This document shows, in pieces, positions 1 to 64,000 of a stretch of DNA of 64,000 nucleotides. The translations under genes and the position numbers were made by a program. The stretch is from an uncultured Clostridia bacterium (GTDB lineage: Bacteria > Bacillota > Clostridia > UBA1381): the NCBI GenBank assembly GCA_947624165.1, contig CANQJC010000001.1, positions 1 to 64,000 on the forward strand, given 5' to 3'. The notes under the pieces are model-generated. The model searched no databases and had not been told where the DNA came from. It saw nothing but the letters and a program-made list of their open reading frames with translations. How positions within the stretch are numbered: position 1 is the first letter of the stretch; each line of letters starts with the position of its first letter.

Positions 1-1
1 C

Positions 2-76
2 GGATTTGGTGTGATTGAGGAATCCGACGGTAAACAAATTTTGAAATTGAATTTACAGATAAGATTTATAAAATAA
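2..76 (+). CDS. C-terminal end of an unidentified protein (partial)
   Basis: An open frame enters from the left edge and runs 24 codons to a TAA at 74-76, ending in LNLQIRFIK. It stops 27 bases before the methyltransferase ATG at 104 and is on the same strand, so it may belong to the same transcript. The fragment is too short to identify a family. Its base composition matches the AT-rich island rather than the rest of the window. It could be the third component of the methyltransferase/ATPase locus, but that is inference from position only. Confidence 0.35.
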   Translation, partial: GFGVIEESDGKQILKLNLQIRFIK

Positions 77-103
77 AGAGAAATGAATAAGTAGGTGAAT
101 TTT

Positions 104-964
104 ATGAACAATGTTAGCCCACTGAGATACCCAGGCGGAAAAAGTAAAATCTCTTCATTTGTAAAAATTGTCATTAATAAAGCCGCTATTAATGGGACAT
201 ATATAGAACCATTTGCCGGTGGAGCGGGTGTTGCACTACAGCTTTTATTTGATAATGCTGTTGATAATATCGTAATTAATGATTATGATAAGGCGATATA
301 CTCGTTTTGGAGAGCAATTAAACAAGATGGGAAGAAATTACTTGATTTAATAGAAAAAACACCTGTTACCGTAGATGAGTGGCGCAAGCAAAAACAAATA
401 TATTTGACTGCAAATTGCTATTCGGTAGAATTGGCTTTTGCAACATTTTATTTAAATAGAACTAATCGCTCAGGAATACTTACAGCTGGACCAATAGGTG
501 GATTTGAACAATGTGGTAACTATAAAATAGATGTACGATACAATAAAAAGAGTTTAATTAGAAAAATTGAGAAGATTATGGAATATAAAAAAAATATATA
601 TGTTTACAATAAGGATATTTGTAAATTTGTTGTAAATATTATACCGAAGTTTGAGAACAATGCATTTGTTTATTTTGATCCACCTTATTATAATAAAGGA
701 CAACAGCTGTATAAAAATTTTTTAATGCATAGTGATCATGAGAAAATTGCCGATTTAATAAAAAAATTAAATTGTCCATGGATTGTATCTTATGATGATG
801 TATCAGATATTGAAGAAATTTATGCAGGATATTTAATAAAGAAATTTAGTGTTAATTATAGTGCGGCAAATTCTGGTAAATCGATGGAATTGATGATTTT
901 TGGGAACAGGGAACTATGTCCCGATAATATAGAACTGAAAAAAGCAAATATTGAGTTAATATAG
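104..964 (+). CDS. D12-class N6-adenine DNA methyltransferase (Dam family)
   Basis: Predicted to transfer a methyl group from S-adenosylmethionine to the N6 of adenine in a specific DNA site. The 286-residue protein opens with PLRYPGGKSK, the usual N-terminal signature of the D12 (alpha-class) family. It has the AdoMet-binding motif EPFAGGAG at residues 35-42 and the catalytic DPPY motif at residues 192-195, so both key motifs are intact. A GTG nine bases upstream is in frame, but AGGTG at 93-97 is correctly spaced for the ATG at 104. Its stop codon overlaps the ribosome binding site of the ATPase gene, so the two are almost certainly co-transcribed. No cognate restriction endonuclease is visible. 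The gene is AT-rich and looks horizontally acquired. The recognition site cannot be read from the sequence. Confidence 0.9.
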   Translation: MNNVSPLRYPGGKSKISSFVKIVINKAAINGTYIEPFAGGAGVALQLLFDNAVDNIVINDYDKAIYSFWRAIKQDGKKLLDLIEKTPVTVDEWRKQKQIYLTANCYSVELAFATFYLNRTNRSGILTAGPIGGFEQCGNYKIDVRYNKKSLIRKIEKIMEYKKNIYVYNKDICKFVVNIIPKFENNAFVYFDPPYYNKGQQLYKNFLMHSDHEKIADLIKKLNCPWIVSYDDVSDIEEIYAGYLIKKFSVNYSAANSGKSMELMIFGNRELCPDNIELKKANIELI

Positions 965-976
965 GTGGTGTATAAA

Positions 977-2539
977 ATGATAATTAAACATGCGCATATT
1001 GACAAATTCAGGGCACTGAATAATGTTGATTTTGATTTGGGTAGTAAAATCACAGCAATTGTTGGACATAACGGGACTATGAAAACAACGATTCTGGGTA
1101 TATTGAGTCAGACTTTCACAATAAGTAAAAGTCATGTTATGAATGGAGAAACAACCATAGACGGGTATAATTTTCATTCGCAGTTCAGAGAAAAATTTAA
1201 ATTATCTGATAAAGATAAGCCTGGTGAACACAAATGGAGATTAGATTTATATAAAGATGTATATAAAAAGGATTTTTTTGAGGTCCATAGTATACCTAGA
1301 GATAAAAGATCAAATGATATAAGATTTTGGTCAACAGAAGGAAAAATCAAAGATGTAGGATATCCGCAAGTTCCGGCATATTACATAAGCCTGAAAAGAG
1401 TTACGCCTATAGGTGAAGAAAACAAAGTTACTTATATTTCCGAATTGGATGATGAAGAAATAAGTTTTTTAAACAACGAGTACAAGGAAATATTTTCTAT
1501 AGCGAAAAACGCAGAATTATCGGTTGATTCTATATCTTCCAAAAATAAGCACACTGCATCGATACATGATGAAGCACACGATGCTTTGTCAATATCAGCA
1601 GGGCAAGATAATGTAGCAAAAATTTTATTGGCAGTATTATCTTTTGGAAGATTAAAAAATAAATATCCGAATGATTATAAAGGGGGAATTTTGTTAATAG
1701 ATGAAATCGAGGCAACTCTTCATCCGTTGGCTCAGAGTAAGCTTATAAAACGCATTTATAAATATGCCAAAGATTTTAGAATTCAATTTGTTTTTACAAC
1801 ACACTCTCCATCTGTCATAAAATCAACTTTTTTTGATAAATATAATAATAAAGAAGCACAATTATTATATTTAAAAAGAGTTGGTGAAAAAGTGTGTGTA
1901 TATAACAACCCCAATATTAATGATGTAATTGCAGAGTTATCCGGTATTGTCAGAAAACCGGCAAAAAAAACATATAAAATTAAAGTCTTTTGCGAAGATC
2001 TAGTTGCGAGAAATATTGTTAAAAAACTTTTGGCAGCATACAAACAATATTTTAGTGTAATGTCTTGTTCTCTGGGAGCCGAGGAATATATAGAATTACT
2101 GAGAGTGAAATTGTCCGAAATCAGTAAATCCATAATTATACTTGATGGTGATAAAAACATTAGTTCTATAAATAGAAAATTAAGAACAATGAATTCAAAA
2201 AACGTTATGTTTTTGCCATCAAATGTTTGCCCTGAAAAAATGTTCTATGAATATTTATTCAATTTACCGGAAGATGCTAAAATATGGGACAATGCTCTTG
2301 GAAGATTTGATAAAACTAAGTGTTTCAAGGATTATCCGACCTTGATGGATAAGCAAGCCGAGACACAGCAATATAAGAAGTGGTTTGATAGTGTGAAGTC
2401 TAATTTTGGACGAGGATATGAAAAATTAATTAATATATGGATGGCTGATAATACGAATCAATACGAAAATTTTGTAAGTCAGTTTATCAAAATATATAAT
2501 AGTCAAGCAGCTATAAATGGATTGGATAAAATAGATTGA
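977..2539 (+). CDS. AAA ATPase fused to a TOPRIM-like nuclease domain (OLD-like)
   Basis: A 520-residue protein with an N-terminal SMC/ABC-type ATPase and a C-terminal TOPRIM-like region. Walker A is GHNGTMKTT (residues 30-38), with Met where the canonical P-loop has its last Gly. Walker B is ILLIDE (238-243), followed about 30 residues later by FTTHSP, the H-switch of ABC/OLD ATPases. After the ATPase comes KVFCED (336-341) and ILDGD (388-392), giving Glu340 and Asp390-x-Asp392, the acidic pattern expected of a TOPRIM metal site. This architecture is known from OLD nucleases and from fused ATPase-TOPRIM defence proteins such as those of PARIS. The start at 977 is chosen because AGGTGG at 963-968 precedes it; two upstream GTGs are in frame. 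Partnership with the methyltransferase suggests a phage-defence role, which is inferred. Confidence 0.78.
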   Translation: MIIKHAHIDKFRALNNVDFDLGSKITAIVGHNGTMKTTILGILSQTFTISKSHVMNGETTIDGYNFHSQFREKFKLSDKDKPGEHKWRLDLYKDVYKKDFFEVHSIPRDKRSNDIRFWSTEGKIKDVGYPQVPAYYISLKRVTPIGEENKVTYISELDDEEISFLNNEYKEIFSIAKNAELSVDSISSKNKHTASIHDEAHDALSISAGQDNVAKILLAVLSFGRLKNKYPNDYKGGILLIDEIEATLHPLAQSKLIKRIYKYAKDFRIQFVFTTHSPSVIKSTFFDKYNNKEAQLLYLKRVGEKVCVYNNPNINDVIAELSGIVRKPAKKTYKIKVFCEDLVARNIVKKLLAAYKQYFSVMSCSLGAEEYIELLRVKLSEISKSIIILDGDKNISSINRKLRTMNSKNVMFLPSNVCPEKMFYEYLFNLPEDAKIWDNALGRFDKTKCFKDYPTLMDKQAETQQYKKWFDSVKSNFGRGYEKLINIWMADNTNQYENFVSQFIKIYNSQAAINGLDKID

Positions 2540-2689
2540 AGCATCCTAAAATTTATTTGATTGCATATAAGTAAATTATAGTGTTGTATATGAAATGAAA
2601 AACTAAATAAGCAATTTTAGAAACCCCATTGAACCAGCATTAATCTTTGGCAACAATATGGCAACAAAAAATCAGATAGCCAAAAAATA

Positions 2690-2812
2690 ATGAATAATAC
2701 AGGCAGTACAAACACTCCAAGACAAATCATCTATACAAAATCGTTTAAGGTTGATTTGTCAAGAGCGAGTGGGAATAATTCTATTCATACAGCTGTTGAG
2801 ATTCGATTATAG
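2690..2812 (+). CDS. Possible 40-residue ORF or gene remnant
   Basis: An ATG at 2690 begins a 40-codon frame ending at TAG 2812, with the C-terminus VDLSRASGNNSIHTAVEIRL. The frame is open upstream to 2633 without another ATG. No ribosome binding site precedes the ATG, so it may be the truncated 3' end of a longer lost gene rather than a translated peptide. I do not recognise the family. Confidence 0.2.
   Translation: MNNTGSTNTPRQIIYTKSFKVDLSRASGNNSIHTAVEIRL
2721..2760. repeat. 9-bp inverted repeat
   Basis: GACAAATCA at 2721-2729 is matched perfectly in inverted orientation by TGATTTGTC at 2752-2760, with a 22-base spacer. No T-run follows, so it is not an obvious terminator. Its place at the island edge would suit a recombinase or regulator site, but function is unknown. 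Confidence 0.4.
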
Positions 2813-2854
2813 TGTGCAAGTATACTAAAATGCGTTAAATGATCGGAGTTAAAA

Positions 2855-3727
2855 ATGAAACCCAAGAAAGATAAAATTATATTTATTATATTGCATTGTA
2901 TTGCCGCTGTCGCTATCATGATAATTGCTTTATTCGGCGGTGATATGATAAGCAATATTGTGCCTGATGATAATCTATCCCTAAAAAGTATAGTATCTAC
3001 CATTATATATATCGGTATCACACTATCCGCTGGACTGCTGTACGCTAAATATGTTTTGCGTTTCAGCTTTGAAGAAATAGGTGTATATTTCAAAGCACCG
3101 CAGTTAAAATGGATTGCTGCGGGTTTTATTCTTCCGTCGGCGATAACGGCGTTTTATTTAATTTTTACGGACGGGCAGCTCATAAAAAATAATAATGCGG
3201 CAAGCATAATGCCATGTTTGATCAACGCAATATTCCCAATTGGGCTTGCTTCGGGAATTTGTGAGGAATTTATTTTTCGCGGGCTGATAATGCGCACGTT
3301 TGAACGCCGATGGAACAGCGCAGCGGCGGTACTGATTCCGTCTGTTTTGTTTGCGCTTATGCACGCGTTTAATATGCGTTTGGGATTTGTCGATATATTG
3401 CTGCTGGTTGTTGCGGGTACTGCTGTCGGAGTGATGTTTTCATTGATTGCCTTGCAAAGCGGAACGATATGGTCGAGCGCGGTCGTACACGCATTATGGA
3501 ACGCAATCACACTTGGCGGCATTATCATTGAAGTTTCGGGGAACGAAGCAGCAACGGATTTCATTTATAAATACGAATTACTTGATACAAATATTTTATT
3601 GACGGGCGGCAAATTTGGTATAGAATCCGCATTGCCGGCAATTATCGGGTATTTATTGGTTTCCGCAATAGCATTTATGTTAATTAAAAAATCTAAAACC
3701 GTGAAGCAAGTTATTGTACGAAGTTAA
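2855..3727 (+). CDS. CPBP family intramembrane metalloprotease
   Basis: A 290-residue polytopic membrane protein of the CPBP/type II CAAX endopeptidase family (ABI clan). The first conserved motif is EEFIFRG, with Glu137, Glu138 and Arg142, and the later motifs with His are present as LMHAFN and HALWN. Hydrophobic segments alternate through the whole length. Family members cleave peptide bonds within or near the membrane; some process bacteriocin-related peptides or give immunity, but no bacteriocin gene is visible nearby. The ATG at 2855 is preceded by GGAG at 2844-2847. It is the first gene after the AT-rich island and has intermediate base composition, so it may lie either side of the island boundary. 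Substrate is unknown. Confidence 0.85.
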   Translation: MKPKKDKIIFIILHCIAAVAIMIIALFGGDMISNIVPDDNLSLKSIVSTIIYIGITLSAGLLYAKYVLRFSFEEIGVYFKAPQLKWIAAGFILPSAITAFYLIFTDGQLIKNNNAASIMPCLINAIFPIGLASGICEEFIFRGLIMRTFERRWNSAAAVLIPSVLFALMHAFNMRLGFVDILLLVVAGTAVGVMFSLIALQSGTIWSSAVVHALWNAITLGGIIIEVSGNEAATDFIYKYELLDTNILLTGGKFGIESALPAIIGYLLVSAIAFMLIKKSKTVKQVIVRS

Positions 3728-3763
3728 ATGACGCTTCCTCACACCGTTTTGCGTACTTACCGC

Positions 3764-3789
3764 TTATGTTACGGCAATCCCTAACATAA
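3764..3789. repeat. 8-bp inverted repeat (possible hairpin)
   Basis: TTATGTTA (3764-3771) and TAACATAA (3782-3789) form a perfect stem with a 10-base loop, 37 bases after the CPBP stop. The lack of a following T-run argues against a standard terminator. It may still form an RNA 3' end or a regulator site. Confidence 0.4.
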
Positions 3790-3815
3790 AGGCATGTGGG
3801 AAAATCATCGCCGCA

Positions 3816-3844
3816 TTGATTTTTTGCGGCGAGTATGGTATAAT
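3816..3844 (+). promoter_or_regulatory. Sigma-A-type promoter for the gene at 3907
   Basis: TTGATT (3816-3821) and TATAAT (3839-3844) are separated by 17 bases. The -35 lies in the loop of an 8-bp hairpin sequence (TCGCCGCA 3808-3815 and TGCGGCGA 3825-3832). The sequence from GGTATAAT onward is closely shared with the promoter at 4583-4611. Confidence 0.7.
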
Positions 3845-3906
3845 CTTTCCGTAATCAAATGAAGCGATAAATCGGGATTTGTGTAGGTAATGGGGGCTGT
3901 GCTTTT

Positions 3907-4551
3907 ATGTCGAATTTTTTGAATAATATACGAGGTGCAGAAAAGAAAATTTCACTAAAAAGACAAATAATAAATACGGCAGCCATAGCACTTTTGGGAA
4001 TTACCTTAGGCGCACTTTCAAAGTTTTTGGATACTGTCCCTGTCAATCATTTACCTGCTTTGCTTCAATATTTGGATGTGACAAATTTTTTGGGACGGTT
4101 TGCCATATGGATATTCATTGCCGTATGTATTTCGATTTACAGTTTATCGTCAATAAGAGCGGCAATCAATGTGTTGCTGTTCTTTGCGGGGATGATTCTT
4201 AGCTATTATTTATACTCAACATTCATAGCGGGTTTTTTTCCAAAAAGTTATGCGATGATTTGGATCGGCTTTACCGTTGTTTCTCCGCTGCTTGCCTTTA
4301 TTTGCTGGTATGCGAAAGGTCAAAGCGGAATATCGCTGCTTCTTTCCGCGGGAATAATAGCTGTCCTTTTTAATATGTCATTTGCGTACGGAATAGGATA
4401 TTTTAACAGTCTCTCTCTTTTGGAAGCATTGACATTTTTATGCGGGTGTGTCGTTATGAGGCGTCAATCTGTGATAGGTACCGTGATTATGATAGTGATA
4501 GCTGTTGCATTGGCTTTTGTGCTTAATATGGTTGTACCGTTTTATTTTTGA
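3907..4551 (+). CDS. Polytopic membrane protein, DUF6518-like
   Basis: A 214-residue, strongly hydrophobic protein with about seven predicted membrane helices and a short basic N-terminus. Its opening (KRQIINTAAIALLGITLG) and the LGRFAIWIF segment resemble the DUF6518 family as I recall it; the function of that family is unknown. No charged catalytic motif is visible. A GGGGG ribosome binding site near 3890-3895 precedes the ATG at 3907. It has its own promoter and stands as a single transcription unit between the CPBP protease and the EamA transporter. Confidence 0.65.
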   Translation: MSNFLNNIRGAEKKISLKRQIINTAAIALLGITLGALSKFLDTVPVNHLPALLQYLDVTNFLGRFAIWIFIAVCISIYSLSSIRAAINVLLFFAGMILSYYLYSTFIAGFFPKSYAMIWIGFTVVSPLLAFICWYAKGQSGISLLLSAGIIAVLFNMSFAYGIGYFNSLSLLEALTFLCGCVVMRRQSVIGTVIMIVIAVALAFVLNMVVPFYF

Positions 4552-4582
4552 TATGCCTCATTCCTGCTTTGGCGACGTGGGG

Positions 4583-4611
4583 TTGAAAAAATTGGCGGTT
4601 TGTGGTATAAT
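4583..4611 (+). promoter_or_regulatory. Promoter for the EamA transporter
   Basis: TTGAAA (4583-4588) and TATAAT (4606-4611) with a 17-base spacer. The core TTGGCGGTTTGTGGTATAAT is almost identical to that of the promoter at 10410-10439, and the sequence after the -10 matches that after 3844. Confidence 0.75.
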
Positions 4612-4654
4612 ATCTCCGCAATCAAACCGACAAATTTGAATTTAGGTGATACAG

Positions 4655-5701
4655 ATGACCAATAAGAATATCACCGCTATCGGCTATGCGTTAGCCGCGG
4701 CGTTGTTTTATGCAATAAATGTGCCATGTTCAAAGCTGTTGCTTGAAAATGTTTCTCCAACATTTATGGCCGCATTCCTCTACATTGGAGCAGGTATCGG
4801 TGTGGGTGTAATGTACTTATTTCACTATAAAAATGAAAATCCAAAGGAGCGTCTTAATCGAAAGGACTTGCCTTACACGATAGGAATGATAGTGCTTGAC
4901 ATTATTGCTCCAATTTTACTTATGATTGGTGTTAGTATAGTCACGTCAGCAAATGCTTCTTTGCTCGGCAACTTTGAAATCGTTGCAACAACGGTTATTG
5001 CGTTGTTATTGTTTAAGGAAAAAGTAAGCCGAAGGTTGTGGACTGCTATCGGGTTTATTACATTATCAAGCATAGTTCTATCCTTTGGCGGTAGTGGAAG
5101 TCTGAAATTTTCCATTGGCTCGTTTTTCGTGCTTTGTGCGACTGCTTGCTGGGGATTGGAAAACAACTGCACTCGCAACATTTCGGGGAAAAGTACACAT
5201 CAGATTGTAACAATAAAGGGATTTTTTTCGGGGACGGGTTCACTGATAACAGCTCTTATTATCGGTGAGAAATTCCCTGATATAAAATATACTATACCGG
5301 CACTTATTCTTGGCTTTGTTGCGTATGGGCTGAGTATATTTACTTATATCAAAGCACAGAAAACATTGGGAGCTGCAAAGACAAGCGCGTATTATGCGGT
5401 TGCTCCGTTTATAGGCGCATTTCTGTCCTTTGTGTTGCTACATGAAACTTTGACATTGGGCTATGTTATTGCTTTGATCATGATGATTGTCGGAACGGTT
5501 CTTGTGACTGTTGACACCTTGGTTTATAGTCATCTTCATGAGCATACACACACATTTACGCATTTGCATGGCGGCTTAAAACATACACACACAATCACAC
5601 ATAGTCATGAACATAATCATTATGTTATTGATGATAAACACGGACATAAACATAGTGTTGCGGAGTTAGAGAAGTCACTGACAAATCATAATATGATGTA
5701 A
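4655..5701 (+). CDS. EamA/DMT-family transporter with histidine-rich C-terminal tail
   Basis: A 348-residue drug/metabolite transporter superfamily protein with ten predicted membrane helices in two EamA repeats; the start (IGYALAAALFYAINVPCSK) and the PFIGAFLSFVLLHE segment near helix 9 are typical. After the last helix, from about residue 292, it carries a tail full of HxH, THxH and HEHNH clusters (over fifteen His in about 45 residues) that should bind Zn, Ni or Co. Whether the tail senses metal or stores it is unknown. The longest frame begins at GTG 4646, but AGGTG at 4644-4648 points to the ATG at 4655. It ends in a strong terminator and has its own promoter. The transported substrate cannot be inferred. 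Confidence 0.88.
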   Translation: MTNKNITAIGYALAAALFYAINVPCSKLLLENVSPTFMAAFLYIGAGIGVGVMYLFHYKNENPKERLNRKDLPYTIGMIVLDIIAPILLMIGVSIVTSANASLLGNFEIVATTVIALLLFKEKVSRRLWTAIGFITLSSIVLSFGGSGSLKFSIGSFFVLCATACWGLENNCTRNISGKSTHQIVTIKGFFSGTGSLITALIIGEKFPDIKYTIPALILGFVAYGLSIFTYIKAQKTLGAAKTSAYYAVAPFIGAFLSFVLLHETLTLGYVIALIMMIVGTVLVTVDTLVYSHLHEHTHTFTHLHGGLKHTHTITHSHEHNHYVIDDKHGHKHSVAELEKSLTNHNMM

Positions 5702-5737
5702 TTTCCTGTTTACTTTCGGATAAAAATTAAATACCAC

Positions 5738-5770
5738 AAAAAGAGCAACCGAAAAACGGTTGCTCTTTTT
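5738..5770. terminator. Bidirectional intrinsic terminator
   Basis: A perfect 14-bp stem (AAAAAGAGCAACCG at 5738-5751, CGGTTGCTCTTTTT at 5757-5770) with an AAAAA loop. The A-run and T-run flanks let it act on both strands, ending the EamA gene and the convergent beta-helix gene. Confidence 0.92.
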
Positions 5771-5804
5771 ATTGCCCGAAACAAGTCGCATTATATTAAG
5801 CGTA

Positions 5805-8426
5805 TCAATCGTTTTCTATAAGTCCGTAGAAGGTATTACCTACTGTCTTTCCGAAAATCTGTGTTCCCTCCGTGCTGCCCGAATTTGCCGTTATCGTATA
5901 CGAGCCGCCCGCCGTCATTTCAGGCATTGTCACAAACATCCATTTCCATGAGGTTTTGGGAACAAACGTGAATGTACTGCTTGATGTTGTAATCTGAACG
6001 GGAGTTCCCGCGCTGCCGGAGCTTCCGCTTTTCAGAGCGTAGCCCTGTCCGCTGACGGTCGGAGTTACAGCCATATCGCTTGTACCCGCGCCGATAAGCG
6101 TTCCTCCAGTTACTGTAAAGTAACAGCCGCTTGAATCGCCCATGTCGAAAACTCCGTTGCCGCCGCTTGTGGGGCCGTTTTCAATCACGATGCCGCCGCT
6201 CATTGCAATACTGCCGTTCGAGTCAACGCCGTCGCCGTTTGCTTCAACATAGCACCGCCCGCCTTTGATATACAGCATACCGTAGGGCGACGAGTCGTCG
6301 CCGCCCCAGCCGGGACCCCAGCCGCCTGTGCCGCCGCCCTGATTGCCGCCGGGACCGCCCTGGTTACCGCCGGGACCTACCATCAATTCGAAGTCATTGC
6401 TTGATGAAAGAGTGGCTCCTTCTTGGTAATCGCCCGCCGCGTTGATTCCGTCGTCGCTCGCGACAAGGTATGTCGTGCCGCTGAGCATATTTATAACCGA
6501 GCCTTCGATACCCTCGTAAGAGGTCGTAATATCAATATTAAAATCATCGTCCGAACCGTTTTCCGTACCGAGCGTCAGCGTGTAATCCGCGTGAACTCCG
6601 TCGTCGCCGGTCGCGAGAGTGAAGCTGCCGCCCGTAATCGTGACGTTCCAGTTTGAATGAATACTGTCGTCCGCGCTGTTTATATCAAACGTGCCGCCGC
6701 TTATGTTAAGCTCCGTGTTCGCCTTAATGCCCTTGCAGCTGTCGGCGTCGTCGGATACGGTCGTAGTGTGACCGCCGTTTGTTACAAGGGTAATATTGCC
6801 GCCGGAGATATCAATGTTTCCCGTGGTATAATCCGATTTCGTAACGGTCGTGCCGCTCGTCGTTTCGACAAGAGCCTTGCCGGACTGTATACCGTCGCAC
6901 TTCGCCGCCGCGTCAATAGTTCCCGCGTCAATATCCGCAAGATCATACGCCTTGATGAAATCGCCGCCGGCTGAGCCGCCAAGCGTTCCGTCCGTCATGA
7001 TGAAGTCTCCGCTCGTCGTAATTGCGTCGTCGGACGCGGTAATATTGACCGTGCCGCCCGATATTGTCACAACGCCCGCGACTACCACCGTTTCCGTTGT
7101 TGTATTACCGCTGACCGCGTCCGTCGTTTCTCCCGCCTGTATGCCGTCATAACCGCTTCCGTCGGTTGCGTCCGTGCCTGTCGCTTTTACCGTTATATCA
7201 GCCGTATCGGAAACAGTCACGCTTTCCGTTGCCTTAATGCCGTCCTCGCCGGAGGTAACATTAAGCGTTCCGCCGCTTATCGTAATTTTGCCGTTGACAT
7301 ATTGGTCTTCAACGACCGCGTCATTTTCTATTACCGGCAGATTTACCTCGTTCGCCTTAATGCCCTCAGTGCCGGAGTTGATAGTAATATTGCCGCCCGT
7401 TATCGTGCAGTAATTGTCCGCTTGTATACCGTCGCCTGCGGCGGTAATATCGAACGTACCGCCCGCGATCGTGACATAGCCCTTGTCCGCTTCGATCGCG
7501 CCGGTAGTCAAAATATCCGTGTCGATAGCGTCGGATTTAATGCCGTCGCCGCCTGTGGAGGTTATTTTAACCGTGCCGGTTCTATCGGTAAATTCCACTC
7601 CGTTGTCGCCTTTGACCGCGTTATTTACAGCTGTCACGTCAAGATTCGCGTCCTTTTTGATTTTCATATCCGCGCCGCATACCAAGCCGTTTTTGACGTT
7701 TCCGTTGACCTTCAAAGTACCCGCGCCGCCTATGTCGAGGTCGCGCTTTGAATAGAAGCAGCCCTTCGGGTCTTTTTCTGTAGTGTAATTTGTGTAAGCT
7801 GACGTATCGGTAAATATATTTGTCGTACCGTCCGCGAGCGTTATTTCTATCTTGCCGCCGCCCGCGTTAAACGGCGCACTTTTTGAGCAAGTCACGTTTA
7901 CACCGCGAAGCTCTATATTTACCGCGTCCTTTTTGCCGAGCGCGTCCGATACGACGATTTGACCGTCGTTGAGCGTTCCCTCTATGATATAGTCGCCGAC
8001 CGCCGTTATCGTAACGGTAGTACCTTCAACCGTAACGCCCTCAATACCGTCCGCGTAAATCTCATCTCCGCGCAGATGTATTATTCCGTCATTTTCGGGC
8101 GGTGTTCCCGCATAATCCGTTTTGCCGAAAAGCGGTTTTTGGTCGTCGTTCCATACGTAAATAGAACCGCTGTAAAAGCCGTTAAGCACCGCCGTGTAAC
8201 TCTCGCCCGAAACAGCGTTGTCTATATGATAAGCGACTGCTTTTTGAAGCGTTGTTCCGCTATACTCCGCGCCTATCACATATATCCCGCCGCTCTCCGG
8301 CGCGGTGAACGATACCGAAAGCCCCGTTTCCGTTTCCGTAACGCTGACGTCGGCATTATCAGCCAGCGCGGTAATACCGAATATCACCATAACCGCGATT
8401 AAAATTGATAAAAAATTCTTTTTCAT
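5805..8426 (-). CDS. Cthe_2159-like beta-helix carbohydrate-binding surface protein
   Basis: An 873-residue secreted protein with a signal peptide (KKNFLSILIAVMVIFGITALA) followed by a carbohydrate-binding domain of the type known from Clostridium thermocellum Cthe_2159, a parallel beta-helix reported to bind polygalacturonate and cellulose. The body is built of short turns ending in DGI or EGI plus A/K, such as ITAAGDGIQADN and VTSGEDGIKATE, usually led by a GG-[TS]-[FLV] strand. A Gly-rich linker (GGNQGGPGGNQGG, then GGWGPGWGG) interrupts the C-terminal third. The start at 8426 follows GGGGGA; the longer frame begins at 8441 without support. No sortase motif is visible. The gene has its own unusual promoter at 8486-8531. 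Given the galacturonate genes at 48-53 kb, a role in pectin binding is plausible but inferred. Confidence 0.85.
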   Translation of the reverse strand: MKKNFLSILIAVMVIFGITALADNADVSVTETETGLSVSFTAPESGGIYVIGAEYSGTTLQKAVAYHIDNAVSGESYTAVLNGFYSGSIYVWNDDQKPLFGKTDYAGTPPENDGIIHLRGDEIYADGIEGVTVEGTTVTITAVGDYIIEGTLNDGQIVVSDALGKKDAVNIELRGVNVTCSKSAPFNAGGGKIEITLADGTTNIFTDTSAYTNYTTEKDPKGCFYSKRDLDIGGAGTLKVNGNVKNGLVCGADMKIKKDANLDVTAVNNAVKGDNGVEFTDRTGTVKITSTGGDGIKSDAIDTDILTTGAIEADKGYVTIAGGTFDITAAGDGIQADNYCTITGGNITINSGTEGIKANEVNLPVIENDAVVEDQYVNGKITISGGTLNVTSGEDGIKATESVTVSDTADITVKATGTDATDGSGYDGIQAGETTDAVSGNTTTETVVVAGVVTISGGTVNITASDDAITTSGDFIMTDGTLGGSAGGDFIKAYDLADIDAGTIDAAAKCDGIQSGKALVETTSGTTVTKSDYTTGNIDISGGNITLVTNGGHTTTVSDDADSCKGIKANTELNISGGTFDINSADDSIHSNWNVTITGGSFTLATGDDGVHADYTLTLGTENGSDDDFNIDITTSYEGIEGSVINMLSGTTYLVASDDGINAAGDYQEGATLSSSNDFELMVGPGGNQGGPGGNQGGGTGGWGPGWGGDDSSPYGMLYIKGGRCYVEANGDGVDSNGSIAMSGGIVIENGPTSGGNGVFDMGDSSGCYFTVTGGTLIGAGTSDMAVTPTVSGQGYALKSGSSGSAGTPVQITTSSSTFTFVPKTSWKWMFVTMPEMTAGGSYTITANSGSTEGTQIFGKTVGNTFYGLIEND

Positions 8427-8485
8427 ACAGTTCCCCCACATCTCAAATGTTTTTATTTTGTGTCTGCCTTACCGGCTTCCCGAAT

Positions 8486-8531
8486 AATATAGCACACATT
8501 CCTTAAAATATCCTTAAAAATATTCTTAATT
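8486..8531 (-). promoter_or_regulatory. Extended -10 promoter with three tandem CCTTAA repeats
   Basis: On the minus strand TGCTATATT (8486-8494) is an extended -10. No good -35 exists; instead the region holds direct repeats CCTTAAAA at 8501-8508, CCTTAAAA at 8512-8519 and TCTTAATT at 8524-8531, 11 and 12 bases apart. Repeats at one-turn spacing across the -35 are typical of OmpR/PhoB-type activator sites. It drives the beta-helix gene starting at 8426. Confidence 0.55.
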
Positions 8532-8582
8532 TTTATGAAATATTTGGTTTTGCCTTGTGATTTATAATTACGGGAATCTTGC

Positions 8583-8629
8583 ATAAAAATATGAGCCGAC
8601 GCAACGCATTTTCATGCATCGGTCAGCTC
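8583..8629 (-). terminator. Terminator of the DUF2975-HTH-VanZ operon
   Basis: On the minus strand a stem of about 15 pairs, with G-T pairs and one bulge, joins sequences at 8615-8629 and 8593-8608. It is followed by TATTTTT. It lies 16 bases after the VanZ stop codon. Confidence 0.7.
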
Positions 8630-8644
8630 CTTTTATGTTACTTG

Positions 8645-9046
8645 TTATTCCCGCTTGATCGATAAAACGGCACCCGATAACGTCCCGACGGTATTAGGTA
8701 TCAAATCGTCGATTTCAAATACTCCCGTGCCGAAAATAAACTGCATCGTTTCTATGCAAAGAGAAAGCAGAAGCCCGAGCAGCATAGTTTTTGCAGCCGT
8801 TATGCCCGTTATCCGTCTTAATAAAAATCCAAACGGCGCAAACCAAAGTATATTTCCGAAAAACAGATAAATAAACGCGCGCTTGTCCGCGATAAACACG
8901 TTAACCAGATCCGCAAACGGAACGAGATTTATTTCACTGCCGGAAAAGGCGTTTGAAAAATCAAATCCGCTGCGAAATACCGTTATACGCAGCAGCACGG
9001 CGAGGTATGCTATAAAAATTATAATTAAAATTACTTTCTTTTTCAT
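8645..9046 (-). CDS. VanZ-like membrane protein
   Basis: A 133-residue protein with four predicted membrane helices matching the VanZ family: an N-terminal helix, the loop EINLVPFADL, then NILWFAPFGFLLR, the ETMQFIFGTGVFEIDDLIPNTVG signature in two parts, and a short C-terminal helix. VanZ of Tn1546 gives low-level teicoplanin resistance, but most chromosomal homologues have no known role, and resistance should not be assumed. Its ATG overlaps the stop of the upstream gene by four bases (ATGA), which implies translational coupling. It is the last gene of a four-gene minus-strand operon and is followed by a terminator. Confidence 0.85.
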   Translation of the reverse strand: MKKKVILIIIFIAYLAVLLRITVFRSGFDFSNAFSGSEINLVPFADLVNVFIADKRAFIYLFFGNILWFAPFGFLLRRITGITAAKTMLLGLLLSLCIETMQFIFGTGVFEIDDLIPNTVGTLSGAVLSIKRE

Positions 9047-9477
9047 CTTTTTTCATTTCTTTCACGCATCTTAAATCTTACAGCCCTGACAATAAACAGT
9101 AAGCCGATGCCGAGCAAAGCGGAAACGATCAATATAATCATTAACATAATCGCCGCAAGCCCTTCGCCCGCCGCCATTTCCTCGCCGGGGAACAGTGCTT
9201 GAAAAGCGCGTCGATATATTCCTAATGTACAAATCAGCACGGCAATTATAAATCCCGATATGATATATATCAGACTGGATACCGTTTGCTTTTCGTAGGT
9301 GTCGGCGTAAAAGCAGACAATGATGCTGAGAATATAAATGAGCGGGCATAGAAAATAAAATATGAAATTACCAAATGGGTACACGTCAGTCACCCAAACA
9401 AAAATATTCATCAATAAATTTATGACATTATGTGCCGCCGCGAGCGCGATGCCTTTTATTATGCTTTTTGCGTACAT
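9043..9477 (-). CDS. Small membrane protein of unknown function
   Basis: A 144-residue protein with four hydrophobic segments and a basic C-terminus (RFKMRERNEKR). I do not recognise the family. The start at 9477 is used because GGGAGGGG precedes it by five bases on the minus strand; a frame extending to 9534 would overlap the HTH gene. The ATG lies two bases after the HTH stop, and the 3' end overlaps VanZ by four bases, so this gene sits inside a tightly coupled operon. Its position suggests a function linked to the DUF2975 protein and the regulator. Confidence 0.7.
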   Translation of the reverse strand: MYAKSIIKGIALAAAHNVINLLMNIFVWVTDVYPFGNFIFYFLCPLIYILSIIVCFYADTYEKQTVSSLIYIISGFIIAVLICTLGIYRRAFQALFPGEEMAAGEGLAAIMLMIILIVSALLGIGLLFIVRAVRFKMRERNEKR

Positions 9478-9479
9478 CT

Positions 9480-9686
9480 CTACCCCTCCCGATATTCCAG
9501 TATATCCGCGGGCTGACAGTCGAGGATCTTGCATATTTGCTCCAGCGTGGAAAACCGCACCGCTTTCGCTTTGTTGTTTTTCAGTATCGACAAATTTGCC
9601 GGCGTGATTTCCATTTTTTCAGCCAGCTCCATAAGCCCGATTTTGCGTTTCGCCATCATTACGTCGAGATTTACTATTATAGGCAT
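9480..9686 (-). CDS. Cro/C1-type HTH transcriptional regulator (YozG-like)
   Basis: A 68-residue DNA-binding protein consisting almost entirely of one helix-turn-helix domain. The recognisable core is IGLMELAEKMEITPANLSIL followed by LEQICKILDCQPADILEY, the classic arrangement of the small YozG-like regulators that are usually paired with DUF2975 membrane proteins. The start at 9686 follows AAAGGAG by five bases; a longer frame to 9701 lacks support. It probably regulates its own operon by binding the palindromic repeats at 10316-10351, since these overlap the operon promoter. That regulation is inference. Confidence 0.88.
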   Translation of the reverse strand: MPIIVNLDVMMAKRKIGLMELAEKMEITPANLSILKNNKAKAVRFSTLEQICKILDCQPADILEYREG

Positions 9687-9807
9687 AAATACTCCTTTCA
9701 AAGCTTAGAAGAAAATCGTTCGGATTGTCGTTTTGCAGCGCGGGTGCTGTACTGAATGTACCGCCCCGTGCAAAAAAGCGGCAAGACGGGCGATTTTATT
9801 CAAGCTT

Positions 9808-10257
9808 TCACACCGTCCAATCGTTTTCTTCTTTATACGCTACCGCCTGCCGAAATAAGCCTTCCAGCACAAGACAGAACAGCGCGCCCATCGAGAACAC
9901 TATTGCTATTACCACCGACGCCCATGTAAAGAGCAAAACGCATTTTACCGCGTAAACAGCTGTAATAACCGCGCAGGCAGCCGCTATCCTTCGCAGGCAG
10001 TCGGCGTTTTTCATTACAAAGGGATCGTTTCCGACGAGCGTCCTGAACATCCGCCGCATATTAAACAATATATACACCGAAGCTGCTCCCGAAATAAACA
10101 GCATAGCCGCGAATATAATACTGCCGCGCGTATCGTAGCCGTAGAAACCGCCGATAAACTTTGTCAGAAACGGAACTGCCGCCGTACACAGTATGCCGCC
10201 GAAAAACATTATGTCAATAATAATCTTGGTCGCGCGGTTTATAAAATTGCTATTCAT
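9808..10257 (-). CDS. DUF2975 domain membrane protein
   Basis: A 149-residue membrane protein with four hydrophobic segments. The sequence LRRMFRTLVGNDPFVMKNADCLRR (given here as two motifs, FRTLVGNDPF and NADCLRRIA) is the conserved cytoplasmic loop of the DUF2975 family. These proteins are generally encoded next to a small HTH regulator, as here, and their role is unknown; a membrane-bound partner that controls the regulator is one possibility. It is the first gene of the operon, 39 bases downstream of a near-consensus promoter core. A 121-base gap separates it from the HTH gene. Confidence 0.87.
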   Translation of the reverse strand: MNSNFINRATKIIIDIMFFGGILCTAAVPFLTKFIGGFYGYDTRGSIIFAAMLFISGAASVYILFNMRRMFRTLVGNDPFVMKNADCLRRIAAACAVITAVYAVKCVLLFTWASVVIAIVFSMGALFCLVLEGLFRQAVAYKEENDWTV

Positions 10258-10289
10258 TTTATCACTGTCCTTTCTTTATTTATATTTGC

Positions 10290-10318
10290 AGTATATCATA
10301 TAGTTTTACAAATGTCAA
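10290..10318 (-). promoter_or_regulatory. Near-consensus promoter of the DUF2975 operon
   Basis: On the minus strand TTGACA (10318-10313) is followed after exactly 17 bases by TATACT (10295-10290). The -35 overlaps one of two palindromic repeats, suggesting repression. Confidence 0.85.
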
Positions 10319-10351
10319 TAAATATTTATCGAAAAACAATAAATATTTATT
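10316..10351. promoter_or_regulatory. Two direct copies of a palindromic operator
   Basis: CAATAAATATTTATC (10316-10330) and CAATAAATATTTATT (10337-10351) are direct repeats 21 bases apart, two helical turns. Each is itself a dyad around AAATATTT. The first covers the -35 of the DUF2975 promoter. The likely ligand is the HTH protein encoded at 9480-9686, by inference. Confidence 0.65.
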
Positions 10352-10409
10352 GCGGTGAGTTGGAAACGTGGATCCGAACGCACCACGTTCCTGTTTTTGC
10401 GGTAAGAGA

Positions 10410-10439
10410 TTGAAAAAAATTGGCGATTTGTGGTATAAT
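10410..10439 (+). promoter_or_regulatory. Promoter for the GNAT gene at 10488
   Basis: TTGAAA (10410-10415) and TATAAT (10434-10439) with an 18-base spacer. The segment TTGGCGATTTGTGGTATAAT differs in one base from the copy at 4592-4611. Confidence 0.75.
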
Positions 10440-10487
10440 GATTTTGTAATTGAGCAGAGCAAAAAATCGGAAGTTGTGGAGATAATC

Positions 10488-10961
10488 ATGGACTACACAA
10501 TCAGGGAAATAGAGAAGGAAGAATATAGCATACTTAAAGATTTTCTGTACGAAGCCATTTTCGTGCCGGAAGGGATATCGGTGCCGTCCAAATCCATTAT
10601 CAAACAGCCCGAGCTGCAAGTGTATATAGTCGATTTTGGAAAGAAAAAGGATGATATAGGACTGCTTGCGGAAGTGAATGGCAAGGTTGTCGGTGCTGCT
10701 TGGGTACGCATTATGGACGATTATGGGCATATTGATGACGATACGCCCTCCTTTGCCATTTCCTTATACAAGGAATATCGCGGCTTTGGTATAGGAACTG
10801 CTCTAATGAATGAAATGCTCCGAACTTTGAAAATCAGAGGGTACAAACAAGCATCGCTTTCGGTTCAAAAAGAAAATTATGCGGTAAAAATGTATCTGAA
10901 ATGTGGATTTGAAATTGTGGACGAAAACGAGGAAGAATATATTATGCTTTGTCGTTTGTGA
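10488..10961 (+). CDS. GNAT family N-acetyltransferase
   Basis: A 157-residue acyl-CoA N-acyltransferase. The acetyl-CoA binding loop is YRGFGIGTALM, matching the R/Q-x-x-G-x-G/A signature at about residues 97-107, and it is followed by the typical ASLSVQKENYAVKMYLKCGF stretch of the last strand and helix. The substrate is not predictable. The start at 10488 is taken because GTGGAG lies 7 bases upstream and the sequence MDYTIREI is a standard GNAT beginning; an in-frame start at 10368 would cover the promoter. It stands alone between a divergent operon and the EFR1 gene. Confidence 0.9.
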   Translation: MDYTIREIEKEEYSILKDFLYEAIFVPEGISVPSKSIIKQPELQVYIVDFGKKKDDIGLLAEVNGKVVGAAWVRIMDDYGHIDDDTPSFAISLYKEYRGFGIGTALMNEMLRTLKIRGYKQASLSVQKENYAVKMYLKCGFEIVDENEEEYIMLCRL

Positions 10962-11032
10962 TATAAACTACCTGCTTGCCAGGAAGCTAATTGAAATAAT
11001 ATGACAAATCAGTCTTTATAGGAGAGAAAAAC

Positions 11033-11797
11033 ATGATTGGAATATATCTAAGCGGGACGGGGAACACAAAGCATTGTGTTGAAAAAATAGTCGGGCTGTT
11101 GGACAAGACTGCGGCAGCGTTGCCTTTGGAAGCCGCGGATATTGTTGAGCAAATAAAAAACAACGATACGATAATATTCGGTTATCCGACGCAATTTTCA
11201 AACGCGCCGTACATGGTCAGAGACTTTATCAAGGAAAACCGTTCTATTTGGAAAAACAAGAAAATATTATGCGTTGCCACAATGGGTGCCTTCAGCGGCG
11301 ACGGCGCGGGCTGCGCTGCAAGACTTCTCAAAAAGTACGGCGCGACGATTCTGGGCGGCTTGCATATTAAAATGCCGGATTCCGTCTGCGACAGCAAGCT
11401 CCTGAAAAAAAGCATAGAGCAAAACAGGGAAATAATCATACAAGCCGATAAAAAGATAGAGTCCGTTGCGAAGCAAATCGGGCAGGGGAAATACCCCAAG
11501 GACGGCATAACATGGATTTCTCATATGGCGGGTCTTTTCGGACAGCGGCTTTGGTTTTACAAAACGACGGCGGGCTATACCGACAAGCTGAAAATAAGCA
11601 CCGACTGTGTGGGCTGCGGTTTATGCGCGTCGCTTTGCCCGATGAAAAATATTTCCGTCAAGAACGACCGCGCTGTCGCGGGCGGCAAATGTACAATGTG
11701 TTACCGCTGTATAAGCCGCTGCCCGCAAAAAGCCGTTACGCTTTTGGGCGATGCGGTCGTGGAACAATGCCGATATGACAGATATATCGGCGCGTAG
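11033..11797 (+). CDS. EFR1 family ferredoxin flavoprotein
   Basis: A 254-residue electron carrier with an N-terminal flavodoxin-like domain and a C-terminal pair of 4Fe-4S sites. SGTGNTKHC near residue 7 is the FMN-binding loop. The clusters are C192-x2-C195-x2-C198-x3-C202 and C220-x2-C223-x2-C226-x3-C230, both complete, so it should hold two [4Fe-4S] centres. EFR1-type proteins are common in anaerobic Firmicutes and probably link FMN and ferredoxin-level redox chemistry; physiological partners are unknown. GGAGAG upstream fits the ATG at 11033. It supports an anaerobic lifestyle for the host. Confidence 0.92.
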   Translation: MIGIYLSGTGNTKHCVEKIVGLLDKTAAALPLEAADIVEQIKNNDTIIFGYPTQFSNAPYMVRDFIKENRSIWKNKKILCVATMGAFSGDGAGCAARLLKKYGATILGGLHIKMPDSVCDSKLLKKSIEQNREIIIQADKKIESVAKQIGQGKYPKDGITWISHMAGLFGQRLWFYKTTAGYTDKLKISTDCVGCGLCASLCPMKNISVKNDRAVAGGKCTMCYRCISRCPQKAVTLLGDAVVEQCRYDRYIGA

Positions 11798-11812
11798 CCT
11801 GACAGGCGGTCT

Positions 11813-13078
11813 TTATTCTCTCCACGGCAGCCGCACGTCAGGCATTTCAAGCTTCATCACGTCGCGGAGATCGTAGGTGATACCGTTTTCATCCAATTCA
11901 TTCAAAAACGCATTGACATACATCGGATCCGCGAAGGGCTGGATAAAATCCATGGTAAATTTACCGCTCACGGCAGATATTTCGATAACGATAGTGTCAC
12001 CCGTACCGCGCGTCCACAGCCTGAAATCGCGGATATATTTTTCCGCTTCCTTGTAGTTCAGTTTGCCTACGTAGCTTACGGTAGCCGAAGTGAAGTCCTT
12101 TGTCATTTCGTCTATTGCCTGCGCTGCGGCGATACGTTCGGGGTCTGTCTGCTTGGACAGGATCAATTGAGTAATACCGTTCTGGTTTGCCAAGCCCTCG
12201 AGGACCTTTTCGTCCGTCGTCTGGGCAAAGACAGTCTCGCGGTAAGCCGCCGCCTGACGCTCCAAAGGCAATTTTTGTATATTCTCATCATAATCCAGGA
12301 ACGCGGCTCCCACAAGACACTGATGCGCGAGAGGTACCCTCAGGGCGTTACGTTGATTGACCGCAACCGTGATACGTATCACATCGGGGTCGTCAGGGAA
12401 TAAGCGATGGAGCGCGCGGCTTAGGAAAAGAGAAACCATGGTCGCCGGACTGCCGTTATTTTTAACGTTGAAATCCATAAACTCGCTCTCGGCAATTGCA
12501 ATACTGTAAACGGTCGGCTGCTTATCCTCCTCCAGACCCGCCGCTTTTACGGGATTCATGGCTTTTGCCATTTGACCGCCCGCAGGTATGGGAAGGTTTG
12601 TCAGCTTGGCGACGGGATCGTTCCATTCTTCCTCGGAAATCACATCGCCGACAAGACGAACGCCCTCCTTAGGCAATTCCACGCCGTATCTTTCCGAAAC
12701 ATAATAGTACAGAAAAGTGCGGACGACTTCGTAAGCTCCCGTTCCGTCCGTTATCGCATGAGAAATGTCAATAACTATCAAATTGTCGGAATAGGAAAAG
12801 GAAACGAAATGATAATTCGTATCCGAAGTGTTAAGCTTTGGCGCGGTCAGGGAGTGGCTGACAACTATCGGACGCTCGTTGTGCGCCAGATAATATTCTC
12901 CGTCCTTCTTCAGCTCCACGCAGAAATACGGATACCGTTTCATCGTTTGTTCCGCAGCGTGCCGCATGGAGAATTCGTCAATTAAATCGCGCATACGTAT
13001 GCGCAGATGCATCATGTGGGACTGTCCCCAGTTTAATGAATATAGCGTGCGCCATTCCGTAAAAAGCTTCTGATCCAT
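11813..13078 (-). CDS. Condensation-domain-fold acyltransferase (alcohol acetyltransferase/PapA-like)
   Basis: A 421-residue protein of the chloramphenicol acetyltransferase/condensation superfamily. The catalytic HxxxDG motif is HAITDG (His107, Asp111, Gly112), and a later QRNALRVPL segment fits the second half of the two-domain fold. Proteins of this type transfer acyl groups to alcohols or amines or act in polyketide and lipid assembly, but there is no carrier protein or synthetase nearby, so the acceptor is unknown. The gene has its own promoter at 13113-13141 and is convergent with EFR1, 15 bases away. The ATG at 13078 has only a modest GGAG upstream. Confidence 0.8.
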   Translation of the reverse strand: MDQKLFTEWRTLYSLNWGQSHMMHLRIRMRDLIDEFSMRHAAEQTMKRYPYFCVELKKDGEYYLAHNERPIVVSHSLTAPKLNTSDTNYHFVSFSYSDNLIVIDISHAITDGTGAYEVVRTFLYYYVSERYGVELPKEGVRLVGDVISEEEWNDPVAKLTNLPIPAGGQMAKAMNPVKAAGLEEDKQPTVYSIAIAESEFMDFNVKNNGSPATMVSLFLSRALHRLFPDDPDVIRITVAVNQRNALRVPLAHQCLVGAAFLDYDENIQKLPLERQAAAYRETVFAQTTDEKVLEGLANQNGITQLILSKQTDPERIAAAQAIDEMTKDFTSATVSYVGKLNYKEAEKYIRDFRLWTRGTGDTIVIEISAVSGKFTMDFIQPFADPMYVNAFLNELDENGITYDLRDVMKLEMPDVRLPWRE

Positions 13079-13112
13079 CTTCTACACTCCAATCAGTCAA
13101 AGGTTTGATAAT

Positions 13113-13141
13113 ATTATATTTCTCTCAGAAGATAAAGTCAA
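13113..13141 (-). promoter_or_regulatory. Promoter of the acyltransferase gene
   Basis: Minus strand TTGACT (13141-13136), 17 bases, TATAAT (13118-13113), placed in the short gap between the GLUG protein gene and the acyltransferase gene. Confidence 0.8.
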
Positions 13142-13157
13142 CAGCTGCCGCTCGCTT

Positions 13158-16100
13158 CTATTGATTACGGAATTTCTTTTTTATTTCTTCTTTTTTCTTA
13201 AAAAATATCCTGACTGCCGCCGCCAGTGCGGCTGCTGCCAATACGGCTGCCGCTGTGATCGGTATAGCCGTTTTGTTTTTCTTTGCAAGCAGAGCGAACT
13301 GCCCGGGCGACTGCATGCGGCATTTCAGATATTTTCCGTCGCGCTCGCCTTCGATCACGCGCGGCGAACCGTTTTCAATTATTCCTATATGCGTTCCCGT
13401 CTGTCCCTTGTCGTAAACACGCATACCGAATCCGTTCTTGACGTCCGATTCGGGCGTGATGGAAAATTCATATTCGCCGAGCACCTCGTAATCGCCGCCG
13501 AAGTCTGCGTCCATCGTCGTTTCCTCCGCGGTAACTTTCGTTTCATCGCTGAAGTTACCTTCGATAAGAAGCAACGCGGGACTTCCTTCGGAAGAAATCG
13601 TAGTTACCGCGTCCTCGTATTCGGCTGTAAAAACGGTGTTTCTCAAAATCGGCTCGGTGGGGTCGCCGTCCCACGCGGGATAGCTGCCGTCCTTTGACGG
13701 AAGCTCGGGAATTTCTGACGCGGAGAGCTTTTCCCCGTATTCCTTTGTGGAGCTTGAAAGCTCCTTATTGTCCGCGACAAAGCTTACCGTGAATCTGAAC
13801 AGCGCGGCTGACTTCGACGCGTCCGCGATTTTCTGTCTTATCGTCCCGCGCGCTTCGTTTGAAGCGAGCGTTTTTATCTGCGGCAAATATTTGTCGCCCT
13901 TTTCCATAAACCAGTTGTTCGCGTCCAGATTCGGCATACCCGTCGGGAATTCGCCTATTCCTACCATGTTGGCGGGAGCGACCGACTCCGCTTGATCCTT
14001 CGCGCTCGCGCCGTCGATACCGCCCACGCCCTCGTCTATAAAATAATTATTCTTTGCGGTATTGTTCACGGTTCCGGCTATGTAACCTTTGTTCTGTGCT
14101 TCCGTGTTTATCAGGGGGAGAGCGTAGCAGTATTCGATATTATCCGCCGTACCCGCAATACCGCCGACGTTGTTTTTACCGTTCAATCTTGAAATGCCGA
14201 CGCTGTAAATAATTGATGCGCGCGTGTCGCCGCCGATACAGCCGACGTAACCGCCGTTCTCGCTTTTTACGTCGCCGCTGCCGAGACAATTTTTTATGAT
14301 CCCTATGCTTGAATCGCCGGCAATACCGCCCGCGCGGTTATTTTTGACCAAAATCTTACCGCTGTTTACGGAGCTGTCTATAACCGCCTTCGCAGCCATA
14401 TCAGCCATAAGCGGCTTGCCGTCGGGCAGCTTTACGCTTTCGCCCTCTTCAATCAGCGATTCGATACCTATGCTTCCCGTAATACCGCCGCAATTCTCTC
14501 CTCCGCTCACTTTGCCTGAATTGAGACAATATTTCACGAGCGCGGTATCCGCTTCTTCTCCGGCTATTGTGCGTGCGAGAGAAACGTCCGTGCTTACCAT
14601 TCGTTTCATCGCGTCCTTTATCGCGTCGGTATCGATTATTTCTTTGACGCCGCTGCGGGTCGTTTCCTCCGCATACGCCGTCACAAATATATTTGACAGA
14701 AATCCCGCAAGGAATCCTTCGGAATCGTTCGAAGTCTCTTCTTCGGAATTCGGTCGGAGCGTCGGAAGCGGTCGAAGCGTCGGCAGCGGGCTGGGAGAGG
14801 GGAGTTGATCCGTGAGCGAATGCAGATCGTCCTTCAGCTTATCGGCTTTATCCTTAGTATTGTTAACGTCCGTCTGAACGTCGTGGAGCATATCGTTAAG
14901 CTGCTCGAACGGCTCGGTGACCGCGTCCGCGGTATCGCCGAGGTCACGCTCCGCGTCGTTCAGGAAACGATCCGTACTCTCTGTCATATCGTTTATCGAG
15001 TCGGAGAGATCGTTAAGCTCATTAAAATCAATATCGTTTACCTTATCTTTAATCGCTTGATTTCTTTCGGCTCCGTTTTGTGTCGCGGAATTTACCGCGC
15101 CGTCAAGCGAATTTATCAATTCGTTGATCTGCGCGCTTGTCGCGGCGGTACCGTCCGCAGCGGCGGCTATGCTGTCCGTAAGATTTTGAGCGGATATTTT
15201 TATATCCTCAAAATCGTTCATCGTTTCGGTGCTCAGAGAAGAAATCGAATCGTTTACGCCGTAGAGCGCGTCTATTATGCTTTGACCTATCGCCTTTTCG
15301 TCCATAACTCCGGCGGCGTTGCGATGCTCGAGACCTTCGGCTATGTCGTTAAGTACGCGCGCCGCTCCGTTTTTTATCATCGAATTACTGCTTGCGACGG
15401 AAAAGAGCGCGGCGGGTATCAGCCCCGCAAGACCGTTTGACGAAAGGAGCTTCGAAAAACTTCCGAAGCCGGAAAAAAGATCGTCTATCGTGCCGTTGAG
15501 CTCGCTCTGTATTTCGCTTGCTCCGTCCTTTATCGCCTGCTTTGTTTTGTCCGTTTCGTTTTTAATATTTTCTACCGACAAGTCGTAATCTATGTACGGC
15601 ACAAATATACCGACGATACCGCCGACGTTCTTGTTCCCGCCGACCGACGCGGTGTTTTCACATTCGCTTATAACGCCGCACTGTTTTCCCGCGACGCCGC
15701 CGATATTTGTACCGAATCCGTTTTCGCCGACCTCCGCACTGTTTACGCTCGTCTCGATCACTCCCTCATTGAAGCCCGCGATACCGCCTATATCGCGTGT
15801 GTTTTCTTCGGCGTCGGTACAAATCGTGCCTTTGTTTTCCGAGCCGCGTATGCGTCCCTCGTTGTCTCCGGCTATGCCGCCTGATATGTACGTGCTGTTT
15901 ATTTCGGCGTTGTTAACGCAGGTTTCAATAAGTCCCGTATCGGAATTTTCGCCGACGATCCCTCCCGCGCGTTTTTCCGCGGTTATTTTTCCCACATATG
16001 TGCAATTTTTGATAACACCTTCGTTAAAGCCCGCGACGCCGCCGAACGACGCGCCGTCGATAGCCGTCGATTCCGTGGTTATGCCGAGATTTTTTTCAAG

Positions 16101-16514
16101 CTCGCCGCGTATCGCGTCCGCGGAGAAGCCGTCGCTTTCCGACTGCTTCCTTTCCATGCTTCCTTCAAGACTGAGGTTTGAAACGGAAGCACCGGCGGAT
16201 ATTTTATTGAAGAATCCCGTGTATTCGTCTCCCGTGAAAAGCATTTCATAATTGGTTATTTTATGACCGCCGCCGTCAAAGGAACCGAAAAATACCGGCG
16301 CGCCGTTTATTTTCTTGCCGCCGAGGTCGATGTCAGACGTGAGGACGAACGCTCTTCCGTTGGAATAGCTGTCGCCCGTACAGCTTTCGAGGAACCTTAC
16401 AAGCTCCTTTTCGGTCGAAATGCGCTCCGTCTCGGAAGCAAGCGTTACGCTCGGTATGAAATTCAACGTTAAAACCGCCGCCGTGACAGCGGATAATATT
16501 CTTTTTCGCTTCAT
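13158..16514 (-). CDS. Secreted GLUG-repeat surface protein with Pip-like helical insert and C-terminal anchor helix
   Basis: A 1118-residue protein. A basic signal peptide ends near LASE. GLUG-type turns (GGVAGFNEGVIKNC, GGIVGENSDTG, GGIAGDNEGRI and others) fill roughly residues 140-310 and again 650-830. Between them lies a long alpha-helical segment, about 325-590, rich in D, N, S and K with heptad-like spacing (LHDVQTDVNNTKDKADKLKD), resembling the coiled region of YhgE/Pip proteins, then a P/S/L/R linker. A hydrophobic helix at about 1080-1100 followed by KKKEEIKKKFRNQ serves as a membrane anchor. The start at 16514 has a correctly spaced GGGAG; the ATG at 16520 lies too close. It follows the MMPL gene by two bases, so the two are co-translated and probably work together at the envelope. 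Confidence 0.8.
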   Translation of the reverse strand: MKRKRILSAVTAAVLTLNFIPSVTLASETERISTEKELVRFLESCTGDSYSNGRAFVLTSDIDLGGKKINGAPVFFGSFDGGGHKITNYEMLFTGDEYTGFFNKISAGASVSNLSLEGSMERKQSESDGFSADAIRGELEKNLGITTESTAIDGASFGGVAGFNEGVIKNCTYVGKITAEKRAGGIVGENSDTGLIETCVNNAEINSTYISGGIAGDNEGRIRGSENKGTICTDAEENTRDIGGIAGFNEGVIETSVNSAEVGENGFGTNIGGVAGKQCGVISECENTASVGGNKNVGGIVGIFVPYIDYDLSVENIKNETDKTKQAIKDGASEIQSELNGTIDDLFSGFGSFSKLLSSNGLAGLIPAALFSVASSNSMIKNGAARVLNDIAEGLEHRNAAGVMDEKAIGQSIIDALYGVNDSISSLSTETMNDFEDIKISAQNLTDSIAAAADGTAATSAQINELINSLDGAVNSATQNGAERNQAIKDKVNDIDFNELNDLSDSINDMTESTDRFLNDAERDLGDTADAVTEPFEQLNDMLHDVQTDVNNTKDKADKLKDDLHSLTDQLPSPSPLPTLRPLPTLRPNSEEETSNDSEGFLAGFLSNIFVTAYAEETTRSGVKEIIDTDAIKDAMKRMVSTDVSLARTIAGEEADTALVKYCLNSGKVSGGENCGGITGSIGIESLIEEGESVKLPDGKPLMADMAAKAVIDSSVNSGKILVKNNRAGGIAGDSSIGIIKNCLGSGDVKSENGGYVGCIGGDTRASIIYSVGISRLNGKNNVGGIAGTADNIEYCYALPLINTEAQNKGYIAGTVNNTAKNNYFIDEGVGGIDGASAKDQAESVAPANMVGIGEFPTGMPNLDANNWFMEKGDKYLPQIKTLASNEARGTIRQKIADASKSAALFRFTVSFVADNKELSSSTKEYGEKLSASEIPELPSKDGSYPAWDGDPTEPILRNTVFTAEYEDAVTTISSEGSPALLLIEGNFSDETKVTAEETTMDADFGGDYEVLGEYEFSITPESDVKNGFGMRVYDKGQTGTHIGIIENGSPRVIEGERDGKYLKCRMQSPGQFALLAKKNKTAIPITAAAVLAAAALAAAVRIFFKKKEEIKKKFRNQ

Positions 16515-16516
16515 TT

Positions 16517-18808
16517 TCATTCTCCCTTCTCAAGCATCTTTATTTCCCCTATTTCGGGAATCTTAAAATATGTTTTGGAAATCAGCTTGTCGCATAAAAT
16601 CATAATTCCCGGCAGCGCGGTCAAAACTATGATGATCGAGATCAGCGTGCCGCGTCCGAGCGCGAAGCCGAGCGAATATATGATAATGTTACTCGACAGC
16701 ATTCCGAGCAGATAGCCGATTATCGTGAGTATAGAGCCGGACGTCAGTATTGTCGGGAACGCCTCGCTCAGTGCTTTCGCGGCTGCCGCCGTCGCGCTCA
16801 TGCTTTTGCGCAAATCGGTGTAACGGCTCGTAAATACGATGGCGTAGTCTATCGTCGCGCCCATCTGTATCGAGCTTACTATAAGATATCCGAGGAAGAA
16901 CAGACTGTTACCCGTAAAATAGGGGAATGAGAAGTTTATCCACGTACTGCCTTGGATTATGAGCACCAGAAGCACCGGCAGACTTGCCGAGCGGAACGTG
17001 AACAGCAAAACTATCAGCACCGCCGCTATCGTGATAAGCGTAATACGCATATTGTCCGAGCTGAACGATTCCTCGAGATCGTAACAGCTTGTCGCGTTGC
17101 CGGCAACGTAAATCTTATCGTAGAGCTTTTCGCCCTCTCCGCGTATTCGATTTATCAAATCGTAAGTCTCGTCGCTGTCCGGCTCGCCGCTGAAGGTGAA
17201 GAGCATCAGACTGTAATTTTCGCCCTGCATCTGAGTTTTTGCGTCGGTGAGAGTTTCGTACATCTCGTCAAGCTTTTCCTTCGAGCTTTCCCCGAGATTT
17301 ATCACGCCAAGCTCCGACTGCTCGTGTACAAATTCAAACAGATTCATTATAGATATGCGGTAGTCCGAGGTGTCGGAGAAAATACTCTGATACTGCTCGT
17401 GTTTTACGCCGTACAGCTGATATAAAAGCTTGCACGCGCTGTAATCTATGCCGACAAGCTCCGACAGCTCCTTCGGTGTGATCTCCTGCGTGAGCGTGTA
17501 GCCGTCCTTCACCTCGGTAGTGGAAAGTCCCGTGACCTTGGTGACGTTTTCCATTTCCGATACGCGGTTCAAAAGAATTTTTTCCTTGTCCGCATCGCCG
17601 GACGGGACTATTATCATGCCAAGCTCCGTAGGACCGAAATTGCTTTCGATACGCGACACGGAAATTTCCTTGTCGGTAGACGGATTTTCCGTATTCACGG
17701 CGTTCGCGTTAAAGCTGTAAGGACATTTGCTCGAGAATATACAGCCGGCGGCGGCGCACACGACGAACACGGCGACGAATATGTATCTGAATTTAACCGC
17801 GAAATCCGCGAACGGCTTTATATCGGGAATAAACGAGCGGTGCTGGGTTTTGTCGATTTTGTCGGAAAACATTATAAGAAGTCCAGGCATAAGCAAGAAT
17901 ACCGACAACAGACTGCACAGTATTCCCTTGCAAAGCACAAGACCCAAATCTTTACCTATTTTAAGCTGCATGACGACAAGAGCGGCGAGACCCGCCATAG
18001 TCGTAAGGCTTGAAGAGCTTATCTCTATGATCGCCTTTGAAAGCGCGGCGACGATAGCGTGATAATTATCCTTTGTCCGTTTTTCTTCCGCGAAACGGTC
18101 GAAGAGGATTATGGAATAGTCTATCGACAGCGCGAGCTGCAATACTATCGCGATAGCCTTCGTTACAGATGATATTTCGCCGAAAATAATGTTGCTGCCC
18201 ATATTTATCGCGGCGGCAGCCAGGAAAGATAAAAGGAAAATCAAAACCTCCATATAGCTTTGGAGCGATATCAAAAGCACTATCACGACAACGGCAAACG
18301 CCGCCGCAAGCAGCGGAGGAAGCTCCTTCTCGATTTGCTGAACGCTGTCGTTTATATTCGGCGAATTCGAATAGCAGTCGTAATCGCTCAAATTGGATTT
18401 TATGTTATCGATAACGGCGAGAAGGCAGTTTACGTCGTCGTCATCTTCAAGAGAAACGTCGAAAAGAGCCGCCGAGTTGTTATAATGCTGCTTGTCGCTG
18501 TCTATCGTTACGGACTTGACGCCCTCCGTTCCTTCTATAATGGGGAGTATTACGTTTTCCGCCTGCTCGTATGTAATGTTGTTTACCATGAGGTTGACCA
18601 TGGGTGAAACGCCAAGCTCCTCGTCCATGATGTTTTGCGCTATTTTTGTTTCCGTTTGGTCGGGAAGATATGAGGCGATGTCGCTGTTGACCCGTACATG
18701 CGTATAAAGTATTCCCGAAATGACGCACGCGAGCATGAAAAGAAAGATGATAAGGCGTCTTTGGTCGACAATAAGCTTTGATATTTTGTACATAACGCCG
18801 TTATTCAT
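16517..18808 (-). CDS. MMPL/RND-family transporter
   Basis: A 763-residue membrane protein of the MMPL branch of the RND superfamily. It has the two-fold repeat expected: one N-terminal helix, a large extracytoplasmic loop (about 40-170), a block of helices, a second helix and loop (about 340-560), and a second helix block. RND features include ALSIDYSIILFDRFAEE in the first half and GATIDYAIVFTSRYTD in the second, with acidic residues for proton coupling. MMPL proteins export lipids, drugs or surface polymers; the cargo here is unknown. The gene is divergent from a TetR regulator and upstream of the GLUG protein. AAGGAG precedes the ATG at 18808, a little distant. Confidence 0.9.
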   Translation of the reverse strand: MNNGVMYKISKLIVDQRRLIIFLFMLACVISGILYTHVRVNSDIASYLPDQTETKIAQNIMDEELGVSPMVNLMVNNITYEQAENVILPIIEGTEGVKSVTIDSDKQHYNNSAALFDVSLEDDDDVNCLLAVIDNIKSNLSDYDCYSNSPNINDSVQQIEKELPPLLAAAFAVVVIVLLISLQSYMEVLIFLLSFLAAAAINMGSNIIFGEISSVTKAIAIVLQLALSIDYSIILFDRFAEEKRTKDNYHAIVAALSKAIIEISSSSLTTMAGLAALVVMQLKIGKDLGLVLCKGILCSLLSVFLLMPGLLIMFSDKIDKTQHRSFIPDIKPFADFAVKFRYIFVAVFVVCAAAGCIFSSKCPYSFNANAVNTENPSTDKEISVSRIESNFGPTELGMIIVPSGDADKEKILLNRVSEMENVTKVTGLSTTEVKDGYTLTQEITPKELSELVGIDYSACKLLYQLYGVKHEQYQSIFSDTSDYRISIMNLFEFVHEQSELGVINLGESSKEKLDEMYETLTDAKTQMQGENYSLMLFTFSGEPDSDETYDLINRIRGEGEKLYDKIYVAGNATSCYDLEESFSSDNMRITLITIAAVLIVLLFTFRSASLPVLLVLIIQGSTWINFSFPYFTGNSLFFLGYLIVSSIQMGATIDYAIVFTSRYTDLRKSMSATAAAAKALSEAFPTILTSGSILTIIGYLLGMLSSNIIIYSLGFALGRGTLISIIIVLTALPGIMILCDKLISKTYFKIPEIGEIKMLEKGE

Positions 18809-18845
18809 AAATACGTCCGCTCCTTTTTACAATATTTCACTTCTT

Positions 18846-18873
18846 ATTATATGACTTGAAACGTAATAATCAA
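18846..18873 (-). promoter_or_regulatory. Promoter of the MMPL-GLUG operon
   Basis: Minus strand TTGATT (18873-18868), 16-base spacer, TATAAT (18851-18846). It lies back to back with the TetR promoter in a 190-base intergenic region where a TetR operator would be expected; I could not settle on one dyad. Confidence 0.65.
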
Positions 18874-18948
18874 TATTCATTTTTCGTCAAAGTGTACAGT
18901 AATAAACATGATGTATAAAATTGTTCAATAAATTTGGTATTGCACCAC

Positions 18949-18977
18949 TTGACTAATTTATATATCAACAATATAAT
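18949..18977 (+). promoter_or_regulatory. Promoter of the tetR-family gene
   Basis: TTGACT (18949-18954), 17 bases, TATAAT (18972-18977), 21 bases upstream of the start codon. Confidence 0.8.
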
Positions 18978-18998
18978 AACATAAAGAGGTGATAAAAA

Positions 18999-19601
18999 AT
19001 GGAGGATAAACGGGAGGACAGACGCGCGAGAAAAACGCGAGCCGCATTGGAAAAGGCGTATATCGAGCTGATACTAAAGAAGGACATTTCCAAAATCACT
19101 ATCCTTGACGTGACGGAGAAAGCGGACGTTGCGCGAGGTACGTTTTACATACACTTCTGCGATATATACGAGCTTGCCGACTACGTTGAAGAACGTCTCT
19201 TAAGCAATCTTACCCGCTCTATCGAATTTGACAATACGGGAGATTTCAGCGAGGAAGCGTTCATGCTCAAGCTTGAAACGGCAATAGATTATATGCTGGA
19301 CAACAAGCGTATTTTCAAGCGGCTGATATGCGGAGCGGGCAGCGGGTCTTTTGTCGAAAAGCTGCGCCGTCTGCTCGAAGGTATCCTTTTCACGAACGCC
19401 ACGCATACGAAGGGTGAAGCGATGAGCGAGGAGAAGCTGTACGATCTTCATATTATAATAAATTACTACATCTCGGGAATAATCGGCGCGGCACAGTTTT
19501 GTCTCGAAAACGACCGAGGATACAGCGCGTCTCAAATCGCGCACACGCTCGGACACCGTATTATAAGCGATTACGTTTCGATATCGCGCAACGAATTGTA
19601 G
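18999..19601 (+). CDS. TetR/AcrR family transcriptional regulator
   Basis: A 200-residue regulator. The N-terminal DNA-binding domain reads RRARKTRAALEKAYIELI, then ITILDVTEKADVARGTFYIHF, the characteristic TetR helix-turn-helix with the FYxHF motif. The ligand-binding C-terminal part resembles TetR_C_33/DhaS-like sequences of Firmicutes (VDYMLDNKRIFKRLI-type helices), with no known ligand. It is transcribed away from the MMPL-GLUG operon and probably represses it, which is the standard arrangement but unproven here. AGAGGTG at 18985-18991 supports the start. Confidence 0.9.
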   Translation: MEDKREDRRARKTRAALEKAYIELILKKDISKITILDVTEKADVARGTFYIHFCDIYELADYVEERLLSNLTRSIEFDNTGDFSEEAFMLKLETAIDYMLDNKRIFKRLICGAGSGSFVEKLRRLLEGILFTNATHTKGEAMSEEKLYDLHIIINYYISGIIGAAQFCLENDRGYSASQIAHTLGHRIISDYVSISRNEL

Positions 19602-19637
19602 AAATACAAATTTTTTTGAAAAAATTTCAAAAAACAC

Positions 19638-19666
19638 TTGAAATATACATATATATATGATATACT
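19638..19666 (+). promoter_or_regulatory. Promoter of the rimP-nusA-infB operon
   Basis: TTGAAA (19638-19643), 17 bases, TATACT (19661-19666). It lies about 100 bases before rimP and just upstream of the leader hairpin. Confidence 0.8.
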
Positions 19667-19696
19667 GTCATAGATAGATGAATATACTATATTCAG

Positions 19697-19720
19697 AAAG
19701 AGTGGGTCAACCCACTCTTT
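19697..19720 (+). ncRNA. rimP-operon leader hairpin
   Basis: AAAGAGTGGG (19697-19706) pairs perfectly with CCCACTCTTT (19711-19720) across a TCAA loop, about 25 bases into the predicted transcript. Similar AGAGTGGG/CCCACTCT hairpins precede rimP in other Clostridia as I recall. Only three T follow, so read-through is likely; a role in attenuation or NusA feedback is plausible but unproven. Confidence 0.6.
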
Positions 19721-19767
19721 CATGTTTATATGGGTTATGCCGCCGCGCGCGGCGAAAGGAGAAAACA

Positions 19768-20226
19768 ATGGCGAATAAAACCGAGATAAAAGCGTTGGAA
19801 CTTGGCGAACCTATCGCCCAAGCGCAGAACGTTTACATCGTGGACGTTACCTACAAAAAGGAAAACGGCGCGTATTCCCTGTGTTATTACATCGACAGAA
19901 GCGGAGGGGTCGGTATCGACGAGTGCGAGACGTTTTCGAAAGCCGTCGAGGAAATACTTGACAGCGAGGATTTTATAGACGGCAATTACACGCTTGAGGT
20001 TTCGTCGCCCGGCGCGGACAGAAAGCTTACGAAGGAAAGAGAATTTCTTTATTACTTAGGCAGAGAGGTCGACGTAAAGCTTTACGAGCCGCTCAACGGA
20101 TCAAAGGAATTCAGCGGAATATTAAAGGATTACGCCGACGGTACGGCATTTGTCGAAACGGACGGCGGCACTGTGAAAATACCTGCCAAATCGGCGGTTT
20201 ATATAAGGTTATCATTCAAGTTTTAG
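19768..20226 (+). CDS. rimP: Ribosome maturation factor RimP
   Basis: A 152-residue cytoplasmic factor needed for maturation of the 30S subunit. The characteristic core is VEEILDSEDFIDGNYTLEVS followed by SSPGADRKL, as in all RimP (YlxS) proteins, and the C-terminal SH3-like domain ends at LSFKF. The start at 19768 follows AAAGGAG; the frame extends to 19678 through the leader, but those residues do not look like RimP. It is the first gene of the translation operon, 16 bases before nusA. Confidence 0.95.
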   Translation: MANKTEIKALELGEPIAQAQNVYIVDVTYKKENGAYSLCYYIDRSGGVGIDECETFSKAVEEILDSEDFIDGNYTLEVSSPGADRKLTKEREFLYYLGREVDVKLYEPLNGSKEFSGILKDYADGTAFVETDGGTVKIPAKSAVYIRLSFKF

Positions 20227-20242
20227 GGAGGAAGACGTAAAA

Positions 20243-21274
20243 ATGGAAAAGGGACTTTTTGAAGTATTAACGGAAATCTGCGATGAAAAGGGTATCTCGC
20301 CGGAGGTGCTTATAGACGCTCTGGACGCGGCTCTTGTCGCCGCGTATAAGAAGAACTTCAATTCGGCGCAGAATGTGGAGGTTGAGATCGACCGCGAAAA
20401 GGGCGGCGTAAAGGTTTATGCGAAAAAGACGGTCGTGGAAGAAGTGTCGGACGAGCATGAAGAAATATCCGTCGAGAACGCGCGAAAGGAAAATCCGCTT
20501 TTGAATCCCGGCGACGTAGTCAACATAGAAGTTACGCCGAAGGACTTCGGAAGAATAAGCGCGATGACGGCAAAGCAGGTCGTCATGCAGAGGATAAGAG
20601 AAGCCGAACGCGGAATAATTTACAGTGAATTTACCGAAAAAACAAACGACATAATTTCGGGAACAATAGAGAGAATAGAACGCGGTACGGTATATATCGA
20701 CATAGGAAAAATCGAGGCGATACTTCTCGAAAAGGAGCAGCCCGCGTCGGAGCATTACGAGGTCGGACAAAGACTTCGCTGCTACGTGAACGAGGTCAGA
20801 AGCGGTACGCGCGGCACACAGATGCTTGTTTCGAGGACACACCCGGGACTTGTTAAGAAACTCTTTGAAGCCGAGGTGCCTGAGATAAGCGAGGGAATCG
20901 TAGAGATAAAGGGAATAGCGCGCGAAGCGGGCTCAAGGACGAAAATCGCGGTTTATTCAAACGACAAGGACGTTGACGCGCAGGGCGCGTGTATAGGACC
21001 CAAGGGACTGAGAGTGCAGAACATCGGCGACGAGCTTCGTAACGAGAAACTCGATATCGTTAAGTGGAGTGAGGATCCCGCGGAGTATATCGCGGCAAGT
21101 CTCAGTCCGGCGCAGGTGATTTCGACCGAGATAAACGAAGAAGAAAAAAGCGCGGGCGTTGTCGTGCCGGCGAATCAATTGTCTCTTGCGATAGGCAAGT
21201 CCGGACAGAACGTTCGTCTCGCGGCGAGACTGACCGGCTGGAAGATAGACATAAGACCCGATTCGGCTGATTGA
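20243..21274 (+). CDS. nusA: Transcription termination/antitermination factor NusA
   Basis: A 343-residue RNA polymerase-binding factor that modulates pausing, termination and antitermination. It has the N-terminal polymerase-binding domain, an S1 domain (ISGTIERIERGTVYIDIGKIE, two parts, from about residue 135), and two KH domains with GPKGLRVQNIGDEL and AIGKSGQNVRLAARL. The length matches Firmicute NusA, which lacks the acidic C-terminal repeats of Escherichia coli. GGGAGG precedes the ATG. It stands between rimP and rnpM, as in most Bacillota. Confidence 0.96.
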   Translation: MEKGLFEVLTEICDEKGISPEVLIDALDAALVAAYKKNFNSAQNVEVEIDREKGGVKVYAKKTVVEEVSDEHEEISVENARKENPLLNPGDVVNIEVTPKDFGRISAMTAKQVVMQRIREAERGIIYSEFTEKTNDIISGTIERIERGTVYIDIGKIEAILLEKEQPASEHYEVGQRLRCYVNEVRSGTRGTQMLVSRTHPGLVKKLFEAEVPEISEGIVEIKGIAREAGSRTKIAVYSNDKDVDAQGACIGPKGLRVQNIGDELRNEKLDIVKWSEDPAEYIAASLSPAQVISTEINEEEKSAGVVVPANQLSLAIGKSGQNVRLAARLTGWKIDIRPDSAD

Positions 21275-21294
21275 TCGGGCGTGGGAGTGATAAT

Positions 21295-21552
21295 ATGAAG
21301 CACATACCGAAAAGAATGTGCATAGTATGCAGAAAAATGTATCCGAAGCAAAGCCTTATACGAATCGTGCGCGAAAACGGCACGGGCGACATCAAGCTCG
21401 ACACAGCCAACACACTCATGGGACGCGGCGCGTATATTTGCAGAAACGCGGAATGTATCGGCGCGGCGCGTAAGAGAAGAGGAATTGAACGTCATCTGAA
21501 AAGCGCGGTTCCGAAGGATATGTATACGCATATAGAGGATTTAATCAGATAG
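21295..21552 (+). CDS. rnpM: YlxR/RnpM family RNA-binding protein
   Basis: An 85-residue basic protein with the family signature KRMCIVCRKMYPKQSLIRIV and the later GRGAYIC-N-A-C motif. YlxR proteins are described as RNA-binding, and the Bacillus member as a modulator of RNase P. The start at 21295 follows GGGAG; the longer frame to 21271 would overlap nusA. In many Firmicutes an L7Ae-type gene follows; here infB begins 45 bases after the stop. Confidence 0.93.
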   Translation: MKHIPKRMCIVCRKMYPKQSLIRIVRENGTGDIKLDTANTLMGRGAYICRNAECIGAARKRRGIERHLKSAVPKDMYTHIEDLIR

Positions 21553-21597
21553 ATTAAGCTGATCACTTAGGGAATTTTGAGAAAGGGTGATACTAAT

Positions 21598-24018
21598 ATG
21601 GCAGAAACATTAAAACTCGGAGAATTAACGAAAAATCTGAAAATTACAAATAAGGACGTTATTGCAAAGCTCGCCGCTTACGGCGTGGAATTAAAAAGCG
21701 CGGCAAGCGCGATAAACGAGGATATCGCCGGACTGATCCTCGATATGTACACGCAGTCCAACGAGGTAAGCGAAAGCGAACTGAACGAGCTTCGTTCCGA
21801 CGCGCTCAAGGCGTTCGAAGCCGAGAAGGAACGCATCGAAGCGGAGGAAGCGCGTAAAAAGGCGGATGAGGAAAAAGCCGCCAAGGAAGAAGCTCAAAAG
21901 CAAGCCGCCGGAAAGAAACAGGAGAAAAAAGAAAAAACGCCCGAGAAGCCAAAACGCGAAAAGCACAAGAAGGTAGCGAAAAAGCAAACGGGACAGAAGA
22001 TAGATTTAAGCAACGTCGATCATTCGGATTCCGGCGAGGAGTATATAGTCAGAACGGAAGAAAGAAAACGCCATGTCGATACGCGTCAGTCGATAGTCGA
22101 ACTCGATAAAATCGAATCGCGCGAAAGAATAGAAGATATGGTACCCGACCATATTAAAACGGACAGAAAGGGCGGCAAGACAAAGAATAAGAGGGGCGGC
22201 AGACAGAACGACCGCCGCCGCGAAAAGGAAAAGCAGCCCAAGCACGAAATCAAGGCAAAGGTAATAACCGAGATAGAAGTCGGAGAGACTATCCCCGTGG
22301 GCGAACTTGCGTCGAGAATGGGCAAGACGTCCGCAGAGGTCGTAAAGAAGCTTATGATGCTCGGCATAATGGCGACCCAGAACCAGTCGGTAGACTATGA
22401 GACCGCCGCGCTGGTAGGCATGGATTTCGGAATAGAGGTCAAGCAGGAGGTTATCCTCACAAAAGAGGATATGCTTATGATAGAAACAGAGCATGAGGAC
22501 AAGGAAGAAGATCTCGTTCCGCGTCCCCCCGTCGTTGTCGTAATGGGTCACGTAGACCATGGTAAGACCTCGCTTTTGGACGCGATTCGCCATACGAGCG
22601 TGACCGATACGGAAGCGGGAGGTATCACGCAGCATATCGGCGCGTACAGCGTAAAGCTTAACGACAGAGTTATAACGTTCCTTGACACACCCGGACACGA
22701 AGCGTTTACGACGATGAGAGCGCGCGGCGCGCAGGTCACGGACGTGGCTATACTTGTCGTTGCCGCGGACGACGGAATCATGCCGCAGACGGTTGAAGCG
22801 ATCAACCACGCGAAAGCGGCGGGCGTTACGATCGTCGTGGCGATAAACAAGATAGACAAAGAGGGCGCGAACCCCGACAGAGTACGTCAGGCGTTGACGG
22901 AATACGATCTCGTTCCCGAGGAATGGGGCGGCGATACGGTTTGCGTTGAAATTTCCGCAAAGAAACGCATAAATATAGACGGACTTCTTGAAATGGTACT
23001 GCTTGTTGCGGATATGAAGGAATTGAAAGCGAATCCGAACCGCGACGCGCAGGGTACGGTCATAGAAGCGCAGATAGACAAGGGACGCGGACCCGTCGCG
23101 ACCGTTCTTGTACAAAACGGAACTCTCAACGTGGGCGACTTTGTCATAGCCGGAACGACGGTGGGCAGAGTGCGCGCCATGATAAACGACAAGGGCAGAC
23201 GCGTAAAGACAGCACCGCCCTCCACGCCCGTTGAAATACTCGGACTTTCCGAAGCACCGTCGGGCGGCGACACATTTATGGTAGTCGCGAACGAGAAGCT
23301 CGCGCGCGACGTTGCGGAGCAGAGAAAACAGCAGATACAGGAGACAAAATTCAACCAGGTCGTTAAGGTATCGCTCGACAATTTGTTCAGTCAGATAGAC
23401 GAGGGCAACATGAAGGAGCTTAACGTTATTATAAAAGCGGACGTTCAGGGAAGCGTCGAGGCGGTAAAGCAGTCGCTTGAAAAGCTCTCCAACGACGAGG
23501 TGAGAGTTAAGGCGATACACGGCGGCGTAGGCGCGATAAACGAATCCGACGTTATGCTGGCGAACGCTTCAAACGCCATTATTGTCGGCTTTAACGTGCG
23601 TCCCGACGCGGGCGCGGTCGCATCGGCGCAGCAGCAGGAGGTTGACATAAGACTTTACAGAGTTATTTATCAGGCGATAGAGGAAATTGAAGCGGCGATG
23701 AAGGGTATGCTTGACCCCGAATACAAGGAGGTTGTTTTAGGATATGCCGAGGTACGCCAGACGTTCAAGGTTTCAAACGTCGGAACGATCGCCGGCTGCT
23801 ACGTTACGCAGGGTAAGATACAGCGTAACGCCGACATAAGAATAGTAAGAGACGGAATAATAATCCACGAGGGCAAAATAGATTCTCTGAAGCGTTTCAA
23901 GGACGACGCTAAGGAAGTACCCGAGAATTTCGAATGCGGTCTCGGCGTGGAGAATTTCAACGATATCAAGGAAGGCGACACGATAGAGTGCTTCGTAATG
24001 GAAGAAATAGAAAGGTAA
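21598..24018 (+). CDS. infB: Translation initiation factor IF-2
   Basis: An 806-residue GTPase that delivers initiator tRNA to the 30S subunit and promotes subunit joining. The N-terminal part has an IF2_N motif ([15 protein letters not shown]), then a Lys/Glu-rich low-complexity linker from about residue 70 to 230, and a second IF2_N ([19 protein letters not shown]). The G domain begins near residue 310 with [23 protein letters not shown] and NKIDK, all intact. Domains II to IV follow, ending in [11 protein letters not shown]. The start at 21598 is supported by GAAAGGGTG; a frame to 21577 lacks such a site. Confidence 0.97.
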
Positions 24019-24049
24019 GGCTCGGACACGAACCGAAAAAAGGATTTAT

Positions 24050-24397
24050 ATGGCAAGGATAGACAAGATAAACGAGGAAGTAAAGCGTGAGCTTGCGGCG
24101 GTAATACGCGAGCTGAAGGATTCCCGTATACCGCTTATGACGAGCGTTGTGACAGTGAACGTAACAAACGACCTGCGTTACGCGAAAGCGTATATATCCG
24201 TCATGGGCGACGAGAAAACAAAGAGCGAAGCCATGCGCGGATTAAGGAGCGCGGCGGGTTTTATAAGGCGCGAAATTGGGGAAAGGGTGGATCTGAGGTA
24301 CACGCCCGAATTTATCTTCGAGCTTGATTCCTCGATCGAACACGGCGCGCGTATTGAGACGCTCCTAAACGATTTAAACAAACAGCGAAAAGAATAG
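24050..24397 (+). CDS. rbfA: 30S ribosome-binding factor RbfA
   Basis: A 115-residue KH-fold protein for late 30S assembly and 16S rRNA 5'-end maturation. It starts RIDKINEEVKRELAAVIRE and has the family segments DLRYAKAYISVMGDE and LRYTPEFIFELDSSIEHG. Position directly after infB, 31 bases away, is the usual one. AAAGGA precedes the ATG. It ends 10 bases before nrnA. Confidence 0.95.
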   Translation: MARIDKINEEVKRELAAVIRELKDSRIPLMTSVVTVNVTNDLRYAKAYISVMGDEKTKSEAMRGLRSAAGFIRREIGERVDLRYTPEFIFELDSSIEHGARIETLLNDLNKQRKE

Positions 24398-24407
24398 GGG
24401 GATTTTT

Positions 24408-25367
24408 ATGCAGGCGGTCATTGACAAAATAATCAAGGCGAAATCGGTTGCGATTTTTCCTCATGTGAACGAGGATCCCGACGCGCTCGGCTCATGCTTT
24501 GCGTTCGCGGCGATGCTTCGTAAAATGAATAAAAAAGCTACCATATACGTAAGCGGCAAGATTGAAAAAAGATTGTCGTTTATCGGCACGGATTACGTGA
24601 TTTATCACGACGGAATTGAGCATGACCACGACTTGTGCGCCTGTCTCGACTGCGGCGACATCGAACGCATATCCAATCGCCGCGCGATGTTCGACGAGAT
24701 TGCAAATTCGGTCAATATCGACCACCACTTTACCAATACGCGTTTTGCCGACGCAAATTACGTTGACGGAAACGCGTCCGCGACGGGCGAGATCCTTTTC
24801 GAGCTTTTCTCGCGTATGGGACTGAAGCCGGACGACGACATAGCCAAAAGCTTGTATATCGCGATAAGCTCCGACACGGGCTGTTACAAATACAGCAATG
24901 TCACGCCGAAAACTATGCGCACGGCGGCAAGTCTGCTCGAATATGATTTTGACCATGCCGAGATCGCGCGGCTTCTGTTCGACTGCGAGTCGATAAACGC
25001 CGTTAAGCTTCGCGCCGAGGTGATGAGCTCCGTGAAGCAGTATGAGGACGGCATGATAACGCTTGTTATCACCGACGAGAAAATTGGCAGTAAGTACGGG
25101 CTGGAAAAGCAGGATATCCCGAATCTTGTGGATATTCCCAGACGTATAGAAGGATGCGAGATCGCCGTGTGTCTAAAACGCGTGGACGACGGGTTCCGGC
25201 TCAACCTGCGTTCAAACGGCGACGCCGACGTTGCCGAGGTCGCCGTTGAATTCGGCGGCGGCGGTCATGTCAGAGCCGCGGGAGCGACCGTGCTCATAAA
25301 GGACGCCGACGCTGCGGAAAAAGCCGTCGTCGACGCGTGCAGAAGGGCGTTGAATAAGATAAAATGA
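24408..25367 (+). CDS. nrnA: DHH/DHHA1 phosphoesterase NrnA (oligoribonuclease/pAp phosphatase)
   Basis: A 319-residue enzyme predicted to degrade short RNA oligonucleotides and dephosphorylate 3',5'-pAp. The DHH domain has HVNEDPDALGS near residue 19, CLDCGD near residue 80 and the DHH motif NIDHHFTN at about 103-110, all needed for two-Mn binding. The DHHA1 domain ends with FGGGGHVRAAGA near residue 285. It is located between rbfA and truB, as in Bacillus-like operons, and its stop overlaps the truB start by four bases (ATGA). Confidence 0.94.
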   Translation: MQAVIDKIIKAKSVAIFPHVNEDPDALGSCFAFAAMLRKMNKKATIYVSGKIEKRLSFIGTDYVIYHDGIEHDHDLCACLDCGDIERISNRRAMFDEIANSVNIDHHFTNTRFADANYVDGNASATGEILFELFSRMGLKPDDDIAKSLYIAISSDTGCYKYSNVTPKTMRTAASLLEYDFDHAEIARLLFDCESINAVKLRAEVMSSVKQYEDGMITLVITDEKIGSKYGLEKQDIPNLVDIPRRIEGCEIAVCLKRVDDGFRLNLRSNGDADVAEVAVEFGGGGHVRAAGATVLIKDADAAEKAVVDACRRALNKIK

Positions 25368-26233
25368 ACGGCATAATCATACTTGACAAGCCCGAGGGAC
25401 GCACCTCGCACGATATGGTTTACATAATGCGTAAGCTTACCGGCGAAAAAAAGGTGGGACATACGGGTACTCTCGACCCGATGGCCTCCGGCGTTCTGCC
25501 GATATGCGTCGGCAGCGCGACGAAAGCTGCGGACATGCTTACGCTTTCCGATAAACGCTATACCGCAGAAATCACGTTCGGCGCGGCTACCGATACTCAG
25601 GATTCGACGGGAACTGTGATAAAAGAAAGCCGAGAACGGCGCACGGACGATGAAATTCGCGCCGCCGTATCGGAATTTGTCGGAGATATCGAGCAGATAC
25701 CGCCGATGTATTCGGCTGTAAAAAAGAACGGCAGGAAGCTTTATGAGCTTGCAAGACAGGGGATAGAGACGGAACGCGCCCCAAGACGCGTAACGATATA
25801 TTCGGCGCGCGTCGTTAAAATCGACTTTCCGCGCGCCGTCATAGACGTGTCATGCTCTAAGGGAGCGTATATAAGAACGCTTTGCGCCGATATAGGCGAA
25901 AGGCTCGGCATATTCGCGCATATGAGCGCGCTGCGCCGTACAAAGACGGGAATGTTCACCATAGAAGAAAGCCGCACGCCGGACGAGCTTCGCGAAATGA
26001 GCGAAAACGGCGCGCTTTGCGACGCGCTTATTCCGACCGACGCGCTTTTTTCGCACCTCGAAGAAATACATCTGAACGCGAAGCAGAGCGTAAGCGTTAC
26101 AAACGGCGTAAGAATGACGTACAGAGGAGAGGAAAACAAGTCGTACAGAGTATACGACGGGAACGGTGAATTTCTGTGCGTGTCGAAAATCGTCGACGGA
26201 CGGCTGATGCTTGTCAAATCCTTCTGGACATAA
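25364..26233 (+). CDS. truB: tRNA pseudouridine(55) synthase TruB
   Basis: A 289-residue enzyme forming pseudouridine 55 in the T-loop of tRNAs. The N-terminal signature LDKPEGRTSHDMV and the catalytic motif GHTGTLDPMASGVLP, with Asp38, are intact. The C-terminal PUA-like region is shortened but present. Four-base overlap with nrnA implies translational coupling. Confidence 0.96.
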   Translation: MNGIIILDKPEGRTSHDMVYIMRKLTGEKKVGHTGTLDPMASGVLPICVGSATKAADMLTLSDKRYTAEITFGAATDTQDSTGTVIKESRERRTDDEIRAAVSEFVGDIEQIPPMYSAVKKNGRKLYELARQGIETERAPRRVTIYSARVVKIDFPRAVIDVSCSKGAYIRTLCADIGERLGIFAHMSALRRTKTGMFTIEESRTPDELREMSENGALCDALIPTDALFSHLEEIHLNAKQSVSVTNGVRMTYRGEENKSYRVYDGNGEFLCVSKIVDGRLMLVKSFWT

Positions 26234-26274
26234 ACGGAGCAAGTAATTTTACAACATAAAAAGGAGGGCGGATA

Positions 26275-27177
26275 ATGGAAATAATACGTGATAAAGCCGA
26301 ATATGACGGCACTGTCGTCGCGCTCGGCAACTTCGACGGACTGCACGTCGCGCATATGACGATAATCCGAAACGGAATAAAATTCGCCCGAGAAAACGGA
26401 TTAAAAAGCGGCGTGCTGCTTTTTGACGAGAATACAAGAGAGGTAATGCAGGGAGGGATCGAGCTTATCACTCCCAACGAAGCGAAGCTGGAGCTGCTTG
26501 AACGCGAGAAACCCGATTTCGTGTTTATGCGAAGCTTCGACAGAGAGTTTATGCGAAAAACGCCGGAGGAGTTTGCGGAGTATCTCAGAGATACGCTCCG
26601 CGCGAAAGCCGTGTGCGTGGGATACGATTATTCCTTCGGATATAAAGCGACGGGAAACGTGGACACGCTGAAGAGTCTCGGTGAAAAATACGGATTCGCG
26701 GTGCTCGTGACAGACGCGATAAAGATAGACGGCAGAATCGTTTCAAGCACATATATAAGACGGCTCATAAAAGAGGGACGCATGGAGGAAGCGGAACGTT
26801 TCCTCGGCAGACGTTACTGTATAGAGGGACGCGTCGTAAAGGGGCTGCAAAACGGAGTAAAGATGGGAATACCCACGGCGAACGTGGATTATGATATAAA
26901 TATGGCTCTTCCGTCGGAGGGCGTGTATGCGGGAGTCGCGTATACGGATAAACGAAGACTGAAATGCGTTGTGAACGTAGGAAGGAATCTCACGTTCGGC
27001 GCGAGCAAGCTGACGGTGGAAGCGCATATTCTCGGCTTTAATGAGGATATTTACGGGAAATATATACGCGTAAGCTTTGCGAAAAGACTGCGCGGCGTAA
27101 TAAAATTCGACAGCGTTGACGAGCTTATAAAAAGAATACATAAGGATATGGAAACCGTTTCGGATATGGATTTATAG
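26275..27177 (+). CDS. ribF: Bifunctional riboflavin kinase/FAD synthetase
   Basis: A 300-residue enzyme converting riboflavin to FMN and FMN to FAD. The N-terminal nucleotidyltransferase domain shows ALGNFDGLHVAHM, the HxGH-like motif with Ala in place of Gly, and DYSFGYKATGN. The C-terminal kinase domain shows GRVVKGLQNGVKMGIPTANV with the invariant PTAN. The start follows GGAGGG. The position after truB is the standard Firmicute order. Confidence 0.95.
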   Translation: MEIIRDKAEYDGTVVALGNFDGLHVAHMTIIRNGIKFARENGLKSGVLLFDENTREVMQGGIELITPNEAKLELLEREKPDFVFMRSFDREFMRKTPEEFAEYLRDTLRAKAVCVGYDYSFGYKATGNVDTLKSLGEKYGFAVLVTDAIKIDGRIVSSTYIRRLIKEGRMEEAERFLGRRYCIEGRVVKGLQNGVKMGIPTANVDYDINMALPSEGVYAGVAYTDKRRLKCVVNVGRNLTFGASKLTVEAHILGFNEDIYGKYIRVSFAKRLRGVIKFDSVDELIKRIHKDMETVSDMDL

Positions 27178-27189
27178 GAGGGAAATATA

Positions 27190-28548
27190 ATGTTTACAGC
27201 TATCATTCTTGCGGCGGGTATGGGTACGCGTATGAAGTCGGAAATGCCCAAGGTGATCCATAGGGTGTGCGGCAAACCTCTCGTAAAATGGGTCATCGAC
27301 GCCGCCAAAAACGCGGGCGCGGACGAGATATGCGTTGTGGTCGGACATAAAGCGCAGATGGTAAAGGAAACGCTCGGCGGCGCGTGCGGCTTCGCGCTCC
27401 AGGAGGAACAGAAGGGAACGGGTCACGCCGTGATGCAGGCTATGGATTATATAAAACAGGCGCGCGGCGAGGTCGTTATTTTAAACGGCGACACGCCGCT
27501 CATAACGTCCGAGACGATAAAGAGCGCGCTGGAATACCACAGAGCCGACAAAAACCACGCGACTGTTATCACAGCCGTACTTCCCGACGCATCGGGATAC
27601 GGAAGGATCGTCCGCGCAAAGGACGGCTCGGTCATGAAGATAGTCGAGCAGAAGGACGCGACCGACGAGGAAAAGAAGATAAACGAAGTCAATTCGGGTA
27701 TGTACGTATTCGACGCGCCCTCGCTTGCGTTCACGCTCGGAAAGCTTACTCCGAATAACGCGCAGGGAGAATATTATCTCACGGACACGCTCGAAATACT
27801 TTTGGGCGAGGGCAGAAAAATCGGCGGCTTCGCGCTCGACGATAACGATGAGATACGCGGTATAAACGACAGAGTACAGCTTAGCGAAGCGGAAAAAATA
27901 ATGTCGAAGCGTATCAACGAAAAACATATGCGTAACGGAGTTACCATACACGCTCCCGAAAGCGTGTATATAGAGGACGGCGCGGAAATAGGACGCGACA
28001 CCGAAATATTCCGCGACGTGACGATAAAAGCGGGTACCAAAATCGGCTCGGGCTGCGTGATAGGTTCGGGCAGTCTGCTCGACAATGCCGTTGTAAAGGA
28101 CGGCGCGGACGTGTTAAGCTCCGTCATTCTTTCTTCAACGGTAGGCGAGGGGACGCACGTGGGACCGTTCGCGTACATACGCCCCGGCTGTACAGTCGGA
28201 CGCGATGTAAAGGTGGGCGACTTTGTGGAGCTTAAAAATTCAAGCATAGGAAACGGCACGAAGATCTCTCATCTGACGTACATAGGCGACAGCGACGTCG
28301 GCGAGAGGGTCAATTTCGGCTGCGGAACGGTCACCTGCAACTACGACGGAAAAAATAAGTTCAGAACGGTGATCGGCGACGACTGCTTCGTGGGCTGCAA
28401 CACGAATTTTGTGTCCCCGATAAACGTCGGCAGCGGCTCGTATATTGCGGCGGGCTCCACGATAACCGAGGACATTCCCGAAAACAGTCTGTCGATCGCC
28501 AGAGCGAGACAGGTAAACAAAGAGGGCTGGAAGGATAAAAGAAAATGA
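27190..28548 (+). CDS. glmU: Bifunctional GlmU (GlcNAc-1-P uridyltransferase/GlcN-1-P acetyltransferase)
   Basis: A 452-residue enzyme making UDP-GlcNAc for peptidoglycan and wall polymers. The uridyltransferase signature is LAAGMGTRMKSEMPKVIH, and the C-terminal left-handed beta-helix carries hexapeptide repeats ending in the acetyltransferase region GSYIAAGSTITEDIPENSL. Length is normal. It supplies substrate for the tagO/wecA and wecB genes at 40-42 kb. GGAGGG precedes the ATG. Confidence 0.96.
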   Translation: MFTAIILAAGMGTRMKSEMPKVIHRVCGKPLVKWVIDAAKNAGADEICVVVGHKAQMVKETLGGACGFALQEEQKGTGHAVMQAMDYIKQARGEVVILNGDTPLITSETIKSALEYHRADKNHATVITAVLPDASGYGRIVRAKDGSVMKIVEQKDATDEEKKINEVNSGMYVFDAPSLAFTLGKLTPNNAQGEYYLTDTLEILLGEGRKIGGFALDDNDEIRGINDRVQLSEAEKIMSKRINEKHMRNGVTIHAPESVYIEDGAEIGRDTEIFRDVTIKAGTKIGSGCVIGSGSLLDNAVVKDGADVLSSVILSSTVGEGTHVGPFAYIRPGCTVGRDVKVGDFVELKNSSIGNGTKISHLTYIGDSDVGERVNFGCGTVTCNYDGKNKFRTVIGDDCFVGCNTNFVSPINVGSGSYIAAGSTITEDIPENSLSIARARQVNKEGWKDKRK

Positions 28549-28631
28549 CACGCGGATTTAAGAATTTTTTGGGGCGGATAAAATTTCCGCCTCATTTGAA
28601 TTTGAGACATGATACGGAGGACTGTAAGAAT

Positions 28632-29198
28632 ATGTATGTGGTTGCGGGTCTCGGAAACCCCGGCGCGCAATATGATATGACGCGTCATAATATAGGATTT
28701 CATACGATAGACTATATAGCGGATAAGCGCGGCGCGCGCCTGAACAAGCTGAAATTCAAGTCGCTTTACGGCGAATGTACGATATGTTCCGAAAAGGTAT
28801 ATCTCGTAAAGCCGCAGACGTATATGAATTTGAGCGGAGACAGTATAGGCGAGATCGCGTCGTTTTATAAGATCCCGCCAGAAAACATAATAATAATAAA
28901 CGACGATATCTCTCTCGATACGGGAAGGATAAGAGTGAGACCGAAGGGCAGCGCGGGAGGACACAACGGATTAAAATCCATAATACAGCGTCTCGGCACC
29001 GACGAGTTTCCGCGCGTCAAAATAGGCGTGGGCGCGCCCGACCGTGAGGATCATGACCTTGCCGACTATGTTCTCGGACGCTTCACAAAGGATGAGATAC
29101 CGATTATGGAAAAAGCTATAATGAAAGCCGATGAAGCCGTCGAGGAGATAATACGCGGCGGCGTGCAGTCGGCTATGAATAAGTGCAACGGCAAATAA
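28632..29198 (+). CDS. pth: Peptidyl-tRNA hydrolase
   Basis: A 188-residue enzyme that releases peptides from prematurely dropped tRNAs. Recognised by YVVAGLGNPGAQYDMTRHNIGF with catalytic His19, KPQTYMNLSG and GSAGGHNGLKSI. An in-frame ATG at 28545 overlaps the glmU stop and would add 29 residues not seen in Pth proteins; ACGGAGG at 28614-28620 supports the start at 28632. It sits between glmU and mfd, a common order in Firmicutes. Confidence 0.94.
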   Translation: MYVVAGLGNPGAQYDMTRHNIGFHTIDYIADKRGARLNKLKFKSLYGECTICSEKVYLVKPQTYMNLSGDSIGEIASFYKIPPENIIIINDDISLDTGRIRVRPKGSAGGHNGLKSIIQRLGTDEFPRVKIGVGAPDREDHDLADYVLGRFTKDEIPIMEKAIMKADEAVEEIIRGGVQSAMNKCNGK

Positions 29199-29211
29199 AA
29201 GGAAGTATATA

Positions 29212-32200
29212 ATGAAATTTTCGGACATATTGAGAGACTACCCGCCGTACAGGGAAATAGCGGACAATTTGCCGGACGCCCCGTCGTCGATCGCGGGTAT
29301 AGTCGAGTCGGCGCAGGGACAGCTTATCGACGCTCTTGCGCGTGAAAATAAATCGTCCGCGCTCGTTGTCTGTTACAGCGACATGGAAGCGAGAAAGCTT
29401 TGCTCGGACATAGAGCTTTACCGCCCCGACGCACTTTATTTTCCGTCGAAGGATTATGTTTTCTACAACATAGAGACGTCCGCGCGTCAGAACGAGCAGC
29501 GAAGGATATCCGTTATAGAGAAGCTTATGCGCGGCGGCGAACATATTGTTGTGACAAGTCTCGACGCGCTTTTGGAATATACCGCGCCCAAGAGAGAGAC
29601 GGAGGATATGTATATACGTCTTTCCGTGGGCGGCAGAGCCGACGTCGGGGAAATATCGAAGCGGCTCGTCGTGATGGGTTACACGCGCGAGGACAGCGTC
29701 GAAGCGTCGGGTCAGTTCGCGGTCAGAGGAGGTATACTCGATATATTCACCCCCGGCGGCGACAACCCTTACAGAATCGAATTTTTCGACGACGAGATAG
29801 ATTCCGTAAGAGAATTTGACGCGTATACGCAGCGTTCCACGAACGCCGCCGAATCCGTCACTGTCCCTCCGGCGAGGGAAGCGATAATGGACGACGAAAA
29901 AACAGCCGCGCTTATCGCGGAGCTTGAGAAGCGCGTCCGTGCTGCGAAACGAAAAAAAAGCGATGAAACCGAATTTATAAATATTACCGAATCCGATATT
30001 GAAAGACTGAGGGAAACGCGTTATTTTCCGTCGATAGACAAGTATGTTTCGCTCATTTACGGACGTATACCGTCCGTGCTCGACTATTTTTCGGAATCGG
30101 ATCTTTTGTTCATAGCGGACCCGAAGCGTATAGAGGAGCGGGGACGCTCGTTTGCGTGGGAGAAAAACGAACAGATCGCGGAGCTTAAGGAAAAAGGGAT
30201 ACTGGGCGCGTACAAGGACGCGTATTACCTCGATTACGAGGACGCGGCGCGAATCTTTGAAAAGAGACGGCTGATCTCGCTCGACGTGCTTTCGCACTCC
30301 ACGTCGCGTTTTAAATATAAAAGGCTCGTGTCGTTTACGACCAAGACCACCGTTTCGTTCCACGGAAAAATAGAATACTTGTACGAGGACTTGAAGCGAT
30401 GGCAGGAGAGCGGCTATACCGTCGTGATCCTCTGTTCGTCGCGCGGCAGAGGTGAAAATCTCGCGGGCGTTCTCGGCGAAAGAGGAATACGCGCGCGCTG
30501 CGTTTTTGACGGAAACGCCGATTTTGAATCGGGAGAAACCGTTATAGTCCGCGGAGATTTGAGCAAGGGCTTCGAGTACCCAGAAATCAAATTCGTCCTC
30601 GTTTCCGACAGGGAAATTTTCGAAACGAAAAAGAACCGCCGAAGACGCAGCGAGGACAACGCGAACAGAATAAAAAGCTATACCGACATAAGCGCGGGAG
30701 ATTACGTCGTACATCAGACGCACGGTATAGGTCAGTACGAGGGTACGCAAAAAATGACGGTAAACGGCGTGACGAAGGATTATCTCAAGATTCGTTACCG
30801 CGGTTCCGATTCGCTGTATATACCGATAGATCAGCTCAACCTTCTGTATAAGTATGTAGGCGGCACAGATAAACAGCTTAAGCTCAATCGTCTCGGCGGG
30901 AACGAGTGGAACCGCACGAAGCAGCGTGTGAAACAGTCCACCGACGAGCTTGCCGGTAAGCTTGTCCGTCTTTACGCGAAGCGCGAAAGGGCGCAGGGCT
31001 TCGCGTTCAGCCCCGACACCCCGTGGCAGCGCGAATTTGAGGACACGTTTAATTATCAGGAAACGGAGGATCAGCTTCGTTCGATAGAGGAAGTCAAAGC
31101 CGATATGGAAAAGCCGCGTCCCATGGACCGCCTTCTTTGCGGCGACGTGGGCTTCGGTAAAACAGAGGTGGCTCTGCGCGCGGCGTTCAAGGCGGTGTCG
31201 GATTCCAAGCAGGTGGCTTACCTGTGTCCGACTACGATACTCGCGATGCAGCATTACGAGACATTTCTAAACCGTATGGGAAATTTTCCGATAAAGGTCG
31301 AAATGCTTTCGCGCTTCCGCACCCCGTCGGAGCAGAAGCGTATACTCAAAATGCTCAAAACAGGTGAAATAGATATTATCATAGGCACCCACAGGATACT
31401 TTCCGCGGATTTGAGCTTTAAGGATTTGGGATTGCTTATCGTGGACGAGGAACAGCGTTTCGGCGTCGCACACAAGGAAAGGCTCAAGGAGATCAGGGAA
31501 AACGTAGACGTGCTCACGATGACGGCGACGCCGATACCTCGCACGCTGCACATGGCGATGACGGGCGTGCGCGATATGAGCGTGCTTGCCGTACCGCCCG
31601 AAAACCGATATCCCGTGCAGACCTACGTGCTTGAGGACAATCCGGCCGTAATAGAGGACGCGATACGCAACGAGCTTTCGCGCGGCGGTCAGGTGTTCTA
31701 TCTTTATAACCGCGTGCAGGGCATATACAGAAAAGCGTCGTGGATAAGCTCGCTTTTCCCCGACGCCGCCGTAGCCGTCGGACACGGGAAGATGAAGGAA
31801 GACGAGCTTGAGGATATCATGTACGACATGGTAAACGGACGTACCGACATACTCGTCTGCACGACGATAATAGAAACGGGACTGGATATACCGAACGCCA
31901 ATACTATCATCATAGAAAATGCCGACCAAATGGGACTTGCGCAGCTCTATCAGCTTCGCGGACGCGTCGGACGCTCCAACCGCGCGGCGTATGCATATCT
32001 CACGTACCACCGTGACAAGATATTGTCGGAGGTTGCGTCCAAACGTCTGAGGGCGGTCAGGGAATTTACGGAATTCGGCTCGGGCTTCAAAATCGCGATG
32101 CGCGATCTCGAGATACGCGGCGCGGGAAATATCCTCGGCGCGGAACAGCACGGACACATGGACGCGGTAGGATACGACATGTACTGCAAGCTGCTCAAGG

Positions 32201-32697
32201 AGAGCGTGGACGAAGCGCAGGGCGTTAAGCAGCGCGAGGACAGGGGCGTGTCGATAGACTTAAACATCGACGCGTACCTGCCGGAAACGTATATATCGAA
32301 TCATAACAGTCGTATTGAGATATACAAAAAAATAGCGGCTGTCGAAACAGAGGACGATAAGTTTGAAATACAAGACGAGCTTATCGACCGATTCGGAGAT
32401 ATTCCCGCACCGGCGGCGAACATAATCGCCGTGGCGGCTTTGAAGGCTCCCGCGCGCGAGGTCGGTATATACGAGATATCGCAGACGCAAAAAGAGCTTC
32501 TGCTCAAATTTGACGCGGATTATGTGGACGCCGATTTGATCATGGGTCTTGACAAAAAATACACGGGACGCATAAAACTCTTGTCGGACGAGTCGCCCGT
32601 CATAAGCTTTGCGCTGAGGGAGAACGGACAAAATATGATCGAAATTGTAAACAATTTATTATCTTCAATAAAAGAATTGCAAAAAGACGAAAAATAG
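29212..32697 (+). CDS. mfd: Transcription-repair coupling factor Mfd
   Basis: A 1161-residue ATP-dependent translocase that removes stalled RNA polymerase and recruits UvrA. It has the UvrB-like N-terminus, the polymerase-interacting domain beginning DYVVHQTHGIGQYEG near residue 498, the helicase Walker A GDVGFGKTE near 643, DEEQ in VDEEQRFGVAHKE near 743, and the motif VI region QLRGRVGRSNR. The C-terminal TRCF domain is complete. It is the last gene in the run of closely packed genes from rimP. Confidence 0.97.
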   Translation: MKFSDILRDYPPYREIADNLPDAPSSIAGIVESAQGQLIDALARENKSSALVVCYSDMEARKLCSDIELYRPDALYFPSKDYVFYNIETSARQNEQRRISVIEKLMRGGEHIVVTSLDALLEYTAPKRETEDMYIRLSVGGRADVGEISKRLVVMGYTREDSVEASGQFAVRGGILDIFTPGGDNPYRIEFFDDEIDSVREFDAYTQRSTNAAESVTVPPAREAIMDDEKTAALIAELEKRVRAAKRKKSDETEFINITESDIERLRETRYFPSIDKYVSLIYGRIPSVLDYFSESDLLFIADPKRIEERGRSFAWEKNEQIAELKEKGILGAYKDAYYLDYEDAARIFEKRRLISLDVLSHSTSRFKYKRLVSFTTKTTVSFHGKIEYLYEDLKRWQESGYTVVILCSSRGRGENLAGVLGERGIRARCVFDGNADFESGETVIVRGDLSKGFEYPEIKFVLVSDREIFETKKNRRRRSEDNANRIKSYTDISAGDYVVHQTHGIGQYEGTQKMTVNGVTKDYLKIRYRGSDSLYIPIDQLNLLYKYVGGTDKQLKLNRLGGNEWNRTKQRVKQSTDELAGKLVRLYAKRERAQGFAFSPDTPWQREFEDTFNYQETEDQLRSIEEVKADMEKPRPMDRLLCGDVGFGKTEVALRAAFKAVSDSKQVAYLCPTTILAMQHYETFLNRMGNFPIKVEMLSRFRTPSEQKRILKMLKTGEIDIIIGTHRILSADLSFKDLGLLIVDEEQRFGVAHKERLKEIRENVDVLTMTATPIPRTLHMAMTGVRDMSVLAVPPENRYPVQTYVLEDNPAVIEDAIRNELSRGGQVFYLYNRVQGIYRKASWISSLFPDAAVAVGHGKMKEDELEDIMYDMVNGRTDILVCTTIIETGLDIPNANTIIIENADQMGLAQLYQLRGRVGRSNRAAYAYLTYHRDKILSEVASKRLRAVREFTEFGSGFKIAMRDLEIRGAGNILGAEQHGHMDAVGYDMYCKLLKESVDEAQGVKQREDRGVSIDLNIDAYLPETYISNHNSRIEIYKKIAAVETEDDKFEIQDELIDRFGDIPAPAANIIAVAALKAPAREVGIYEISQTQKELLLKFDADYVDADLIMGLDKKYTGRIKLLSDESPVISFALRENGQNMIEIVNNLLSSIKELQKDEK

Positions 32698-32705
32698 TTT
32701 ATAAT
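32677..32705 (+). promoter_or_regulatory. Promoter of the PrsA-like gene
   Basis: TTGCAA (32677-32682), 17 bases, TATAAT (32700-32705), overlapping the 3' end of mfd. A second TATAAT at 32711-32716 lacks a -35 at the right distance. Confidence 0.6.
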
Positions 32706-32743
32706 TACAGTATAATAAAATAAATGTAAAGAGGAGAAAAATT

Positions 32744-33805
32744 ATGACGAAAAAACTTACTGCCGTACTGATTGCGGGAACGATGCTTCTTACGGGCTGC
32801 GGACAGCCCCAAACGCCGGAAAAGACGGTTATGACCATCGGCGACGTTAACGTGTCCGGAGGTATATTTGAATTTTACATGAATTCGTACATGGGAGCGT
32901 TCAGCACAGATGAAGCGAAGGAAATAACCCTTGACCAGTGCAAGAAAAATTATCTTGTTGTCGCGCTCGGTAAGGCGATGGGAATAGAGTTTGACGAAAA
33001 AACTCAAGAGGATATATCCGATTATAAGCAGAGCATAATCGACAGCTACAAGAACAGCGACTACGAGGGCGGCTATAACGGATTTTTGAAGGATAATAAC
33101 CTTGTCGATTCGGATATCGATATGCTCATATCCGTGTCGTATTACGGACAGGAGCTTCAGAAAAAGCTCGACCCCGTGGAATATACGGACGATGAAAAAA
33201 GACAGTATTTCCGCGACCATTACAGACGCGCGAAGCATATCCTCATCACCGCCGACGATACCATGAGCGAGGAGGAGCAGAACGCCGCGAAAGCAAAAGC
33301 GGAAGAGCTTCTGCAAAAGGCGCAGAACGGCGAGAACTTCGACACTCTCGTATCGGAAAATTCCGACGACCCGGGAAGCACGGCGAACCCCGACGGATAC
33401 TTCTTCACGGACGACGAAATGGTTCCCGAATTTCAGGACGGCGTAGACGCGATCGCGCCCGGTGAATTTACGCTTGTAAAATCCACTTACGGCTACCATG
33501 TTATACAGCGTCTGCCCCTTGACGACAACGCCGAGCTTTTTGAAACGGAATACGGAAAGGTGTCCGATTCGATCCAAACAAAGCTTGATAACAAGCGTTT
33601 CGAAGAACAGGCGTATAAGTGGGCGGACGAATACGGAATAGAAACGAATGTCGACGATGCGGCTGTGGACGAGATCGCTTCGCGTGTGGGAGATGCATAC
33701 GAGAAGGCAAAGCAAAAACAGCTTGAAAAGCAGGAGAAGGAGCTTGAGCAGGCGGCACAATCCGCCCAGACCGCTCAGCCCGAACAGACTGAACAACCCA
33801 AATAA
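32744..33805 (+). CDS. PrsA-like lipoprotein peptidyl-prolyl isomerase (parvulin)
   Basis: A 353-residue surface foldase. The signal peptide ends in the lipobox LLTGC with Cys19 as lipidation site. After a SurA-like N-terminal helical domain, a parvulin domain spans about 160-260, with RAKHILI at the start, LVSENSDDPGSTANPDGYFF in the middle and STYGYHVIQRL at the end. A Q/E/A-rich tail closes the protein. It should assist folding of exported proteins at the outer face of the membrane. It starts a transcript shared with the LUD gene 20 bases downstream. Confidence 0.92.
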   Translation: MTKKLTAVLIAGTMLLTGCGQPQTPEKTVMTIGDVNVSGGIFEFYMNSYMGAFSTDEAKEITLDQCKKNYLVVALGKAMGIEFDEKTQEDISDYKQSIIDSYKNSDYEGGYNGFLKDNNLVDSDIDMLISVSYYGQELQKKLDPVEYTDDEKRQYFRDHYRRAKHILITADDTMSEEEQNAAKAKAEELLQKAQNGENFDTLVSENSDDPGSTANPDGYFFTDDEMVPEFQDGVDAIAPGEFTLVKSTYGYHVIQRLPLDDNAELFETEYGKVSDSIQTKLDNKRFEEQAYKWADEYGIETNVDDAAVDEIASRVGDAYEKAKQKQLEKQEKELEQAAQSAQTAQPEQTEQPK

Positions 33806-33825
33806 TCAAAGGAGGTATATTTATT

Positions 33826-34470
33826 ATGGACGCGGTACAAAAATGGGCTAACGAAAGACGTATTGAGGATTTAATAAAGGTTCTCAAAGAACGAAGATTC
33901 GGCGCGGTGATGGCGAAGGATAAGGACGACGCGAGAAAAATCGTAATGGATATGATACCCGAAGGCTCCACGATAGCCGTGGGCGGCAGCGTCACTCTTA
34001 ACGAGACGGGCATACTTGACGAGATAAGAAGCGATAAATACAAGTTTATCGACCGCTACAATACGCCGAATTTCGAAGCGATGCTCGAAAAGTACAGAGA
34101 GGGTTACCACGCGGACGTTTTCGTGTCGAGCACGAACGCGGTCACGATGGGAGGACAGCTCGTCAACATCGACTGTACGGGCAACCGCACGAGCCAGATA
34201 GTTTTCGGACCCAAAAAGGTCATAATCGTCGCGGGAGTAAATAAAATAGTCGAGAACGTCGAGGAGGGCATAAAAAGGGCGAAGTCGATCGCGCCTATGA
34301 ACGCGAGACGCATTACGCATAAAACGCCGTGCGCTGCGGACGATAACATAAAATGTACCGACTGCCGCTGCGACGCGCGTATATGCAACGTCACAAGCAT
34401 CGTCGACGGCTGTCATTATTTCCCCGAAAGAATAACGATAGTCCTCGTTCCCGAGAACCTCGGATATTAA
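33826..34470 (+). CDS. LUD-domain protein (LutC/YkgG family)
   Basis: A 214-residue LUD-domain protein of the type annotated as lactate utilisation protein. It shows IAVGGSVTLNETGI and the C-terminal TIVLVPENLGY typical of the family. A Cys cluster (CTDCRCDARIC) lies near residue 180, more Cys than the plain LutC subunit and possibly a metal or Fe-S site. LutA and LutB are not adjacent, so assignment to lactate oxidation is uncertain. AAAGGAGG precedes the ATG. Followed by a strong terminator. Confidence 0.82.
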   Translation: MDAVQKWANERRIEDLIKVLKERRFGAVMAKDKDDARKIVMDMIPEGSTIAVGGSVTLNETGILDEIRSDKYKFIDRYNTPNFEAMLEKYREGYHADVFVSSTNAVTMGGQLVNIDCTGNRTSQIVFGPKKVIIVAGVNKIVENVEEGIKRAKSIAPMNARRITHKTPCAADDNIKCTDCRCDARICNVTSIVDGCHYFPERITIVLVPENLGY

Positions 34471-34482
34471 CTACATAACGTC

Positions 34483-34521
34483 AAATATGACAAACGCGTT
34501 TGCGTTTGTCATATTTTTTTC
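34483..34521 (+). terminator. Intrinsic terminator after the LUD gene
   Basis: AAATATGACAAACG (34483-34496) pairs with CGTTTGTCATATTT (34503-34516), a perfect 14-bp stem followed by TTTTTC. Confidence 0.92.
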
Positions 34522-34550
34522 TTAAAGAGAAAAAAATTTCCTCAAAATAG

Positions 34551-34579
34551 TTGATATTGGCGGCGATTTTCGGTATAAT
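34551..34579 (+). promoter_or_regulatory. Promoter of gltX
   Basis: TTGATA (34551-34556), 17 bases, TATAAT (34574-34579). The spacer TTGGCGGCGATTTTCGG recalls the promoters at 4583 and 10410. Confidence 0.8.
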
Positions 34580-34619
34580 AAAATAGAATAGGTATAAATA
34601 ATGAAAGGATAGACAAAAC

Positions 34620-36284
34620 ATGGATTCAAACAAACAAATGGCGGAGCTGCTGTTCCCTGATATAACAAAAACTCCCGAGGAATACGAAAAGGAGTATCCC
34701 CCGAGAAGTCTTGAAGAGGGCGCGGTAGTGACGCGTTTTGCCCCCAGCCCGACGGGATTTCTCCACTTTGGCGGTCTTTTTGCGGCGTTTGCCGAAAAGG
34801 CGGCGGCAAAAAGCACCGGCGGCGTATTCTATCTGCGCATAGAGGACACCGACAAGAAACGAGAAATAGAAAACGGAGTCGGACTTATAGTAAAGGGACT
34901 TTCCGACTTCGGTATCGAGCCGGACGAGGGCGTTGTGTCCGAAAATGAGGAAAAAGGAGCTTACGGACCGTACACGCAGAGCAAAAGAACGCATATTTAT
35001 CAAGCGTTCGTAAAACGTCTTACGGAGCAGGGACTTGCTTATCCGTGCTTTATGACGGAGGACGAGCTTAATGTGATACGCGCCGAACAGGAAAGCAAAA
35101 AAATGCTGCCAGGCGTATACGGAGCTTTTGCCAAATACCGCGACATAACGCCGGATAAGGCGAAGGAGCTTATAGACGGCGGCGCGGAGTATGTTGTGCG
35201 TTTAAAGTCGCCCGGCAACGCCAAAAACAGAGTTAAATTTACGGACGTGATAAAAGGCGAGATAGAAATGCCGGAGAATTTTTTGGACGTTGTGCTTCTC
35301 AAAAAGGACGGTACGCCTACATACCACTTTGCCCACGCGGTAGACGATCATCTTATGCGTACCACGCACGTCATACGCGGCGACGAGTGGATCTCGTCCG
35401 TGCCGATACATTTGCAGCTTTTCCGCGTGTGCGGATTCAAGCCTGTGAAATACGCTCATATTTCCCCCATAATGAAAGAGGAAAACGGGGGAAAACGCAA
35501 GATTTCAAAGAGAAAGGATCCCGAAGCCGCGGTGAGCTTCTATCGTGAAAAGGGTTACCCGACGGGAGCGGTATGGGAGTACCTCATGACGCTTGCGAAT
35601 TCCAACTACGAGGATTGGCGACTTGCGAATAAGAACGCGGATATAAACGATTTCAAATTTTCGCTCAAAAAAATGAGCAAGGCGGGAGCGTTGTTCGATT
35701 TTGCCAAGCTCAACGATGTGAGTAAAAATTATATAAGCACGTTAAGCGCGGAGGAGGTATACGACGCGGTGACCGACTGGGCGCGCGAGAATAACGAGCG
35801 TCTTTACAAGCTGCTTGCCGACGACGAAGAGTACGCGAAGTCTGTCTTTGCCATCGAGCGCGGAAACGCAAAGCCCAGAAAAGATATAGCTTCATGGTCG
35901 GACGTCGAGGATTACGTCGCGTATTTCTATTCCGAGCTTTGGGACAGAAAGCGCGATTTCGCGGATAACTTGTCAAACGCGGATATGGCTGAAATCCTCG
36001 AAACGTATAAGACAATATACGACGGCGCGGCAACGGCAGAGGAGTGGTTCCCGCAGGTGCGCGATATGGCGGCAGACTTAGGTTACGCGAAAACGCCGAA
36101 GGAGTACAAAAAAAATCCCGATGATTACAGAGGTCATGTCGGCGACGTTGCCGGAGTTATCCGCGCGGCGGTCACGGGACGCAGGAATACGCCGGACCTG
36201 TACGAAATAATGCAGGTTTTGGGCTGCGACGAGGTTATCGGAAGGATCGACGAGGCGATAGATATTCTTAAGACGCTTGCTTAA
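34620..36284 (+). CDS. gltX: Glutamate-tRNA ligase
   Basis: A 554-residue class I synthetase. The HIGH-like motif is HFGG (His49 to Gly52) within RFAPSPTGFLHFGGLFAAF, and the KMSKS-like motif is KISKR from Lys294. The N-terminal extension of about 35 residues before RFAPSPTG is seen in a clostridial subgroup. The C-terminal anticodon-binding region is complete. Being next to glnS, this enzyme may charge tRNA-Glu only, which would remove the need for tRNA-Gln amidation; gatCAB is not in the window. Confidence 0.93.
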   Translation: MDSNKQMAELLFPDITKTPEEYEKEYPPRSLEEGAVVTRFAPSPTGFLHFGGLFAAFAEKAAAKSTGGVFYLRIEDTDKKREIENGVGLIVKGLSDFGIEPDEGVVSENEEKGAYGPYTQSKRTHIYQAFVKRLTEQGLAYPCFMTEDELNVIRAEQESKKMLPGVYGAFAKYRDITPDKAKELIDGGAEYVVRLKSPGNAKNRVKFTDVIKGEIEMPENFLDVVLLKKDGTPTYHFAHAVDDHLMRTTHVIRGDEWISSVPIHLQLFRVCGFKPVKYAHISPIMKEENGGKRKISKRKDPEAAVSFYREKGYPTGAVWEYLMTLANSNYEDWRLANKNADINDFKFSLKKMSKAGALFDFAKLNDVSKNYISTLSAEEVYDAVTDWARENNERLYKLLADDEEYAKSVFAIERGNAKPRKDIASWSDVEDYVAYFYSELWDRKRDFADNLSNADMAEILETYKTIYDGAATAEEWFPQVRDMAADLGYAKTPKEYKKNPDDYRGHVGDVAGVIRAAVTGRRNTPDLYEIMQVLGCDEVIGRIDEAIDILKTLA

Positions 36285-36373
36285 AGACGCGGCTCGCCGT
36301 TTTATACGCGTCGGCGTATTCTCGGCGGGCGGCGATCGAAATGGTTTTCAGACCGAATTGGAGGAATTTTTGA

Positions 36374-38041
36374 ATGGAAGAAGTATATATAAAGAATTTT
36401 ATCGAGGAAGCAATCGAGAAAGATTTGGAGGACGGCGCGTACAGCCATGTTCAGACGCGTTTCCCGCCCGAACCGAACGGCTATCTGCATGTCGGTCACG
36501 TGAAGGCGATAAGTATCGACTTCGGTATGGCGGCGAAGTATAACGGCGTATGTAACCTTCGTTTCGACGACACAAATCCCACGAAGGAGGATACGGAATA
36601 CGTCGACGCGATAATGGAGGATATAAAATGGCTCGGCTTCAAGTGGGGCAAGGTACTCTACGCGTCGGATTATTTTGACGATATGTATGAAGCGGCGATC
36701 ACACTTATAAAAAAGGGCAAGGCGTATGTCGACGATTTATCGGCGGATGAAATACGCGCCTACCGCGGCACGCTTACGGAACCGGGGAAAAACAGTCCGT
36801 ACCGCGGCCGCAGCGTCGAGGAAAATCTCGATTTGTTCAAACGAATGACGGACGGCGAGTTTGAGGACGGCTCGAAGGTGCTGAGAGCGAAAATAGATAT
36901 GGCTTCGGGCAACCTTAATATGCGCGATCCCGTAATCTACAGAATACTCCGCGCGCATCATCACCGCACTGGCGATAAGTGGATCGTATACCCGATGTAC
37001 GATTTCGCGCACCCGATATCCGATACGGTTGAGGGTGTGACACATTCCTTATGCACGCTCGAATTTGAGGATCACAGACCGCTCTACGACTGGGTTTTGC
37101 GTGAGGTAGGCTTCGAGAAGCCGTCGCGCCAGATAGAGTTTGCGAGAATGAATTTAAACTATACTCTCACAAGTAAAAGACGTTGCTTGAAGCTTGTCAG
37201 AGACGGCGTTGTTTCCGGCTGGGACGATCCGCGTATGTCGACGATCTGCGGTATGCGCCGACGCGGCTACACGCCGGCTGCCGTGCGTGATTTCTGCGAG
37301 AGAATAGGAGTTGCGAAAGCGAACAGCGTGATAGATTTTTCGCTTCTCGAAGCGTGCCTGAGAGAGGATCTGAACAAAAACGCGCCGCGCGCAATGGCTG
37401 TTTTGAGACCTCTTAAGGTTATAATCGACAACTACCCCGAAGGTCAAACGGAGGAAATAGAGGTTGAAATAAATCCCGAAAAGCCCGAAATGGGCAAGCG
37501 CAAGGTGGAGTTTTCGAAGGAAATCTATATCGAGCAGGACGATTTCATGCTCGACGCGCCGAAGAAGTATTTCCGTCTGACCTTAGGACGCGAGGTGCGT
37601 TTAAAGAGCGCGTATTACGTGACCTGCACGGGCTATGAAGCGGACGACGACGGAACGATCCTCGCGCTCCATTGTACCTACGACCCCGAAACGCGCGGCG
37701 GTCAGTCGCCCGACGGACGTAAAGTAAAAGGTACGATCCACTGGGTCAGCGCGTCGCACGCGATAGACGCGGAGGTGCGGCTTTACGACAGACTGTTTAA
37801 CGTCGAAAACCCGTCGGACGAAAGTAATGTCGGCGATTTCACGGAAAATCTGAATCCCGAATCCATGGTCGTGATAAATGACGCGAAAGTCGAAAGCACG
37901 CTGACAAATCTGAACGCGGGCGACAAATTCCAATTCCTGCGTCTCGGTTATTTCTGCGTAGACCCCGACAGTACGGCGGACAAGCCCGTGTTTAACCGCA
38001 CCGTGGCGTTGAAGGACAGTTGGAAGAAGATAAATAAATAA
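36374..38041 (+). CDS. glnS: Glutamine-tRNA ligase
   Basis: A 555-residue class Ic synthetase. The HIGH motif is HVGH (39-42) in [16 protein letters not shown], specific to GlnRS, and the KMSKS-like motif is LTSKR at 265-269. The C-terminal beta-barrel anticodon domain is present. Most Firmicutes lack GlnRS and form Gln-tRNA by amidation, so the gene is probably an old transfer into this lineage. GGAGG precedes the ATG by about 9 bases. It lies 89 bases after gltX. Confidence 0.95.
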
Positions 38042-38055
38042 GGAGAGAATACACA

Positions 38056-39249
38056 ATGGTATACAAAACATACATGGCGGACCGTGTGAAAAATATGAAA
38101 GGCTCGGCTATCCGCGAGATGTTCAAGCGTATGGCGGATCCCGAAATAATCTCGCTCGCGGGCGGCAATCCCGCGTCGGAGCTGTTTCCGGGCGAGGAGC
38201 TTTCAAAAATCGCGGGTAAAATTCTTATGACAAATCCGACGCTCGCTTTGCAGTACGGCACGACGGACGGTTATCCGAAAATGCGCGACTGCGCCCGTCA
38301 GAGAGCGGAGAAGGTCAATTCCGTCGGCGAGGACGACGCTATTCTTATCATGACCGGCGCGAATCAGGGCATAGACCTCATGGCGAAGGCGGTCCTTAAT
38401 AAGGGCGACAAGGTAATCGTTGAAAGTCCGAGCTTTATCGGCAGCTTGAACGCGTTCCGCACATACGAGTGCGGACTTGTCGGAGTGACCGTAGAGGACG
38501 ACGGCATGAGTATGGAGGGCTTGGAGGACGCGCTTAAAAATAACGACGGCGTGAAATTTATCTACACTATCCCGACGTTTCAGAACCCGACGGGCGTTAC
38601 GATGTCGCTTGAAAAGAGAAAGAAGATGCTCGAGCTTGCGTCGAAATACGACGTGCTTATTTTGGAGGACAACCCCTACGGCGACCTGCGCTTCTCCGGC
38701 GAGGACGTAGCGACGATAAAGTCAATGGATACCGAGGGCAGAGTAATTTACGCCGGCTCGTTCTCAAAGATTTTATCCCCGGGTATGCGACTGGGCTACA
38801 TAGTCGCTCCGTCGGAGCTTGCCGAGAAAATCGAGATGCTAAAGCAGGTCAACGACGTTCACACGCCGATGCTCACGCAGCTTATGTGCGTGGAGTTTAT
38901 GAAGAAGTACGACATCGACAGCTACATCGAGAAAAACCGCGCGCTGTACGGCAAGAAGTGCGCGTGCATGATAGAGAATATGGAAAAGTATTTCCCGAAG
39001 GGCAAGGTAAAATGGGTAACGCCCGAAGGCGGCATATTCCTCTGGTGCGAATGTCCGACTATCACCGACATCACGCCTGTGGTCGACCGCTGCCTTGAAA
39101 AGAAGGTCGCGATAGTCCCGGGTTCGAATTTCGCGACAGACATATTCGCGCCGTCGAATATGTTCAGATTGAATTATTCGTCGGCGACGCTTGAAAACAT
39201 CGAAGAGGGTATCCGCCGTCTCGGCGAGGTATTGACGGAATTATTATAA
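38056..39249 (+). CDS. PLP-dependent aminotransferase, fold type I (2-aminoadipate/MocR-like)
   Basis: A 397-residue class I/II aminotransferase without an HTH domain. The opening IISLAGGNPASELFPGEEL and the segment TIPTFQNPTGVTMS match the 2-aminoadipate aminotransferase (LysN) group. Lys238 in GSFSKILSPGMRLGY is the PLP-binding residue. Substrate could be an aromatic, branched-chain or aminoadipate amino acid; this cannot be decided. It follows glnS by 14 bases and precedes trpS by 17. Confidence 0.9.
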   Translation: MVYKTYMADRVKNMKGSAIREMFKRMADPEIISLAGGNPASELFPGEELSKIAGKILMTNPTLALQYGTTDGYPKMRDCARQRAEKVNSVGEDDAILIMTGANQGIDLMAKAVLNKGDKVIVESPSFIGSLNAFRTYECGLVGVTVEDDGMSMEGLEDALKNNDGVKFIYTIPTFQNPTGVTMSLEKRKKMLELASKYDVLILEDNPYGDLRFSGEDVATIKSMDTEGRVIYAGSFSKILSPGMRLGYIVAPSELAEKIEMLKQVNDVHTPMLTQLMCVEFMKKYDIDSYIEKNRALYGKKCACMIENMEKYFPKGKVKWVTPEGGIFLWCECPTITDITPVVDRCLEKKVAIVPGSNFATDIFAPSNMFRLNYSSATLENIEEGIRRLGEVLTELL

Positions 39250-39266
39250 AAAAGGAATGAAAACAA

Positions 39267-40268
39267 ATGGACGATAAGAAAATAATTTTTTCCGGCATAC
39301 AGCCGTCGGGAAATTTGACGCTCGGGAATTATCTCGGAGCGATACGGAACTGGGTCAGCCTGCAAAACGACTACCACTGTATCTACGCGATGATGGACAT
39401 GCACACTATTACGGTGCGCCAGACCCCCGCCGATTTGCGGCGCAGGACGCTGGAAATTCTCGCACTCTACATAGCGTGCGGAATAGATCCCGAGGAAAAC
39501 GTGCTCTTTATTCAGTCGCACAACCCCGCTCACGCGGAATTGGCATGGGTACTGAACTGCTACACGTATATGGGCGAATTGCAGCGTATGACGCAGTTTA
39601 AGGACAAATCGGCGCGTCACGCGGAAAACATAAACGCGGGACTGTTTACGTATCCCGTGCTTATGGCTGCCGATATTCTGTTGTATCAAGCCGATTTCGT
39701 ACCCGTCGGCAAGGATCAGATGCAGCATATCGAGATATGCCGCGATATCGCTCAGCGTTTCAACGCTTTATACGGCGACGTATTTACCGTGCCGGAGGGA
39801 CTTTTGCCGAAGGTGGGCGCGAACGTTATGAGCTTGCAGGAACCGACAAAGAAGATGTCAAAATCCGACCCGAACCCTAAGGCGTACATCTCCATGATGG
39901 ACGATATGAACGTTATCGCGAAAAAGATAAAAAGCGCGGTCACGGACAGCGAGGGCGTTATAGAATACCGCGAGGGCGACGAGACAAAGGCGGGAATAAA
40001 TAATCTGCTCTCCATTATGTCGGCTGTGACGGGACGGAAAATCGACGATATAGTAAAGGATTACAGCGGCAAGGGCTACGGCGATTTCAAGAACGACGTT
40101 GCCGAAGCCGTAGTCGAATGTTTAAAGCCCATACGCGCGGAGTACGACAGGATAATTTCGGACAAGCGGTATTTGATGGATATCTGCGAAAAGGGCGCGG
40201 ACAGCGCGAGAAGAATTTCGCAGAGGACCTTGAAAAAGGTGTATAAAAAAGTCGGTTTCGTGATATAA
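39267..40268 (+). CDS. trpS: Tryptophan-tRNA ligase
   Basis: A 333-residue class I synthetase. The HIGH-like motif lies in SGIQPSGNLTLGNYLGA and the KMSKS motif in KKMSKSDPNP near residue 196. QLQRM- and DQMQHIE-type segments for tryptophan and dimer contacts are present. Size is normal. No T-box leader fits in the 17-base gap, so any tRNA control would have to act upstream. Confidence 0.96.
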   Translation: MDDKKIIFSGIQPSGNLTLGNYLGAIRNWVSLQNDYHCIYAMMDMHTITVRQTPADLRRRTLEILALYIACGIDPEENVLFIQSHNPAHAELAWVLNCYTYMGELQRMTQFKDKSARHAENINAGLFTYPVLMAADILLYQADFVPVGKDQMQHIEICRDIAQRFNALYGDVFTVPEGLLPKVGANVMSLQEPTKKMSKSDPNPKAYISMMDDMNVIAKKIKSAVTDSEGVIEYREGDETKAGINNLLSIMSAVTGRKIDDIVKDYSGKGYGDFKNDVAEAVVECLKPIRAEYDRIISDKRYLMDICEKGADSARRISQRTLKKVYKKVGFVI

Positions 40269-40302
40269 GTCGTCGAAGCCTTGATACATAATGGAGGGGA
40301 AA

Positions 40303-41400
40303 ATGAATACTCAACAGATTTTATTTATGATTTTTGCATTTATAGTGTCGTTCGCTTTCACGTTCGCGACAACGCCGCTCGTCAGACGACTTGCCTTTAA
40401 AATCGGACAGGGAGCGGTGGACGTGCCGAAGGACTCGCGGCGTATGCACAAAAAACCCACTCCGAGGATCGGCGGTATCGCGATCATTTTCGGATTCATC
40501 GTTGCGACGCTGTGTTTTGCCCAGCCGTCGCGGCAGCTCTTCGGAACGCTCGCCGGCGCGGCGATAATCGCCGTCATGGGCTTTATCGACGACTGTAAGG
40601 ATCTGAACGCGAAAATTAAATTTGTAATACAGATAATAGCCGCGCTCGTCGTTATTTTCGTCGGCGACATAAAAATCAGCGTATTTACAAACCCCAACGT
40701 GCTGAGCGACAATCCGTACTGGGTGCTGCCGGAATGGCTGTCGATAACTCTCACGGTGCTTTGGATAGTATTCATAACCAACTCGGTCAATTTTATAGAC
40801 GGTCTCGACGGACTTGCCGCGGGAGTAAGCGCGATAATGTCGATTTCGCTCGTGTTCATCTCGATACGCGTGGGCGAATACCCGATAGCGATACTGGGTA
40901 TCGCGCTGATGGGCTCGTGCTTCGGATTTCTGCCGTTTAACTTTAATCCCGCGAAAATCTTTATGGGCGACACCGGCTCTACGTTTTTGGGATTCATGCT
41001 TGCGACGCTGTCAATTCAGGGCGTGTTCAAGTCCTACGCGGTAATATCGTTCGCGGTACCGCTTTTGATTCTCGGACTGCCGCTTTTCGACGCGTCCTTT
41101 GCCATGATTCGCCGTATGGCGCACGGACAAAGCCCGATGAAAGCGGACAGGGGACACCTGCATCACAGACTTGTGGACATGGGATTTTCGCAGAAGCAGA
41201 CCGTATTTATTCTGTACGCGATAAGCGGCGTTTTGGGAATAACGGCGGTGCTTCTCGCCGAGAGCGGCGTGCTGAGAGCACTTTTGCTTGCGATATGCGT
41301 GCTGATACTCCTTCTTATCGGAGGATTACTCGGCAAGAACAGCTACGTTCATCATCATCCCGACAACAGAGACAAAACCGACGACACGGAGGAGAATTAA
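40303..41400 (+). CDS. WecA/TagO-type undecaprenyl-phosphate GlcNAc-1-phosphate transferase
   Basis: A 365-residue polytopic enzyme that loads GlcNAc-1-phosphate on undecaprenyl phosphate at the cytoplasmic face of the membrane. It has about eleven hydrophobic helices, with the conserved DVPKDSRRMHKKPTPRIGG, NFIDGLDGLAAGV and FMGDTGSTFLGF motifs of the WecA/TagO/MraY family; RGHLHHRLVDMGFS near residue 285 points to WecA/TagO rather than MraY. The His-rich C-terminus (VHHHPDN) is unremarkable. The start at 40303 follows GGAGGGG. It pairs with wecB 10 bases downstream for wall glycopolymer synthesis. Confidence 0.92.
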   Translation: MNTQQILFMIFAFIVSFAFTFATTPLVRRLAFKIGQGAVDVPKDSRRMHKKPTPRIGGIAIIFGFIVATLCFAQPSRQLFGTLAGAAIIAVMGFIDDCKDLNAKIKFVIQIIAALVVIFVGDIKISVFTNPNVLSDNPYWVLPEWLSITLTVLWIVFITNSVNFIDGLDGLAAGVSAIMSISLVFISIRVGEYPIAILGIALMGSCFGFLPFNFNPAKIFMGDTGSTFLGFMLATLSIQGVFKSYAVISFAVPLLILGLPLFDASFAMIRRMAHGQSPMKADRGHLHHRLVDMGFSQKQTVFILYAISGVLGITAVLLAESGVLRALLLAICVLILLLIGGLLGKNSYVHHHPDNRDKTDDTEEN

Positions 41401-41410
41401 GGAGAGTAAA

Positions 41411-42565
41411 ATGAAAAAAATAAAGGTAATGACAGTTTTCGGCACTCGTCCCGAAGCGATAAAAATGGCACCTCTCGCACTTGAACTGAAAAAATATGAC
41501 GAGATCGAACCGATCGTATGCGTAACGGCGCAGCATAGGCAGATGCTCGACCAGGTGCTTGAGATTTTCGGCATAACGCCCGATTACGACCTCGATATAA
41601 TGAAGGAGCGGCAGACGCTTGTCGGGATCACGTCGCGCGTTCTGGAGGGTCTCGACGAGGTAATAAAAAAGGAAAAGCCGGACGTCGTACTCGTACACGG
41701 CGACACATCGACGAGCTTCGTCGCCGCGCTCGCGGGATTTTACAATCAAGTCAAGGTCGGTCATGTGGAAGCGGGACTGCGCACGTATGACAAGTATTCG
41801 CCGTTTCCCGAGGAGATGAATCGTCAGCTTACGGGAAGAATAGCCGATTTAAACTTTTCTCCGACGCCGCAGAACAGACTGAATCTACTCAAGGAAAACG
41901 TTCCCGACGAGTCGATTTTTATTACTGGAAACACTGTCATAGACGCGATGAAAACTACCGTGCGCGACGATTACGCTTTTAAATGCGCCGCGCTTAACGA
42001 CCTTGATTTTAAGAATAAGCGCGTGATAATCGTCACGGCGCACAGACGTGAAAATCTGGGAGAGCCGCTTGAAAACATCTGCGCCGCGCTCAAGGAGATC
42101 GTCACGGATTATCCCGATACGGAAATCGTTTATCCCGTGCATTTAAATCCCGCGGTACGCGAAACGGTTTTCTCCGTTCTCGGCGGACTGGACAGGGTAC
42201 ATCTGATAGACCCGATAGACGTTGAGGATCTGCATAACGCCATGGCGCGCGGATATATGGTAATGACCGATTCCGGCGGCATACAAGAGGAGGCTCCGGC
42301 TCTTGCGAAGCCCGTGCTCGTGCTAAGACGCGAAACGGAGCGGCCCGAAGCGGTCGCGGCGGGTACGGTAAAAATCGCGGGCGTGGATAAGGATGAGATC
42401 GTTCGTCTTGCAAAAGAGCTTTTGGACGATAAAAACGCATATAATAAAATGGCGCGCGCCGCTAACCCTTACGGAGACGGCGAAGCGTCGAGAAGGACCG
42501 TCGAAGCGATCCTGTATTATTTCGGTATGCGCAACGCCGCGCCGGAAAATTTCAAAGCGAAATAA
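41411..42565 (+). CDS. wecB: UDP-N-acetylglucosamine 2-epimerase (non-hydrolysing)
   Basis: A 384-residue enzyme converting UDP-GlcNAc to UDP-ManNAc. It shows VFGTRPEAIKMAPL at the N-terminus, VHGDTSTSFVAALAGF, GHVEAGLRT and TDSGGIQEEAPALAKPVLVLR, all typical. UDP-ManNAc is used for teichoic-acid linkage units or capsular sugars. Gene order tagO-wecB recurs in Firmicutes. Confidence 0.95.
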   Translation: MKKIKVMTVFGTRPEAIKMAPLALELKKYDEIEPIVCVTAQHRQMLDQVLEIFGITPDYDLDIMKERQTLVGITSRVLEGLDEVIKKEKPDVVLVHGDTSTSFVAALAGFYNQVKVGHVEAGLRTYDKYSPFPEEMNRQLTGRIADLNFSPTPQNRLNLLKENVPDESIFITGNTVIDAMKTTVRDDYAFKCAALNDLDFKNKRVIIVTAHRRENLGEPLENICAALKEIVTDYPDTEIVYPVHLNPAVRETVFSVLGGLDRVHLIDPIDVEDLHNAMARGYMVMTDSGGIQEEAPALAKPVLVLRRETERPEAVAAGTVKIAGVDKDEIVRLAKELLDDKNAYNKMARAANPYGDGEASRRTVEAILYYFGMRNAAPENFKAK

Positions 42566-42596
42566 TTAAAATCTTTTTTATGAAGGAGGCGAGCAT

Positions 42597-43958
42597 ATGG
42601 ACGGCTTGATAGACAGCATAGAATATCTTATGCAAAAGCGCGACTATGTTCGCCTTCGTCAGCTTATAGAAGGTGAAAACGAAGCGGATCTGGCGGCTGT
42701 TTTCGACGAGCTTTTCGACCGTTACGGCGGTGAAAAACGCGATACTCTCGTAGTTTTGTTTCGGCTTCTTCCCAAGGACATGGCAGCCGAGACGTTTTCT
42801 CTCATGAACTCCGAAATGCAGGAGGAGCTTATCGGTACGTTCTCCGATAAGGAGCTTCGCGAAATCCTTGACGAGCTTTATATAGACGACACCGTCGACA
42901 TGATAGAGGAACTGCCCGCGAACGTTGTGGCGAGAATTTTAAAAAATTCCACAACGGGCGAGCGTAAGGCTATAAACGAGATATTGCGTTATCCCCGCGA
43001 CAGCGCGGGAAGTATAATGACTATCGAATACGTAAGTCTCCATAAGGATATGACCGTTTCGGAAGCGTTTGAAAAAATACGCAAGGTGGGCGTGAACAAG
43101 GAAACGATATATACCTGCTATGTCACGGAGAACAGACGGCTCATAGGCGTTGTCACGGTAAAGGGATTGTTTATGGCGGAGGAGGACGCGAGGATCTTCG
43201 ACGTTATGGAAACTAACCTCATTTGCGTCGATACTCACGAGGATAAGGAAGTCGTGGCAAATATGTTCGCGAAATACGATTTTCTCGCGCTGCCTGTTGT
43301 CGACAAGGATATGAGACTTGTCGGCATCGTCACTTTCGACGACGCGATGGAAGTAATACAAGAGGAGAATACCGAGGACGTAAGAAAAATGGCTGCTATC
43401 GCGCCGAGCGAGGAAACATATTTCCGTACCGGCGTATTTAAACACGCGCGTAACAGGGTATTGTGGCTGCTGATATTTATGATCTCTGCGTTCATAACGC
43501 AGAGACTGCTGACGCATTACGAAAACATACTTCTCGCCGTGCCGACGCTTGTCCCTCTGATGCCGATGATAACGGACACGGGAGGAAACTGCGGTTCGCA
43601 AAGCTCCACCATGATAATACGCGGACTCGCGCTGTCGGAAATACGATTTTCGGATTTCTTCAAGCTTGTGTTTAAGGAATTCAGGATTGCAATAATGGTA
43701 AGCTCGGTGCTTGCCGTTGTCGCGGGAATAATGACGTATTTCCTCTGCGACCGCGATATCCTTACCGCCGTCGTGATCGTCGCGGCGATAATATGCACCG
43801 TGATAATGGCAAAGCTCATCGGAGCGGCTCTGCCGATGTTGGCGAAACGCGTAGGTCTCGACCCCGCGCTCATGGCTTCGCCGCTTATAACGACCATTGT
43901 GGATTGCTGCTCCATATTTATATATTTCAACATAGCGGCGTACGTATTTAATTTATAA
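42597..43958 (+). CDS. mgtE: MgtE-type magnesium transporter
   Basis: A 453-residue Mg2+ channel-type transporter. The N-terminal superhelical domain is followed by two CBS domains at about 130-250, and five membrane helices from about 285 with PLMPMITDTGGNCGSQSST, the pore signature, near residue 325. Mg2+ binding by the N and CBS domains normally closes the pore. GAAGGAGG precedes the ATG. It is followed by a GNAT gene after 14 bases. Confidence 0.95.
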   Translation: MDGLIDSIEYLMQKRDYVRLRQLIEGENEADLAAVFDELFDRYGGEKRDTLVVLFRLLPKDMAAETFSLMNSEMQEELIGTFSDKELREILDELYIDDTVDMIEELPANVVARILKNSTTGERKAINEILRYPRDSAGSIMTIEYVSLHKDMTVSEAFEKIRKVGVNKETIYTCYVTENRRLIGVVTVKGLFMAEEDARIFDVMETNLICVDTHEDKEVVANMFAKYDFLALPVVDKDMRLVGIVTFDDAMEVIQEENTEDVRKMAAIAPSEETYFRTGVFKHARNRVLWLLIFMISAFITQRLLTHYENILLAVPTLVPLMPMITDTGGNCGSQSSTMIIRGLALSEIRFSDFFKLVFKEFRIAIMVSSVLAVVAGIMTYFLCDRDILTAVVIVAAIICTVIMAKLIGAALPMLAKRVGLDPALMASPLITTIVDCCSIFIYFNIAAYVFNL

Positions 43959-43972
43959 ACGGAGGGACGACA

Positions 43973-44437
43973 ATGGATATACGCAGAGCGGTAAAAAGCG
44001 ATATTAAAAGAATAGACGATCTTCTTTTGCAGGTCCTTACGGTACATCATAACGGCAGACCCGATTTATTTAAGCCCGACTGCCGAAAGTACAGCGACGC
44101 GGAGCTTGAGGAGATCATAAATGACGACGCGCGCCCGATTTTCGTCGCGGACGACGGCGAAGTGAAGGGGTACGCGTTCTGTATAATAAAGGAAGAGAAA
44201 AACAACAACGTTCTCACCGACCGTAAAACGCTGTACATAGATGACTTATGCGTGGACGAAAACAGCAGGGGAGAGCACATCGGAAGCGCGCTTTATGAAT
44301 TCGTAAAGCGGTATGCGAAAAGCATAGCTTGTAACAGCGTCACGCTGAACGTCTGGGAATGTAACGGCGGCGCGCGGGCTTTTTATGAAAAGCTCGGTTT
44401 AAAGCCTATGAAAACAACAATGGAAGAGATATTATAA
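43973..44437 (+). CDS. GNAT family N-acetyltransferase
   Basis: A 154-residue acetyltransferase. The family's N-terminal alpha/beta unit DIRRAVKSDIKRIDDLL is followed by a central strand ending LYIDDLCVDENSRGEHIGSALY, whose RGxxIG loop binds acetyl-CoA, and by TLNVWECNGGARAFYEKLG. Acceptor unknown. It shares a transcript with mgtE and ends in a terminator that also serves the convergent GH2 gene. Confidence 0.9.
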   Translation: MDIRRAVKSDIKRIDDLLLQVLTVHHNGRPDLFKPDCRKYSDAELEEIINDDARPIFVADDGEVKGYAFCIIKEEKNNNVLTDRKTLYIDDLCVDENSRGEHIGSALYEFVKRYAKSIACNSVTLNVWECNGGARAFYEKLGLKPMKTTMEEIL

Positions 44438-44448
44438 AAAAGACAAAC

Positions 44449-44483
44449 AAAAAGGAGACGCCGGATTTCGGCGTCTCCTTTTT
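44449..44483. terminator. Bidirectional terminator containing the GH2 stop codon
   Basis: AAAAAGGAGACGCCG (44449-44463) and CGGCGTCTCCTTTTT (44469-44483) form a perfect 15-bp stem. The stop codon of the convergent gene (44482-44484) overlaps the stem foot. Confidence 0.92.
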
Positions 44484-47211
44484 AATCGGTTATTTCCACC
44501 GGCTTTGTAATCCCGGCGTTCGCTCCCTTACTTTCGGTATATATGATAAGCGTTATATCCGTCTCGCCGCGTATGTCGGAAATATCCATATAAACGGTTT
44601 CGCCGTGCGGACATTCCCCGCTGAATTTCAAGACCCCGCCGATGAAAATTTCAACTTCGTTTCCCGTCACCTCGCGGAAAATAATGTGATTGTCGTCCGC
44701 GCCGACTGTGACGCGCGTCTTATACAGACCGTATCCCTGCGCGCCGCTAAGCATATCGTCGCGTCCGTTTCCGACGGTCACGACACTCCACGTATTCATG
44801 TCGCTGTCCGTGATTTTTGCGTCCGGGTCGGGACGGGCTTCGGTTACGATTTCCGCTCTGCGCCACGTCGATATATAACGTTCGCTGACGGAAGGAATAA
44901 ATATCGGCTTGCGTTCGTTTTCAATCGATTTGACCTCGGCTTGCGCCGACAAAAGACCGTCGGACTCGGCGGTCAATACCACTCTGTCCGCTCCGTCCGT
45001 TTGCTTTACGATTACCTGACACAGCCCGTTAAAAAGACGGCGTTCGTCAGCCTTGTCCGGCTCGTGCGAATTTGGGTCGCCGTTGCCGACGCCTATTATC
45101 TCGCCGCCCTTCGCCGTGAATTTTATCAGGTTGTTCGCCGTCGGGACGGGAAAACCTTTTTCGTCCGAAACGGAAATATTGAATATCGCCGCGTCGTCCG
45201 AAGCGTCGTATACATGCTCCGTACACGGCGTTATGATGATTTTTTTCGCTTCGCCCGCGGTCGTGACCTCGTCGGAGCAGACGGGCGCGCCGTCAATATA
45301 ACCGACCATTTTCAGAGTACCGCTTTCAAAAGGAACGTACCAGTCAGCCATATCGTATTTATCGACCTTCTTTTTGCCGAGCGTCCTGCCGTTGAGGAAA
45401 AGCTCCGCTTCCGCGCAGTTCGTGTGCGTCATTACGCGCACTCTTTCTCCTTCAGCAAAGTTCCAGTGCGGGACGATATGGATCATAGGCTCGTCCGTAA
45501 AGAAGGATTTGTTTAAGTAAAAAGCGTCCTTTTTAAAGCCGCACGTGTCCATAATGCCGAATTGCGTGCTTATTGACGGCCATTCGAAGGGCGTCGGTTC
45601 GCCGCGGTAATCGAAGCCTGTCCAAATAAACAAGCCCATTATATGTTCGCGTATGTCGACCTGCTTGAATCCGTCGCGGTAGGTATTTCCCCACGGTGCG
45701 GCTTCGCTGTCATAGCAGTCTATCACATTTTTCGAATGATCCGTCTTATACACTCCTCGCGTCTCGAACGAGCTGTCGTTTTCGCTTCCGAGCATCGGCA
45801 TATGAGGGTATTTCGCGCGGAAATCGTCATAAATATGCGTATTGTAGTTAATGCCGGTAATATCCAGCGCGTCTGCCGCGCCGTCGTCGCTCGTTATACC
45901 CGTGTTCATCGCGCCGAGCAGGAAACGGGTCGGGTCGAGCTTTTTTATTTCAAGCCGGAGCCTTTGCGCCAGCTTTCTGCCCGTCGGCGTACCTTGCAGC
46001 GGTTCCTCGTTAAACAGCGAATACATTACCACGCACGGGTGGTTACGGTCGCGCGTTACCATATCGCGTACCTGATTTATTCCGTCCGGCGAGGAATTGA
46101 AGCTGCGGTTTTCGTCCATGACGAGCAATCCGTACTTGTCGCAGTAATCGAGTATTTCACTGTTTGGATTACCGTGCGCGGAACGGTAAGCGTTTGAACC
46201 CATTTCCTTAAGCAGCCGTATTCTGTATTCGTTTACTCTCTTCGGTACGGCTACGCCCACACCCGCATGATCCTGATGATTGCACGTCCCGAACAGTGTG
46301 ACGCGTCTGCCGTTGAGGAAAAATCCGTTGTCGGGATCGACGGAAATCGTACGGAATCCGAAGTTGTTTGACACGCTGTCCGTAAGACAGCCGTTTTCAT
46401 ATACCTCGCTTATCATAGTGTACAGATTCGGCGCGTCGATATCCCACAGCAGAGGACTGTAAGTCAGTACGCTTTGGACGATTTTGACCGCCGAACCGCT
46501 GTCCGCCGAGAAATCCGTTTCGCTTTTGCCGACGGTATTATTTTTTTTGTCGAGTATATATGTTTTGAGCGTAAAGCTCTTCTTTTCGCACGACGTATTT
46601 TCGATCGTAGTGTCCGTGAGCGCGTCCCATACGTCGGCTGTCTTTTTTTCGGGGTGAACAAAAACGCCTCGGTGCGCGATATGAAGCGGATTTTTCTTGT
46701 AAAGCGTTACGTCGCGGTATATGCCCGCGCCCTCGTACCACCAGCCCTCCGTCACGTCGGCGTCGACAAATATTGTGAGGTCGTTTATTTGCTCGCCGTA
46801 AAGTGCCATATCGGTCGCGTCGGCTGTGAACGAGTTATAGCCGCCGAAATTCCTTGCGATGACCGAACCGTTAAGGTAAACGACGGCGTGAGAAGAAATG
46901 CCGCCGAACTCTATCAGGATCTGCTTTCCTCTGTCGTCCTCTCCGAGACGGAAGCGTTTTGAGTACCATGCCTTGCCGCGTTCCTTGTATCCCTGCGACG
47001 GTCCCCATTTTTCGTCGAACGGTGAATAAACAGCCCAGTCGTGCGGAAGGTCGACCGTCTCCCAGCCGCTTTTGTCATGATCCGGCGAAGCCGCGCCCGT
47101 CGCGCCGCCGGCTTTTGAAGCCATATAACATTCCGTATGGGAACGCGTTCGGCTTTCGGTTATGTCTCCTTTATGAAATTTCCAATCTCTGTTTAAACTG
47201 AATTTTTCCAT
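44482..47211 (-). CDS. Glycoside hydrolase family 2 protein (beta-galactosidase-like)
   Basis: A 909-residue cytoplasmic enzyme with the standard GH2 order: sugar-binding jelly roll (LPHDWAVYSPFDEKWGPSQGY, two parts), immunoglobulin-like domain, TIM barrel from about 290, and further beta domains to the end, including a DUF4982-like part. Catalytic residues are clear: acid/base Glu402 in SLFNEEP and nucleophile Glu477 in LGSEND. Substrate could be a beta-galactoside or a beta-glucuronide; this part of the family is not separable by eye. No signal peptide. AAGGAG precedes the ATG at 47211, and a DUF6472 gene lies 16 bases upstream in the same operon. Confidence 0.92.
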   Translation of the reverse strand: MEKFSLNRDWKFHKGDITESRTRSHTECYMASKAGGATGAASPDHDKSGWETVDLPHDWAVYSPFDEKWGPSQGYKERGKAWYSKRFRLGEDDRGKQILIEFGGISSHAVVYLNGSVIARNFGGYNSFTADATDMALYGEQINDLTIFVDADVTEGWWYEGAGIYRDVTLYKKNPLHIAHRGVFVHPEKKTADVWDALTDTTIENTSCEKKSFTLKTYILDKKNNTVGKSETDFSADSGSAVKIVQSVLTYSPLLWDIDAPNLYTMISEVYENGCLTDSVSNNFGFRTISVDPDNGFFLNGRRVTLFGTCNHQDHAGVGVAVPKRVNEYRIRLLKEMGSNAYRSAHGNPNSEILDYCDKYGLLVMDENRSFNSSPDGINQVRDMVTRDRNHPCVVMYSLFNEEPLQGTPTGRKLAQRLRLEIKKLDPTRFLLGAMNTGITSDDGAADALDITGINYNTHIYDDFRAKYPHMPMLGSENDSSFETRGVYKTDHSKNVIDCYDSEAAPWGNTYRDGFKQVDIREHIMGLFIWTGFDYRGEPTPFEWPSISTQFGIMDTCGFKKDAFYLNKSFFTDEPMIHIVPHWNFAEGERVRVMTHTNCAEAELFLNGRTLGKKKVDKYDMADWYVPFESGTLKMVGYIDGAPVCSDEVTTAGEAKKIIITPCTEHVYDASDDAAIFNISVSDEKGFPVPTANNLIKFTAKGGEIIGVGNGDPNSHEPDKADERRLFNGLCQVIVKQTDGADRVVLTAESDGLLSAQAEVKSIENERKPIFIPSVSERYISTWRRAEIVTEARPDPDAKITDSDMNTWSVVTVGNGRDDMLSGAQGYGLYKTRVTVGADDNHIIFREVTGNEVEIFIGGVLKFSGECPHGETVYMDISDIRGETDITLIIYTESKGANAGITKPVEITD

Positions 47212-47227
47212 GTCGATCTCCTTGGGT

Positions 47228-47404
47228 TTAGTTTTGCTTTCTTACGATGGTATAATCGTCGCCTTGTCTGAAATAACGGCATCTTTTTCCTTTTTGCGTC
47301 AGAAAGGCGTACATTTCGTCCTCGTCGAGCGGGACGGAGCAGCACATGCAGTCGTATTCCTCGTCATAATAAAGATTCATGCAGTATTCGCAATCGTTTT
47401 CCAT
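47228..47404 (-). CDS. Small DUF6472 family protein
   Basis: A 58-residue Cys-rich protein, MENDCEYCMNLYYDEEYDCM and onward, ending YTIVRKQN. Cys are at positions 5, 8, 19, 21, 22 and 42. The pattern CxYCxNYxYDEEY...LDEDEM matches DUF6472 as known from Clostridia, where function is unknown and a metal-binding knuckle is likely. GAGGTGA lies four bases before the ATG at 47404, and a promoter lies at 47430-47458. It is the first gene of the GH2 operon. Confidence 0.85.
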   Translation of the reverse strand: MENDCEYCMNLYYDEEYDCMCCSVPLDEDEMYAFLTQKGKRCRYFRQGDDYTIVRKQN

Positions 47405-47429
47405 TTTCTCACCTCATTTTTCCCGATAT

Positions 47430-47458
47430 ATTCTATCATAAATATTCCATACATTCAA
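47430..47458 (-). promoter_or_regulatory. Promoter of the DUF6472-GH2 operon
   Basis: Minus strand TTGAAT (47458-47453), 17 bases, TAGAAT (47435-47430). Start codon 26 bases beyond. Confidence 0.7.
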
Positions 47459-47506
47459 TCATTTTCATAAAAATAAACCGCCTGCCGCATGAAGAATACA
47501 TTACCA

Positions 47507-47535
47507 TTGAAACTCTTTTGCAAAAGTGCTATTAT
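47507..47535 (+). promoter_or_regulatory. Promoter of the CAP-domain gene
   Basis: TTGAAA (47507-47512), 17 bases, TATTAT (47530-47535). Confidence 0.7.
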
Positions 47536-47589
47536 ACGGTTGCGGTAAGAATAAATACCGCAGAAAAATATATGAAAGGATGACTGAAA

Positions 47590-48405
47590 ATGTCAATTTT
47601 TCCATCGCTCCTTTTGTCGCTTGCACTGTCATGCCAGTCCGTACCGGCGGGATGCGTCGGCTCGCAAAACGGCGCGAATGCCAACGCGGTACTCGAACGG
47701 CATATCGCAAGCCTGAAGGACACGCTCTGTTCAGTGGGCGTGCAGCTTCCATCAAAAGATAAATATGCTTCGCTTGAGAAGTTTTTAAACGATTGCTTCG
47801 GAGAGGGAGGTTCCTGCGGTAACGAAGCTTCGCCCGCACCCGCGCCCGAAGCAACGCCTAAGCCGACCCCTCAGCCGACGGCTGCGCCCGTTCCGACGGC
47901 AACGCCCAAACCGACGGCTGCGCCCGTTCCGACGGCTGCACCTATGCCGACAGCGACACCCAAGCCGACGGCAACGCCCAAGCCGACGGCTGCACCCGTT
48001 CCGACGGCAACGCCCAAGCCGTCTCAAGGAAATTCCTCATACGCGTATGAGGTGATAGAGCTTGTGAATGTGGAACGCGCAAGATACGGGCTGTCCGCAC
48101 TCTCGCCGGACGATACTCTTATGAGCGCGGCTGACGAACGCGCCGCAGAAATCGTAAGGAGCTTTTCTCATACGCGCCCGAACGGCTCGAAGTTCAGTAC
48201 GGTTTTGTCCGAATACGGTGTAAGCTACCGCCACGCAGGAGAGAATATCGCATACGGACAGGGAAGCCCGTCCGAGGTAGTGAACGCGTGGATGAATTCC
48301 TCGGGACACAGAGCGAACATATTAAACGGTTCGTATACAAAAATAGGCGTGGGCTGCCGTAAATCCGGCGGTACATATTACTGGTCTCAGTTGTTTACGG
48401 GATAA
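47590..48405 (+). CDS. CAP-domain (YkwD-like) secreted protein with P/T/A repeat linker
   Basis: A 271-residue protein. The short hydrophobic N-terminus (FPSLLLSLALSCQSV) could be a signal sequence, though it lacks a basic start and its Cys context is unusual. A Cys-containing helical part is followed by a linker of PTAAPVPTATPKPT-type repeats at about 78-143, then a CAP/SCP domain with FSHTRPNGSKFSTVL, HAGENIAYG and GHRANIL. CAP proteins of this class are extracellular and of unclear function in bacteria. The gene is a single unit with its own promoter and terminator. Confidence 0.85.
   Translation: MSIFPSLLLSLALSCQSVPAGCVGSQNGANANAVLERHIASLKDTLCSVGVQLPSKDKYASLEKFLNDCFGEGGSCGNEASPAPAPEATPKPTPQPTAAPVPTATPKPTAAPVPTAAPMPTATPKPTATPKPTAAPVPTATPKPSQGNSSYAYEVIELVNVERARYGLSALSPDDTLMSAADERAAEIVRSFSHTRPNGSKFSTVLSEYGVSYRHAGENIAYGQGSPSEVVNAWMNSSGHRANILNGSYTKIGVGCRKSGGTYYWSQLFTG
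47851..48021 (+). repeat. Tandem coding repeat in the CAP protein linker
   Basis: Degenerate copies of a unit near 36 bases, with shorter 18-base subunits, encode alternating PTAAPVPTATPK blocks. Such repeats often change copy number between strains. Confidence 0.8.
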
Positions 48406-48435
48406 AAAACGCGGACTATATGTCCGCGTTTTTTT
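48404..48435. terminator. Terminator between CAP gene and kdgK (convergent)
   Basis: CGCGGAC (48410-48416) pairs with GTCCGCG (48422-48428) and the stem is extended by an A6/T7 run on both sides, so it can act on both strands. Confidence 0.9.
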
Positions 48436-48446
48436 AAGATTTATTT

Positions 48447-49475
48447 TCATCTTACCATTTCATCTTGACGTCCCGTAGACTTATGAGACTTTATAATAGC
48501 CTCGACCTCGTCTATCGAGCTTATGGACATATCGCCCGAAACGGTGTTCTTTATCGCGCTCAGAGCGTTTCCGTAAGACATTGCTCCTTCGATGTCCATT
48601 CCGGCGAGAATACCGTAAAGCACGCCCGCCACATACGCGTCGCCGCTTCCCACGCGGTCGATCACTTCTATGTTTTCGTAAGGCGGTTCCTCGTAGAAGT
48701 TACCGTCACAGTAAATGCGCGAGCCGAAATTATGCTTTGTCGGACTTACGACCTCGCGCTTTGTCGTCGCGACGATTTTGCAGCCGTATGTATCGGCGTA
48801 ACCCTTCATGATTTCGTCGAGAGTGCCGGTCCTTTGGAGCATTCTTCTCGACGTCTCCTCCGAAACAAAGAGAATATCCACGAGCGGGAATATTTTCTCG
48901 ATCACGCTTCTCGCTTCCTCTTCGCTCCACAATGTCGCGCGGTAGTTTACGTCGAAGCTTATCGCCACGCCGTGGCGTTTCATAAGCTTGATCATGCTGA
49001 GCGCGGTTTCTCTGAGATTCGGGTCGAGAGCAAGCGAGATGGAACTGATATGGAAAACTCTCGGCTTCTCGTAAATGTCGTCGGGGATCTCCGAAAGCTT
49101 CAAAGAGCATACGGACGCGTTCGCGCGGTCATATACGACAGCCGATTTTCTCGGATAAACGCCGCTTTCGTAATAATAAATTCCAAGACGCTTCGTATCG
49201 CTCGTATCCCATACAACGTAGCGGTCGGATACGTTGCCGTAGCGAATACGTCTCGCGATAAAGTGTCCCATTTTGTTTTTCGGGAGCTTTGTAACGATCG
49301 CCGCACGTATACCGAGATTCGCCGCGCCGGACGCGACGTTAAACTCCGAGCCGCCGCAGTTTTTCTCAAACGTCTCGCTTTGCGAGATCTTATCCTTGTT
49401 GGGCGGCGACAGACGAAGCATTACCTCGCCGAAGCTTATCAGATCGTATTCTGCGTTTTCTTTAATAAAATCCAT
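48447..49475 (-). CDS. kdgK: PfkB-family sugar kinase, 2-keto-3-deoxygluconate kinase-like
   Basis: A 342-residue ribokinase-fold enzyme that would phosphorylate 2-keto-3-deoxygluconate. It opens with LISFGEVMLRLSPP and has GGSEFNVASGAANLG for substrate binding and DRVGSGDAYVAGV with catalytic Asp279. The similarity to KdgK is by overall pattern; a different keto-acid sugar is possible. Product would feed the galacturonate route suggested by the genes at 50.7-53.5 kb. GGAGGAG precedes the ATG. A canonical promoter lies at 49516-49544. Confidence 0.85.
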   Translation of the reverse strand: MDFIKENAEYDLISFGEVMLRLSPPNKDKISQSETFEKNCGGSEFNVASGAANLGIRAAIVTKLPKNKMGHFIARRIRYGNVSDRYVVWDTSDTKRLGIYYYESGVYPRKSAVVYDRANASVCSLKLSEIPDDIYEKPRVFHISSISLALDPNLRETALSMIKLMKRHGVAISFDVNYRATLWSEEEARSVIEKIFPLVDILFVSEETSRRMLQRTGTLDEIMKGYADTYGCKIVATTKREVVSPTKHNFGSRIYCDGNFYEEPPYENIEVIDRVGSGDAYVAGVLYGILAGMDIEGAMSYGNALSAIKNTVSGDMSISSIDEVEAIIKSHKSTGRQDEMVR

Positions 49476-49515
49476 AAAATCTCCTCCGTTCTCTTTAATT
49501 TATTCTTATGGTTTA

Positions 49516-49544
49516 ATTATACAATATTTACGCTCAATAGTCAA
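49516..49544 (-). promoter_or_regulatory. Promoter of kdgK
   Basis: Minus strand TTGACT (49544-49539), 17 bases, TATAAT (49521-49516). Confidence 0.85.
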
Positions 49545-49679
49545 TCTTTATTGTAAAATTTATATAACGCGCGTATAAAAAATTTGTCGTATTATTTGGT
49601 GATTTTTATCGTTTTCTGCTTGATATTTTTTTCGCATAATGGTAATATATTTATAGTTTTAAATGCGGGGGTAAAAGAA

Positions 49680-50669
49680 ATGAGTGATAAACAGCTGAGC
49701 CTGCTGCTGAAGGCGGCGGTCGCTTTTTTAATATTATCGGTTGCGTTCTGCGTAATATCGTTCTGCGCTCACCCCAAGGGCGAGGATAAATACGAGATAT
49801 CCCAAAGGATCGAAATGACGGCTCCGCCGACAGCCGCTCCGTTACCCGTCTCCGCGCCGCCGACCATGTCTCCCGACGCCGCGTCCGAGCAGAATACCGT
49901 ATCGGAAAACGGTGCCGACACGACGGAAACGAAAAAAATAATCGTGCTCGACCCAGGACACGGAAAATCGTCGTCTCAAATGAGCGCGGAGGAAAAGGAA
50001 AACGAGGGATATGAATATAACGAAGCGCGCGGCAGCTGGGGAGAGTGGCGTCACTACAAAAACGGCACATTCGGCGACGACTGTCACGGCGAAGACTGCA
50101 CGCACCTCGCGCCCGAGGGCGGCTCGTGCTGGTATCCGATGGGCGAGGGCGACCGCGATACCGAACCCGAAATAACGCTTCGTAACGCGCTTGCGGCAAA
50201 AGCGCGTCTTGAGGAGCTTGGCTACGAGGTTCGCATGACCCGTTCTTCAAACGACGAGAATCCGTCGATGAACAAACGCGTCTCGTTCTGCTTCCCGAAT
50301 AACGACATAACCTCGCAGCCGGACGCGACGGCTTACATATGCATACATTCAAATGCCGGCGGCGGGCGCGGCAGCTCATATATAAGCCTGTCGGGACCCT
50401 ACGGACAGAAATATATCTCCGACAGCTTTGCGGAGGAATCAAACGAGTTCGGACGTTCGCTCAACGCCGCCGTGTGCGAAGCGTCGGGACTTAGAGAAAA
50501 CGCGCCGATAGATACTCCGTATTTGATACTGTTTAACAAATGCCCCGTGCCGATAGCGTATCTCGAAATAGGATTTTACGACGACCCGTCCGATCTCGCC
50601 ATACTCAGGGAGTCGTCGGATTCGGTTGGAAAAGCGATAGCCGACGCGGTACGCGCTTTTTATCCGTGA
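49680..50669 (+). CDS. Membrane-anchored N-acetylmuramoyl-L-alanine amidase (Amidase_3)
   Basis: A 329-residue wall hydrolase. An N-terminal helix (AAVAFLILSVAFCVISFC) anchors it, then a P/A/S/T-rich linker, then an Amidase_3 domain with IIVLDPGHGKSS near residue 82, EITLRNALAAKARLEELGY, ICIHSNAGG and YLEIGFYDDPSD. Zn ligands are the His of DPGHG, the Glu of EITL and the His of IHSNA. An insert of about 40 residues with three Cys and two His (CHGEDCTHL and nearby) separates the first two. The start at 49680 follows a GGGGG site; the frame goes up to 49584 without support. It is divergent from kdgK, with no separate promoter clear enough to list. Confidence 0.9.
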   Translation: MSDKQLSLLLKAAVAFLILSVAFCVISFCAHPKGEDKYEISQRIEMTAPPTAAPLPVSAPPTMSPDAASEQNTVSENGADTTETKKIIVLDPGHGKSSSQMSAEEKENEGYEYNEARGSWGEWRHYKNGTFGDDCHGEDCTHLAPEGGSCWYPMGEGDRDTEPEITLRNALAAKARLEELGYEVRMTRSSNDENPSMNKRVSFCFPNNDITSQPDATAYICIHSNAGGGRGSSYISLSGPYGQKYISDSFAEESNEFGRSLNAAVCEASGLRENAPIDTPYLILFNKCPVPIAYLEIGFYDDPSDLAILRESSDSVGKAIADAVRAFYP

Positions 50670-50702
50670 CGTAATTAAATAAAAAATAACCGCAATTTTA
50701 TA

Positions 50703-50731
50703 TTGTTTCAAAAAGAAAATAGTGGTATACT
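50703..50731 (+). promoter_or_regulatory. Promoter of the GH4-uxaC genes
   Basis: TTGTTT (50703-50708), 17 bases, TATACT (50726-50731), 31 bases before the GH4 start. Confidence 0.6.
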
Positions 50732-50762
50732 AAAATAAATTATTTAATCGGAGGAATATAAC

Positions 50763-52151
50763 ATGAAATATGTTGACGGAAAAGCAGAGGATATAAAGAT
50801 AGCGTACATAGGCGGCGGCTCGCGCGGCTGGGCGTGGGGATTTATGAGCGACCTCGCGACGGCGGGCGATATGTGCGGAACGGTTTATCTGTACGACATA
50901 GACGCCGAGGCGGCAAAGAAGAACGAGGTGATAGGCAATAAAGTAAAAAATGCCAAGGGCTGCAAATCAGCTTGGAAATACAAGGCTGTCAAGCGCATTT
51001 CGAAAGCGTTGGACAAGGCTGATTTTGTTATCATTTCTATCCTTCCCGCCACCTTCGATGAAATGGAAAGCGACGTGCATCTTCCCGAAAAATACGGAAT
51101 ATACCAGTCCGTGGGCGACACATCGGGTCCCGGAGGTATAATAAGATCGCTTCGGACAGTGCCGATGTTCGAGGAAATAGCGGAAAATATAAAAAAATAC
51201 TGCCCCGACGCGTGGGTAATAAACTATACGAACCCGATGACCGTATGCGTGAGGACGCTTTACAAAGTGTTCCCGCAGATAAAGGCGTTCGGCTGCTGCC
51301 ACGAGGTTTTCGGCACGCAAAAAACGCTTGCGGCGGCTTTAAAGGACGTTAAAGGGATCGCGGACGTAAAACGCGAGGACATAAAAGTAAACGTTGTGGG
51401 CGTGAATCATTTCACATGGCTTACGAAGGCGCAGTACCGCGACGTCGATCTGTTTCCCATATATCGTGAATTCGCCATTAAGTATAAGGATACGGGTTAT
51501 TCGGAGAACATTGATGAAAATTGGTTTAATAAATTCTTCTCGTCACGTGAAAAAGTAAAGCTCGATCTGTTCCTGCGCTACGGATATATCGCCGCAGCGG
51601 GCGACAGGCACCTTGCGGAGTTCTGCCCTGGCAGCTGGTATCTCAACGATAAGAAGACCGTCAAAAAATGGGGCTTCGAGCTTACGCCCGTGTCATGGCG
51701 TAAGGAGGATCTAAAGAACAGGCTCGAACGAAGCGAACGTCTTTTCAGCGGCGAGGAAGAGTTTGAGCTTAAGGAAACGGGCGAGGAGGGCGTACAGCAG
51801 ATACGCGCGCTTCTCGGCTTGAGAGACCTTGTTACAAACGTCAACATACCGAATTACGGTCAGATACCGAACCTGCCGCGCGGCGCGGTCGTGGAGACAA
51901 ACGCCTGCTTCAGGGCAAATTCTCTGACACCCGTATTCGCCGGCGATGTGCCGGAAAGTATTTATCCGCTCATCAGCCGCGTGTGCGGCGAACAGGAAAA
52001 TGTTGTCGACGCCGCCCTTAATCGCAGTCTTGACGACGCTTTCAATGCGTTTGTGACGGACGCGAACGTTGATATTCCGCTCGACAAGGCGCGCGCCTTG
52101 TTTGACGAGATGGTTGAAAATACAAAAAAATACTTAAAAATGTATTTTTAA
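50763..52151 (+). CDS. GH4 family glycosidase, probable alpha-galacturonidase (LplD type)
   Basis: A 462-residue NAD-dependent glycosidase of family GH4. The N-terminal Rossmann motif is KIAYIGGGSRGWAWGF. The metal-binding motif is CHEV (Cys179-His180-Glu181-Val182). Family GH4 members with CHEV instead of CHSV or CHGF have been described as alpha-galacturonidases, for example LplD of Bacillus subtilis; this is the main ground for the call. INYTNPM near residue 157 is the family's second signature. It precedes uxaC by 16 bases, which fits release of galacturonate followed by isomerisation. Alternatives are alpha-galactosidase or alpha-glucosidase activity. Confidence 0.85.
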   Translation: MKYVDGKAEDIKIAYIGGGSRGWAWGFMSDLATAGDMCGTVYLYDIDAEAAKKNEVIGNKVKNAKGCKSAWKYKAVKRISKALDKADFVIISILPATFDEMESDVHLPEKYGIYQSVGDTSGPGGIIRSLRTVPMFEEIAENIKKYCPDAWVINYTNPMTVCVRTLYKVFPQIKAFGCCHEVFGTQKTLAAALKDVKGIADVKREDIKVNVVGVNHFTWLTKAQYRDVDLFPIYREFAIKYKDTGYSENIDENWFNKFFSSREKVKLDLFLRYGYIAAAGDRHLAEFCPGSWYLNDKKTVKKWGFELTPVSWRKEDLKNRLERSERLFSGEEEFELKETGEEGVQQIRALLGLRDLVTNVNIPNYGQIPNLPRGAVVETNACFRANSLTPVFAGDVPESIYPLISRVCGEQENVVDAALNRSLDDAFNAFVTDANVDIPLDKARALFDEMVENTKKYLKMYF

Positions 52152-52167
52152 AAAGGAGTGTTGAAAA

Positions 52168-53568
52168 ATGAAGCCGTTCATGGACGAGGATTTCATGCTG
52201 ACAAATCCTACCGCGTCGGAGCTGTATCACAAATACGCCGAGGAAATGCCGATATTCGATTATCATTGTCATTTAAACCCGCAGGTCATGTACGAGGATA
52301 AGCCGTTCGACAACATAACTCAAATCTTTCTGGGCGGGGATCATTATAAATGGCGGTACATGCGCTCAAACGGGATAGATGAGGAGTATATCACGGGTCC
52401 TGCGGATGATTTTGAAAAATTCAAGGCGTTCTGCTCGTGTCTGCAATACGCGATAGGCAATCCGCTGTATCACTGGACGCATCTTGAACTGAAGCGTTAT
52501 TTCGGCATAAACGATATCGTTTCCGAGGAAAACTGCGGCGCGATATGGGAGAAGTGCAACGAAATTATACGAGAAACGCACATGAGCCCGTCCTCGCTGA
52601 TAAACAGCTCGAACGTAGCCGTAATATGCACGACGGACGACCCTGCGGATGATCTTGAATATCATGAAAAAATAAAAGAAAAGGGACACATAAACGCAAA
52701 GGTGTATCCCGCGTTCCGTCCCGATTTTCTGATGAACATCAACAAGGATACGTTCATACCGTACACGGAGAAGCTTTCAGCCGTTTCGGGACGGCTGATA
52801 AATACATACGACGACCTGATAGACGTGGCTTACGGAAGGATAGATTTTTTCCACCGTGCCGGCTGCCGCATAAGCGACCACGCGCTCGACTCGGTACCGT
52901 CGCTCACGGAACAAAGCGCGCGGGCGGCTTTCAGAAAGGCGATCAAGGGTTCCGCTCTGAGCCGTGAGGAGGTTGAAGCGTATAAAAGTGCCGTACTCGT
53001 AGATTTGTCGAAAAAATATAAAGAGCTTGGCTGGACAATGCAGCTTCACATCGGCGCGCTGAGGAATAATAACAGCGTGATGTTCTCGAAGCTCGGTGCC
53101 GATACCGGCTTCGATTCGATTGCCGATTACTCGATCGCCGCGCCGCTTTCCGCTCTGCTCGACGAAATGGAAAAAAACGCGTCTCTGCCGAAAACCATTC
53201 TTTATACGCTTAACCCCAAGGACAATTATCCGCTCGCGACAATGCTCGGCAACTTCCAGTCGTCCGAGACGGCGGGGAAAATACAATTCGGCTCGGCGTG
53301 GTGGTTCAACGACCAGCGCGACGGTATGGAGGAACAGATGAAGGCACTTGCCAATCTGGGCGCGCTCAATAAATTTGTCGGTATGCTTACCGACTCGCGC
53401 AGCTTCCTCTCATATACGCGCCACGAGTATTTCAGACGCATACTCTGCAATCTTATAGGCACGTGGGTGGAAAACGGCGAATTTCCCGCCGACTTCAACA
53501 CCCTCGGTAAAATAGTAAAAGATATATCCTTCGATAACGCGAAGCGATATTTCGGTATCGAAATTTAA
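52168..53568 (+). CDS. uxaC: Glucuronate/galacturonate isomerase
   Basis: A 466-residue enzyme of the amidohydrolase superfamily that converts D-galacturonate to tagaturonate and D-glucuronate to fructuronate. It starts MKPFMDEDFMLTNPTASELYH and has the metal-binding DYHCHLNPQ near residue 32; ARWWFND-like GSAWWFNDQRDGMEEQM in the last third is the UxaC C-terminal signature. Full length. It is co-transcribed with the CHEV-type GH4 enzyme. AAGGAG precedes the ATG. Confidence 0.95.
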   Translation: MKPFMDEDFMLTNPTASELYHKYAEEMPIFDYHCHLNPQVMYEDKPFDNITQIFLGGDHYKWRYMRSNGIDEEYITGPADDFEKFKAFCSCLQYAIGNPLYHWTHLELKRYFGINDIVSEENCGAIWEKCNEIIRETHMSPSSLINSSNVAVICTTDDPADDLEYHEKIKEKGHINAKVYPAFRPDFLMNINKDTFIPYTEKLSAVSGRLINTYDDLIDVAYGRIDFFHRAGCRISDHALDSVPSLTEQSARAAFRKAIKGSALSREEVEAYKSAVLVDLSKKYKELGWTMQLHIGALRNNNSVMFSKLGADTGFDSIADYSIAAPLSALLDEMEKNASLPKTILYTLNPKDNYPLATMLGNFQSSETAGKIQFGSAWWFNDQRDGMEEQMKALANLGALNKFVGMLTDSRSFLSYTRHEYFRRILCNLIGTWVENGEFPADFNTLGKIVKDISFDNAKRYFGIEI

Positions 53569-53619
53569 AAAATTGCGCGTCCGCCGCGCTCACAATGCGG
53601 ACAGAAAGGTAATGATGAA

Positions 53620-54792
53620 ATGAATACAAAAGTAACAGACACAATTATTTACGCCGGAGTGGACGACAAGACGATCGACCTCTTTGAGAGCCAGTACGTT
53701 GTACCGAACGGCATCTCTTACAATTCCTACGTTATACTTGACGACAAAATCGCCGTCATGGACACCGTTGACAAAAGAGCGTCGGACGAGTGGTTCGCGA
53801 ACATAGAAGAAATTTTGGGCGGCGCGAAGCCGGATTATCTCGTGATCTCGCATCTTGAGCCGGATCATTCGGCGAACATAGCGCGTTTCTGCGATAAATA
53901 TCCCGAAGCGAAGCTTGTCGGCAACGCGAAAACATTTAATATGCTCCCCGCCTTTTTCGGCAAGGATTTTGCGGACAGACAGGTTATCGTCGCAGAGGGC
54001 GGCGAGCTTTCGCTCGGAGCGCACACGCTCACGTTTTTGATGGCTCCGATGGTACATTGGCCCGAGGTCATGGTAACATACGACAGTAAGGACAAGGTTC
54101 TTTTCTCGGCGGACGGCTTCGGAAAATTCGGCGCGCTTTCAACGGACGAGGATTGGGACTGCGAAGCGCGCAGATATTATTTCAACATCGTTGGCAAGTA
54201 CGGAGCGCAGGTACAGTCGCTTTTGAAGAAGGCGGCGCAGCTTGATATCGAGATAATATGCCCGCTGCACGGACCCGTACTCAAGGAAGACCTCGGACAT
54301 TATATAGGCAAGTACGACACGTGGAGCAAATACGAGCCCGAAAACAAGGGCGTTACTGTCGCTTACGCGTCGATCCACGGAAATACCGCCGCCGCCGCAA
54401 AAAAAATGGCGGAGATACTGAAAGAGCAGGGCGAAGAGAAAGTATCCTTGTTCGATTTGTCGCGCGACGATATGGCGGAGGCGATAGAGGACGCGTTCAG
54501 ATATGACGGACTGGTGCTCGCATGCGCGACGTATGACGCGGGACTGTTCCCGTGCATGGAGGATTTCCTCGCGCACCTCAAGTCAAAGACTTACAGATCG
54601 AGAACGGCGGCACTCATAGAGAACGGCTCGTGGGCTCCGACGGCCGCGAAACAGATGCGCGCCGCGCTCGAAGCGATGAAGGACGTTACGATAGTGGACA
54701 AAACCGTTACGATAAAGTCGGTAATGACGGACGGCAATATAACAGATATGGAAGAAATGGCGCGGGAGCTTCGCGCCGCGCTCGGCAGATAA
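53620..54792 (+). CDS. A-type flavoprotein (FprA-like flavodiiron protein)
   Basis: A 390-residue flavodiiron protein that reduces oxygen or nitric oxide, protecting anaerobes. The beta-lactamase-like domain has HLEPDHS with ligands His78, Glu80, Asp82 and His83, then MVHWPEVMVTYD with a further His; the flavodoxin domain begins near residue 248 with YASIHGNTAAAAKKM. All expected iron ligands seem present. There is no rubredoxin nearby. It lies 51 bases after uxaC without a terminator between. Confidence 0.93.
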   Translation: MNTKVTDTIIYAGVDDKTIDLFESQYVVPNGISYNSYVILDDKIAVMDTVDKRASDEWFANIEEILGGAKPDYLVISHLEPDHSANIARFCDKYPEAKLVGNAKTFNMLPAFFGKDFADRQVIVAEGGELSLGAHTLTFLMAPMVHWPEVMVTYDSKDKVLFSADGFGKFGALSTDEDWDCEARRYYFNIVGKYGAQVQSLLKKAAQLDIEIICPLHGPVLKEDLGHYIGKYDTWSKYEPENKGVTVAYASIHGNTAAAAKKMAEILKEQGEEKVSLFDLSRDDMAEAIEDAFRYDGLVLACATYDAGLFPCMEDFLAHLKSKTYRSRTAALIENGSWAPTAAKQMRAALEAMKDVTIVDKTVTIKSVMTDGNITDMEEMARELRAALGR

Positions 54793-54793
54793 C

Positions 54794-54831
54794 AAAAAAT
54801 ACCGCTTCGGATATCGAAGCGGTATTTTTTT
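54794..54831 (+). terminator. Intrinsic terminator after fprA
   Basis: AATACCGCTTCG (54798-54809) pairs with CGAAGCGGTATT (54815-54826) around GATAT, followed by TTTTT. Confidence 0.92.
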
Positions 54832-54907
54832 GTTCGAACATTTTCGAAAAGTATGCTCGAAACAGTTTTGTCATCGTAAAAAAAGACCTCGCGCTCCGCT
54901 TTTTCTA

Positions 54908-54936
54908 TTTACAAAAAATATAAATTATGTTACAAT
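54908..54936 (+). promoter_or_regulatory. Promoter of the MBG surface protein gene
   Basis: TTTACA (54908-54913), 17 bases, TACAAT (54931-54936). A leader of about 85 bases separates it from the ATG at 55028. Confidence 0.65.
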
Positions 54937-55027
54937 AAAATTGAGGAAATATATAAAAAATTTTGTCTGTGTGCGAATCAGCGTTTTGAGCCTAAATTTT
55001 TGTCGTGCGCAGAGGAGGTATACAGTT

Positions 55028-58000
55028 ATGAAAAAAAGAATTTTATCGTTTGTTATCTCGTTCGCGCTCATCGCGATGCTGCTTCCGGTATATACCGTTA
55101 CGGTGAGCGCGGCGCAGCTTACTCCGGCAGGCGCGCCGGTTTTTGTGCATGACAAGGAGGAGCTTGACTATGACGGACTTGCTTTAAACAAAACGAAGGA
55201 AGAGCTTCATAATCAGGTGATGTACGTATCCTTCACGGAAGCACCGTCCGCAGATACGTATTTATGGTTTGAGATAGGCTCGTCAACGGGCAGTATATAC
55301 GCCGTATCCTTGAAATGCGACGGAACGGCGCGCTCGTTCGCGTGGAGCTTCCTTAACAAAAGCGATTTCAGAATTTGGGCGAAACGTTTCGGCGACGACG
55401 TCGACCCGGGCGTTGTTGACGACTCAACTTACTATATAAGAGCCTTTTCAAGCGATTCGCCAATACGCATAAGCCCGATAGATCATAACGGAGACGTTGT
55501 CGAGGGCGTGACGGAGATCGCTTTCCCGAACAATAAAAACGAGGTGCATATCAATGCTGTCGACGATACCGAGAATTTGCTGACGATAAGTAACGTTAAT
55601 TACAGAAACTATGCGTCAATGCTGCCACAGAGCATAAACAGCTTCGGTATAGACGAGGATAACGTGATGTGGACAAAGTTCAGCGAGCCTGTGCCGGACG
55701 ACGCTTACGACAGCGAAAACAAGCTCTATACTATCGAATCGAACGGCAAAACGTATTATTATCAGCTTGACGTTGTGCGTCCGGCTCACGGAAGCGCGGA
55801 CGGAACGGAACAGCACCCCAGAGCGACTGCCGTCCCCGGGAATCTTATCGAGACGCAGAGCGGCTCCGATCATTATCACGCGTGGACGCTCGGCACCGGC
55901 GACGACCCTCTTTTCCCGCGCGACAGCAGCGACGACGAAACGATGCTCGGTACATATACCGTAAGGTGGTGGCTGCTCATTCCTTCGGATACGGAGACTA
56001 CCAACGCGCAGATCGCCGCGTGTGAGGACAGAATACTTATAGATTCGCGTTCCGTGTCTATCCTTGATTTGACGTTTACGATAAACGAACAAAACCTTGC
56101 GCAGGGACATAAATTCAGCGACGGCGCATTGACCAATATACTAGCTCAGACGGGAGACACGCTCACCTCGACGGAGGGCGACGCGGGAATACAGCCGTCG
56201 ATAGATCTTGTTCAAGGCGAACCGAACGTTTTCTTAAACGGTTGGAGGGTTACCGGCAGTACGGATAAATACACGTCGACATACGTGCCGCAGCCGCTTT
56301 CTTCGAGCGGCAATAAGCTCGTTCTCGAAGCCGATATCGGAGAGCGTCCCGACTGGACGTGGGAGGTACAGGACAGCGACGAAAATTCTATCGAACCCGA
56401 GACCGCTCCCGAAACGGGCGTAAAACCCTACGTCATACCGCCCATATCCTTTAACGACACAGACAAGGACGGCGAAGACGACGAGGTTTATGAGTACGGC
56501 TATGAAACCGCGCCGCAGACGCTTACGTATTACCTGGTAAATAAGGGTAACCAGGAACTTCGCTTTGCCCCGAACGGCACCCACGGAGATTTTGAAGTAA
56601 GGATAACGCCGCCGCAGGGGTCGAGAATGGTTAAACCCGGGGAAAGGGCGACGCTCACGGTCAGACCTAAGGCAAATCTTTCAGCCGGAGTACATAAAGC
56701 GAATATAGCAATATACGAATATGAACAGAAATTCGGTATACGCCAGATGACGTTTACCTTTACGGTAAATCCCAAACCCGTAAAAATAAATCCCAAGGGT
56801 ATTGAAAAGGAGTACGGAGACACAAAGAGCGCGTCGGACGTTCAATGCACCGTCACGGATGCGGAGGATAACCCGATGAGCGATCTGACGGCTCAAATGC
56901 TTGGCGTAACGCTGTCAAGCGAGGGCTTTGCGCCCGACACAAACGCGAGAGACGAGGTATATCCTTATATAATCGATATGGACAACAGCGGAGGTAACTA
57001 CATCGTCACTCTTGCGACGGGCGAGAGCAGCGGCTCGATAACGGACGACGAGGGCGTTAAGGTGGTTCCCGCGACGCCGCTTATGGAAGCGGTAAACGCG
57101 TCGGGACTTGACGACGGCGGCAAGCTGTCGCAGTCGGTGCTTATGGGACGATATAAGAACGGATACACGAACGCTTACGTAGACGGTGATTTCTCATGGA
57201 ACGGCGATCCGAATAAGCAGTTTGATCTTGACGCGGACATGCAGCCGAAGGTTTTCAGCGAGGAATACACGTTTACCCCGAAGGACGCTCAGAATTATAA
57301 AACCGTCATCGGCACTACCGAAATAATCGTATCAAAGAAAAGTCCCACCGAGCTTTACGTGTCGCCCGCTCAGGATCTCAACCCGATATATAACGGTCAG
57401 CCGCAGACTGTCGATTTTATATGCGACAGGAGAATTTCAGACGAAGAAAAAGTAGAATACAGACCGAGCGTATTTTCGGGCGGCACCGACGACGACTGGA
57501 CGACGGAACCGCCGATAGACGCGGGAGTTTACGAGGTGCGTGCGACGCTTCCCGAATCTGTCGACTACGCCCCGGGCTTGGCTTCGGCTGTGCTTAATAT
57601 TCAGCCGAGGACAATACAGCTGAGCTATACGAATCCGATTTATGACAAGATATACGACGGCAGCGCGGCGGCGCAGGTCAACGCGTCAAACGTACAGATA
57701 TTCAACAAGGCGATGCGTACCTTGCCGCAGGGCGACGTCACGGACGACATTCGCATTTCCGACGCTGCTTTTTCCGCATACTTTGACCTTGGAGCGGAAT
57801 CGGGTTACGACAAGGACGTTACGGTGAACGTTGACGGAAGCGTTGAGGGCGCGCTTGTAAGCGATACGCCGAATATGACGAACAACTATGTCCTGCCGAA
57901 TTCGACGTTCAGCGCGAAAGCGTCGATAATGCAGCGTCAGGTAAACGTTAAAGTAAACAAAATAGTAAAAGAATACGGACAAACACATACGATATCGCTT

Positions 58001-60187
58001 GCGGATTTCGATGTTGTTTCCGAGGAACAGCCGGAATACGGAGGACTTGCCGCGGGCGATACCAAAGCCGATATTCACCCGATACTTGAAAGCGACGGCT
58101 TCCTGTACAGCACTCCCGTCGGCACATATGACATTACCGGCTTCGCGTATCCGCTCAAGAATAATTATACCTTTACGGGCAACGGCGGTTCGCTCGGCAC
58201 GGCGGAAGTTATAAAGAACGTCCCGTCGCAGGTTTATGTCAGCGCGGAAACGGGACTTTCTGGAGCTGCGCTGGGCAGCGTAAATATCACAGGTACGTTT
58301 GTGAACAAATACACAAACGCGTATGTGCATGGCAGTATCGAATGGGACGAGCCGGACAGCGTTCTCGGTGACGATGAAAGCGAATACGCATGGACGTTTA
58401 CGCCTGAGGACGATGAAAACTACGAGACGGTACACGGCAGCACGACCGTAAAAACTGCGGATATACAGCCCGCGCCGATGAATTTTGAAGTAACGAATTT
58501 TATAACGTTCGACGGGCGGGAGCATAAGGGTAACCTCACGACGTCCGTCATTGGCGCGCAGACGCGCGTCGAGTACAGAAAAATAAGCTCCGTGGAAATA
58601 ATCGGCGAGGAAACGCCCGTGCCGGATTCAACGGACTCAACGGGCGATATATGGACGGAAACGGCTCCGAGCGACGTGGGTACTTACGCCGTCAAGGCGA
58701 CTGTTTACGCCCAAGGCAACTTCTCGCCGAATGAACGAACGGACGTTATGATAATCGACCAGCTTCGCCCGTCGGGCGGCGTGACCGCCGGACCTGTCGA
58801 CGCAGGCTCGCTGCTTGTCGATTCCGTACTTACGCATACGTTTAAGGATATAAACAATCAGCCTGTCGAAGGACTTCTCACGTGGGCGCGCGTGGGCTGC
58901 GATATGCCCGATGCGGTCGTCGCCGCCGAGGGTATTCCGTACAGATGGAATTTTATCCCCTCGGATCACAATTACAGAGCCATGACCGCAACGACGCTCG
59001 TACCTGTCGCGCTCAGTCATCGCGCGGCGCAGTCCGAGATATATAATCTTCCCTCGTCCGATTACGCTTACGTTGACGTTGACCAGACAAACGTAAAGAC
59101 GGGCGACAGCGTGACGTTCTATCGTGACGCGGACGCGACCGACCCTGTAAGCTCGACGCTTACAGTCACGGACGAAATGCACGGAAATGTGCGCGTGGCT
59201 CTCGATAAGGACGCTTTGAAAAAGGGCGGCGGCACGCTTTACGTCAAGATAAACGGTTCGAGCGTGACGCGCGAGGTAACGTATGATCCTGAAATCGACT
59301 TTACGCTCGATCCGCTTGAAATTTACGTCAGCGAGGGCGACAGCGCGGATGTGACGGTCATTCCTTCGAGCGACGTTTACAAGGTTGACAGCGTCTCATG
59401 GACGACATACGAAACGTTTATAGCCGAAGCCGCCGCGAAAGAGGGCGGCGAGGTCACACAGGGCGTTGTCAAGGGCGTGAGAGAGGGTGAAGTTAAGCTT
59501 GACGTCACCGTTACGTTTAAGCATCCCGACCCTTCGGCCGAGACAAATACGCTCACGATAAACAAAACGGCTTCCGTGACCGTTACCGACGAGGAACCGC
59601 CGACGTATAACTACACGACGAAGGACGCGACCGAGATAAGCGAAACAAGCGCGGTATTGAACGGACGCGTGGATATAACGACAGCCGAAGGCTCGTCGCT
59701 CACACCCCATGCCGAAAAGAAGTTTATTCTGTGGGAGAAAAACGATGATAACCGTGTTTTGCTCGGCGACGACGCGACCGCGTCCGAATCTGTCGATTAC
59801 AGCCTTGCGATAGACGGCTTAAAGCCCGGTACAACGTATGTGTACCGCGCGGCGGGTTCGGGACTTGAAGCGTCTGAAACAAAGGAATTCACGACGCTTG
59901 ACGCTTCCGCAAAGTATTATATCGTTTCAATAGATCTAAACCCCGCCTCCTCCGGCGTTACCGTAAGCGTAGCCGCCGAAAATGCGAAGCCGGCAATACT
60001 TGTGACGGCGGCTTACGGCGAGAAGGGTGAGCTTCTTGGCGTGGCGCAGTCCGATATTTCACGTTCGGACACGATCCCCGTAACGCTCGATTTGAGCGGA
60101 GCGAAAACCGTAAAGGCGTTCGTATGGGACGGCTTATCCGGCGACGGTTTAAAACCGCTTGCGCAAACGAAGGCAATAAATATATAA
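55028..60187 (+). CDS. Large secreted surface protein with MBG-type repeats and Fn3-like domain
   Basis: A 1719-residue exported protein. The signal peptide KKRILSFVISFALIAMLLP ends after TVSAA. The first ~480 residues are beta-rich and unrecognised. MBG (mother beta-grasp) style modules follow, recognisable by the strings IEKEYGDTKS, YNGQPQTVDF, YDKIYDGSAAAQVN, IVKEYGQTHTISL and FDGREHKGNL, each ending in a proline-linked strand. The C-terminal part has an Ig-like segment, an Fn3-like domain (ETSAVLNGRVDITT and GLKPGTTYVYRAA) and a final beta domain ending VKAFVWDGLSGDG. No LPXTG motif, S-layer homology domain or membrane helix is visible, so anchoring is unclear. GAGGAGG supports the start. 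A role in adhesion or the outer coat is inference. Confidence 0.85.
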   Translation: MKKRILSFVISFALIAMLLPVYTVTVSAAQLTPAGAPVFVHDKEELDYDGLALNKTKEELHNQVMYVSFTEAPSADTYLWFEIGSSTGSIYAVSLKCDGTARSFAWSFLNKSDFRIWAKRFGDDVDPGVVDDSTYYIRAFSSDSPIRISPIDHNGDVVEGVTEIAFPNNKNEVHINAVDDTENLLTISNVNYRNYASMLPQSINSFGIDEDNVMWTKFSEPVPDDAYDSENKLYTIESNGKTYYYQLDVVRPAHGSADGTEQHPRATAVPGNLIETQSGSDHYHAWTLGTGDDPLFPRDSSDDETMLGTYTVRWWLLIPSDTETTNAQIAACEDRILIDSRSVSILDLTFTINEQNLAQGHKFSDGALTNILAQTGDTLTSTEGDAGIQPSIDLVQGEPNVFLNGWRVTGSTDKYTSTYVPQPLSSSGNKLVLEADIGERPDWTWEVQDSDENSIEPETAPETGVKPYVIPPISFNDTDKDGEDDEVYEYGYETAPQTLTYYLVNKGNQELRFAPNGTHGDFEVRITPPQGSRMVKPGERATLTVRPKANLSAGVHKANIAIYEYEQKFGIRQMTFTFTVNPKPVKINPKGIEKEYGDTKSASDVQCTVTDAEDNPMSDLTAQMLGVTLSSEGFAPDTNARDEVYPYIIDMDNSGGNYIVTLATGESSGSITDDEGVKVVPATPLMEAVNASGLDDGGKLSQSVLMGRYKNGYTNAYVDGDFSWNGDPNKQFDLDADMQPKVFSEEYTFTPKDAQNYKTVIGTTEIIVSKKSPTELYVSPAQDLNPIYNGQPQTVDFICDRRISDEEKVEYRPSVFSGGTDDDWTTEPPIDAGVYEVRATLPESVDYAPGLASAVLNIQPRTIQLSYTNPIYDKIYDGSAAAQVNASNVQIFNKAMRTLPQGDVTDDIRISDAAFSAYFDLGAESGYDKDVTVNVDGSVEGALVSDTPNMTNNYVLPNSTFSAKASIMQRQVNVKVNKIVKEYGQTHTISLADFDVVSEEQPEYGGLAAGDTKADIHPILESDGFLYSTPVGTYDITGFAYPLKNNYTFTGNGGSLGTAEVIKNVPSQVYVSAETGLSGAALGSVNITGTFVNKYTNAYVHGSIEWDEPDSVLGDDESEYAWTFTPEDDENYETVHGSTTVKTADIQPAPMNFEVTNFITFDGREHKGNLTTSVIGAQTRVEYRKISSVEIIGEETPVPDSTDSTGDIWTETAPSDVGTYAVKATVYAQGNFSPNERTDVMIIDQLRPSGGVTAGPVDAGSLLVDSVLTHTFKDINNQPVEGLLTWARVGCDMPDAVVAAEGIPYRWNFIPSDHNYRAMTATTLVPVALSHRAAQSEIYNLPSSDYAYVDVDQTNVKTGDSVTFYRDADATDPVSSTLTVTDEMHGNVRVALDKDALKKGGGTLYVKINGSSVTREVTYDPEIDFTLDPLEIYVSEGDSADVTVIPSSDVYKVDSVSWTTYETFIAEAAAKEGGEVTQGVVKGVREGEVKLDVTVTFKHPDPSAETNTLTINKTASVTVTDEEPPTYNYTTKDATEISETSAVLNGRVDITTAEGSSLTPHAEKKFILWEKNDDNRVLLGDDATASESVDYSLAIDGLKPGTTYVYRAAGSGLEASETKEFTTLDASAKYYIVSIDLNPASSGVTVSVAAENAKPAILVTAAYGEKGELLGVAQSDISRSDTIPVTLDLSGAKTVKAFVWDGLSGDGLKPLAQTKAINI

Positions 60188-60190
60188 ATG

Positions 60191-60221
60191 AAAAATGTCC
60201 GGCAAAATGCCGGACATTTTC
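60191..60221. terminator. Bidirectional terminator
   Basis: AAAATGTCCGGCA (60192-60204) pairs with TGCCGGACATTTT (60208-60220) across an AAA loop. It ends just before the stop codon of the convergent ZIP gene at 60222. Confidence 0.92.
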
Positions 60222-61019
60222 TTATGCGAACAGCAGCAGGCTTAGCGCGATTATCGCCATACCGAGGATAACGCCTATGATCGTCACCTTGCTTTTCTCG
60301 TACTCGCGCGCCATCGGCAAAAGCTCCTCAATGGATATAAAGACCATTATACCGGCAATCATGCCGAAAAGCACGCCGAACAGCGCGTCGTTGAAGAACG
60401 GTCGCAGGATAAGATATCCTATGACCGCACCGAGCGGCTCGGTAACGCCGGAAAAAAACGATACCCAAAACGCCTTTCGCCGGCTTCCAGACGAATAATA
60501 TATCGGTACCGACGTGGCTATCCCTTCGGGGATATTGTGTATCGCTATCGCCACGGCTATTGCGACGCCCAGACGCGGATCTTTGAGTGCCGAGGTGAAG
60601 GTGGCGAGACCTTCGGGGAAATTATGTATACCTATCGCGAGTGCGGTCATGATCCCCATACGTTTCAGCGCGACCGAGCGGTTTTCCTTACCGCTCAGGT
60701 TACCTATATCGCCTTCTGCGGACGGTACGAAGTAATCTATAAGCCCGATAAAAAGGATACCCGCAAAAAAAGATGCGGCGGCGAGATAATATCCCGTCTT
60801 ATCCCCGACGGCGGCGGACAGATATGTTCTTGATTTTTGAAAAATCTCTATCATTGAAACGTATATCATAACGCCTGCGGAAAAGCCGAGCGACCCCGCG
60901 AGGAATTTTGTGTTTGAAGTTTTTGCAAACAAAGCTATAATGCTTCCCGCGCCGGTCGCAAGTCCCGCGAGAACGGTGAGCGACAGCGCGAACGTTACGT
61001 TTGGCTGCAATTGTATCAT
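60222..61019 (-). CDS. ZIP family metal transporter (ZupT-like)
   Basis: A 265-residue membrane protein with eight hydrophobic segments. The metal-site motifs in helices 4 and 5 are HNFPEG and HNIPEG, as in ZupT and other bacterial ZIP proteins that import Zn and other divalent ions. No His-rich loop is visible. The ATG at 61019 directly abuts AAGGAG; a TTG three codons later at 61010 has the better 9-base spacing, so the real start may be 61010. Transcribed convergently with the MBG gene. Confidence 0.9.
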   Translation of the reverse strand: MIQLQPNVTFALSLTVLAGLATGAGSIIALFAKTSNTKFLAGSLGFSAGVMIYVSMIEIFQKSRTYLSAAVGDKTGYYLAAASFFAGILFIGLIDYFVPSAEGDIGNLSGKENRSVALKRMGIMTALAIGIHNFPEGLATFTSALKDPRLGVAIAVAIAIHNIPEGIATSVPIYYSSGSRRKAFWVSFFSGVTEPLGAVIGYLILRPFFNDALFGVLFGMIAGIMVFISIEELLPMAREYEKSKVTIIGVILGMAIIALSLLLFA

Positions 61020-61083
61020 CTCCTTAATGCTTCTTATGTGTATAATACGCGCGTGCGATACGCGGCGTTACATAAAATTATTA

Positions 61084-61112
61084 TTGATAATTCAGGGAAA
61101 AAGGTATATAAT
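61084..61112 (+). promoter_or_regulatory. Promoter of the SpoU methyltransferase gene
   Basis: TTGATA (61084-61089), 17 bases, TATAAT (61107-61112). Confidence 0.8.
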
Positions 61113-61142
61113 GATTTGAGAAGAAATTGCGGGGGAATCATT

Positions 61143-61910
61143 ATGCTTGAAATAACGTCTGCATCGAACAGTAAATGCAAATATATAAAATCGCTTTCAC
61201 GCAGGAAGGGACGCGACGAGCACGGAGAATACACCGTAGAGGGTATAAAATCCGTTCGCGACGCGCTTCGGTCGGGAAAGGAAATAAGCGCGCTTTGCGT
61301 GAGCGGTTCGTTTTATGAGAATACTCGTTTCGATTATCCCGAAAATACGGAAATTTACAAAATAGCCGACACGATATTCGAGGGATTATGCGACACGAAA
61401 GCACCGCAGGGTATACTTGCGGTCATAAAAATCCGCGAGGACGCGTTTGAACCGTCGTTGGACAAGGCGTATATTTACTGCGACACGGTGAGCGATCCGG
61501 GTAATCTTGGTACGATAATACGCACCGCCGACGCGGCGGGCTTCGGCGGCGTATTTTTTTCGCACGGATGCGCCGATATATACGCGCCGAAGACTGTGCG
61601 CGCGAGTATGGGCTCCTTTTTTAACATACGTCTTATGAAGGACGTTTCGCCTGAATATCTCGCCGCCTGCCGCGACAGAGGGTTTACGCTTTACGGCGGC
61701 GCGTTAAGTCCCGACGCGGTCGATTACCGTTCGGCGGACATGGCGAAGCCGACGATCATAGTAATAGGGAACGAAGCGAACGGAATAAGCGATGAAGTCC
61801 TGCAAATCTGCACGCCCGTAAAAATCCCTATTTTGGGAAAAGCCGAATCCCTGAACGCCGGAGCGGCGGCTGCGGTGCTTATGTATGAGCTTGTGAGACA
61901 AAGGACTTGA
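61143..61910 (+). CDS. SpoU/TrmH family RNA 2'-O-methyltransferase
   Basis: A 255-residue SPOUT-class enzyme that methylates a ribose in rRNA or tRNA. After an N-terminal substrate-binding region (YTVEGIKSVRDALRSG) it has the three SpoU motifs: DPGNLGTIIRTADAAGF, IVIGNEANGISDEV and IPILGKAESLNAGAAAAVLMYE, which build the AdoMet-binding knot. The exact target nucleotide is unknown; homologues are usually annotated as 23S rRNA methyltransferases. The start at 61143 follows GGGGG; longer frames upstream overlap the promoter. Confidence 0.93.
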   Translation: MLEITSASNSKCKYIKSLSRRKGRDEHGEYTVEGIKSVRDALRSGKEISALCVSGSFYENTRFDYPENTEIYKIADTIFEGLCDTKAPQGILAVIKIREDAFEPSLDKAYIYCDTVSDPGNLGTIIRTADAAGFGGVFFSHGCADIYAPKTVRASMGSFFNIRLMKDVSPEYLAACRDRGFTLYGGALSPDAVDYRSADMAKPTIIVIGNEANGISDEVLQICTPVKIPILGKAESLNAGAAAAVLMYELVRQRT

Positions 61911-61935
61911 CATTTTTTTGATTTTGTAGTAATGT
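61907..61935 (+). promoter_or_regulatory. Promoter of dprA
   Basis: TTGACA (61907-61912, overlapping the previous stop codon), 17 bases, TAATGT (61930-61935). Confidence 0.65.
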
Positions 61936-61961
61936 AACAAGGGAATTTTGGTGGTGTGCGT

Positions 61962-63125
61962 ATGGAGCATGTTATATACTGGCTGTGGCTGACGACTAAA
62001 TTTCGCGTGGCAAATGCAAAAATAACACAGCTTTTTGAACGATTTGACAGCATCGAGGACATATATTTTTCTAAAAGCTATAATAATATATACGGCATAG
62101 GCGAAAAAGAAAAGGCTCTTCTCGCCGACAAGGACACGTCCAAAGCGGAACGCGTCCTTGAACAAACCGCGCGGCTGCGGGGAAAAATCATCGTATACGA
62201 CGACGAGTGTTATCCCGAGTTGCTCAAGCAAATGCCGGATGCTCCTTATGTTCTGTACGTTATCGGAAAAATTCCCGAGCTTGACAAGGTGCTTACAATA
62301 GGCGTTGTGGGTACGCGCCGTACCACCGAGTACGGAACCGTTGTTACGGAGCGCATATGCCGGGACCTCGCCAAAGAAGGCGCGGTGACGATAAGCGGAC
62401 TGGCGGCGGGTATAGACGCGGTGGGCGCGTGGTCGACGATAGAGCAGGGAGGTATCGCCGTAGGCGTAACGGGCTGCGGTCTCGACGTTGTGTACCCGCG
62501 TGAAAACGCCGAGCTTTACACCGCTATGGCGCGGCAAGGCTGTATCATGACGGAATTTCCGCCCGGCACTCCTCCGGCAAGGAATAATTTTCCCGTAAGG
62601 AACAGAGTGATCGCAGGGTTATCGCGCGGAGTGCTCGTAACGGAAGCACCGGCTTCGAGCGGCGCGCTCATAACAGCGCGTTACGCGCTTGAAAATAACC
62701 GCGACGTATTTGCCGTCCCGCGCGACGTCACGGATACGGCTTATTCGGGAACAAATCTTTTAATACAGCAGGGCGCGAAGCTCGTGTGCGGCGCGGAGGA
62801 TATATTGAATGAATATCCTTACGCGAGAAAGATAGAGCCTAAAAAAGAAAACGCCGTGAAGCGTAAAGCGGACGAAAAACGCCGAGACGTGAAAAAGGAC
62901 GCGCCCGACGCTCCAAAGAGCGTTATCAAAGGCGAAAGGTTCGGGTCGCTCAATGATGAAGAAAAAAATATCGTCGAGCTTCTTGCGCGCGGCAATATGC
63001 ACATAGACGAAATATCAAGACAGACGCTTATACCTGCGGGAGACGTAAACACAAAGCTTGTAATGCTTGAAATGAAAGGGTTTGTGAAGCGTCTGCCCGG
63101 GGGAATATATCAGATAATAGTATAA
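61962..63125 (+). CDS. dprA: DNA-processing protein DprA
   Basis: A 387-residue protein that loads RecA on incoming single-stranded DNA during transformation. It has an N-terminal SAM-like helical region, a Rossmann-like domain with [33 protein letters not shown] and [12 protein letters not shown], a charged linker rich in Lys, and a C-terminal winged helix (about 325-387). The start at 61962 is preferred over a GTG at 61956 because of GGTGG spacing. Its partner topA follows 13 bases later, a common order in Firmicutes. No other competence gene is in the window. Confidence 0.94.
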
Positions 63126-63138
63126 AGGGGAGAAAAAT

Positions 63139-64000
63139 ATGGCAGGGAAGAAATTGCTTATTGTTGAGTCGCCGGCAAAGGCGGGTACCATAAAAAAATA
63201 TCTTGGCAAGGACTATAACGTACTCGCGTCCATGGGTCACATCATCGATCTGCCGAAAAGTCAAATGGGCGTAGATATCGAAAACGATTTCACGCCGAGA
63301 TATATCACGATAAGAGGAAAGGGACAGCTGCTCAGCCAGCTCAAAAAGGAAGCAAAAAAAGCGGACGCCGTATATCTCGCGACCGACCCCGACCGCGAAG
63401 GCGAAGCGATAAGCTGGCATCTGGCGAACGCGCTCAATATCGACCCTCAGTCGGACTGCCGCGTAACGTTCAACGAAATTACAAAAACGGCTGTAAAAAA
63501 CGCGATCAAAAGTCCGAGGAAAATAGATATGGATCTCGTGGACGCTCAGCAGGCGCGCCGCGTTTTGGACAGGATAGTGGGTTATACGATAAGCCCCATA
63601 CTTTGGGAGAAGGTAAAGCGCGGTCTGAGCGCGGGACGCGTACAGTCCGTCGCGACGAAGCTCATATGCGACCGAGAGGACGAAATAGAAAATTTCACGC
63701 CGCAGGAATATTGGACGATAGAGTCGCTTCTTGCGGATCCCGCGTCAAAAAAGGAATTTACGGCGAGGTATTACGGCGAGAACGGTAAGGAGAGGAAGCT
63801 TTCCAACGCTTCCGAGACGAAGGAAATTACGGACGATTTAAAGAACGCCGAATTTATAGTGGAAAGCGTAAAGCGCGGACAGCAGAAACGCAATCCGCAG
63901 CCGCCGTTTACCACAAGTACGCTCCAGCAGGACGCGTCAAGGAAATACAATTTCCAGGCGGCAAAGACAATGCAAATCGCCCAGACGCTCTATGAGGGCG
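63139..64000 (+). CDS. topA: DNA topoisomerase I (5' part, cut by window end)
   Basis: The first 287 codons of a type IA topoisomerase that relaxes negative supercoils. The TOPRIM domain is complete, with [16 protein letters not shown] (Glu10) and [14 protein letters not shown] (Asp83, Asp85, Glu87). The segment [15 protein letters not shown] follows. The frame is open at 64000 shortly before the expected catalytic tyrosine motif, which lies outside the window. GGGGAG precedes the ATG at 63139. Confidence 0.96.

Follow-up and report, generated by a model that had tools for sequence, protein, structure and literature searches.

A DNA methyltransferase paired with an OLD-like ATPase-TOPRIM protein: a candidate methylation-guarded phage defence unit

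Two adjacent genes at the end of a contig from an uncultured Clostridia bacterium raise the question of whether a DNA adenine methyltransferase (MTase) and an ATPase resembling the OLD nucleases belong together, and what such a pair might do for the cell. The window, i.e. the whole stretch of DNA analysed, comprises the first 64,000 nucleotides of contig CANQJC010000001.1. The host is represented by a metagenome-assembled genome (MAG) of 1.76 Mb, 82% complete and in 40 contigs. The pair is probably a phage defence unit, thus far without a name, in which a mark would protect the cell's own DNA.

The locus and its two proteins

The MTase gene (positions 104..964, plus strand) encodes 286 amino acids and the ATPase gene (977..2539, plus strand) encodes 520. 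Both are intact, lie on the same strand and are separated by a spacer of 12 nt. The preferred start of the MTase is the ATG at 104, which has an RBS-like TAGGTG on its 5′ side, and that of the ATPase is the ATG at 977; upstream GTG codons are the less favoured choice in both cases. The module is located at the left end of the window, in 3 kb of ~30% GC that contrast with ~50% GC in the rest, and the two genes in an AT-rich island that a preliminary description had reported are thus a correct reading of the sequence. The ATPase was found in none of 94 sampled genomes of the host's order, and therefore recent horizontal transfer is the most likely origin of the pair. The genes to the right of the module (window positions 2855-8441) are ordinary chromosomal genes, which encode a CAAX-protease-like (Rce1-like) membrane protein, a DUF6518-like protein, an EamA transporter and, at 5805-8441 on the minus strand, a Cthe_2159 carbohydrate-binding protein.

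Base 1 of the window is the first base of contig 1, and the MTase start is 103 bases from the contig end. The gene described earlier as entering from the left is real (2..76, plus strand), but the contig end truncates it to its C-terminal 24 codons, read from the open reading frame as GFGVIEESDGKQILKLNLQIRFIK. It possibly belongs to the same operon as the pair. No relatives of this fragment were found by short-peptide BLAST against the retrieved genes or by a degenerate DNA scan of viral_contigs, and no overlapping contig end that continues it was found in the rest of the host genome.

The MTase was considered earlier to be a complete D12 enzyme, and this is borne out by the Pfam D12 match (PF02086, 1.2e-21) and by its motifs, EPFAGGAG and DPPY (residues 192-195). 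The catalytic columns are invariant in an alignment of 40 homologues, and 7m6b and 2dpm are relatives of solved structure. The protein scores under the NCBIfam 'dam' cut-off. Its match to the PADLOC model PD-Lambda-5_B (PDLC04018) is far stronger than that to D12, at 2.7e-112. By these profile matches the protein is assigned to the D12-class DNA adenine-N6 methyltransferases as a B component of PD-lambda-5. The PD-lambda-5 system is an experimentally proven defence of Escherichia coli that acts against nearly all tested phages (Vassallo et al., 2022; PMC9519451). It should be pointed out that cloning of PD-lambda-5 required an mrr-deleted host (PMC9519451); this points to B-type MTases being active and writing m6A marks that are recognised by Mrr.

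The second protein had been described as an OLD-like ATPase. It matches Pfam AAA_15 (3.6e-16) as well as AAA_21, and the top match of a whole-chain Foldseek search is the OLD nuclease 6p74, followed closely by retron Eco8 and GajA; the fold also matches Rad50/SMC heads. Almost its full length matches PHROG 3940, a family of 'unknown function' (3.6e-99). Matches to PADLOC models (PtuA, HEC-04, retron ATPase-Toprim, AriA and GajA) are all weak and mostly limited to the ATPase head. The head (977..1951, plus strand), whose motif columns are invariant or near-invariant across 44 homologues, is of the ABC type, with Walker A, Walker B and signature motifs as in the OLD family. The motifs are GHNGTMKT (residues 30-37) for Walker A, SAGQDN (207-212) for the signature and ILLIDE for Walker B, followed by H276. 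Residue numbers given previously (Walker A G30-K36, Walker B D242-E243, H276, E340, D390 and D392) are correct. Invariant in 44 diverse homologues are the Walker A G-N-K, S207-G209-D211, D242-E243, T274-H276-S277, E340-D341, D390 and D392. With four proteins from E. coli added, 48 of 48 share the four acidic residues E340, D341, D390 and D392, and K467 of the C-terminal domain is nearly invariant.

The C-terminal region, residues 326-520 (1952..2536, plus strand), was delimited by an AlphaFold2 model and by conservation, and consists of a putative TOPRIM-like nuclease domain and a helical tail. Mean pLDDT is 87.9 for the whole ATPase protein and 92.7 for these 195 residues modelled alone. The predicted elements follow the order beta-E-alpha-beta-alpha-beta-DxD-alpha-beta-alpha, as in TOPRIM, with E340 at the end of strand 1 and D390xD392 at the end of strand 3, which are the TOPRIM positions. 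The best VIA-align row for the C-terminal model is 6nk8, which represents an OLD C-terminal region (Z 7.8, with 157 residues aligned at an rmsd of 5.2), and the next rows are three Xanthomonas OLD entries with 159-162 residues aligned. Receiver domains reach a similar Z, but align only ~100 residues, compared with 157-162 for OLD. At the sequence level, no profile match to TOPRIM was found for this domain in Pfam, the PDB or GajA relatives. Thus, the TOPRIM-like C-terminus of the preliminary description holds by predicted fold and invariant acids and finds no counterpart among sequence profiles; the model indicates a TOPRIM domain that is strongly diverged in sequence. Of the two TOPRIM families suggested for comparison in that description, OLD gave the structural match to 6nk8, and no DUF4435 match was found, either with the ATPase protein or with its C-terminal domain family.

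The architecture is that of OLD nucleases such as P2 Old and Thermus scotoductus OLD, which have an ABC-type ATPase head, a C-terminal TOPRIM-like domain and a helical tail (structural matches 6p74 for the whole chain and 6nk8/6njv for the C-terminus). However, P2 Old works without a methyltransferase, and its TOPRIM sequence is not recognisably related to the one found here. GajA of Gabija also has ATPase and TOPRIM in one chain, but the UvrD/GajB helicase is absent from this locus, where the next downstream genes are those for the CAAX protease, DUF6518-like and EamA proteins; an MTase is present instead. In sequence, the ATPase head is closest to PtuA of Septu and type I retrons among both PADLOC models and PDB entries. 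PtuA, however, has no TOPRIM domain and acts with the HNH protein PtuB, and no PtuB-like HNH match was found in the pair or among the genes to its right in the window. Searches of PADLOC 2.0, NCBIfam 2026 and Pfam gave no model dedicated to the pair. Among the named systems in Pfam and PADLOC, only the MTase has a match, i.e. PD-lambda-5_B, and the second protein of PD-lambda-5 is a different one. A published name for the pair was not found, although Krishnan et al. (2020), in their work on ABC-ATPase conflict systems, may list such neighbourhoods.

Recurrence, genomic sites and decay of the pair

With tblastn and pattern scans, the pair was found in two Clostridia MAGs, Acinetobacter baumannii, the Citrobacter phage phiNP and the Vibrio phage ValB1MD-2. 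The loci show both gene orders as well as a convergent layout, and the pair is spread over at least three bacterial phyla, where it occurs in genomes, on plasmids and in prophages. In a sample of 398 genomes drawn evenly across the host's phylum, nine have an ATPase match of at least 223 bits, and the MTase adjoins the ATPase in all nine. The next ATPase relatives in these genomes, four in number, reach at most 63 bits over partial length and are all without the MTase. A scan of viral_contigs gave 69 ATPase loci, 61 of which have the MTase; these are all the loci with an intact flank (61/61), the remaining eight being cut by a contig end or fragmentary. Generic D12 MTases served as a control, and at none of their 43 loci does the ATPase or any other partner accompany the MTase. 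The recurrence in unrelated genomes that was to be expected of a functional unit is therefore found, and the two genes form a genuine unit, recurrent and obligately linked. It might be asked whether the MTase is an orphan that has come to lie beside an unrelated ATPase by chance. Obligate adjacency across phyla, in both orders and convergently, together with the clean negative controls, leaves that reading a negligible probability; the co-occurrence refutes it.

The full pair is present in 85 of 5,426 complete E. coli genomes (~1.6%), labelled as 'AAA family ATPase' and 'DNA adenine methylase'. These generic names conceal a system that would be open to experiments in a standard laboratory strain. 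In E. coli the pair lies directly beside a prophage integrase, between icd and intE, or in an integrative and conjugative element (ICE). In a P2-like E. coli prophage it sits between the replication endonuclease and portal genes; in another E. coli, PD-lambda-5 occupies this position, whose role as a defence hotspot is established (PMC9519451; PMC9122126). Plasmids of Nicoliella, Staphylococcus and Psychrobacter also carry the pair or a remnant of it, as do Fusobacterium and a Streptococcus phage, in the latter next to the phage integrase. Sites such as the P2 hotspot, integrases, the ICE and plasmids fit those of defence cargo. The earlier proposal of a candidate defence module stands, the pair being recurrent and residing at defence-hotspot and mobile-element sites.

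Decay of the loci is asymmetric. In a redundant set of 127 loci with both genes, the ATPase is internally broken in four (two Acinetobacter-like, Fusobacterium and Psychrobacter) and the MTase is intact in all four, whereas a broken MTase beside an intact ATPase was seen in none of the 127. A nuclease that endangers the cell once its MTase is gone would be expected to leave such a pattern. However, four against zero are small numbers, two of the loci are both Acinetobacter-like and the ATPase gene is the longer one, so that the asymmetry is a weak indication. Another view would be that the pair serves prophages, ICEs and plasmids as a means of addiction or maintenance, whereby the MTase would be an antitoxin-like guard, the nuclease would poison the cell on loss of the module, and defence would be secondary. 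Its presence on such elements and the loss of the ATPase ahead of the MTase in four of four decayed loci agree with this. Nevertheless, insertion into the accessory defence hotspot of P2, and the swap there with a proven phage defence, PD-lambda-5, make addiction as the primary role very improbable; moreover, addiction is compatible with defence, as restriction-modification (R-M) systems serve both.

Partners of the methyltransferase

The MTase subfamily is found in 17 of the 398 genomes, and in all 17 it has a defence-type neighbour. The partner is the ATPase-TOPRIM protein in nine genomes (three of these also have a PD-lambda-5_A-like ParB protein), PD-lambda-5_A alone in three, HerA-NurA in four and DruE in one. 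In a non-redundant set of 88 MTases, which is enriched for ATPase loci by the way it was collected, the partner is the ATPase in 47, A in 25, both in 10 and HerA-NurA in four; of two with no partner called, one is at a contig edge and the other is the DruE locus. In a tree of the MTase (75 rows), ATPase-linked and A-linked enzymes interleave, and the strongly supported branches alone require at least four to five changes of partner. The MTase thus behaves as a reusable component that is coupled to different partners.

Several of these loci deserve mention. In four genomes of the phylum sample (L180, L184, L185 and L188) the MTase adjoins HerA-like and NurA-like genes, as identified by Pfam, and MTase-HerA-NurA is apparently a separate combination. 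At L186 (G449:C26) a PD-lambda-5_B-like MTase gene lies 6 bp downstream of a Druantia DruE1 gene (PADLOC 1420 bits). PD-lambda-5_A, the MTase and the ATPase occur together at L005, L007, L012, L063 and L193, possibly as a three-gene form. At L189, transposase-like genes apparently interrupt a PD-lambda-5_A-like gene, and the MTase and ATPase are intact.

PD-lambda-5 (Vassallo et al., 2022; PMC9519451) shares with the pair the MTase subfamily and the P2-prophage hotspot, and differs in its partner A, which is ParB/Srx-N-like and unrelated to the OLD-like ATPase-TOPRIM protein. Perhaps, then, the locus is PD-lambda-5 with an accessory ATPase, and the A gene is beyond the contig end, 103 bases upstream of the MTase. 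The MTase is PD-lambda-5_B, the left gene is missing, and A and the ATPase are both present at 10 of the 88 non-redundant MTase loci (~11%). Yet the ATPase occurs without A at 47 of the 88, PD-lambda-5_A is absent from the window and from its closest relatives, L002 and L003, where no A is found upstream, and the 24-residue left fragment is unlike the C-termini of A proteins. The accessory-ATPase reading is improbable, and it is rejected because A is absent from most loci.

The exchange of partners might be taken a step further. The D12 MTase would then be a common self-marking hub, and exchangeable effectors (ATPase-TOPRIM, PD-lambda-5_A, HerA-NurA and perhaps DruE) would each respond to DNA that lacks an m6A mark of one common kind; in its ATPase-TOPRIM form, the scheme would be restriction with an ATP-gated OLD nuclease. 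The chances of this general scheme are put at slightly under even. The shared MTase ties PD-lambda-5, which is proven but unexplained in mechanism, to the OLD-family nucleases, and leads to the prediction that several unrelated nucleases rely on one self-marking enzyme.

Proposed function of the pair

On balance we favour a two-gene, methylation-guarded anti-phage module, in which an OLD-like nuclease would attack DNA that has no mark. The D12 MTase would mark the host genome by methylating adenines within a specific motif, and the ATPase-TOPRIM protein would be a nucleotide-gated nuclease directed at DNA without this mark, which it probably recognises at the same motif, either by itself or via the MTase. 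The arrangement would resemble restriction-modification, with an OLD-type nuclease standing where the restriction enzyme would be, and the MTase of the PD-lambda-5_B family, also coupled to a ParB-like protein and to HerA-NurA, may serve as a self-marking part that is used interchangeably. An attack on incoming DNA, guarded by methylation, appears the most likely role because of the shared MTase, the swap at the hotspot and the OLD-type architecture; discrimination of self from non-self through methylation is inferred here. The pair would offer a route to ask how OLD-type nucleases make this distinction. As in type II R-M, a dedicated DNA MTase adjoins a nuclease-type gene, with obligate adjacency. 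The nuclease-type protein differs, however, in that it is ATP-binding and of the OLD type, and no PD-(D/E)XK or HNH domain was found in it. There is precedent for the principle, since links between general OLD-ATPase operons and R-M-like or BREX loci are on record (PMC12839542).

Should the pair instead act by abortive infection, the ATPase-TOPRIM protein would be a suicide nuclease, for DNA or tRNA, silenced by the MTase or by methylated DNA and freed when a phage blocks restriction or methylation, comparable to PARIS and Ocr. Relatives in the OLD family, PARIS among them, target tRNA in abortive infection, and for this reason cleavage of DNA by the ATPase-TOPRIM protein is not assured. The ATPase head resembles PtuA, AriA and GajA, and PARIS, like the pair, combines an OLD-like ATPase with a TOPRIM-type effector and is carried by phages and satellites. 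PARIS (AriA-AriB) kills upon sensing anti-restriction proteins (PMC9122126), and PD-lambda-5 has been termed a compacted R-M plus Abi system (PMC9519451). In addition, a type II R-M operon immediately precedes the pair at two Clostridia loci, L002 and L195, which would suit a backup. Most loci, however, have no adjoining R-M system, and TOPRIM and ATPase are in one chain, as in the DNA nucleases OLD and GajA, whereas PARIS splits them. PARIS also differs in its DUF4435 effector, for which there is no match here, and in having no MTase partner. A suicide nuclease is thus considered unlikely, and the methylation-guarded attack on unmarked DNA is retained as the preferred reading.

The two Clostridia loci also provide a separate observation. 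At L002:2979-7575 and L195:5045-9780 closely similar type II restriction endonuclease and MTase genes precede the pair, and the modules behind the R-M operon are two diverged versions in opposite gene order, as if one had been swapped for the other.
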